64,000 bases of DNA from Dillenia suffruticosa. Taxonomy: Eukaryota > Streptophyta > Magnoliopsida > Dilleniales > Dilleniaceae. Position numbers and translations under genes: made by a program. Below the pieces are notes generated by a model. It had not been told where the DNA came from. It saw nothing but the letters and a program-made list of their open reading frames with translations, and did no database searches. The stretch spans positions 1,105,609-1,169,608 of the forward strand of contig JAVTVX010000009.1 in NCBI GenBank assembly GCA_033439265.1, in the 5' to 3' direction. How positions within the stretch are numbered: position 1 is the stretch's first letter; each line of letters opens with the position of its first letter. Shown in pieces: positions 1-64,000 of the stretch.

Positions 1-10
1 CAGGAAGTTA

Positions 11-450
11 TAGGGCCTATATGACCCTTCTAGTTTTGGGGTAAAGGATGAGGCCTGCAATGCCAAGACACCCGTAAGTGGGCTCAAAGGGTCCCACAGA
101 ATATTGGCAAGGTAGTGCGCGTCATCACGTTTGAGTACTGAAATTTGCATACCGGCAGTACCAAAAAAAAAGAAAAAGAAATTTGCATACTGGCACCTTA
201 CATGTACAGGAAAGCAAAGGGGGCTTTGGTCAAATCCCTCCCTGCTCACGTTATAAGACATGGGAAGATGGGCCCACAAAACCCAAAATGAGATTTGGAC
301 GAAAAAGGTGGAGGTTTTAGGGCCTATACGAGCCTACTAGTTTTGGCTAAAGCATGAAGCCTAGGATAGCATAATGCCAAGACGCACACAAGTGGCCTCA
401 AAATGGTCCCAAAGAACATTGCCATGATGGTACATGGCATCATCAATAGA
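11..450. repeat. Diverged direct duplication, period about 307 bp
   Basis: A segment starting at 11 (TAGGGCCTATATGACCC...) recurs, diverged, at 318 (TAGGGCCTATACGAGCC...). Both copies continue through a shared TGCCAAGAC...AAGTGG...CTCAAA stretch and end in a similar ...GGCATCATCA run near 130 and 450. No coding potential was recognised. It is probably part of an unclassified intergenic repeat. Confidence 0.7.
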
Positions 451-600
451 TATTTAAAATTATATTCTAATTAACCAAATTCAAAAATCTATATTAACCC
501 CATTTAGAAAAACATCTCTCTAGATAACTTTTTTTTTATTTTTAAATTTTAAATCAGATAATTGATTAAAAAATTTAACACTTCATTTTATTAAAAACTT
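445..600 (-). repeat. SINE-like repeat, family B relative
   Basis: AT-rich element matching, on the minus strand, other copies in this window (near 6200-6365 and 9150-9310). It shares the block order: A-rich stretch, AGAG-containing stretch, then a TTGGTTAATTAGA-like block and GAATAT...ATC. This copy is diverged and I saw no target-site duplication. Confidence 0.45.
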
Positions 601-603
601 CCA

Positions 604-1245
604 TTGGTTGTGCATCTTTACCTCGACTATGAGAATCTTTGCGCAGAGATTCCACCCTTACCTCATAACTTAGTGCTCCATGTGGTGCAAATTGCCCTAA
701 AACAAAAAACCAAATACTTCCAAAAGGTTCAGCTTTTGGAGCCTTTTCATACTAGGCTACTAAGCTTAATGAAACCAAATCCACGACACAAGAGAGCACT
801 ATAGCCATTTCAAAATGGCACCACACATTCAACGGAGAGTTGATCTAATGGAAAGAATGCAATCTTCTTTAACCAAAACTCTGGTTCAAATTTTGAGAAT
901 GAAAAAAATTACATTGAAAGATCTTCCTCTATAGAGGGTCGACAACGGTTCAAGTTGGATTAATCAAAACATATCAAAAAAAAAGGGTAGCACCAGGCAA
1001 GGTACCATAAGTTCACAAGACACATTGAGAGTGAGAGAAAGAGAAAAGAAAAGAAAACTGGAATGCATCAAATCATTCATTTCAAACATAACCAAATCCG
1101 GAAATCAAAACAATGTAACCGGCAACAAAACCTTTTTTCCCGTCTCCAATTTTTCCTCAATCAAATTGTTGGACTTCAGGATTAGTAGGTTCGAAGAGAT
1201 ACCAGCAATCAGCACCATCCCATCAGCAGTCAAGCCTACTCCTAC
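604..1245. other. Presumed SNF12 3'UTR and downstream DNA
   Basis: This stretch follows the SNF12 stop codon. Open frames here are short and show no family I recognise. The part nearest 1245 is probably 3' untranslated sequence of the minus-strand SNF12 gene; the rest appears to be plain intergenic DNA. Confidence 0.4.
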
Positions 1246-3918
1246 TTAAGTGCCGCCTGCAGCATCAAAACCACCTGCTGGTTTGCGGTTCAGGTAGCGG
1301 ATGACTGCATCTTCAACCCTGTAACCACAACAGATAAATGCATCAGCATATCCATTCACTGAACTGAATCACACAAGAATGTAAGATTTAGATATTCAGC
1401 GGCAAGGTCTAAAACATAAAATTTGATGAAATCCATCAAAGATCAAGGTGACTGAGGACATCCATCATAACACAAGCTAGAGCTAAATCAATTGTTTATC
1501 CTACAGACTCTTATAGATTAATTCATGGACTGATTTTAACTATGTATTGATGCCAGTAACCAGGCATTCAACAACCACAACAGCCAGAGGGCTCAAATAT
1601 ATGCAACTTAAGTGTATCAAAAAAGAATCAAGTTAATTCAACTAGCATCATCAACTTCAAAGAAGAAACAGCATACCCTGAAGTAATCTTTGTGATGAAA
1701 TCAAATGACAAAATTACATTAGAGACTCGGTGTAAAGCATCTTCTATATCGGCAGACTATCTACTAATCCAAGATCATGCAACAAGAAGGGATATAGTAC
1801 CCTTAGATTCCTAAAGTAATACGTGTTCTTCAATTTAATTGAGCCATTATGATTTGTGACTGCATATGAATAATGCTAGTTATCCACAGAATTTGATATA
1901 TTCTTCTCAATGCAAGAAGAAAAATTGAAGAAAATTGACTAACTAAAAGGTAAGAGTTAGTCCCTCACTATACCTAAGACCTCCAAATCAATTCCTTTTT
2001 AAGGAACCAATGGCCGAAACCACAGGAATGCAAGAAAACCAGCATATTCCAACAAGAGAGAACAAAAAGCCGAAGATTCTACCATTTCTCTACAATCATA
2101 AGGACCGAGGCACCAACATCATGGCACTCTCCTAGTAGTTGAACATGCAAAATGATACATTCAAGATGGCTTTTAATGGATTATCATAACTATTCCCATT
2201 AGTATTGTTGACATCTTATCAAAGTTGCAGTAGAACATCTATCTTTAGTAAATAAAGCAAATTAATTCTGCAATTAATTCATGTTAAAAGTATGCATATG
2301 AAATGCCCAGGAAACGAGACTGTATTTAAAGAATGTATGTGCAAACCATGGCTGATTGAAGAAGTCTGAACGATGCTCCTTTTCTGTATTACGGCTAGAA
2401 TCCCCTGCAATGAACTTCAGATCCCTACTCTGTGAAGCGATCAAAGCATTAATAAAATCTACAGGAGACTGACTGAATCCAAGAAAGAAAGCTCGCCTCC
2501 TACGATGCTCCTGGATCTTCTTTATAGTCTCACAAATAACTTGATCGCATTCATCAATCTCTTTGTTCTTCTCGGCATTGGTCAGAAAAGCAGCCATTTC
2601 CTTATCTAATGGAAAAGGAATATCAACTTGCACATCGTAACAAAAGTTGCCAGCAGGACAATCACCGGAGAGCTTGATATAATGCTGCAACACAATAGGT
2701 CTTGGGGGAAATAAGTGCTGTGATACTGCCCCGGGTATCATTGTGAACTTCATCTTTTCCTGGCCAAATACTCTCCGCAACTGAAAGTCGCATGTAAAGA
2801 ATGAAGGATCATTTGGATTCTGTAACCTCTTACCTTTTACATAGTGCCAAAGTGCAGCGATAATCCTGGGTCGAGTGTCAACCTCGATCCCGAGCACCTC
2901 TTTCAACACTGGCGAAAGCATAAACTTCTCAGGAACATTAATCATCTCCAGACTTATCTGGGCAATAAATTCCTTATTCCCTTTTCTTTTAACCTCAAAT
3001 CCCTCATGATGCACAGATGATCGAGCATTCTCCCATACAATCATATGTTCCTCTGGATACAAATTCTGGTCCAATGAAATAGTTACCCTTTTGAAATATG
3101 ATGAGAATTTTGGATATGGAGTGCTTGCTTCAGTTACTGCCTTAGATGATTCGGGATCTACTCCATCTTCCAAAATCCTCCCAACAATCTTAAGTGTCCA
3201 AGATGGTGGCTCAGAGTTCTCAGTGCTTGTTGGTGTCTGATTTGCAAATGTATTGAACACATAAATCCGAAGTGTTTTCTGAAGATGAATTGGATTTTTA
3301 AGTGCATCCTGAATATCGATTTTCTTTCTAGAAATGGCAGCATCAATACGGGCCTCATATTCAACTAACTGGGTGTAAAGAGCAGACTCAGGCAAAATCG
3401 CAGCAACTCTAGCAGGTATCTGCTTCTCTTGCGGCCTCTTCTTGTTCCTCCGTGGAGCTGGGGTCAACTCCATTGTCTTAAAAGGCAATGCTGCATTGGC
3501 ATTTCCAGAACCAGATGTTCTTGAGGGAGGTTTCTGAGTTGCTCGCCTTGCACTTCCTGTTCCAGGTGTTGGCATAACTGGTGAGGACACACCAGCTCCA
3601 CCAGCCCCAGAGGACTGCGGTTGTACAAGAGATTGTGCTTGAACTTGGGCCTGAGCTTGACTCTGGGTTTGCGATTGCAAATGAGCTTGAAATTGTGCAT
3701 GTGCAGCTTGAGCTTGTACTTGTGCATGAGCTTGGGCATACTGGGTCTGAGCCAAAGCTTGAGCTTGCGGCTCAGATAACTGAAAATGACCCGGATAGCG
3801 CATTCCATGAACTGGAGAAAACTGAGATAGAAGAGGATGTTGCTGTTGTTGTTGTTGTTGTAGCTGTTGCTGTTGTTGTCGCTGTTGCTGTTGCTGTCGC
3901 TGTTGCTGTTGCTGTTGT

Positions 3919-3992
<74 letters not shown>

Positions 3993-4130
3993 TTGATTTT
4001 GATATTGATTATGAGGTTGAGGTTGTTGCTGTTGCTGATTCATGTTTCCTAATAAATATTGTCGAAATTTCTGAGAATTACCAAATAGGTTCAAACCCCC
4101 AAAGTTGTTCCTTCCTTGGTTCCAGCTCAT
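1246..4130 (-). CDS. SNF12: SWI/SNF complex component SNF12 (SWP73/BAF60 homologue)
   Basis: Encodes a subunit of SWI/SNF chromatin-remodelling complexes in the nucleus. I read two coding exons: 4130-2347 and 1318-1246 (618 residues). The ATG at 4130 begins MSWNQGRNN and lies 7 bases inside the exon that follows the 5'UTR intron. Order in the protein: a Gln-rich N-terminus with a long polyQ tract (about residues 46-98), an Ala/Gln-rich stretch, the conserved [14 protein letters not shown] block, the SWIB/MDM2 domain (around [20 protein letters not shown]), and a C-terminal [22 protein letters not shown] block. Reading through the donor at 2346 gives a false tail; splicing to 1318 restores [20 protein letters not shown], which matches the family C-terminus as I remember it. 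The family is well known in Arabidopsis (CHC1/SWP73B). The polyQ length is unusual. Confidence 0.95.
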
Positions 4131-4136
4131 TTTCAC

Positions 4137-5200
4137 CTACAAGGGCTTGAAAAACCCCAAAATGATTCATATTTTGATCAAACAAAACTCGCCAAATTAC
4201 AAACAACAACACTAATTCAAAGAGATACAACATCTCAAGACTTCTCATGGCATTTCACATAGGTCTACACTTAAACTTGCTATTAGACTTTTTTTTTTTT
4301 GGCCAACTTTTCATGGTCTGAATTGTCCAAAATATGTATGACACATTAGGACACATCCAAGGGGGGGGGGACATTTTACAACTCAAAATAAATAGGGCGA
4401 AAGGGCATGAACAAAATCATTACATACTCTATTTATCATGAGCATTTTTTTCCCATTATATTTTAATGTCAAATTTTACTAGAAAAATTTTTCCTGCACA
4501 ATTTTTGTAATTTGAATTATTTGTATGAGTACAGGACACATAAGATCATCAAAGAAGGTTTCTTACCCCCATCAAAAAACGCATTTTTTTTTAAATTGCA
4601 TTCAAAAGAATTCATATTAAAGAAGGGTTTCTTTAGCCTTCTAAACCCTAAGTCATAATAGGAATGAATAATTTCAAAAACCCTAAGCTAAAAAAGAATG
4701 AACAGCAAGCACAAAAAAGCATTGCAAACTGAATTACTATCATAAGGAGTTTATGAAAATTCCATAAAAAAAAGAAAAGACGAATTTTCCATATTACATA
4801 CAACAAAATTCAAGAGAAAAAAAAAACCCTAAATTTTAGTGGGGGTGGACAAAATCCCAAAAAAATATATTTATATATTACCAATTGATATTATCTTCCA
4901 AGAACATACAAAATACTATAAACAAGGAATTAAAGAACATGTGAAATCGAAAACAGATGTAATAGGTTGAACATAAACATGAGAGAAGACTAAATTTAAG
5001 GAAGAAAATGAAAAGAAATGAGAATTTAAGGAACTTACTGAGAAGGGAGTGTTGGAAATTTGAATTCATTTGTTTATATTTTTTTTTCCTTCTTTTCTGT
5101 CGTTGTAAAGAACCCCACTCTTTGAACTGTCCCGGACGTGCTTCGTCACTCTCTCTCTCTCTCCCTCCTCCCTCCCTCCCTTCCTCTCCTCTCTCAACCC
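4137..5200 (-). other. SNF12: SNF12 5'UTR exon and 5'UTR intron
   Basis: Read on the minus strand, a consensus donor (CTCA|GTAAGT) lies at 5038-5037 and an acceptor (TTGTAG|GTGAAAATG) at 4138-4137, so an intron of about 0.9 kb separates a non-coding first exon (roughly 5200-5039) from the coding exon. The non-coding exon carries a GA-rich tract (minus strand) at about 5143-5190. The transcription start is not defined by anything I can see. Confidence 0.7.
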
Positions 5201-5344
5201 TCAAGCACTGCGTTTCCTTGCTTTATAGTTTTGGAATTGGATTGTGCTATTTAGGCCAGATAAGGGTAACCCTAGTCATGGGCCTCTGACCGCAATAATT
5301 TTTATTTGCGGTGTTTGGGCTATGGGCCTTGACCTTTCTATTGA

Positions 5345-5715
5345 CCGACTAGTATCTAAATTCTTTCGTTTTTTTTTTTTTTTTTTTTTTTTGTTGTGAG
5401 ATCTAAATTCATATTTTTATTAATTTTATTCTAATTATTTTTGACTTTTCTATAGAGAGAACTATCTAATATAGTTTTTTTTTTCCTATTGTTTGACAAA
5501 TCTTGATTAAAAAACTTGATATCTTTTCTATTAAGTTAACTGACCGCTAATTTCTTGTATGATAAATGAAAAACTAAGAAAAACCGAAAAAGAATAGACA
5601 AAGTCCCAATAGGACAGCCTAATGGTATAAACCCCATCTCCAACTTAATGATCTTAGATTCAAATTTTTATACAATAAAAAAAAAAAATCAACAAAAAAA
5701 AAGGTTGGGACCGAA
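5345..5715. repeat. SINE-like fragments and poly-T/poly-A tracts
   Basis: A 20-base-plus T run near 5371 precedes AT-rich sequence resembling family B in reverse (5395-5560). At about 5601-5690 is a plus-strand copy of the short family C element: AATGGTATAAACC box A-like stretch, TAGATTCAAATTTTTATA box B-like stretch, then an A-rich tail. No target-site duplication was obvious for either. Confidence 0.45.
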
Positions 5716-5716
5716 G

Positions 5717-5995
5717 CTACCAAGGACAACAAGACTTGCTTATGGGAGTTATGGGGTCCTCAATTCTTTCTGCACCAACTTTGTCTTCCCAAAGGAATTG
5801 AAGGATCAATAGGGAAGGCTCGCCTAAATCAGTCCTCAGCAGTGCTAACTTGCCCCATGAGGCTACCAGATCGGCATAGCAGTTGGCTTCTCTATATTGG
5901 CTTCCTCTATATATATGATTAACCACCCTTACGTTCAAAAGGTCCATAGTCTTCTTGCACTCCTGAAGGATGTGGTGTAACGGGTGGTCACTTCG
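5717..5995 (-). pseudogene. Fragment of a reverse-transcriptase-associated RNase H domain
   Basis: The minus-strand translation contains VRVVNHIYRGSQYREANCYA followed by DLVASWG. This resembles the C-terminal part of the plant RNase H domain found at the ends of non-LTR retrotransposons and in related host fragments (a pattern like V-x-H-x-x-R-E-x-N-x-x-A-D-x-L-A). Just upstream, HPSGVQEDYG-like sequence in another frame suggests the preceding part of the domain is frameshifted. No intact element surrounds it. Confidence 0.5.
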
Positions 5996-6194
5996 TTAAT
6001 CCCCACAGCACAACAGAATCTATTTGGCCTCTAATTTTCATCTCCCGATCCCTTATGAATGGAAAGGCTATACCCTATTTTACAAACTAGGGGAGAGGAT
6101 ATGAAATTTCAGACTCACACCGGCGAGATTAAGAAATGCTTGGCACCACCGGGCCAAACGGTGAAATCTCTCTCTTTTTTTGCTTTTTTGCTTT

Positions 6195-6365
6195 TTTGCT
6201 TTTCATCACTAATATTCGTAAATATATTCCAATTAATCCGATTTAAGTACTTGCGATAACTCTATTTAGAAATAACTCTTCTAACATAATTTTTTTTATT
6301 CTTAAATTTTGAACATAAAACTTAGTTAAAAAATCTAATATTTCATCTCGCTAACTCGACTGTCC
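6195..6365 (-). repeat. SINE-like repeat, family B relative
   Basis: On the minus strand this shows the blocks seen at 445-600 and 9150-9310: TTAACTAAGTTTT, an A-rich run, AGAGTTATTTCTAAATAGAG, AAATCGGATTAATTGGAATA, and a terminal GAATATTAGTGAT. A CT microsatellite begins immediately after it. Confidence 0.55.
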
Positions 6366-6370
6366 ATTAA

Positions 6371-6371
<1 letters not shown>

Positions 6372-6426
<55 letters not shown>
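6372..6426. repeat. (CT)n microsatellite
   Basis: About 55 bases of nearly pure CT repeats with a single interruption, in intergenic DNA. Confidence 0.95.
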
Positions 6427-6429
<3 letters not shown>

Positions 6430-7051
6430 CAAGTAGAGTCAAGGTAGAGAAGTTAAAGTGATCCCTGGCATACTATAAAAGACCTCCGGTGATGGTTGTG
6501 CTATGACTCATAGTTGGGATTATGCATTTATTTATTTATTTGGCAAAGCAAAGGGAATTATACGAAATTTAAATTCTTAATACAACGATCTAATTGTGAT
6601 TTGGTACCAAAAAAATAATAAAGAATATCAAACAAATGGTGCGAGTGGGGATAAAAGGGTCATATGCGAAGATAAAATTGTTGAGAAGCCAAGTGTGAAC
6701 CCAAAAAAAAATAGGAAGGAAAATCAGGAAATTTTGGAGTTCTAGAAAATTTTTGGTGTGGACAATGCCTCCCTTGACCACCCCACGCCCCCCTCACCCC
6801 TGTATCTATCCCTGTATAGAATAGTTTTGTGTTTCTCAAAAAGCTTTGATCTTAAAAAATATATTTATTGTCGGTATTAAATTTTAATAAGCGATTTAAT
6901 CATATAAATCAAGTATAAATCAGCAAAGATACTTATAAAAATGTATTACTCTTCTAGTAAAATTCATATATAAGAGATATTTTTATACACTTTTTAGAAA
7001 AATCTCTCCATTTGGCCCTTGTATCTTCGTTAACCAAAAAAGAAAAAGTTA

Positions 7052-7211
7052 ATCAAATTTCTTTGAGTTGAGTGGTCGAACACTCTATTCCTTAATCAGA
7101 GATCTCGCGTTCGAGTATTAAGAATAACAAAAAAGGATTTAGGAGAGTCAATCCCTAAAATGAGTCTTACAGTGTTTGAACTAGATTAATCGGATAAAAA
7201 TCAAATATAAA
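7052..7211 (+). repeat. tRNA-derived SINE, family A, with target-site duplication
   Basis: The head has a tRNA-like box A (GAGTGGTCGAACACTC) and box B (CGCGTTCGAGTAT). The body contains GGATTTAGGAGAGTCAATCC and a TTGAACTAGATTAATCGGAT block, ending in an A-rich tail. It is flanked by the direct repeat AGAAAAAGTTA (7041-7051 and 7212-7222). A second copy with its own flanking repeat lies at 61797-61982. Confidence 0.8.
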
Positions 7212-7723
7212 AGAAAAAGTTATTATAGTACATATCAAAATTCATGCAAAATTGTAGAACAAGGCAAAACAAATTACGTATTTTTGCCTTATGTCTATCT
7301 AACACAAGGTAAAAGCTACGAGATAAACAGAGTCTTAAAGAATTAAAAGAAAAGGTCTTTCTCAAATACTCTACAAAACAATTCATCTTTTAGCAAGGAG
7401 ATGAATTCAAGGGCAAAATCATAAACATAGATAGGTTTAAGCCTAATAATGAGATCTAAAGTGGCAAAAGTCCCTCAAACTATTCAACCAAATTGCATGA
7501 GGTTTCCAAGGTGAGGTGAGCACAAAATCCTGATTTGCAATCATTCAATTTTGACCAAGGTTTAGATAATGAATGATCAAAGAAAAAAAGAAAATTTTAG
7601 GTTAGAATACACTTACCTTCCTAAAGAGCCAAAAAACTATGGCTCTCTAATGATACTGATGATTGTTGCTAGCAACTCTTTGTGATCGAGAAAAATGATA
7701 TGAACTTCAAAAATGGTATGTGG

Positions 7724-8175
7724 ACAATAGGTGACTCTATCAGACTATGGCGTTCAATGATACAATGAGGGTTACAATCTGATCCAATGAGGGTTACAAT
7801 CTGATCGATCGTCAACCATTAATTTATAAGCACTAGTGATATTCATGAAGTGGCATGGCAAATGATTCTATCAGGTTACAGCACTCGCTAATAAAATGAG
7901 GGTTACGATCTGATTGAACGCCAAATATAAATTTATAAACACTAGCGATATTTACAATGTGGTAGGCAGGTAACTGTGTTAGGCTAGGGCGCTCGATAAT
8001 AAAATGAGGGTTTGTTCCTAAGGAGACAATTTAGTGATATAAATCTCCTCCCCAACTTGATAATTTCAGATTTAAATTCTTATATAATAAAAAAGAAATA
8101 AAATGAGGGTTTACGATCTAATTGAACGTCGGATGTTAATCTATAACCACTAGTGATATTTACAAAGTTGAGCAA
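7724..8175 (+). repeat. Tandem array of about 115-130 bp units, three diverged copies
   Basis: Units begin near 7724, 7857 and 7967. Each contains a TATCAGR-like stretch, an AATGAGGGTTACRATCTGAT block, TTTATAARCACTAGYGATAT and a short variable end. The first unit has an internal repeat of the AATGAGGGTTACAATCTGAT block. The third is interrupted by a SINE (8014-8096). Confidence 0.8.
8014..8096 (+). repeat. Short tRNA-derived SINE, family C, with 16-bp target-site duplication
   Basis: An 83-bp insertion splits the third tandem unit. It is bounded by the perfect direct repeat AATAAAATGAGGGTTT (7998-8013 and 8097-8112). Removing it restores the unit sequence seen in the neighbouring copy. Inside are a box A-like stretch (TAGTGATATAAATCTCC), a box B-like stretch (AGATTTAAATTCTTATA) and an A-rich end. 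Relatives lie near 5601-5690, 51790-51870 and, on the minus strand, 60105-60190. Confidence 0.85.
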
Positions 8176-8711
8176 TAAAAGAGAGGGGGAGGGGGTAAAA
8201 AGATATGTTGGATTTGGTGAGCTACAACAATGTGGCAAATCTGGCCAACATTTGCCTTGCTAACCTCACTTAATTCGTTAATTCTAATAATTTGAATCTG
8301 TGGATGAAAGAAGGCTATGACTTGTGTGCTTGTAAATATGAAGGAATATTACTTTATTAAGCGCAAAAAATATTTTATTCGATAATTATTAATATATATG
8401 GAGAAAAGAAAATAAAGAATCATGTATATTCATAAGAAAATAACCATATAGAAAAATGAAAATAATTTTTGTAATTCTAATACCAAGTTAGACACAAAGG
8501 TCGAATTATTATTTCTTATAAAAGTATTTTGTTAAATTAATAGTCTAATAATACTTTACCTTTTCTTGTCAGATTCTCGAATCTTGACCATAAAGACCCT
8601 GCCCATATACCATAATAATTATAATAATGATAATAGATATTTATATGATATAATGTAATTGTACAATATCAATAATTTATAAAATAAATAAATAATAAAT
8701 GAATAAAAGAC

Positions 8712-8920
8712 ACCAATATTGGTTAGTGCAGTTGGACAAAGTGGTTGTATCATTTCATCACTTCCAGGGTATGACTCGAGATAGAAATAGAAAAAATGAA
8801 TATTGGGAGATTCATCCCTGTAAAGCGGGCCTTATAACAGTCAATCTAGAATAATCAAGGTAAAACTCTAGACACCGGGAGTGGTCTAACCATGATAAGA
8901 AAAAAAAAAAAAAGAAACAT
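8712..8920 (+). repeat. SINE-like repeat, family A relative
   Basis: Starts with a tRNA-like GTTAGTGCAGTTGGACAAAG and a GGTATGACTCGAG box B-like stretch, followed by GGGAGATTCATCCCTGTAAA (compare the body block of family A) and a TAGAATAATC block, ending in a run of A. No flanking duplication was found. Confidence 0.55.
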
Positions 8921-9149
8921 TTGGAAAAGCACCATATTTTGGGCCAACCAAGTTACCTTTTTGGGCTCGTAAGAAGGGCCCAGCCCACATTAATCCGACT
9001 ACCAGACGGTGAAACTACTGGGATAATTTTGGTTCAATTTGACTTATTTTTCCATACTGAGAAATCAGGAACCTGTTCTCTGGATTAAAGTAAGTCAACA
9101 AGGGATAGAAGAGCCGGTTATTAATGGTCTTTGACTTCTTTTTTTTCCT

Positions 9150-9310
9150 TATCAATTGATATCCGAAATTTGCTTTACTAATCTAATTTGAGCACTATAG
9201 AGCTTATTAAAGAATTAACTCTTCCAAATCTTTTTTCTCAATTCCCAAAATTCAAAATTAAAACTTTTGATTAAAGGAATAGAATATCTGACTACTCAAT
9301 ACAAAAAAAT
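9150..9310 (-). repeat. SINE-like repeat, family B relative
   Basis: Minus-strand copy with TTAATCAAAAGTTTTAATTT, an A-rich stretch, AGAGTTAATTCTTTAATAAG, CTCAAATTAGATTAGTAAAG and a TCGGATATCAATTGATAAG end. Close to the copies at 445-600 and 6195-6365. Confidence 0.5.
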
Positions 9311-9904
9311 TTGGTATTGATAATTGACCATTGTAGTAAGAGGCTTATGCAATTCTTAAGTGATGCATGTCCTTTCTTGAAGAGGTGGTGTGAAGCGGAT
9401 GAAGATATGAACAATACTATTCAGCGACAAGATATTGGAGAAGGAGATGGGTTGGAATTATAACTTTAAGCAAGATAAACAATATTTAACGTTATAATTT
9501 TTTATATCATATAAGTTTTTCCTTACATTTTCGGAGGGTGACGGGTTGGGTGGATGGTTGGCAGGCTGCACCGTACCCGCTCCTCCCCTTTGCCCCTGAT
9601 ACTATGCATCGCTTATAAAATTCTACTGTTTCACTACATTTAATCTTTAAACCAATGAATCTCAGCTGTGACAGATTATATCATCAACCTAAAACCCACT
9701 GTAAATGTGGGAGAAAAGGAGAATGCGGCGAGAAACAACACAAGCTTTATACTGAAAAGAGGGTAGATAAGGTTTATATATCTTGACATCCACAAGAAGG
9801 TTGCCATTTTGCATAATCTTTTAACTATAATCCAACAGAGTATCTTATGAAATCCCCCCCCCCCCAAAAGAAAAAAAAGGGAAAAAACCCCATATGGCAA
9901 ACTG

Positions 9905-13701
<3,797 letters not shown>

Positions 13702-14036
13702 CTATGGAGAGAGAGAGGGAGAGAGAGAGAATCGGGGTGCCGAAGTGAAATGAACGAGGTCGTTTATTCTTCACATAAACCGCGTCGTTTTGGGTTTTGA
13801 GGCATTGATAGAACACTCCGGGTCTGAGTACTCGGATTATATGCCCGGGTCGGATATTTTTAGGAATTAATGAATAAGATGGAGGATTGTCAATTAATCT
13901 CATTCGTGTTTAAAGTAAAATAATAATATTCAAAGTCAAATGGGAAAATATTTAATATTTTTTTTTGAATTACATATAATAAAATGTAATTTAATGTAGT
14001 TTTAATTAAATAGATTAATAAATTTATATTATTGAT

Positions 14037-14205
14037 TGGTTTAACACCGATATTTTTTAAATAAAATCTCAAATTTAAATATTATCTATAACAGAAACAG
14101 ATAACCCAAGAATTTTATCTCTTAAAAATCTAATTTAACTCGAATTTGATTTAATCAGATTTAAAATAGTTATCGAATATAAATAATTTATTAAAAAAAT
14201 TATAT
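14037..14205 (+). repeat. tRNA-derived SINE-like repeat, family B
   Basis: Head with GGTTTAACACCGATAT and AAATAAAATCTCAAATTTAA (degenerate box B). Body with TTTTATCTCTTAAAAATCTA and CTCGAATTTGATTTAATCAG, ending ATCGAATATAAATAATTTAT plus an A-rich tail. Flanks look like a worn duplication (AAATTTATATTATT on the left, AAAATTATATTATT on the right). Confidence 0.65.
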
Positions 14206-15320
14206 TATTACTATTATTTTAACCGCATATTCTCTGATTCCAACTTCGTTGATGATTACAGAATTGAGATAGAATGAATAATGTTCGAAATATCTTCTTT
14301 TATTAGCCTTTTTGTCATTTTTTTTGTTTTTGCTTAGGGTAAAATTAGGGTAAGTATGCATGAATTTTGTATTGTTTACTGTACTTAGCGAAAAAAAATC
14401 TAATTATTGTTATCTTATAAAAAAAATAATCATATAAACAATTACGTGATATGAAATAGAGTATAATGGCGTAAAAATATCTATATAGCTCGTCTCATCC
14501 GGTGAAATAAAAATTTAATTATTATTGTTGTGATTTTTTGAATTATTATTATTATTATTATTATTTTGGTGAGCAAGAATTGCCCGAATTTCTCAACACA
14601 AATTATCATATGGGTATTATATTTGTAGTCCTCAAATGAGCTTTGTGCGAAATTGGATTTCTAAATTCTTTCCCCCACACTAAACCAAACTCCGCAATAT
14701 ATTTTAATCAATTTAAATATATATTTAATTAAAAATTAGTTAAAATATACTGATAAAAATAATCACACTGTTTAATTCAAGTAATATTATTAGTCCAAAA
14801 ACAAGTATTCCATGCCATCGCATTCACAAAAAAGAAATGCATGAGCTTGCAGAAGTATCTGGCTAAATATTTATAAATGCACACCAAACACTTATCAAAT
14901 CACCAGCAGAGTCGTCCCCAAATAGGATCTCTATATATACTTGAATCGAATTAGATAGAGTATAATTTTGAATACCGATGATGAAAACAAAAACAGAAAC
15001 TTATCAAATAATTGGTCGCATAATTAGGTTGGGACTATGGTCACACAGGGAGCCCTGCGAATCTAATGCATGCCTTGACTTGGCACATTAAATGAAGCAC
15101 AATTGCCAACGAGAGAGAACTAGAGAAACACCAAAAAGGGAAAAGATTGCAACCAAGCTTTGATAGTAACATGAAAAACCTCCATTCCAAAATTTCATGT
15201 TTGACTTTGCCCACACAATGGCGTAGTAGTTAACTAGTTCTCATTGAGAACAATAAACACAACGGAAGAAACTGAAAGGGTATGCATGTTTGAAGCAGCC
15301 GCCAAGGAGTCCTCAGGTCC
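14206..15320. other. Intergenic DNA between STEEP and EF-1-delta
   Basis: AT-rich sequence with simple repeats (ATT)n near 14546. The last few hundred bases, up to the proposed final exon, are presumably 3'UTR and downstream sequence of the EF-1-delta gene. Nothing coding was recognised. Confidence 0.5.
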
Positions 15321-15321
15321 A

Positions 15322-17428
15322 TCCTTCAAATTCAGCAACAAATAGTGAAAAACTAAATCAGAGGACTCAAACAAATAGACAAAGGAACAGAAATCGAGTT
15401 CAAAGGAAACAGAACCGCTTCACAATAGACTTACATATCTTGTTGAAGGCCACAATGTCGCAGCACTGAACATACTCATTAATTGGCTCAGCAGTAAGAC
15501 GTTCCTTGATCAAATTGTCAACAGACACAAGATCATCGACAATGGTCAACATAATTGGCATCTTCTTGATACCGTACCCAACAGGTACCAGTTTGGCTGC
15601 ACAATACAACAATTTTTAACAAACACTTTTGGTAAAATGTCGCCCCTAAGAACATAAAAGATCAATAGGGGAAAGAATAAACATACATGCAACCCAGAGC
15701 AAGCCTTCCATCTCAATGCTTCTTACGGCTTCTTCAAGCTTTTTCATGTCGGTTTCATCATCCCATCGCTTAACATCCAAGAGGACCGAGGATTTGCCGG
15801 CTGAGGAGAAAAATAGGTTCAAATTTGTCAATTCAGGTAAACCAGAAATTTGCTGGTGAAAATTGCTACAATTCTTCGGGAAGACCAGCAAATTTTCTAA
15901 GTGTAGGCACTAACACAAGTCATCCTAGAGCAATCAACATAACGATAAAAACACATGTAACTAGACGTCTAAATTTTGAATATCTATGGCAACAAGAAAA
16001 CAAGATCACATGCCCATCAGAAGCTCCTGCTCAGAACTGAAGAAGAGGCTTAATTCTTTCTTAGAATAACCAAAATTAAGGAGTATAGACTTACCTCTTT
16101 CTTCTTTGCAGCTGCCTTGACAGCAGCAGCACGCTCCTCTGCAGCCTTCTTTTCCTCTTCGGTTTCCTCACCAAAGAGATTTACATCGTCGTCATCGTCA
16201 TCCTCACCAGCAGAGGCCTGAAAATCAACACTTCGATTTCCAAAACATAGACAATCTAATAAAGAAACTGTACAACACAGCTTGAAAAGGAGAAAACCAG
16301 CTCTACATACACATTTTGGGTGAAAAATCTACTATGGCACATGAAAAATAAAAAATTAGCAATTTTAGAAAATTAGGAGCAACATGGGAGCCTCTCTCCC
16401 TAAGAATAAACCCCTCAACTATGGTATGGGTGTGAGGACCTCTTGATGGTGTTTCAAAGGTTTTTTACAAGCTGAACTAACTGAAACCTGTTCCTGTGGA
16501 AACAAAACTAACATACAGAACGAAAAATCTCACCTTCTTGTCTGCAATGGGAGGAGTTGCAATGGCCTTCTCGGTGATGGGAGCAGCTCCCTCCACGGTC
16601 ACACCAGAACCCTCACCAGAAACCCCACTGAAACAACCAAAACAGCAGATAAAAGTACAAGAATCAGTGTTGTGCGCAATCAATTAAACACGAGATGAAG
16701 ATATAGAGTCCAACAAAACTCACGAGATCCTCAAAAGTGCCTCAGTGTGGTTGTACCACCTAGACACATTCACAAATTCAGCGGATGGCGCTTCATCAAG
16801 TGCTGCATGAACAGTGATATCATTCTTTGAAGCCCGGTAGCTGGAAAAAAAATGGTGCATGCACAAATCAAATTTCAGACTGAACGCCCCAAATCTGCAA
16901 GAGAAAGACTATGCCCGCCCCCCAAAAGAAAAAATTATATATAAAATTTCAAAATTCTAATCCAAATGTCATTTGAACCCCCTAAAAATTATTAACCATC
17001 ACCGCAGCCCGGGTCTAAATCATATCTCCGACAGAATGTTGCACTTCATGCACAAAATATAAATTTCTCGGTATAAATTTCTGGCTCTGAACCTAATTTT
17101 CAGAAATCATTTTACTTTTATATGCTTTATCGAAAGATTTAAGAAACATTGAAGCATAAGTTGCAATTCTATAAATATAATAAATCCATATTTAATGTAT
17201 GATTTTTTGCTCATAATTTTATGGAGATCTCCGTTCAAACCCACTCAGCTTGTAATAAATAAAAAACATGAACATGGCCAACAAAATTTAAGCTTTTCTA
17301 CAAAACACATCGATATTTTATAAAAATCAGAGAGAGAGAGACCCAGAGATGTAACTTCTGGTGAGCGAGTAGTCATCAGGCTTCTTAAGGCCAGCCTCTG
17401 ACTTAGGATCGTAGAGTGTGACAGCCAT
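15322..17428 (-). CDS. Elongation factor 1-delta (eEF1B nucleotide-exchange subunit)
   Basis: Exchange factor that reloads eEF1A with GTP during cytosolic translation. Exons read: 17428-17343, 16840-16724, 16627-16534, 16217-16095, 15800-15687, 15596-15435, plus two stop-codon bases at 15323-15322. The protein starts [20 protein letters not shown], has a GST-C-like N-terminal half ([20 protein letters not shown]), an acidic [13 protein letters not shown] linker and the catalytic exchange domain ([39 protein letters not shown]). The stop appears split by an intron: exon six ends NKI-T| before GTAAGT, and GA is supplied from 15323. The junction between exons four (GAG|GTAAGT) and five (CTCAG|CCGGC) is one base out of frame. 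Residue changes WVAS for WGAS and QCCD for QSCD are also unusual. It could be a decaying copy or a sequence error. Confidence 0.85.
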
Positions 17429-17437
17429 TGCTACCTA

Positions 17438-17810
17438 TTTATCCACCCCAAAGCAAAACAGACATTGATATAAAAAAAATTTAGGTACATAATTGCCAAA
17501 AAAATTCAGAAAAATAAGAAGACCCCAGTAATACCCAATAAAAGAACATGGCTTCTTTTTTTTTTCAAATTCAAATTCAGTGATACAATTGTCAAAACAC
17601 CCCTGATTCAGAAAGAGAGAGAACCTGAGAGAAATGGAGGTTGGGTTTCGACAAAGGCAAATCTCCAATCCAAGCAGCAGCAAGGAAGCTAGAGCGGAGG
17701 CAGGATGGTGAGATAGGATCTCGTTTTCTATGAATATACTGCAAAGACCTGAGGTTGAGCGAAACAAAAGAAGTAAAAAGCAGTGGCAGATTCCGAATCC
17801 TCGGACCCAT
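17438..17810 (-). other. EF-1-delta 5'UTR exon and intron
   Basis: A minus-strand donor (CTCTCAG|GTTCTCTC) near 17625 and an acceptor (AAATAG|GTAGCAATGG) just before the start codon define a 5'UTR intron of about 0.19 kb. Sequence up to about 17810 is probably the non-coding first exon and core promoter. Confidence 0.6.
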
Positions 17811-17829
17811 TTTATATCAAACGGGTTTT

Positions 17830-19500
17830 ACCCGCCGCATCACCCGCACCCGCCCTTTTAAACCATTGCCACCTAAAATTGCGGCAAACCTAAAACAACA
17901 AGTACTTACGTTGTTGTTTACAAAATCAATCGGGTTAAATGTATATATTCTTTTAATAAAATATTTAATTGAAACTATAATTAAAATGAAATCATTTCGC
18001 TTAGTTATGTATTTGAATCTGAACTTCTGATTTTTTTTTTTAAATATCAAATATTAATTAGACTATCATATATAATATGAAAACATTATTATATATATAA
18101 CATCTCGTGCTTAAATAATTATTTACTTTGTGTTCGGCTAATTGCCACGTCAAAACACTTATAACATATGATGTATCATATGTCAAATGTCATATATCAC
18201 ATATCGCATATCATTTACTATATGTTATAAATGTGGAGGCGATCCTAAGAAAGGATCAGAGAACGCAATTGTATCCATTCAATTTTTTAAAATTCAATTA
18301 GTATCTATGACTCATATTTTTTTTGTATTCACTTAATTATAATTTTACCCACTTGTTTTTTTTTTAAATTCATTTATTTGACTAAATTGTATATAAATCT
18401 TTTTTCAAAACCCATCATATAATAAAACCAAATTATGATATCATTATCGCATATTTTAAATCAATAAGAAAAATATTTTATAATTTTTAAAGCCAAAAAA
18501 GAAAAACTTAAATAAAATTCCAACTTATGAAACATTAATTTGATGTTAACAAATTCACCTTGTCACTTTTCTTTTTCCCTCCCCTCTTTTGCTGAACTTT
18601 TCCCTCTTCTTTGTCTCTCACTCTCGACCTCTCTCCCCATCCATTTTGTTTTTTCTCTTCTTTCCCTTTCGTGTTTTTTCCATCACCTTTTCATTTCCTC
18701 TCTAGCTTTCTGTTATCTCTCTTATTTCCACATCCTTAATTTTGCTTTTTATATTTCTTTCGGTTATTGAATACCGGAATCTTCAATTTCTAATTTTCTC
18801 TGATTAACCATTGAAATTGTTTTCAAATTTGAAAAAAAAAAAATCCATTTTTTTACCTCACGAGAAAGATACAATTTTTAATTAAAGTTTTTAATTTTTA
18901 AAATATCATACTTGAATTATTTTCTTGTTAATATTTTAGATTTTATTAATATATTTTTATAATTCATATTTGTTATTTGAATAAATATTTTATAAATTTT
19001 TTACGTTCTTATCTTTGGATTTTATATTCGCCGCTGTATATATATGTATAGGACGGGGAATATTATGCTAGTGGTCTAACTCGCCTTGGTTTGTTTGTCT
19101 ATAGTTTAGATATCAAAACACAAAAAAGGTCCAAAAAATCACTTTAGGAATGCCACCATCCATATAAATTCCTCAGGATTACATTGGCAACCTCACATGA
19201 AATATCACTAAATGGTCAAATTCTTTTGTATGACCTATGTGATCCTTCCCTTCTAAGAGCGAAATAAAAAATTTATCATAAAGGGTTAAGCTTATAAATT
19301 CAGAAGACAAAAGTATAATTTCTAGTTATGAAAACAATATTTGGAAATATAATTTTAAAAATTATATAAATAAAATGTTATTCTTAAAATTATGGGGAGC
19401 CCCCTCGGAGGGTCGATCGATTTATGTCACTGCAAAAGATAAACTCATTTGTTAAACCATAATTAATAACAAATTTTCAAATTAAAAAAAAAATAAAATC
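17830..19500. other. AT-rich intergenic DNA
   Basis: Contains short ATATCATATG-like imperfect repeats around 18160-18230 and a pyrimidine-rich stretch at 18550-18740 whose open frame is low-complexity. No protein family was recognised on either strand. Confidence 0.6.
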
Positions 19501-19501
19501 T

Positions 19502-19690
19502 ACATAATTATAACAATGTGTAACTGGTTTAGTAACTAAACATTGGTATCGCTTAAATAAAATTTTGATTTCGAGTCTTGTATATTCAAAAATAGGTATC
19601 GACAGAGATTTATCTATTAAAAATCAAATTTAATTCAAATCAGATTTAATCGATTTTAAAACGATCAGAAAATATAATTGATTTATTAAA
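19502..19690 (+). repeat. tRNA-derived SINE, family B
   Basis: One of the best-preserved heads: box A-like CTGGTTTAGTAACTAAAC and box B-like GATTTCGAGTCTTG. The body includes AGAGATTTATCTATTAAAAA and AATTCAAATCAGATTTAATC, ending ATTGATTTATTAAAAAGG. Diverged flanking repeats AAATCTACATAATTAT and AAATTTACGTGATTGT fit an old target-site duplication. Confidence 0.7.
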
Positions 19691-22600
19691 AAGGAAATTT
19701 ACGTGATTGTGCATGCATGCATGCCAAGGGCAAAGCATGAAAATCAAAATAGAAAACAATCGATGATGACTAGTTGACTTACCATGAATCCTCGGGTCGT
19801 ACAATGTGATACTATGTTTCGATTTATTATTTTTTAAGGCTTGTGGGTACCTACAATCTTTTCTTTAATCATTTTGATTGAATGATTCAAAAATTTTGAG
19901 GGTCAATGACATGAATATGTAAGTCAATGCTACCAAAAGGGCATACCATCCAGACATTCCATTCCAACTGAACTTTGAAATTTCTTAGCATGCATTGGCT
20001 TGTGCGTTGACACTCGATGGAGCTTCCTTTTGGCTTTGTTTGGATTCTGCTCTATCAAGAAAATGTTTCTATTATAATATACCCTTTTGATCATGTAGAG
20101 ATTGAGACATTTTAAGGCCCAAATGCTTCATAATCATTCTCTCTCTCTCTCTCTCTCTCTACACGTATATTTATGTATAATTATATTTTATTGATCATTT
20201 CTATTATTATATATATTACTTTTTTTTAATACCCGACTATATCAGAATTATCCAATTAATCTGATTCAAATATTATGAAATCCAATTTAGAGGTGAGTTC
20301 TCCCGATACTTATTTTTCTATTATATATATATATATGCTACTTCAAAATGCAATAAAAGCGATATAAGTTTATCTTTTCTATCAAAATTGTTTTTGTTGC
20401 TAATTTGACGATTATTTACTTTTTGTGATCCTAAATTTCAAATCCGAAACAGTGTTTTAGGGCCATTTAGTGCTAATTATATTATTATGGTGTATTAATT
20501 TTGTGGGGGTAATTGCTAAAATTTTTGGGGAAAAAAAAAACCCAGTGAACCTTTTTTAATCCTATTTTATTCTTTTAAATTTACCCCTTTTAGTATTATT
20601 TTTTGTATCAATTATCGTTGACATTGTTGATTCCTTTTTTTTTTTTTTTTAACCGGTACATAAAATCATATCCATTCGGTATACAGAAAAAATAAGTTTT
20701 AATTTAAATTTATTGACGATTATATTTAAAATTTTTATTTAATCTTGTTTTATTTAATTGTTCGAATGAATTTGAGTTTGAGTGAAATAAGTCTATTTTG
20801 TATATATACAGACTTAAACTTTATAATTAATTAATTTTATAAATTTGAAAATTGTGTTTACAAAATTCAATTAATTAATTAAATAAATTGAGATAAATAT
20901 TTATGAACAGAGTTCAACGACTAGGTGTGCTTGATCAAAAGCAATTCCACCCAAAAGATAGACAGTGATGTGAAAGGTGTAGTGATTTGGATTAAGTTAA
21001 ACTAAAGGGACTCGTACTTAGCTAATTTGTATCTTAATTTTTATATAATATTTTTTAATTAAAATAAAACTTTTTTATAAAAATATAAAAATTATCAAAA
21101 TTTTTACCGAATTATTATTATATTTATAATTTTTCATATTAAATATTAGATCTAACTTCAATATAAATTAATATCTATACAAGCTATATAATCTAACCGT
21201 AGATATATTTAATGACTTTCTTTATAAGAACATATTCAAATCTTAATAGAGTTACTAATCTATTTAGAGAAAAAAGTATTTTACCGATATCTGATTAATT
21301 CAGTTGTTACATTATCACTTTTAAAATAAAATCTTGAATTTAAATTTTCCGTATGAAGAAAACAAAAGTTAAAAAAATTTTGTCATTCAAAAATCTAAAT
21401 CGACTTAAACTGAATTTAGTCGAATTCAATGTGATTACCAAATACTGATAATTTATTTCAAAAAAATGGAGAGTATTTTTGTCGTACGACTCTGAATTCA
21501 TATTTTAGAAATTCTAATAGCTTTGTATATTAGAAAAGCCATATTTTAGAAATAAACATTTATTAATGAATATTATTTCCTTAATTTGGACTACCAAGAT
21601 GGAAATATGCAAATTGAAAGGAAAAAAAAAAAAAAGAAGTTCCTTTATTCTAGGTATACCCAATAATTATCTTTAGTTTGATAATTAATGTCATATGGTA
21701 TCGATATCAAATTTCTTTCTTTTAATTAATGATATAATTGTCTCCCAATCTCCTTTCACCCTCATATAAAGCATCCGCAAAAATAAATTTTTTATGGCAT
21801 ATATTATAATATCGAGAAATATATATTAAGAAAATCATTTTTTTATATTGTAACAAATATTTTTACATAAATAAAATTTCCATTTAAAATCAAATAGATC
21901 CATAAATTGATCGAGTCTATTTTGTGGGGGTATATTCACAATTATTTGTATTTTAATTTTATTGGATTAATTTTGCATAATGATGCTATTATAATGGAGC
22001 AAGAGGAGCTTGGTTAACACTTGTTTATAAGTTTTATTTAATTAAATAAACTTATGACAAACATAATTTTAAACCTGAGTCATTGAACGAGCCAAAAGTT
22101 ATATGTTTAGACCTTTTTATCTAAATAATTTTGTTTAAACTTTATAACTTATTTAATATCAGATTAAAATTAAATATATTTTATTTTAAGATAAATTAAA
22201 ATTAAATATATTATATATCAAGTTTCGAAATCAGCTTACGTAATAAAAGAGTTTAACGGATTCACGCATACAAACTTGAGTTAATATTTTGAGAAATTGT
22301 TTAACTATGTAAGCTCGACTCAATTTATCATAAAACAAAATAAGGTTAAATGAGGTGTATATTGAACAAACACCAATTTGGTACTCTCCGAACAAAATTA
22401 GATTTAAAATAAAAAATTTCGAGAATAAGTTTCAGAAATCAATATTTTTACTTGATTTTCAAAAATTTCATAATTTACAAGTTTTATTTTTCATTAATCT
22501 AAATAAATTGTATGAATTTTAATTTAAATTTTGATTTTGATTTGCTTTTAACGATATTGACTTTGTATTTGGAATCAAGAAATTAGTAAGGTTAAGATTG

Positions 22601-23170
22601 TTCTAACTTCATACACACCTCCCAATGTTTCAGATTATTGAACGAACACCAATCATAAGCTTGTTTAGTAAAATGTGACGCTAAATCCCTTAACCAAGAT
22701 TCTGTGTTTGACTCGTGAGTTGGGTATAGAGCAAATAATATTGGGAGGGTATTCCCTAAATGGGTTATTATAAATTCCAATCAAGATAAATAAGAATATA
22801 AATTTAAATACCAATTGATATAATACAAAAAAAAGATTATCGAACAAACTTAATAAGCTTATTTAAATATATCTGGATTGATTAAAATATATTACCATTG
22901 TATTAAACAATAACATTATGCATTTCTACTTCTTTGTGTATTTTTTAAGTTGGAAATAATTCTTTTATCAATTTTCTATATCATCAAAATTATTTAAAAT
23001 TTAAAAATAAAAAAATTATGTTGAAAAAATTTTATTTTAAATAGAATTTTTGTAAATATTTGAATTAAATTAATGGAAATATAATTTTAGATATCGAAAA
23101 AAAAAGTTTTAAAGAAATAAAAAACCCTAAAATTTCTTTTCATGGTGCACTCAAACACACAAAGGTTTTC
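19691..23170. other. Gene-poor intergenic DNA
   Basis: About 3.5 kb of very AT-rich sequence. It holds a (CT)n tract at 20139-20160, (TA)n near 20325, a family B-like repeat at 21285-21465 (TTTGTCATTCAAAAATCTAA...GAATTTAGTCGAATTC) and a diverged family A-like element at about 22660-22830 (CTGTGTTTGACTCGTG box B-like, then an A-rich end). No gene was recognised. Confidence 0.55.
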
Positions 23171-23178
23171 AATTTGCA

Positions 23179-23221
23179 TATATAATAAACACAATACATA
23201 ATGGAGGAATAATTGTTTTAT

Positions 23222-23258
<37 letters not shown>
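23179..23258 (+). promoter_or_regulatory. Putative core promoter of the FHA/AAA ATPase gene
   Basis: A TATA-like TATATAATA at 23179-23187 lies about 115 bases before the ATG at 23301. A (CT)n tract at 23225-23258 follows, in the expected leader. CT-rich leaders are common at plant promoters; the exact start site cannot be read from sequence. Confidence 0.5.
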
Positions 23259-23259
<1 letters not shown>

Positions 23260-23300
23260 ACAGTCTTGAATTGAGAACGGGAAGAAAGAGAAGGAGAGCG

Positions 23301-38830
<15,530 letters not shown>

Positions 38831-40789
38831 GAGAGATATTGTTGTCTGTACAAGAGGTTCTCTTTTTCCTTGATTCTCAAGCTTCCTAAAGCTCAACTTG
38901 AAGCATCGACAACGCTTTTGCTTTGGGCTACTGGGACACCATTTTGTTTGTAATATGAATGTAGTCTCTGTAATTTATTTCTCATCTCAAATACCTGGTT
39001 ATAGGATGGTTGGTATGGAGTGTGGCCTTCTACCTAAGGCTTTGGCTGCACTGCTTTTGTTTTGTTCCCCCATCCTCGTGCCACTAATGTGAAGAGCATG
39101 TTCTTATAAATTAACAGCAGAGCAGATAAAAGGAAAAAAAAAAAAAAAATAGTAGAGGAACAAAGCTTTAGACCCTGTGCATATGTTACATAGTCAATTC
39201 TTTATGTTCCTCAGGACTGAACAATAAGCAATTAATTTTATGGATTTTGCTTTTTAGTTACTTCATTCTCTCGCAATTCTCCTTGTGACGGTTGACATGC
39301 ATGTTGTTCTTATAAATTACAGCACAAGAGAGAGTGATGGATTTGGAACAATTCATTCATATTCTGCTGAACACATATAAATATATACAGAGTTTTAAAA
39401 TTAAAAAAAAAATTAGGTAACCAAATTATATGCAGAAAAAAGGAACAGCGACTCGGCCATAGATATAATAGGCAATAGAGCGCAAAGACCAGTGGTAAGA
39501 GTATTAAATTCTTTTAATCAAAATTTTGATTTTGAGTAATAGGATTGAAAAAAAAATATCGAGAGAATTTGTTTTTTAATGGATCTGACAGTATACTCGA
39601 ATGGAATGGTCAAAATCTAATAAAATTGAATATTAAATATTGATCAGTCATGTGAAAATTATATATGCAATAGAATAAATTTTGGCGTTCCAGCATGGAG
39701 CCTTTGAAGGGGTACTAGGCTATGTCGACAAATCTCCTTTTGACCAGTGTGTTTACCCCTTTGAAGGCAAATGCTAAGAAGCTTTGTTTTATGGGAACTC
39801 AAGGCCCTTTACTCGTTCCTATGATTATTATTTGTAAGTTTGTAAGATAAGAAATCTTGAACCAATTTTTCTTTTTCTTTTTTTTCTTTTGAATTTCAGA
39901 TTATAGGTATGAGAACGAAGGTATGTAACCATTAGGTTGTCCCTTAAGCTTCATTAACATGGATCATTTCAAATCTAGTTTTTTTGTTATAGGTTTGCTT
40001 TTAAAGGAGTAAAATTGGTTTGGATGAGCCCCATTAGAAATGATTCATGCTTACCATTGAGCTCGCTCGCGCGCGCGCGCACACACATATATATCCAATA
40101 TTTCAGGTGAGACATTTTCAACATGTACCCTCGTTGTATTGGAATGACACCCGGCATAATAAAAGTAAAATTGATTAATACGCGACAAGAGCTAAGCTAT
40201 TTTATATTATAAGTTCGATTCCATTAGAAACTTAATAACAACAAATCTTAATAAATTTGTTAATCCTAAATTTGATTCACATCTTATGGTAATCAAAAAC
40301 GGACAAAGTAGGTTTTTCTTAAAATAAATTCAAAAAAATATTATATATATAGTTTTAAAATAATTTTAAATATCTTTGTAACATTAAAAATTATTAATTT
40401 TAAATATATACTGCATTTTGCCTTTATATTAATTCTTGAATCTAATCAATAACTTTTGAATCCACCGGTATGACATTAAAATTTAATTAAAATCTCAAAT
40501 TCAGATTTTAAAATTAAAAAAATAAATATCAAGAAAGTCGACTGCTAGACTTCATATTTGTACGAATCACATAAATCAATTTTTTGGATAACAGTGGTCC
40601 GGTGAAAAAAAAAATCGTGAATTGGGGCGACGGCTGCAACCCAAAAATGGTGCGAAACCTCGTCAATCCGGGCGGGCCGGGCCACTGGGCTTAACGTCGA
40701 CAGGCTGGGCATCTCGGCCTTGTGCACTCTTCGTGTATTACACTTTTAACTGAAAACGAAAAAAATTACACGAAGAAGCCGCTCTAAGC

Positions 40790-40790
<1 letters not shown>
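38831..40790. other. Intergenic DNA between the ATPase and COG2 genes
   Basis: The first 300 bases are presumably the ATPase 3'UTR. A family B SINE-like copy lies at 39485-39650 (AGACCAGTGGTAAGAGTATT head, AATATTGATCAGTC end). Mixed (CG)n(CA)n(TA)n repeats occur at 40062-40094. The last 150 bases are GC-richer and probably hold the COG2 promoter; I could not place a TATA box. Confidence 0.5.

Positions 40791-40793
<3 letters not shown>

Positions 40794-40828
<35 letters not shown>
40794..40828 (+). repeat. (GA)n microsatellite in COG2 leader
   Basis: About 34 bases of pure GA repeat on the coding strand, ending 7 bases before the COG2 ATG at 40835. Confidence 0.95.
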
Positions 40829-40831
<3 letters not shown>

Positions 40832-40834
40832 TCA

Positions 40835-43800
40835 ATGGCAGATCTAATGGCGCCACCCAGATCACCAACAGATCTCTTCGGAGATCCGATCGACTCCCAC
40901 CCACTCTGGTTCAAACCATCATCATTCCTCCGAAATGATTTCGACTCCGAGTCCTACATCGCCGATCTCCGCACTTTCGTTCCTCTGAACAATCTCCGTT
41001 CAGAGCTCCAATCACATCTCTCATCTCTCAAGCACGAGCTCATTGAACTTATCAACCGCGACTATGCCGACTTCGTCAATCTCAGTACCAAATTGGTTGA
41101 TGTTGATGGCGCGATTATTCGAATGAGAGCTCCATTGACGGAGTTGAGAGAGAAGATTGAGAATTTTAGAGCAAGTGTGGAGAATTCGCTTGTCGCTTTG
41201 CAGAATGGTTTGAAGCAGAGAGCTGAGGCTTCGGCTACTAGAGAGGTGTTGGAGTTGTTGCTTGATACTTCTCATGTCGTCTCCAAGGTCTTGTTTCGAA
41301 ACCCTAGGTTAATTTCTATTTGATTTCTGCTTTTCAGTAATGTCTATTACCCAAATGTTGGTGCTTTTCCTTGTGAGATCTCGATTGAAACCCTAGTTTT
41401 GTTCGCTTTTAGTTATTTTCCGCCTCTGTTTGATTCGTCCGTTCTTTATTGACGAGAAATGACGAAGTTAAATGAAATTGTGTGACAACAATTAAGAATA
41501 TTATTGTATGTCTCTAATGTCTGAATCAAAACTCTAGTTTTAACTTGTCCCTGTTTAATTTGTTCTTTCCAATTGCGAGAAACAAAGAGATAGAAGTGAG
41601 CATCCTTATATTGATGCAGTTTGGTCACCTGATATGCTACTTGATACATAAGATCTGGATTTTAAACCCTAATTTTGACTGCTTGTAGTTTGGTTGCTGA
41701 GAAGTGAAGAACTTAGAGTCAATAATGTGGTTTTTTAATGTGACGATTAGAGGTAGTTTATAAAAATTTGTGGCTTGTTACTTGTTAGGTTCATTACATT
41801 AGATTGATTTCTCGGTGTTCGAATTGTTGGAATTCATTAACTTTTCCTGTTGCATCATGTAGGTATTATCACAACCAGCTTTTGTTTTGTGAGGACCATA
41901 ACTTTTGATATATATGATGCCAATGACTGGATTTTTTTTGGATATGTTAATATTTTGCTACTGAAAATTACATGTCATTACTAAGTAGTCTAGATTAATG
42001 ATACGTCTCCGAATATAATGTATGGTTATTCAAATGAAGTTGAAGCTGTTCTGAAAATTGATGCAGGTTGAGAAACTTATTAAGGAGCTACCCACTGTTC
42101 CTGCAGATTGGTCTAATGCAGATTCAAATAATGTGGAGAAGGGTAATATGACCAATGGAACCTTGCAACAGACTGAGACTGGAACTAGTATAAGGGAAAC
42201 CCAAAGCATGCTTTTGGAGAGAATTGCCAGTGAAATGAATCGGCTTAAATTCTACTTTGCTCACGCACAGGTTCTGTTTTTTCCCCTTATTTTAAACCTC
42301 TTGTTTCCCACTTTTTGTTGGTTTGACATAAATTAGCTACACCGTGGTAGGTTGAACATGGTATTAGAAGCAGTATCCACTTATTTACCACCTTTCTTGA
42401 TTTTGGAACTTGTGCCACTTACATGATGTCTTGTTGTTTCTAGGCTGTTTTTTTTAATAGAAAAGAAAATATATTAGATGAAAAAAGATTGTACAAAACT
42501 CCAAGGAAAAATATGTTAGATGAAAAAAGAATGTATAGAACTCCAAGGACAAGAAATGCTTAGAGGGGAAAACAAAACATAACATAATCAAAAGGAGAAT
42601 AGATCTCCAACCCCTCCAAAACTCTTCTAGTCTAAATTGTACAGAACTCCAAGGACAAGAAATTCTTAGAGGGGAAAAACAAAACATAACATAATCAAAA
42701 GGAGAATAGATCTCCAACCCCTCCAAAACTCTTCTAGTCTAAATTGTACAGAACTCCAAGGACAAGAAATTCTTAGAGGGGAAAAACAAAACATATCATA
42801 ATCAAAAGGAGAATAGATCTCCAACCCCACCAAAACTCTTCTAGTCTAAGACCTTTTTTAATCCTTGAGACTGCAGTTCGCAAAGAAAAATAAAGCAGGA
42901 AGAAAACCCATAGAAGAGAAAATTAAAGGTTCCTGAAAATAAAACATTCCGCCTTCTTTCAATACCCATGGCTACCCTTCTCCAATACATTGCCTTCATT
43001 ATTTGCCTGTGCTACCCTGTTGGGGGTTCTAAAATCTTCTCACCCAATTACCTTTTTCCTCTTTTTTTTTCTCTTATAGGCTGATTATCAAATAAATCAA
43101 CTAATCTAGGTAAAGTAGGAATGCCCGAAGAGGGAGTTTTCTTTTGTTTTCTTGACTCTTTTTTTGTGGTGTTTATTCATGCATTCTACATGGTAAATTG
43201 TTGGTACTGTCCAATTAACATCCTCTGGTGTTGAGATGGTTAAAAAAGGTTGAAATAGCGCTGTCTAATTGATATCCTCTTATCTTCTCTGAAAATTTAG
43301 ATACTTTTGTTTTCTCTGGAAAGCATATGCTACTTATCCAATGCTGTTATAACTTTTCTTTGATTATATTTTCATCAATTTTATGATGTTATTTACCATG
43401 AAGCATACCCAACATATTATTCGATAACAAATAGCTCCACAAAACTGTTCTACTGATTTATATACATGCCGCTACCAATATTGGTCCTCCATGTTGAAGT
43501 GACAAGGAGTAAATTTTGCCATTGCGATTTTCACCACTCAACCTGTCTGTAGCTTTGTAAACAATATGGAAATCACAATCACATTATTTCCTATTCTTTC
43601 AAATATTCACCACCATTTGACGAGAAGGGCAGGCCTGGCGCAATGGTGGAGTCTCTCCGTTGTGTCCTGCAGTCCCAGGGTTCGAATCAGCCTCCTTGCA
43701 AAAAAAAAGCAAGGGGAAGGCTGCCTAGGTATTCCCTTCCCCAGACCCCACAATGTGGGAGCTTCGGCACTGGGTACGCTCTTTACTTTTTATTCACCAC

Positions 43801-46800
43801 CATCTGACCTACTTTGAGCCGAATGAAGTTACTTCACATTTCATTGTTGGGAAGAAAATAAAGAACTTATTTTAGTGAGGCTAGGAAATGAGAGGGCAAG
43901 TTGTACTGCTAGCTACTGCAGAGTGATTGAAATTCCATTTCATTTTGGCTCAATTTTTTACCATTTTAGTTTTTCTTTTGCTTGTGATTATTTTCTTTTT
44001 CCAGTTTGACTTTGAATATTATAGAAGGCTAATGCTTCATAAAATTTCTTTCCAATGTTTGAAATTGAGGATTAAATGATTTCTAAATGGTTTTCTTATC
44101 AGTGCTTGTTGCTTATTGCTTATTGCTTATTGCTCATCTCTACTTTCTATTATGGCAGTACAGAACCTGCCCTTTGTTGAGAACATGGAGAAGAGGATTC
44201 AGAGTGCTACCTTGTTATTGGATGCGAGTTTGCGACATTGTTTTGTGGATGGCCTGGAACACAGGGATGCAAATGCTATTTATAATTGCTTACGTGCATA
44301 TGCTGCAATTGATAACACCAAGAGTGCAGAAGAAATTTTTGGCACAACTGTGGTGGCTCCATTGGTACAGAATGTTATTCCAAATGGTCCGTCAGTAGGG
44401 GTTGTTGCAGCATCTGGAGATGATCTTGGAAAGGATTATCAGCAAATCATGCAAATTATCGAAAAAGATTGCAGATTCTTGCTGGAAATTGCTTCAGCAG
44501 GTATAACAAGTCAAATTTCAACGGATTTACTAATGGGGTGTTATACTAGCTTCTCATATCTCGGTTCCAACTAATTACTGGCCATTGAACATCTTAATAT
44601 AAAATCTAAAATGTATGCATCCAGATTAGTCAGTGGTTGGAGGTTTGGAAGATCGGATTAGCTAATAAACAATGTTTATCTTCTCTTGCTTATTTGAATA
44701 TCATTTCTTGGTTTTACTCATAATCTGCACAATTTTTCGTTGGTTGTGGGAAACTTTTGTGGATCAACAGTTCTGCACCATAATTTTTTGCCACCTGCAG
44801 GATTACTACTTTTGCCCATTGGAATAGTTTGTTGTGCATAGGGAACCACATTAACATTTATATACTAGTTTGATTCTGTAACAATATCTTCAATTGCCAT
44901 GTTTCTCTTTGTTCATGGTGAACTTCTTATTTATATGGAGTAACTCGTTTCTTATACATTTCCAAGGTATTAACTCATTCTGCTTCTTGCTGTTGTTTTC
45001 AGAAAATTCAGGATTACATGTATTTGATTTCATGGCTAATTCAATCTTAAAAGAGGTTCTCTCAGCAATCCAAAAAGGTAAACCTGGTGTCTTCTCGCCA
45101 GGCAGGCCTGCAGAGTTCCTGAAAAATTACAAAGCTAGTCTAGTTTTCTTGGCTTATTTAGAAGGTAAGAGCATTAGTTGCTGAATTATCTAATACGTAT
45201 GCTGCTTATGATCTTTGTGATTACTTGATTTATCATGTCTGGAGGATGTGAACATGAGTGCCTCTTTTTGGCTCTAATACTCAAGTATCATGCAAGGTTA
45301 CTGCCCAACCAGAACTGCGGTTGCTAAATTTCGAGCGGAGCCTGTCTACATGGAGTTTATGAAGCAGTGGAATGTTGGAGTTTATTTCTCGTTGAGGTAG
45401 TATATTGCATTCCTACATGACTTATATCTTTTAAAAGCGCTTAGCCTTTTCTTCTCCTAATTATGAGCTAGTTATGACTTCAATTACCTCAGATTTCAGG
45501 AAATTGCTGCAGCTCTTGATTCTGCACTCACTGGTGGTCTTGTTCCAATTCAAAATTCAGATTCTGATCTTGAGAACTCAAAGGATCTAACATTAAAACA
45601 AAGTGTTGCTCTCTTGGACAGCTTGAGATCCTGCTGGAGGGAAGATGTTTTTGTTCTTTCTTGCTCTGACAAGTTCTTTCGCTTGTCATTACAGCTTCTT
45701 TCAAGGTCATTTTGCAATATAATCAGTGTTTTTGCTCCTTAATTTTTCCCAATATTTTATTGTCAGAATAATGTGTTGAATGCACATTACTGCCTTGCTA
45801 CAGATACTCAAACTGGTTGTCCTCTGGATTGGCTGCTCGCAAATCGGGTACTACAAGCCCTCAAGCTGGATCTGAATGGGCAATTTCTGCTGTCCCAGAT
45901 GATTTTGTATATGTATGCCTTGTTTCTTAGGCTATTCACTTTTCTCATGCTTCAATATCTTTACTATTATGTTAAATTGGTTCGATTATATGGAGTTCTC
46001 ATTATGTGATATTTTCTCAACTTGCAGTGGATGGGGAAGAGAATTGAAATTATCTTGATTTTTAATTTCATAAGTACAGATATGAAAGATTTCTCTTTGT
46101 AAAAATGAATGACTTGTTAGTATTTGTTAGTATATTTAATGTTTTGCAATGAAGTTACAAGTAAATTTGCTTTTAATGCCTATACATGATTTGGTGCTTA
46201 AGAACAACAATACCATGGTCTTGGAAGTTAGGATCATAACATAGCATATGTCTTCAAGGGCAAATCATATATCCGACGCTTTTTAGTTCCCTGCTTTCTA
46301 AAGTTGTCAGCATTGTTGCTAGTTAGAGCTATCTTTATCAAAGCTTCCTGCTCTATGACATATTTGTTCATTTTTAGTTCTTACATGCAAGAACTGATAA
46401 GGTACAGCTTTCATCTTGTTCATTTGTTGCAGGTAATTTATGATATAAACAAGCTGGCTGAGGAAATTTCTGGTGACTATCTTGGTCATGTACTTGAGAT
46501 TCTTGCATCATGCCCCTCTGAAGTTCTTGAATCAGTGAAACAGAGCATATTGCAGTGTGGAAAATGGTTGAAGGATTTGTTGCCTTTGGTAATAAATAAC
46601 ATCGTTGGAACTTTAGTTGAGAAGTCTGTTGAGGTAAATTTTTTGTTTGTTCCCATGTAAGTTTGTTACTGTAACTGTAGTAAGTCATTTATTAGTGTAT
46701 TCTCATATATTTATCCCTTTTCTGCTTATTTTCTTTTTGCCCAAAATGCTCATGCCTTGGTGGGCATACTGCATTGCCAGTTTCCACCACTAGAACCAAC

Positions 46801-48639
46801 AGAAAAAATGTATTGTGCCTTTTGTCATTATTGGCTGTTTTATCTTAGTGTTTTGTAATCTTCTATGATTTAAAAGTGCTCATCCTCACTTCTTTGTATT
46901 TTTTTTTGGGTGAAATCAACTTCAGGACTTGAGACAGCTGAAGGGAATAACCGCAACTTACAGGATGACCAATAAACCACTTCCTGTTAGGCATTCACCA
47001 TATGTCTCTGGTGTCCTCCGTCCCTTGAAGGTATGTGCCAAGTGGTGATCCCAATGTTTTTCTTTCTTGCTATTGCAATGTAGGCATGCCGTAATTGTTT
47101 AATTGGAGCAGCTAGGTTTTTCAAGGTTTTATTTATTTATTTATTATAATTATTATTTCTTTTATGTTGTTTTTAATATTGATCAGAATCAGTCTGTAAT
47201 GCGTCATGTTGAGCCGCCACTTCTATAAACACGAGATGCATCTCGTGTCCTTGTTGGATATGGATCTTTGACATGACATGACCGAACACTTCATAACTTA
47301 TTATAGTGTAAAGTTTTCATGAATTGTGGCATCACCGTGTTGTGTCCCTCTCCAAGCCAGTGCTTCAGTGGTTTTGTGGCTTATCGGAAAATCATTTTTA
47401 GATTGTAACACTATTTGGTTGAACATTTCCCAAATTTATTTATAGATTGCTTGTGTATATGTTATCCCATTGTGGAGAATGATTCTACTCTAAAATGGTA
47501 CCCTGGATAATTTTGCTTTTCACAAGTGAAACCTCTTTGAATTCGGTTGGTAATTTAATTGTCAACTTGGCATTCTATTTAGGATGTACTGCTTTGGCGG
47601 TACCTTGGTGCTCTGTTATATCTATGCATTTTTGTTCTTTTTGCCATACAAAAGGATTAAATCTGTTTTTCTTAATGTGCATCTCAGGTGTGTTTTTTTT
47701 ATTTTTATTTTTATTTGCTACTAGTATAGCTGGTTAATAGAATTAGTTATTATGATTGTGCTTCCAAGGGCCTTTTCTTTTACTTTGGTTTGCCCCTGCA
47801 TTTGTTCCCAGAAGTATGGCAGTTACCATGTGTGTGTAGGACACGTTATTGATGAAGTCTGGGTAAAGTAGTTTTATGAAAATACTATAATACAGATAAG
47901 CGTTGAGAGTTAGTTGAACTAGTTCTGTTAAATGGATCTCTTCCTCCCATTCACACGCATGTTTTTTGGCTTTGTCCATAATAACTCCATTTTAAGTCTA
48001 GAATTAACAATCTCTCCTAGCAGGCTTTTCTGGAAGGAGAGCGGGCTGCAACATACTTGACAGGAGAAACCCGAAGGGAACTACTGCTGCGTGCTGCTAC
48101 AGAGATAACTGGCTGTTATAATGAATTAGCTTCTGACCTTGTCAATCTGGTGAGTTTTCCAATAGCAATACTAGGTGCACCACAAGCTTTGAATTCTGTC
48201 GATGTTTTGAGCAATGTTCTTACTAAAGTTCCTATAACTTTGATTAGGCAAGAAAAACGGAGTCTTCACTGCAGAGAATACGACAAGGTGCACAAAAACG
48301 TGCTGGAGCAAGTTCAGATGTCTCCGAGCAAAATGTTTCTGATACTGACAAGATATGTATGCAATTATTCCTTGATATTCAGGTAAAGCATCTACATCTT
48401 GATACTGAAATCTGTTAAGAGTATGTAAACGTTGATTATCATTGCTATTGCCATTATTATTATTTTTATTATTTTTTGGATGGGATAAAAATCACCGAAG
48501 ATTTTGAATGTTCATGTCTCACTAGGAATACGGCCGTAACCTCGCTGTGCTTGGAGTCGAGGCAGCAAAGATTCCAGCTTACTGTTCCTTGTGGCAGTGT
48601 GTTGCACCTCCGGACAGGCATGACGTAATTAAATTCTAG
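40835..48639 (+). CDS. COG2: Conserved oligomeric Golgi complex subunit 2 (COG2)
   Basis: Lobe A subunit of the eight-part COG tether, which captures vesicles in retrograde traffic within the Golgi. Twelve exons read in phase: 40835-41287, 42067-42270, 44164-44500, 45003-45164, 45297-45396, 45493-45705, 45804-45912, 46433-46633, 46926-47030, 48024-48149, 48248-48382, 48526-48639. They give 752 residues, near the length I recall for Arabidopsis COG2. The N-terminal COG2 domain (FDSESYIADLRTFVPLNNLR, NRDYADFVNLSTKLVDVDGA) sits at about residues 30-100, followed by heptad-rich helices. Conserved blocks later include VENMEKRIQSATLLLDASL, FSPGRPAEFLKNYKASL, TNKPLPVRHSPYVSGVLRPL and a C-terminal CSLWQCVAPPDR. 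Nothing appears broken. Confidence 0.95.
42541..42855. repeat. Three-copy tandem repeat, period 106-107 bp, in COG2 intron 2
   Basis: CTCCAAGGACAAGAAAT starts units at 42541, 42647 and 42754. Each unit includes CTTAGAGGGGAAAA, CATAATCAAAAGGAGAATAG, ATCTCCAACCCC and AAAACTCTTCTAGTCTAA. Copies are almost identical, so the expansion is recent. A shorter partial motif (GATGAAAAAAGA...CTCCAAGGA) is doubled just before it. Confidence 0.9.
43605..43808 (+). mobile_element. Au SINE in COG2 intron 2
   Basis: The element (43622-43791) has the Au SINE head GGCAGGCCTGGCGCAATGG, box B AGGGTTCGAATC, a CCTTCCCCAGACCCCACAAT stretch and the terminal CGGCACTGGGTACGC followed by a T-rich end. It is flanked by a 17-bp duplication, ATTCACCACCATTTGAC on the left and ATTCACCACCATCTGAC on the right. 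Au SINEs are a well-known tRNA-derived family scattered across flowering plants. Confidence 0.9.
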
Positions 48640-48918
48640 TTTGATGATATCATATTGCACAAAATAGGTTTTCAAAAATAGATTTGTTACTGTTTACAAT
48701 TGAAAAAAGAGCAGTCTTGCAAGTTTGACATCTGATTCGAGTTCAATGTAAGTTTGCTATTTTATTTTATTTTTGGTAAAGTAATTTGCTATTTTATATG
48801 ATACATTAAATCTACAGCCATCTTGTCCGATTGAATAACTTGCCTATTGGTCCAAAATTTTGCTGCTGCTTGTTTTTGGTTATATACTGGCCCACGTTTG
48901 GCTTATGGACTGGTGTGG

Positions 48919-48934
<16 letters not shown>

Positions 48935-48950
<16 letters not shown>

Positions 48951-49085
48951 TTTTTTTAAATGTAAACTACTTGATAATGAGATTGGTCTGACTAAATTCA
49001 GTTCGAATCGAGATGGGTCCTTAAGCAATAAAATTCTCTCGTCATCTAGTTTTGTCATTGAAAAAATTTAAATTTAAGATCTTAT
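48935..49085 (-). repeat. SINE-like repeat, family B
   Basis: Minus-strand copy downstream of COG2 with box-like AAATTTAAATTTTTTC, GACGAGAGAATTTTATTGC and TCGAACTGAATTTAGTC blocks, the usual family B body. No flanking duplication identified. Confidence 0.5.
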
Positions 49086-49454
49086 GTAAAGGGTAGAGGT
49101 GGTTAGTTATCAGAGCAACTAGGCTTCAGTCTGGACAGGTCTAGTCTCAAAGTGGAATGCAGGATCTCTGGAGTTTTATTGGGCGATAGTCACTGCTGAT
49201 ATTCTTCGGTTATCATAAAGAATACAATAAATCGAGTTTTAAACCTAATAATTTGAGATCAGTTGTTATTTGAGAGACAAATTTAAAATGATTTTAAAAA
49301 ATAATAAGTAAATAATAAATAAAATAAATAAAGAAATACATTAAAAGTAGAAATAAAAAATAACAATAATAATAAAAAAAAAAGAAAAAAAAGAAAAAAA
49401 AAGAAAAAAAGGTAATTAAATATATATATATATATATGTCGAAAATATATTAAG
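49086..49454. other. Low-complexity AT-rich DNA
   Basis: Sequence between COG2 and the LINE fragment; from 49290 onward it is mostly A/T with (AT)n and A-rich runs. Nothing coding. Confidence 0.6.
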
Positions 49455-50230
49455 TTAATTTGTGCGGATTCTTCTGCGTCATTCATTTTTATCCAAGATC
49501 ATTCTTTCATCTACACTCTTAATTATCATATTTTTACGAATAATTCGCATCCAAATTTTCAATGATTTATCTTTATATTTTTTTAATTCTCTTATATTTA
49601 AGTTTTCGGTTTTCCTAACCGGTACGTCATTAGATCTTCTTTGCGCATGACCAATCTTAGACGACATTTTCACATTTTATTCACAATTGAATTAACTCCT
49701 AACTTATTACGAATCTCTTCATTTCTAATTCTATTCTTTCTAATTTTGCTACACATCCACCTAAATATTTTCATTTCTATTACGGTCATTTTTTGTTGTT
49801 GTTGCTGTTTAATAGTCCAATACTCGATACCATACAATAATACAGGTATAACCGTAGTACTATATAACTTTTCCTTCAAATGCATTGGTATCATGCGATC
49901 GCAAAGAATTTCAGATAACTTTCTCCATTTCATCCAATCCATTTAAATCTTATGGTTCACATCGCCATTTATATTGTCATCATTTTAAATTATGGAACCT
50001 AAATATTTAAACCGTTCACTTTCGGATATATCTTGTCCATCAAACCTAATTATTTCTTCATTATTTCGTTGATTGTTACTAATCTACATCTCATATATTT
50101 AGTTTTTTATCTACTCAATATAAATCCTTGTGATTTTAGTATTTCTTTCCATAACTCTAATTTAGTATGAATACTCTTCCTAGTTTCATCAACTAGAATT
50201 ATATCATCTGTAAAAGTATACACCATGATG
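49455..50230 (-). mobile_element. Decayed LINE (non-LTR retrotransposon) 3' fragment
   Basis: Minus-strand frames show the back part of a plant LINE reverse transcriptase. Near 50226-50185 is an altered active-site block reading FTDDIILVDE (the usual motif is ADD). After an in-frame stop come MDWMKWRKLSEILCDRMIPM, VLLYGIEYWTIK and FRWMCSKIRKNRIRNEEIRN (49942-49670), then in another frame KIGHAQRRSNDVPVR (49673-49479). Frame changes, stops and the lost 5' part show it is dead. Only the transposon family is inferred from these motifs. Confidence 0.8.
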
Positions 50231-50454
50231 TTTCATCCCGAAGAATGTGATGGTTTTTTTCCTTCAACTTTATCACTAGGCAATCAAGCTTGGTGGTTGT
50301 CCAATAAGCTTCTCTCCACCAAATTTTAGCATGATTCTTAGGCATCATCTTGGCAATGCAAACTCTCTCCTCTTTTGATATCTCATGCCAATTAAAAAGT
50401 ATTTTGAGTATCTTTAACTTTGATTGGGATACGAGTTTGACAAAGAATAATCTT

Positions 50455-50645
50455 TTCTATCAACACCCAGTTGGTCTAATAGTTAAATACATATATTTTT
50501 TAAGTAAAGTTTTGGATTCGAGTTTTTTGATATAACAAGGAAGATATTTGTCCTTTAAAAGTTTAATACAGTTTGAATTGGATTTAATCATATCCAACAT
50601 AATTATTGAATATCAGTAATTTATTTATATATTAAAAAAAGAAGG
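50455..50645 (+). repeat. tRNA-derived SINE, family B
   Basis: Head with box A-like AGTTGGTCTAATAGTTAAAT and box B-like GTTTTGGATTCGAGTTTT. Body AAGATATTTGTCCTTTAAAA and TTGAATTGGATTTAATCATA, ending TTGAATATCAGTAATTTAT plus A-rich tail. Flanks GAATAATCTTTTCT and GAATAACCTTTTGT resemble a worn target-site duplication. Confidence 0.7.
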
Positions 50646-52385
50646 AATAACCTTTTGTTCCACCAGCCTTTAAGAAAGGCTAAAATCAGCCATTGATTTT
50701 GCAAAAAAAATTTATATCTTTTTCTAAACGTTCTCCCACTACCTCCCACTGGAGTAGACATTACTAACAATCAAAGCCTTGGTACCAAGCTGATGTAGGG
50801 CGACAATGGAGGATTTTAGGGAAAAAAAATTTAGAGTTTATTTGATTGATTGTCTTACTGATTAATTTCAAGAGCAATCTGTTTATTTTGTGGGGAATCA
50901 AACTTCAGCTACTAAAATTAAAAGAAATAATGAGGGCAAGAACAAATAATGCCTTTTAAAATTCTTGTTATAATAAGGTTGCAAGTTTTAGAAAACTCCT
51001 AAATAGCTCCAACAATAATTAAAATAGAAATTATTAAATAATTAGAAACAAAAAATAAAAATTAGTTCAAATAATAAACTTCTAAAAAGAAAAGAAAAGA
51101 AAAGTGCTCGATAATCCTTTGTTGGATAAAAGAAAATATTATTTCAAAGAAGAATATTATTTGGATAAAAATTGGTTTTAGCCCCAAAACGAAGATTTTA
51201 AATGAATTTTTTTTTGTTTTTATTTTTATTAATAACCAAAGTCAGAAAAAAAAACTGTGCCAATACTTTTTGCCCAATTGGTTCTATATTTTCTTTTTTT
51301 TCTTGGATTTGACCCATTTTGTTTGGTCCAATTTGTATTTTTTTCTTAAATCATTAATATTCGATAATCATGTCGGGTTTAGATTAAATTCAGTGCGAGT
51401 CAAGTTGATTTCTTAAGAGATAAAAATTTCTTCTGTCTATTTTTTTTCATACATAAAACTCGAATTCAAAATTTCATACATAAAACTCAAATTCAAAATT
51501 TAAGTTAAAAAGATATTAGCTGTTCAACCACTAAACTAATAAGGTGTGGACATACATGAGCTTAAATAATATTAGTATAGAAAGAACTATGTTTTGTGAT
51601 TGAAAAAACATAATAGTCATAACTTTAGGGTCAGACATGATTCTAACCGATTAGTTTTAAGCTTGGGTACATATAGTTCGACTAGTAGAGTACTACCCGG
51701 CCAAGTTTCTTTTTTAATTTGTAACACTAGCTTCATTGTCCCCCAATACTAAGGGTTCACCTTGGTCCCCTCCAAAAAGAGCTCATAGTCTTAAGGAGAC
51801 ACTCTAGTGATACAAACTCTCCTCTTCCAACATGATAATTTTATATTTAAATTATTGTAAAAAAAAAAAGATCTCTTTAAGCTTTTCTACACACATGAGC
51901 CTCTATTTTGGCCTAGGGTTTCCAACTTGGGCAAACTCCAAGACAAAGCTTTGGGCCAAGTCACCAACGAACAATCAATTTTATAAGATAAAATATTAAA
52001 TCTCTTAAAATTTAAAATTTAAAATTTAAAAGTAAAAAAGAAACTATATTAAAAAAACCATCTCCTAAATAGGCCTTCAGATGTTCAAATTGGATTATCT
52101 TGAGTATGATTTTAGATATGGAAAAAAAAAAAAAAGCACAGCAGCTTTGGGCAAAGCCATAGCTAGGTCACGTGCTAATCTAAAGGTTTTTGAGGTGTCG
52201 GCCTTTGCTTCCCATCCATCAAAACTAGGACATATACAAAGACACACATACCCGCATATTTGAACTAACACCACCATCCCATGGAGAAAAGATTGGAGGG
52301 CTTGAGCCTTTTGATGGACACAAAGACAAGGATCAAGACCAGCCACCATTTGCTTAGGCTTCACAAGTGTGAGTCTGGACTCAAA
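50646..52385. other. Repeat-bearing intergenic DNA
   Basis: Contains a minus-strand family B copy at 51355-51545 (with an internal short duplication of CATACATAAAACTC(G/A)AATTCAAAATTT) and a plus-strand family C copy at about 51785-51871 (CTAGTGATACAAACTCTCC, TATATTTAAATTATTGTA, A-run). The last 300 bases are likely the 3'UTR of the next minus-strand gene. Confidence 0.5.
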
Positions 52386-53220
52386 CTAAGAGTACAACAT
52401 ATCAGCCATCGTTGTTTTCCCGGTCCCAATCTTGGAATCAGGCATCCGAAAGCTCTTACTACCCAAAGAACCTTGATTTCTGCTTGTAGTCTTTGGGGGG
52501 AAATCAAGATTGATAGGCTTAGGCTTGAACGTGTGATTGGCCACAGGCCAAGTCTTGGGCAAATTATTGTGGTCAAGCATGATCACTTGGTCACTTCCAA
52601 GACTGTTCTCAAGGTCCTCAAGTACAAGATCAATTTTCTCTCTTTTGGAAAATTTGTCTTGACCATCAAAAGCCCGCTCGTCATCATACAAGTTGTCAAA
52701 AATTTTCGAACTTCCATCGTCAAGTAGTTCAATAAGCATCGTTTCTTCCTTCCTAAAAGATTCGTGTATGGAATTGGATGAGGGTTTGAATGGAACTTTG
52801 ATGGTGCTGCTCTGTCGGAGAGAAAGACTTCCACCAGAGACAGAAAATTCTGCAGACAGGAAAAAAAAAAGATTTACATAGTTGCAGACCAAGAACTCTC
52901 TTTTGTGAAGAATTTAATAGAGGAGATGTGATTGTACCGCTGTGGACGCTGAAGAAATCGTCAGAGTCTGACTCTAGCCAGGCATGGGAATCAAAGTTCT
53001 CCTCATTGCTATCTGCAATGATGTTCCACAAACATTATACATGCTTGATACAAAGCTGATAATATGTAAATATTAACAAAAAAGCGGGAAAAAATCATTG
53101 AATTGTCTGACCTTCTGTGATAGAATTATGCTTCATGTGGGGTAATACACCATGCTTGCCCTTCTTGGAATTGTTTACCTTATGATTTGATTTCCTATGT
53201 GATGTTAGGCAAGATCCCAT
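52386..53220 (-). CDS. Small acidic protein with N-terminal MGSC lipidation signal
   Basis: I do not recognise a named family with certainty. Three exons in phase (53220-53112, 53012-52938, 52849-52386) give 215 residues. The start MGSCLTSHRK fits N-myristoylation at Gly2 with possible palmitoylation at Cys4, so membrane attachment is likely. A basic stretch follows, then ENFDSHAWLESDSDDFFSVH, which recalls the F-D-S-x-x-W-x-x-S-D-S-x-x-D-x-F-S-V motif of Arabidopsis At3g27210-like proteins. The last exon carries the FSVSGGSLSLRQSSTIKVPF region, an acidic middle (LLDDGSSKIFDNLYDDERAF) and a basic tail. No catalytic motif is visible; GTGKTT near the end lacks a P-loop context. Function unknown. 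Confidence 0.75.
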
Positions 53221-54000
53221 GACTATGGCAATGGCCTATAATGGTAGAGCTTCAAACAGTTGCATACTTAACATGAAGGAATAGTAGACGAATTAGGTAC
53301 AAGGAATATAGAAAAGATGAAGGTTTGGCATTGAAGAGAAAGGGATGAGATATGAGTTAGAATGAAGCTTTGGGGAGTCCTCCATTTATGCCCAATTTTG
53401 CCTAGGCCAAGCTGTTGGGCCATGTCTTTTTCCCTGTTGAATGCAGAGACAGACATTCTAGTAAAAGACAGATGCTAGTGTTTCATGAAGACAGGCATAC
53501 CTACCAAAAAATGACTAACGAAGAGGAACAAAAAATGAGAAGAACAATGACAACATTATTGTAAAGCAGATTATCTATTCAGATACTACGTTAAAATGAG
53601 CCCCAATCTCACTAATCATTAGAAAACATTACCTTTCATGCCCTGCTATGAGATTGTATGAAGCCATATACTAAATGCATGCTGCCTTCTGGCTCTATTA
53701 TCTGCTTAAACCAGCATGCTAATTGACCCTAAGTTTTGGCTCAAATGATCACCCGGGGGACTTTGAAATCCCAAGCTGTGGTAAAGTCATACGTTCTGGT
53801 CTTGTCGTCCTCTCCATTGCCGCAAGAGATAAGAAGGAGGCTAGAGAGAGAAAGAGTAGCAGAGAGGCTTGTGGTAGGGCACTGCACCATAATCCTCGAT
53901 ATGAGCGATGAGAATAGAGAAATAGGATCTGTGAGATCCAATACCTTAACGAACCCCACAGTACTCGGATCGGAAGTTGGGATACCAGACGTTGAAACAT

Positions 54001-54049
<49 letters not shown>

Positions 54050-54270
54050 AGTTGCCAACAACTTGTTAGACAGGCTCCTAGACTTTGAGCCACTGATTGA
54101 TAGTGAAGTAGCTGATTTCAAGAGCAACTCTCTAGAGGTTTATACTTGAAGACACATTAGTTCAACTTGCTATTGAAAAAAAAGAATTTATCATTAATTA
54201 TAAAGAATAATATAACCAAATGAATTCAATATGGTATAAACATATACAAAAAATGAAAAAATAAAATTTG
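53221..54270. other. Intergenic DNA with GA microsatellite and an unexplained open block
   Basis: 53221-53470 presumably holds the promoter of the MGSC gene. From 53723 to 54127 the base composition is more balanced and frames stay open on both strands, but the translations are mostly Ser/Leu runs from a (GA)n tract (54005-54050) and match nothing I know. Confidence 0.45.
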
Positions 54271-54309
54271 AAAAAAATGGAAATCACTATTAGGGCATGG
54301 TGGGCATAT

Positions 54310-54744
54310 TCAAAGCATCATGATCTTAAACTCATCAAAGCTAAGAACACCATCACCATTCAAATCAAAGTGACTGATCATAACCCTACACTCATCAATA
54401 GACTTCTTTTCCCCCAATTTGCTAAGCATCTTCCTCAAACTTTTCGGTGTGATGAAACCACACCCATCTGCATCATACATCCCAAAAGCAATTCTTAGAT
54501 CATTTATCTTCTCATCATAATCATCTTCACCACCATCACCTTCAATCAGTCTAACAAAATCCTCCAAACATAGTAGTCCATCTCCATCCGAGTCTATGGA
54601 CATGACTGCAATCTCTGCCTCATTCAGCATCAAATCTCCTCCTAACAACCCAACATGGTCTCTCAACTCTAATGGTGAAATTTTCCCATCACCATTTCCA
54701 TCTATGAACCGAAAAACGCGCTCATACTCCATTGTATTCCTCAT
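54310..54744 (-). CDS. Calmodulin-like protein (CML), four EF hands
   Basis: Calcium sensor, probably cytosolic or nuclear, of the plant CML group close to CML31/CML23-type proteins. Intronless, 144 residues from the ATG at 54744; Met5 is an alternative start. EF-hand loops begin at Asp15 (DGNGDGKISPLE), Asp51 (DSDGDGLLCLED), Asp91 (DADGCGFITPKS) and Asp127 (DLNGDGVLSFDE). Loop three ends in Ser where a Glu usually coordinates calcium, and loop two ends in Asp, so loops one and four should bind best. No lipidation motif or membrane segment is visible. Confidence 0.93.
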   Translation of the reverse strand: MRNTMEYERVFRFIDGNGDGKISPLELRDHVGLLGGDLMLNEAEIAVMSIDSDGDGLLCLEDFVRLIEGDGGEDDYDEKINDLRIAFGMYDADGCGFITPKSLRKMLSKLGEKKSIDECRVMISHFDLNGDGVLSFDEFKIMML

Positions 54745-54863
54745 TTCCTTGCCAAAAAACTAGTGGGGTTTGATTGATTAAGGTTCCTTTTCTAGTAAAA
54801 TCAAGAAGGAATGAAAACAATCTTTGTTTTGAGTTCTGATAGAAAGAACAACATGGCATGGGA

Positions 54864-54871
54864 TTTATATA
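54864..54871 (-). promoter_or_regulatory. TATA box of the CML gene
   Basis: Minus-strand TATATAAA about 120 bases upstream of the start codon, a typical distance for a plant gene with a leader of about 90 bases. Confidence 0.65.
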
Positions 54872-54899
54872 GTATGGTGCTTAGACACTGAATGAATAC

Positions 54900-56860
54900 A
54901 CGCGGTTGGAAGTGAGCATCCCAGATGGATCCTGAGGGTTGCTTCGACTTTTCCTAGGGTTTGTTTTGAAAGATTGTTACTTTGTTGTTTGGTCAATTTA
55001 CTAAAGTTACTTGGTTTTCTATTGGGCCCCACAGAAGACAAAATTGGAATCTGCCGGCTTTTGCACAGCAAAGGGTCTGGAAATCGGAATTTAAGGGTTA
55101 ACGACTACCATTGAACCATTACTTACTCCGTAATTCATAGGGTTTTTTTTTTTTTTTTAATTTGTTTTTTTATTCTACATATCGCACACGCATTGTTAAT
55201 TAAAAAGAGCATAGGGAAGGCTCACCCCTAATCTCAAAAAAGTTATACTCAATCTAAATATATTATAATTTTTTTATTTGATTCAAAAAAATACAAAATT
55301 ATTAAAAACATCTATGTTATTCCCTTCTAAATTCAATTCGAATTGAGTTAAACCCCTATTATTTTATTTAAAAATATCAATATTCAATCACTAAATCAAC
55401 TAGTTATCAGTATACTATATATAAGATTCTTTTTTTTTTTATATATAAGGAGATTTGAATTCGAGATCTTTATAAAAAAAAATGACGATTTTAACATAAA
55501 ATATCAGTGTTTTGTTAGATTAGGCTACCTCTTCTTTGATGGTTAGAACATTTAATTGTAATTAATTAATCAATTAATTATCATTATTGTAGTTGTCATT
55601 AGTTGCTTGATGTAAATCCTAAGATGTGCGGTTCTCGCGTTTGGTTGGAGTCTTATCTTGAAGACTGTGTTGTAGACGCGTGGGTTATGTGTTGTTGAAT
55701 CTCTGGAAACCAGCCACGGAAGATGGCGTACCTACCGACATCATGCGGCAAAGCAAGGCCTACCCCACCATCCATCCATGCTTTCCACGTTATACATGTG
55801 TGAGCAAGATGATGGTGCATCCTGGACCTGCAAATACCTGATCTTGAGAGTCTTTGACCTGAATGGTTGAATGAGAAACTTCATGGCAGTAATAAAGTAA
55901 CAAAATTTCCCAGGATGTTGCTTTCCTTTGGAAAATAAAGCCTGCAATTTCTCGTTGATGGCAAGAAAATTTGTATTTGTCTTTGTCTTTGCCTTCGTCT
56001 TTGTAATAAATATCAACACCTAAGCATATCAACGGACATTGATACCATCTTAAATAAGGTTCCGATTTTAAGTTTTGTATATGATTAAAATAAATATCGA
56101 AAAAATTTTACTCTTTACGAATCTAACTCGTATCAAATCAAATTTAATCAGATCTAATATGATTAATGAATATCAATAATTTATAAAAAAATAAAAATTA
56201 ATAAAAGATTTTCATATTTATATATGATGCTAAGAAAAATGAGTTAATTGATGTGAGAGTTAATAGAAAAGGTAAAATTTTTTTGTTATTATTTTTTTAA
56301 ATGCAAATGTACTAAAATATTAAGGGAGTTTTATTGATTATTTTGAGATTAAATTTGTTTTTCTTTAATATGTTTTATTAATTTTTTTTAAGTACAATGG
56401 TTAAAATAGTTATTATTTTTCTCGATGACATTAAATCTAATTTAAATTATATAATTTTTTAATACAAAAAAATATTCATATAATAATAATTTAAATTTTT
56501 TTAATAAAAAATAATTTTTATATGATTTTTTTTTTTTTTTATATAATGAGATGTAATCAAATGAGTTAAAATCAGGAAAGAGGCGATGGAAAAAGGGAAA
56601 CTCTATCGCTTGAGAAACATAATTTTGATTTGATGGCTCCTGCATCCCTTGGAGCCCACAATGAAACAAAATAGTATTCTTGATATCTTGATGATAAGGT
56701 TGATTGTGGAAAATGCGAACAAATATTGCTTCGACCTCTGATAAAAGTCATTCCTATGCCGAGAAAAGGATATCTGAGTCAGTCGTACTTTTTAGTGGGC
56801 AGAATTGGGAGTTTGGGATATTTAGTGGCCCAAAAGAAGGGGACCCAAATCGGATTTTTA
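54900..56860. other. AT-rich intergenic DNA
   Basis: Holds poly-T tracts (55143, 55432, 56528), family B-like fragments at 55230-55500 and a plus-strand family B copy at about 56035-56200 (TTGATACCATCTTAAATAAG, TCAAATTTAATCAGATCTAA, GAATATCAATAATTTAT). The 55740-56030 stretch is less AT-rich but I recognise no protein in it. Confidence 0.5.
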
Positions 56861-56869
56861 TTTTTTTTA

Positions 56870-57455
56870 TCATTTTAATTATCAAATATTTGATAATTAT
56901 ATTGATCTGATTAAATTTTATTTAAAAACTCTTTAGAAAATATTTAGATCATATATAAGATTTGAATCCGAGATTTTACTTATTAGTGCCCATTCATTTG
57001 GATCAATTAGGCATTGATGGATCACAAATAGAAATTATGCATTAACTATGATGCATTATTATCAAAGTGGTAGAAAAAGGCTAAATAATTCAATTATGAA
57101 GGATGGATGATTTTTGAAGACTTCACACAAGCAGCCCCAGACCCAGTATAGGACTTTGAAACAAATCAAGTAATTCAAGCGGGATTCGATTAAATCTGTT
57201 TCAAAATGAATTGAATTTACAATTCTTTCGGAGAATGTTTTTACCGAACACAAGATTTGAATCCAAAATTTTATTTATTAGCATCCAACTGTTGGAACAA
57301 TCGGGTATTGATGGACCCCAAATAGAAATTATGCATTAGCTATGATACATTATTATCAAGGTGGTTTTCAATTATGAAGTATGTATGACTTTTGAAGACT
57401 TCACACAAGCAGACCCAGTATAGGACTTTGATACAAATCCAATTATTCAAGTATG
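56870..57455. repeat. Two-copy tandem duplication, period 294 bp, containing a family B fragment
   Basis: AAATAGAAATTATGCATTA occurs at 57026 and 57320. Both copies contain a reverse family B-like part (GATTTGAATCCRARATTTTA), then CATTGATGGA-like sequence, ATGCATTATTATCAA, and GAAGACTTCACACAAGCAG with CCCAGTATAGGACTTTG. The duplication ends about 120 bases from the stop codon of the BAHD gene. Confidence 0.85.
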
Positions 57456-57573
57456 ATTTCTGTGGGGGATCTAGGAGAAGTCCTAAAAAAGATTAAACAC
57501 TGAAGAACACTTCGTAGAGCCCAGGTCCCTGAGTTCCAATATGTGTACACCCCAATCGTAGATTTTTCAGCTC

Positions 57574-58893
57574 TTATATTTTTGAATCTAAAAGCAAAGA
57601 TGAAAAGCTCCTATTGGAGGAAACATGATCAAGTTGCTCTTGAAGGTTACGCTCGAACATTGGCATATCATTTTCATCCAAGGAAATCCAAGCTTCAACC
57701 CCATCACCCGATCTTGCATTAAACAGGAATATAGTGTTCTTGGATGGCATTCTTGCACTGCTTACCCAAACAGGCTTTCCCCACCCAAAATCAGCTTCAT
57801 GAAAGGGAAAATTGAGAGTACTCGAAAACCAGTAAACCTCAGCACCTTCCGAAGAAAAATTATTTATCTGTTTAAAGGTCTCTGGAACCATGGAAAACCC
57901 TTCTTCGCCTTGCAGTTTTTCCACATGGGCAGCATCAAATTTTCCTATTGCTGTTTTGATCTCAAATGCTAAGTCATCCATCTTTGCCTCTCCGTCTTTC
58001 ACCGGTGATGATGCTAATGCAAGCCAAACAAGATTCCCAGCTGAATTTTTCGGCAGGGGTGGAATTGCTCTTGAACGTAAGTTAATAGCCTGCACTGCAA
58101 GAGAGGCTCTGCAGCTCAGCTTGACTCTTGGCACTTCCATGGCACATTTCCATATCAGTGCACACAAAACGACGGTGCGGCTAGCTTGATTAACAAGTCC
58201 ATTATCGGCAACTTTCCTTTTTAGCACAGAAATTTTTGTGTGATCGAATACAAACCTCTTTGTAATGCTTCTAACCGGCGGACGCTTAAGGCTCAGGGGA
58301 ACCGTTAATGTGTGTAATGGAGGAAAGAGAGAAGCACCTAAAAATATGGGACATAATGATTCACCATTTCCACGAGTGCTTGCAGCCCATCCATTGATGA
58401 ATAAGCTCACAGTCGAGGCATCGCAAAGCAAGTGAGAAAAGTAAGCACCGATCACCATTCCACCACAAGTGAAAAAGTTAACTTGAATGGCCAATTGAAC
58501 TTCCATATTGAAGTCATGAGGAAGGAACTGATCTATTATGTGTGCCTCTGGTTCATTCAGAATTTGTGGCAGTGGACAGTTGACTCGAGCTTCAAAATAC
58601 TCTATTCCTTCATCGTTACATTCGATGTATTCTTTGATGCATTCATCCCCTTGAATCCCTGCAGCAAATGGGTAAAATCGATCAAGGTTTTTAGATAAGG
58701 ATTTTTTCACCCATGAAGCTCTCTCCATGATTTTGGAATCACCATTAACATCAGCTGCATAGTAGAATAACGTAGGCATATGTGTGGCTCCTAAGTGCTG
58801 GTCTAGAAGAGAAAGTTTGTGTTTTCGGAGGTTAGGGGGAGTTGGAGAGGATGGTTTGATGGTCTGGTGGGACATAATTTCTACCTTCACCAT
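57574..58893 (-). CDS. BAHD acyltransferase (vinorine synthase-like group)
   Basis: Cytosolic enzyme that moves an acyl group from acyl-CoA to an alcohol or amine of a specialised metabolite; the real substrates cannot be told from sequence. A single 439-residue exon starts MVKVEIMSHQTIKPSSPTPP, typical of the clade. The catalytic HxxxD motif is HLLCD (154-158) and the structural DFGWG motif is at 368-372. YPFAAGI (74-80) replaces the more usual YPLAGR. No signal peptide, break or intron is seen, and the length is normal. Vinorine synthase is the classic member of this group; stemmadenine- and many scent- or alkaloid-acylating enzymes are related, so the group name does not imply alkaloids here. 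Confidence 0.93.
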   Translation of the reverse strand: MVKVEIMSHQTIKPSSPTPPNLRKHKLSLLDQHLGATHMPTLFYYAADVNGDSKIMERASWVKKSLSKNLDRFYPFAAGIQGDECIKEYIECNDEGIEYFEARVNCPLPQILNEPEAHIIDQFLPHDFNMEVQLAIQVNFFTCGGMVIGAYFSHLLCDASTVSLFINGWAASTRGNGESLCPIFLGASLFPPLHTLTVPLSLKRPPVRSITKRFVFDHTKISVLKRKVADNGLVNQASRTVVLCALIWKCAMEVPRVKLSCRASLAVQAINLRSRAIPPLPKNSAGNLVWLALASSPVKDGEAKMDDLAFEIKTAIGKFDAAHVEKLQGEEGFSMVPETFKQINNFSSEGAEVYWFSSTLNFPFHEADFGWGKPVWVSSARMPSKNTIFLFNARSGDGVEAWISLDENDMPMFERNLQEQLDHVSSNRSFSSLLLDSKI

Positions 58894-58919
58894 TGCCTGT
58901 TCCTGCCTAACAGGATTTC

Positions 58920-61370
58920 CCTAAAGGTGAACACTACAGTGGTCTGAAAGTGTTTCAAGAATATGAATCGTACTTATCATACTTATCCAGATGGAGTGGC
59001 AATCATACTTATCTTTTTGACATCAAAGCCTCCAAATTTGAATGCTAGGATTTGGAAAACATATGAATCGTACCTTTTTCCTTATCCAGATGATGTCAAA
59101 AGTCAAAATACATCCCAATCCGTGTCTATCCAGCACCATTCCACTAACCTTTAGTTTCTCGGGTAGCCACTGGTTTTCTTAAGAATGGGGTTGAATTCGA
59201 CTTTTATGCACGGAGAAGATAGGAAGAAAGCTTTATCTCGAATCGGATTTAGTCGGATCTAATATTACTCTGGATACCATGGTTAAAAAAAAAAATTCTT
59301 AGCCCAGTCCTTACAATTAATTAATTAGTGCAGTTGCATCTTATAAGTTCATACTTCAAATGTCATTCAAATTTATGAGGGTATGGTGAATAAATGAATA
59401 AGCACAAAAAATAATATAGGCAACAAAATAAATAAATGAATTAAGTAATAATAATTAGCACTAAAATCCGAAAAGGCCTTAGAAAATTTCTATGGCCAAA
59501 TTAATTTCTATTTTTTGATAAAGAAAATTTTCTAATTACAGTTCTAAAAATTTTAACTTATAACAATAAGAAACTAAATTTTAATCTTAAATTTTAGATT
59601 AATCGTTTGAGAAACTAATATAAGGGAGAAAAGAGAACAAAAATCCAGTGTAGCGTGTCATTGAGAAAAAAATACCCCAACAAATTTTCTATTTTGATCT
59701 CTTGTATTGTTGACAAAACTTTTACGTCGATTGTCAATCTACTACAATCTTCCTCTTTTATTCACCTAATTAATTTCCACTTTCTTATAAAGGAATTTTT
59801 CTTATTACAATTTAAGGAATTTCGAATTAAAAAAATAAAAACTAGAAAACAACGAATTACTTTTACTTATTTCAATTCTAGGAAATTCAAACTAATAAAA
59901 CATTTAAATAAAAGAATTATTTTTAATTATTTCAAACCAGTCCAATCTTGTCGCGTCCAGCACGGCAAAGAATCAGGCTAGCCCCATAGCCCTGACATGG
60001 GAGTAGGCGGGCCTGGACCTTGTGCCAAGTTGGGCCAACACGTTGAGGCCCACGTGGGCCTACAGAGTTTATTTTATTTTATTTTGGTACATAGTTTTTT
60101 TTTTAATTTTTTTTTATTTTATAAGAATTTAAATCTGAGATTACCAAATTAAGGGAAAGAGATTTATACTATTAGACTATCTCCCAGGACACAGAGTTCG
60201 TTATCTCCCAGGGACACAGAGTTTGTTATAATAACGAAGACAAAATGCCCTTTCTCCGAGCAAAAATTACTCTCCTATGAGGTCAAACGTGAGCATGGAA
60301 GGAATAGTGATGCAGGTCAGCAAATTTGGGTCTCACCATGTGGCCAACCAAAAATTATCCATTACCCACAATTTTTTTTTTTTTTTTGGGTGCTTACCCC
60401 TCAAATCTTTTTAGTTTCATTTAATTTGTTTCGACATTTTTGAAGAAATTTAGAGGAATATCATAGTCCAATATAGCATTCAAGTATTCCCATAACAAAG
60501 AATGTCTTTTTTGGTAATACATTTGTGCCAAGCAATGGCGTTTAGGACTCTAATCTTTATTGAATGGAACAATTATTCAACAATGGAGCCTAACTCCTAG
60601 TTGGTCCAGTGGTCAAACATTAATATCTTCAAATAAAATATCAAATTTGAGTCTTGTGAAGGGCAAAAACAAGTGCAAGAGAGTTTTACTGGATCTAATC
60701 CAACTCAAATAAGATTTAATCAGATCCAACGTAACTACCAAATATTAATGGTTTATACCAAAAAAAATTATTCAGCAATCAAGTTAATTCCACTCTTTAG
60801 GAATGAAAAATGTTAATACTACAGAACAAAACCAAAACAAAGAAGGTTAATACTTCAGAATTTTAATGATTCACTAACTTGTTGGACAGACAAGCATCAA
60901 ACGAGATCGATAAAATAGAGGTGCAATGAAGGTGGAGTAGACAAACAAAAGGTAGAATCTGAATGTAATTTGGCACTAAACAATGAAAATTCTTGGTACA
61001 CATTCGCCACTAAAGTATACATGAGAACCCCTTAACGGAGAAAATACTTCTTTTTTAAAAAATGCTAACTATTTAAAGATGTAGTTTAAGGAGAAGAGAA
61101 TTGTCCTAGACTAAACATGAGTCATCACTCGGTTCATACCTTGTTTGCATATTTGTAGCAGACAAAGGCCATAGCACCGGTCCTATATAAGAAGGGTCTT
61201 TCATTCTTATCTCAAAAAAAGGACCTCCACGTCGCAATACAGACAATGTAGTGGTTGGGACCAGCATATCCCATTGTTGTCATTCTCAAGGTCCGGAGCT
61301 TTATCTTCACCGATGTGATGACATGGATGAGGTTCCGAAATTGTGCCATGTTGGCTATGCTTCCGGTTTC
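58920..61370. other. Intergenic DNA between BAHD and RNase J
   Basis: Contains the BAHD promoter, a segment at 59399-59468 also found at 27003-27069, a partial family B end at 59215-59290, a GC-richer GGGCC-rich patch at 59985-60060, and a minus-strand family C copy at about 60105-60190 followed by a small direct repeat (ATCTCCCAGG(G)ACACAGAGTT). A plus-strand family B SINE is listed separately. No gene recognised. Confidence 0.5.
60585..60765 (+). repeat. tRNA-derived SINE, family B, with target-site duplication
   Basis: Head with box A-like AGTTGGTCCAGTGGTCAAAC and box B-like AATTTGAGTCTTG. Body AGAGAGTTTTACTGGATCTA and AAATAAGATTTAATCAGATC, ending CCAAATATTAATGGTTTAT and an A-rich tail. 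Flanked by AATTATTCAACAAT (60571-60584) and AATTATTCAGCAAT (60766-60779), one mismatch. Confidence 0.8.
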
Positions 61371-61374
61371 CCAT

Positions 61375-64000
61375 TCATTTCGTTGCAAGAGCATCAGCAT
61401 CTGAAAGAATGTTATCCATCTCTTCGAAGTAAGGCCAACCCGTCTTGTTTCTCTTCCCGGTTTGACTCTCCTGTTTCAATAAGACATGGGGTGTCAACAA
61501 GCAGAAAAACCCAGAGGAGAGTGCGTCTGTAGGCCCTTCGATTTTAACAAGTGAATTCTGCTTACCAACAGTGATATTATAGTTATAACAAATAGTCATG
61601 GCTTAGGCCGCAAGAATATTATGCATTATCTGCTAAAGCCGATAGAATGAGTTCAGCATTGTGCCAAGTTACGTCAGACATGGCATTCGTACATATCATG
61701 ATTCAAATATCAAGTATTGCATCAATTTGCACAAGTAACTTAAATTTGTGCAAATAATTTAAGAATATTTTCAGTTCATATATTACTATTTTATACTATC
61801 AAACTCTTTTGGATTGAGTGATTGGACGCTCTACCCTTTTAACAAAGGTCTTGAATTTGAGATCTGAGAATGATGAAAAAGGATTTGGGAGAACTAACCC
61901 CTAAAATGAATCCCACAATACTCGAACTGAATTAGCGGGATAAAACCCGGATACAGGTGGTGAAAAAAAAAAAAAAAAAAAGACTATTTTATACCTAATG
62001 TAGTACTACTGAACCATCGATTTTAAACCACTATGACAAAAAGAAATATACACATGTTATACTAAAAATAGTCTCTGAATACGCAGTGGCAGTCTCAGAA
62101 AATTTTAGGGGGTAGGGGGCAACTATACTTATAAAAATTCATAATTAATATAAAAAAATCTTGGCAGGCCAACTACTTTATTTACCCTAACTTGACCTTT
62201 AAAAACCCTGTGTGAAGGATAAAGGATATTTATTTTAGGGGAGGCCATGGCCCGCGCGCAGGCTGTGGGCAGGCCTCTTTGAATATAGAAATTATTTGTA
62301 GACCAGAATTTTTCAAGCAGTGCATAAAGCTTCAGTTTAGTTAGATAGTAACTAAGCTCATGATGCAACTACTCCGGCATTAAGGAGAAAACTAATGAAG
62401 TGTAAAAAATTCCACATAATTTATAAGCAAGGGCAAACCTCACATTTCTGCACCAGAGATACCCAGAGATATTTGCAATGCCCAGGAGTTCTGTTGAACC
62501 CGATGGCGTGCAAATTTGCAGATATCTCTTCCCAAAGTGACATCCTCCCCTTCACAACTTGGAACCTATTATTGAGGTCACCACGCATCCTAACCAGCTT
62601 CCTAATCTCTTCAGGTTTCCATTTATTTTACTTAATAGACTTTGAAGACTTTGATCCAGTATCCCGTGTGACAGTTCTTGACCGTTTTGCGTACCACTTA
62701 TCTCGGGCTCATTTACATATTCTCTCTGGGAAGCAGAGCCATTCTTCTATTTCTCTAATTGTTCAAACAATGATGGGGTTGATCTCATGAAAGACTTCCA
62801 GAAAGCTTCTGGTGAGGAGCTTGTTCCTCCAATCTAGAGCTTGAAGAAGTATCTTCCTCAGGCAGTAGTCTTTCACCCGCAACCATGTCATCTGCAACAA
62901 ATAGCATGATTGCAACCATCCATTAGATGATGTGTTCTGAATTTATATTTCGGCCAACGAACACATTTTGCATGCACAGTTTAAATTGAACTTTCTTCCA
63001 ATGCAGTATACAGGGAAGAGTGTCCAAGGCAGACTTTACAAAGCAGCTGTTCCTCGGAACCAGAACCTGCAAAAGTTCAGGTACTTGAAGGCATAGAGTT
63101 CTGAATTGTACAAATTACTGTTCAATGTGGCTTGCAATAGCATGTTGGCCAGTCAACTTGTGTCCATCGTCAATTTCATTAACAAAAACAGGTGCCTTGG
63201 ACAGACCAGGCCTTTGTACCCAAGACATGAACATACAAGTCATCAACTTAGGGGATGCACATGCATATTTAAAACAACCAATCAGACCAGACACAACTAA
63301 AACACAAGGCCATGGAAAAATTCGTGAAAAGCAAAGGCATAATTCTGATAAAGACAGACAAATCATGGCTGAAGAGAACAACAAATTTTGCATAGCCCCC
63401 AAAGAATCAACAAGGTGCACTCTTATCCAAACAGTAGAAATTACTTCTTCCTCATGTATTCTGCTTGAATGTCTCCCTCTGGGATGCCCATCAATTACTC
63501 TTTTCAATGCCGATATACCAAAACCATATTCTGGCTTGCCAGAAAGCCTTGAATTTACCTCATCTGAGATAACTACAGCAGGATTTTCCATGGCAATGGC
63601 AATAACCTCCGGTCTTTTACTGCTGTACGTCCTCACCATTTTTCTTAATACCTCCGAAACTGTTTTTCCATATGGGCAAGTGGACAATTAATGGGACAGC
63701 TGGAAAGTGCAGCATGGGCAGCTTGTGAAGTGCATCCAAAAGTTTTTCCTTGTCAAGCCATAAGCCACGCGTGGTGATTCTTATTTTCCCTTTTATGCTT
63801 CTCTCCATCATCCCATCAAAATTTTGTGGACGAAAAATTTCCATGCTGCAATAAAAATACGAATCTTCTATAAATACGTAAAAGAAAAGCATTCGCACTG
63901 CCAACCTATAAATAACAATTACCTGACAATAATAGTGCCATCTGATGCAATTCTTAGCCTCTCGTCTACACACAATTCAGCAGATGTCCCAAATGCTTTA
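61375..64000 (-). pseudogene. RNase J (3' part), probably a pseudogene; 5' end outside window
   Basis: Plant RNase J is a chloroplast metallo-beta-lactamase exo/endoribonuclease with an added C-terminal trihelix (GT-1-like) domain. Blocks read: from the edge to 63923 (GTSAELCVDERLRIASDG), 63845-63445 (MEIFRPQNFDGMMERSIKGK, then [20 protein letters not shown]), 62891-62439 and 61470-61375. The trihelix ([34 protein letters not shown]) joins ESQTGKRNKTGWPYFEEMDN before the stop at 61375. Breaks: two one-base losses near 63721 and 63662-63666, a frame change near 62800, and stops at 62747-62749 and 62628-62630. One short exon between 63445 and 62891 is unclear. The catalytic domain lies beyond the window, so whether the whole gene is dead cannot be told; sequence errors could explain the indels but less easily the stops. 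Confidence 0.8.
61797..61982 (+). repeat. tRNA-derived SINE, family A, with target-site duplication
   Basis: Inserted downstream of the RNase J stop-bearing exon, in its last intron. Box A-like TTGAGTGATTGGACGCTC and a diverged box B (CTTGAATTTGAGAT) precede GGATTTGGGAGAACTAACCC, ATGAATCCCACAATACTC and GAACTGAATTAGCGGGATAA, then poly-A. Flanked by the perfect 12-bp repeat ACTATTTTATAC (61785-61796 and 61983-61994). Confidence 0.85.

Follow-up and report, generated by a model that had tools for sequence, protein, structure and literature searches.

An 83-bp insert in a Dillenia suffruticosa tandem array is very probably a fossil member of a tRNA-related SINE family that lacks a body

An 83-bp insert in a local tandem array of the Dillenia suffruticosa genome is, with high confidence, one fossil copy of a SINE family that is related to tRNA, lacks a body and was presumably moved by LINE machinery. 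The copies of this family are dispersed, have common ends, carry an A tail and promoter boxes at tRNA spacing, and are flanked by duplications of variable length, and empty sites exist for them. The original prediction, made from the letters of the DNA, is supported in kind: there is an insert, a duplication and a family, and the family is a SINE of tRNA type.

The window, as we call the whole 64-kb stretch of DNA analysed, covers positions 1105609-1169608 of contig C9 in a 596-Mb genome, of whose assembly 26 large contigs make up 595.4 of 596.4 Mb. The surroundings of the insert are gene-rich: Pfam domains were found in 4 of 10 open reading frames scanned, which encode SWIB domain (2277-4136, minus strand), COG2 N-terminus (40835-41320, plus strand), EF-hand (54313-54744, minus strand) and Transferase-family (PF02458; 57577-58893, minus strand) proteins.

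Results

The insert and its target site

The third unit of the array is split, as originally described, by the insert: once the insert and one repeat are skipped, 73 of 89 alignment columns are identical between units 3 and 2. The 16-bp repeat that borders the insert is perfect and occurs exactly twice on the plus strand of the window (the strand searched), 83 bp apart (Table 1). An A-rich end, also claimed at the outset, is present. The empty site reported in the neighbouring unit exists, with 15 of 16 bases equal to the duplication, but it lies at 7890-7905 and not at 7901-7916. Three further stretches of the window, near 5601, 51785 and 60105, had been named as relatives that make the insert part of a family, and all three are significant both by blastn (9e-12 to 6e-17) and with the family model.

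Table 1. Positions in the window of the insert, its parts, its target site and its relatives.
Feature	Position	Strand	Details
SINE copy, complete, 83 bp	8014..8096	+	family model positions 1-83; nhmmer 1.7e-20
Target-site duplication, 5' copy, 16 bp AATAAAATGAGGGTTT	7998..8013	+	identical to 8097-8112
Target-site duplication, 3' copy, 16 bp	8097..8112	+	exact match to 5' copy
Empty site AATAAAATGAGGGTTA, neighbouring tandem unit 2	7890..7905	+	15/16 bases as in the duplication
Box A position, decayed in window copy; consensus CAGTCTAGTGG	8027..8037	+	consensus position 14-24
Box B position	8069..8079	+	GATTTAAATTC in window copy; GGTTCAAATCC in copy L140
A-rich 3' tail AATAAAAAAGA	8086..8096	+	tail start at consensus position 77
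Family relative	51789..51871	+	blastn E 6e-17; nhmmer 1.7e-15
Family relative	60108..60190	-	blastn E 2e-14 (60184-60110); nhmmer 1.8e-16
Family relative	5604..5684	+	blastn E 9e-12 (5604-5682); nhmmer 1.3e-17

Borders and anatomy of the element

An alignment of 80 copies gives the majority consensus GTCCCCAAGGGGACAGTCTAGTGGTACAAATCCCCCTCCCCAACCTGATGATTTCAGATTCAAATTCTTGTATAATAAAAAAAAA and defines the ends of the element. In the 40 bases upstream, information content does not exceed 0.40 bits and is mostly below 0.3; it stands at 0.8-1.8 bits in the first 12 element positions and is back to background past the A tail. These sharp borders at both ends delimit an element of about 76 bp plus an A tail, which is complete and not a fragment. 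A run of at least six A residues lies near the 3' end in 76 of the 80 copies. Box A begins at consensus position 14, box B at position 57 and the tail at position 77. From box B to the tail there are about 9-13 nt, so little sequence that no body can be recognized; the claim that the body of a SINE is missing holds, with only about 13 nt over this distance in the consensus. Because the consensus folds no better than shuffled sequences (z -0.41), we dropped two hairpins that are visible by eye.

Truncation at the 5' end is common in LINEs, and the 5'-truncated tail of a larger retroelement (a LINE or a longer SINE), or of a processed mRNA, moved by the same LINE machinery, would have an A tail and duplications that look alike. 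We consider such an origin very unlikely, since the 5' end is common to all 80 copies, with the contrast in information content between flank and element given above. Moreover, a query with the first 63 nt gave 40 scored places, 12 of them new by eye, and each of the four that were fetched lacked a body and stopped at the short 3' end typical of the family. Conservation falls almost to nothing to either side of the 80 copies, and no larger element is visible.

Promoter boxes

We scored boxes A and B over 17 positions with the patterns TRGYNNARNGG and GGTTCRANNCC, the textbook consensuses. Two versions of the family consensus score 14 and 15 of 17, values reached by none of 1000 shuffles each. 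The box-like stretches originally pointed out in the insert are therefore significant in the family consensus but not in the window copy, which scores 11 of 17 on its own and is matched by 248 of 1000 shuffles. Four other copies (L137-L140) score 15, 14, 14 and 16, with a perfect box B in the last, and a source-like sequence that we composed after inspecting these four scores 16. All 20 tRNA genes fetched from the same genome score 15-17; boxes A and B are 43-45 apart in these genes and 43-44 in the family.

When 4742 stretches of 85 bp were sampled, 4 reached a score of 15. Scanned more finely, these samples and the window gave scores of at least 15 at six places: in L084, L123, L124, twice in L127 (where one is a family copy) and at window position 43636. 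By eye, the match in L124 looks like a tRNA gene, and those in L123 and at window position 43636 look like the heads of longer SINEs. The latter belongs to a longer SINE candidate at about 43616-43760 on the plus strand, whose box A is TGGCGCAATGG and whose box B is GGTTCGAATCA (8 + 8 of 17); after them comes a body, which presumably resembles those of Au-like SINEs; the head at L123:3681 is similar to it.

Relationship to tRNA

ARAGORN calls no tRNA in the 64-kb window or in the consensus, the Rfam tRNA model has no match in window positions 7001-9000 or in 20 less decayed copies, and an Rfam scan of these positions and copies returned nothing relevant. We compared the consensus with 20 tRNA genes fetched of the 63 listed, which amount to 15 distinct sequences of the isotypes Lys, Cys, Ile and Asn, and 13 of these 15 do not stand out. 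The 3' half does match a tRNA-Lys(TTT) (L101, C32:40187-40269) over 27 nt, with a score of 17 against a null mean of 6.7 (0/500 shuffles), and there is a weaker 3'-half match to a tRNA-Asn (L117; score 12, p 0.002). The tRNA-Lys(TTT) is organelle-like, and the 357-kb contig that carries it, C32, is probably organellar. The match may point to a source of the family or to common T-arm similarity.

Could the copies instead be a burst of retropseudogenes whose parent was an ordinary mature tRNA and not the source gene of a SINE? This reading would account for the tRNA spacing of boxes A and B and for the two 3'-half matches, but we rate it as highly improbable: box A is preceded by 13 nt rather than 7, neither an acceptor stem nor a CCA can be made out, ARAGORN calls no tRNA, and 13 of the 15 tRNA sequences compared fail to stand out. 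With the tRNA models silent and 13 instead of 7 nt before box A, the SINE family is tRNA-related by its promoter and no plain copy of a tRNA. The description of the insert as tRNA-derived thus survives in part: the consensus has boxes A and B at tRNA spacing, but given the silence of ARAGORN and the Rfam tRNA model it can be called only tRNA-related.

Target-site duplications across the family

Duplications are a property of the family and not of the window copy alone, as had been anticipated. At a threshold of 9 or more for the score of the repeat between a copy's own flanks, 51 of 83 copies have them, as compared with 4 of 245 pairings of the upstream flank of one copy with the downstream flank of another; the remaining 32 of 83 had no duplication at this threshold. 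These copies are mostly the best-scoring matches of the searches and not a random sample. L001 was excluded since it repeats the window copy, and the near-identical duplicates L066, L067 and L074 were removed before the counts on 80 copies, in 50 of which the duplication is 9-21 bp long (median 16). The base preceding the duplication in these 50 is T in 19, C in 19, G in 10 and A in 2. The nick pattern of L1-type elements is TT/AAAA; a clear signature of this kind was not found before the duplication in the 50 copies, and the tail introduces a bias into its A-rich beginning.

Among the relatives in the window, the copy at 51789 has a borderline duplication (AAAAAGAGCTC/AAAAAGATCTC, score 8, a score also seen in 7 of 245 null pairs), the copy at 5604 has no significant one (score 7 by the same own-flank scoring), and the copy at 60190 has no credible one: its score is 8, but the 3' repeat lies 39 nt beyond the end of the element.

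The variable length of the duplications favours target-primed reverse transcription and opposes a cut-and-paste transposon. That the family is a miniature DNA transposon (MITE), which would likewise be short, numerous and non-coding, is barely credible, for the termini (GTCCCC... and ...AAAAAA) are not inverted repeats and cut-and-paste elements make duplications of fixed length, not of 9-21 bp.

Copy number and distribution

A genome search with the insert (8014-8096) gave at least 41 matches. Three queries were used in all, namely the window copy (551 first-look candidates), a less-decayed version (943) and the majority consensus (1523), and 40 candidates were scored for each. The matches scored occupy at least 103 distinct places, a few of them local duplicates. 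Since the three other copies of the window are absent from the scored lists, the family is larger than these lists. Rather than a handful, as a mistaken reading of the insert would have implied, there are many copies, and they are dispersed (1523 first-look candidates for the consensus, 40 scored).

Two samples of the genome were searched for further copies. In 21 stretches at arbitrary places, mostly mid-contig (124 kb), there was no strong match (best E 0.012); five, with E at most 4.3e-6 (L120, L124, L127 twice and L130), were found in a sample of 80 kb made up of 16 stretches that lie 1.2-2.2 Mb from the start of a contig. As a control for noise, the best E in the reversed window was 5.6e-4, and the reversed 124-kb sample gave no match up to an E of 10. 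If density were even, the probability that all five fall in the near-start sample would be 0.009, or about 0.02 with the adjacent L127 pair counted once. Pooled, five copies in 204 kb correspond to about 14,600 copies (95% interval 4,700-34,000), and because the sampled stretches do not represent the genome proportionally we claim only the order of magnitude: the data suggest a family size of the order of 10^4 copies genome-wide. By contig fifth, from the outermost to the innermost, the 103 scored places number 21, 33, 14, 22 and 13 (KS p 0.011), which suggests that copies lean only mildly to contig ends, more weakly in the scored places than the two sampling sets suggest.

Some copies lie next to one another. 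Two are adjacent at L012:151-309, where, by eye, one adjoins or lies within an older, partial copy in inverted orientation, and same-strand pairs occur at C15:8764353-8764516 and L127:2016-2181. The copies L065, L066 and L067 (C20:3.79-3.94 Mb) follow one another in steps of about 75 kb with an identical weak flank match in all three, which suggests that a large segment was duplicated locally and that the three did not insert independently.

A related array with a reciprocal insertion

A search with the tandem unit returned two candidates, the window array itself and a place at 996 kb on contig C15 (80% over 64 query bases). Against the array and its upstream flank (window 7601-8260), the C15 sequence (L136, C15:996150-996649) is identical at 251 of 318 aligned bases when both insertions are skipped. 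The best alignment path ends in unit 2; the C15 site corresponding to the left part of unit 3 (28 of 36 columns) also continues without an insert. The sole family match in this sequence is another copy in the opposite orientation (E 6.7e-21), which lies between two exact ATAAGTGATT repeats (by eye, 15 bp with 2 mismatches). The C9 array is empty at the place of the C15 copy, so that presence and absence are reciprocal. Each insertion being missing from the other array, both look younger than the split of the C9 and C15 arrays. Judging by their sequences and their similar distance from the contig start, we infer that the two array regions are homeologous.

Age and activity

Copies diverge from the majority consensus by 18.8% on average (transitions 16.2%, transversions 2.6%), with a median pairwise identity of 73%, and the best identity to the consensus is 93% among the matches listed (majority-consensus search, 40 scored of 1523). 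With a mean divergence of about 19% and no copy above 93% among the matches listed, the family looks inactive. Decay from C to T is strong, and the directional rates are partly circular, as the source-like consensus was chosen by a 25% rule.

Discussion

We infer a mode of movement for the family in which Pol III would transcribe the element from boxes A and B, and a host LINE reverse transcriptase would copy the A-tailed RNA into staggered nicks at the target site, each insertion leaving a duplication of 9-21 bp. The LINE partner would most likely be of the L1 clade and would require only the A tail.

A simple animal SINE, the rodent ID element, consists of a tRNA-related region followed directly by an A-rich tail, and its source gene is BC1. 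The present family resembles it, by description only and in a host of another kingdom, in having a tRNA-related region and an A-rich tail. Similar in kind are the poly(A) tRNA-derived SINEs of plants, which, in the available text of PMC3747384 and PMC10741241, are like this family in their boxes A and B, A tail, duplications, dispersal and non-coding nature. They differ, in a comparison made by description, in that this family is body-less: box B is followed by about 13 nt before the tail begins, where SINE-Finder assumes 20 nt or more (PMC8825457, in the portion available). With the plant SINEs Au and TS the family has in common a tRNA-type head. According to the part of PMC3747384 available, TS has about 100 nt of 3' sequence in common with an RTE LINE and ends in a TTG repeat, and Au-like SINEs end in T; this family, by contrast, ends in A, and a LINE-derived 3' domain could hardly be accommodated in it. 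The same source describes many flowering plants as having only L1-clade LINEs together with poly(A) SINEs without common 3' sequence, and proposes poly(A) recognition. The family, which leaves hardly any space for 3' sequence derived from a LINE, fits this proposal as there set out.

Such an element is too compact for the rule by which plant SINEs are usually searched and may be passed over by annotation. We coded the SINE-Finder grammar with GTTC[AG]A as box B. The available text of PMC8825457 prints another string, present in 2 of 80 copies, and gives distances of 25-50 nt from box A to box B and 20-500 nt from box B to the tail. Under the grammar as coded here, the less-decayed consensus fails on the 13 nt from box B to tail, and the majority consensus is without GTTC[AG]A. 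Of the 80 copies, again as coded here, 47 have box A, 22 box B and 16 both at proper spacing, and 3 satisfy the whole grammar within the element plus 30 nt.

Six words of the consensus had no match in the literature searched, a negative limited to that literature, and we do not claim absence from print. The family may already be catalogued; otherwise it would be a new or uncatalogued family within a known kind of SINE, and what is notable about it is its small size and the lack of a body. It is conceivable, though we think it rather unlikely, that body-less ‘micro-SINEs’ form a class found widely among plants and missing from annotations, since current structural grammars demand that box B be intact and that 20 nt or more separate it from the tail. 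If this were true, the family, with its order of 10^4 copies, would be the first clear case, and an A tail alone would suffice for mobilisation by LINEs in plants.

At about 76 bp, consisting of promoter and tail, the element is near the minimum for a Pol III retroelement. The family suggests that the de novo annotation of SINEs has a blind spot. Its insertions could serve as markers of the genome, and where they were examined, in one array, they seem to postdate the split of the two related arrays. If confirmed across species, the family would support the idea that L1-clade LINEs of plants recognise their templates in a relaxed manner, by poly(A) only, as proposed in the available text of PMC3747384.
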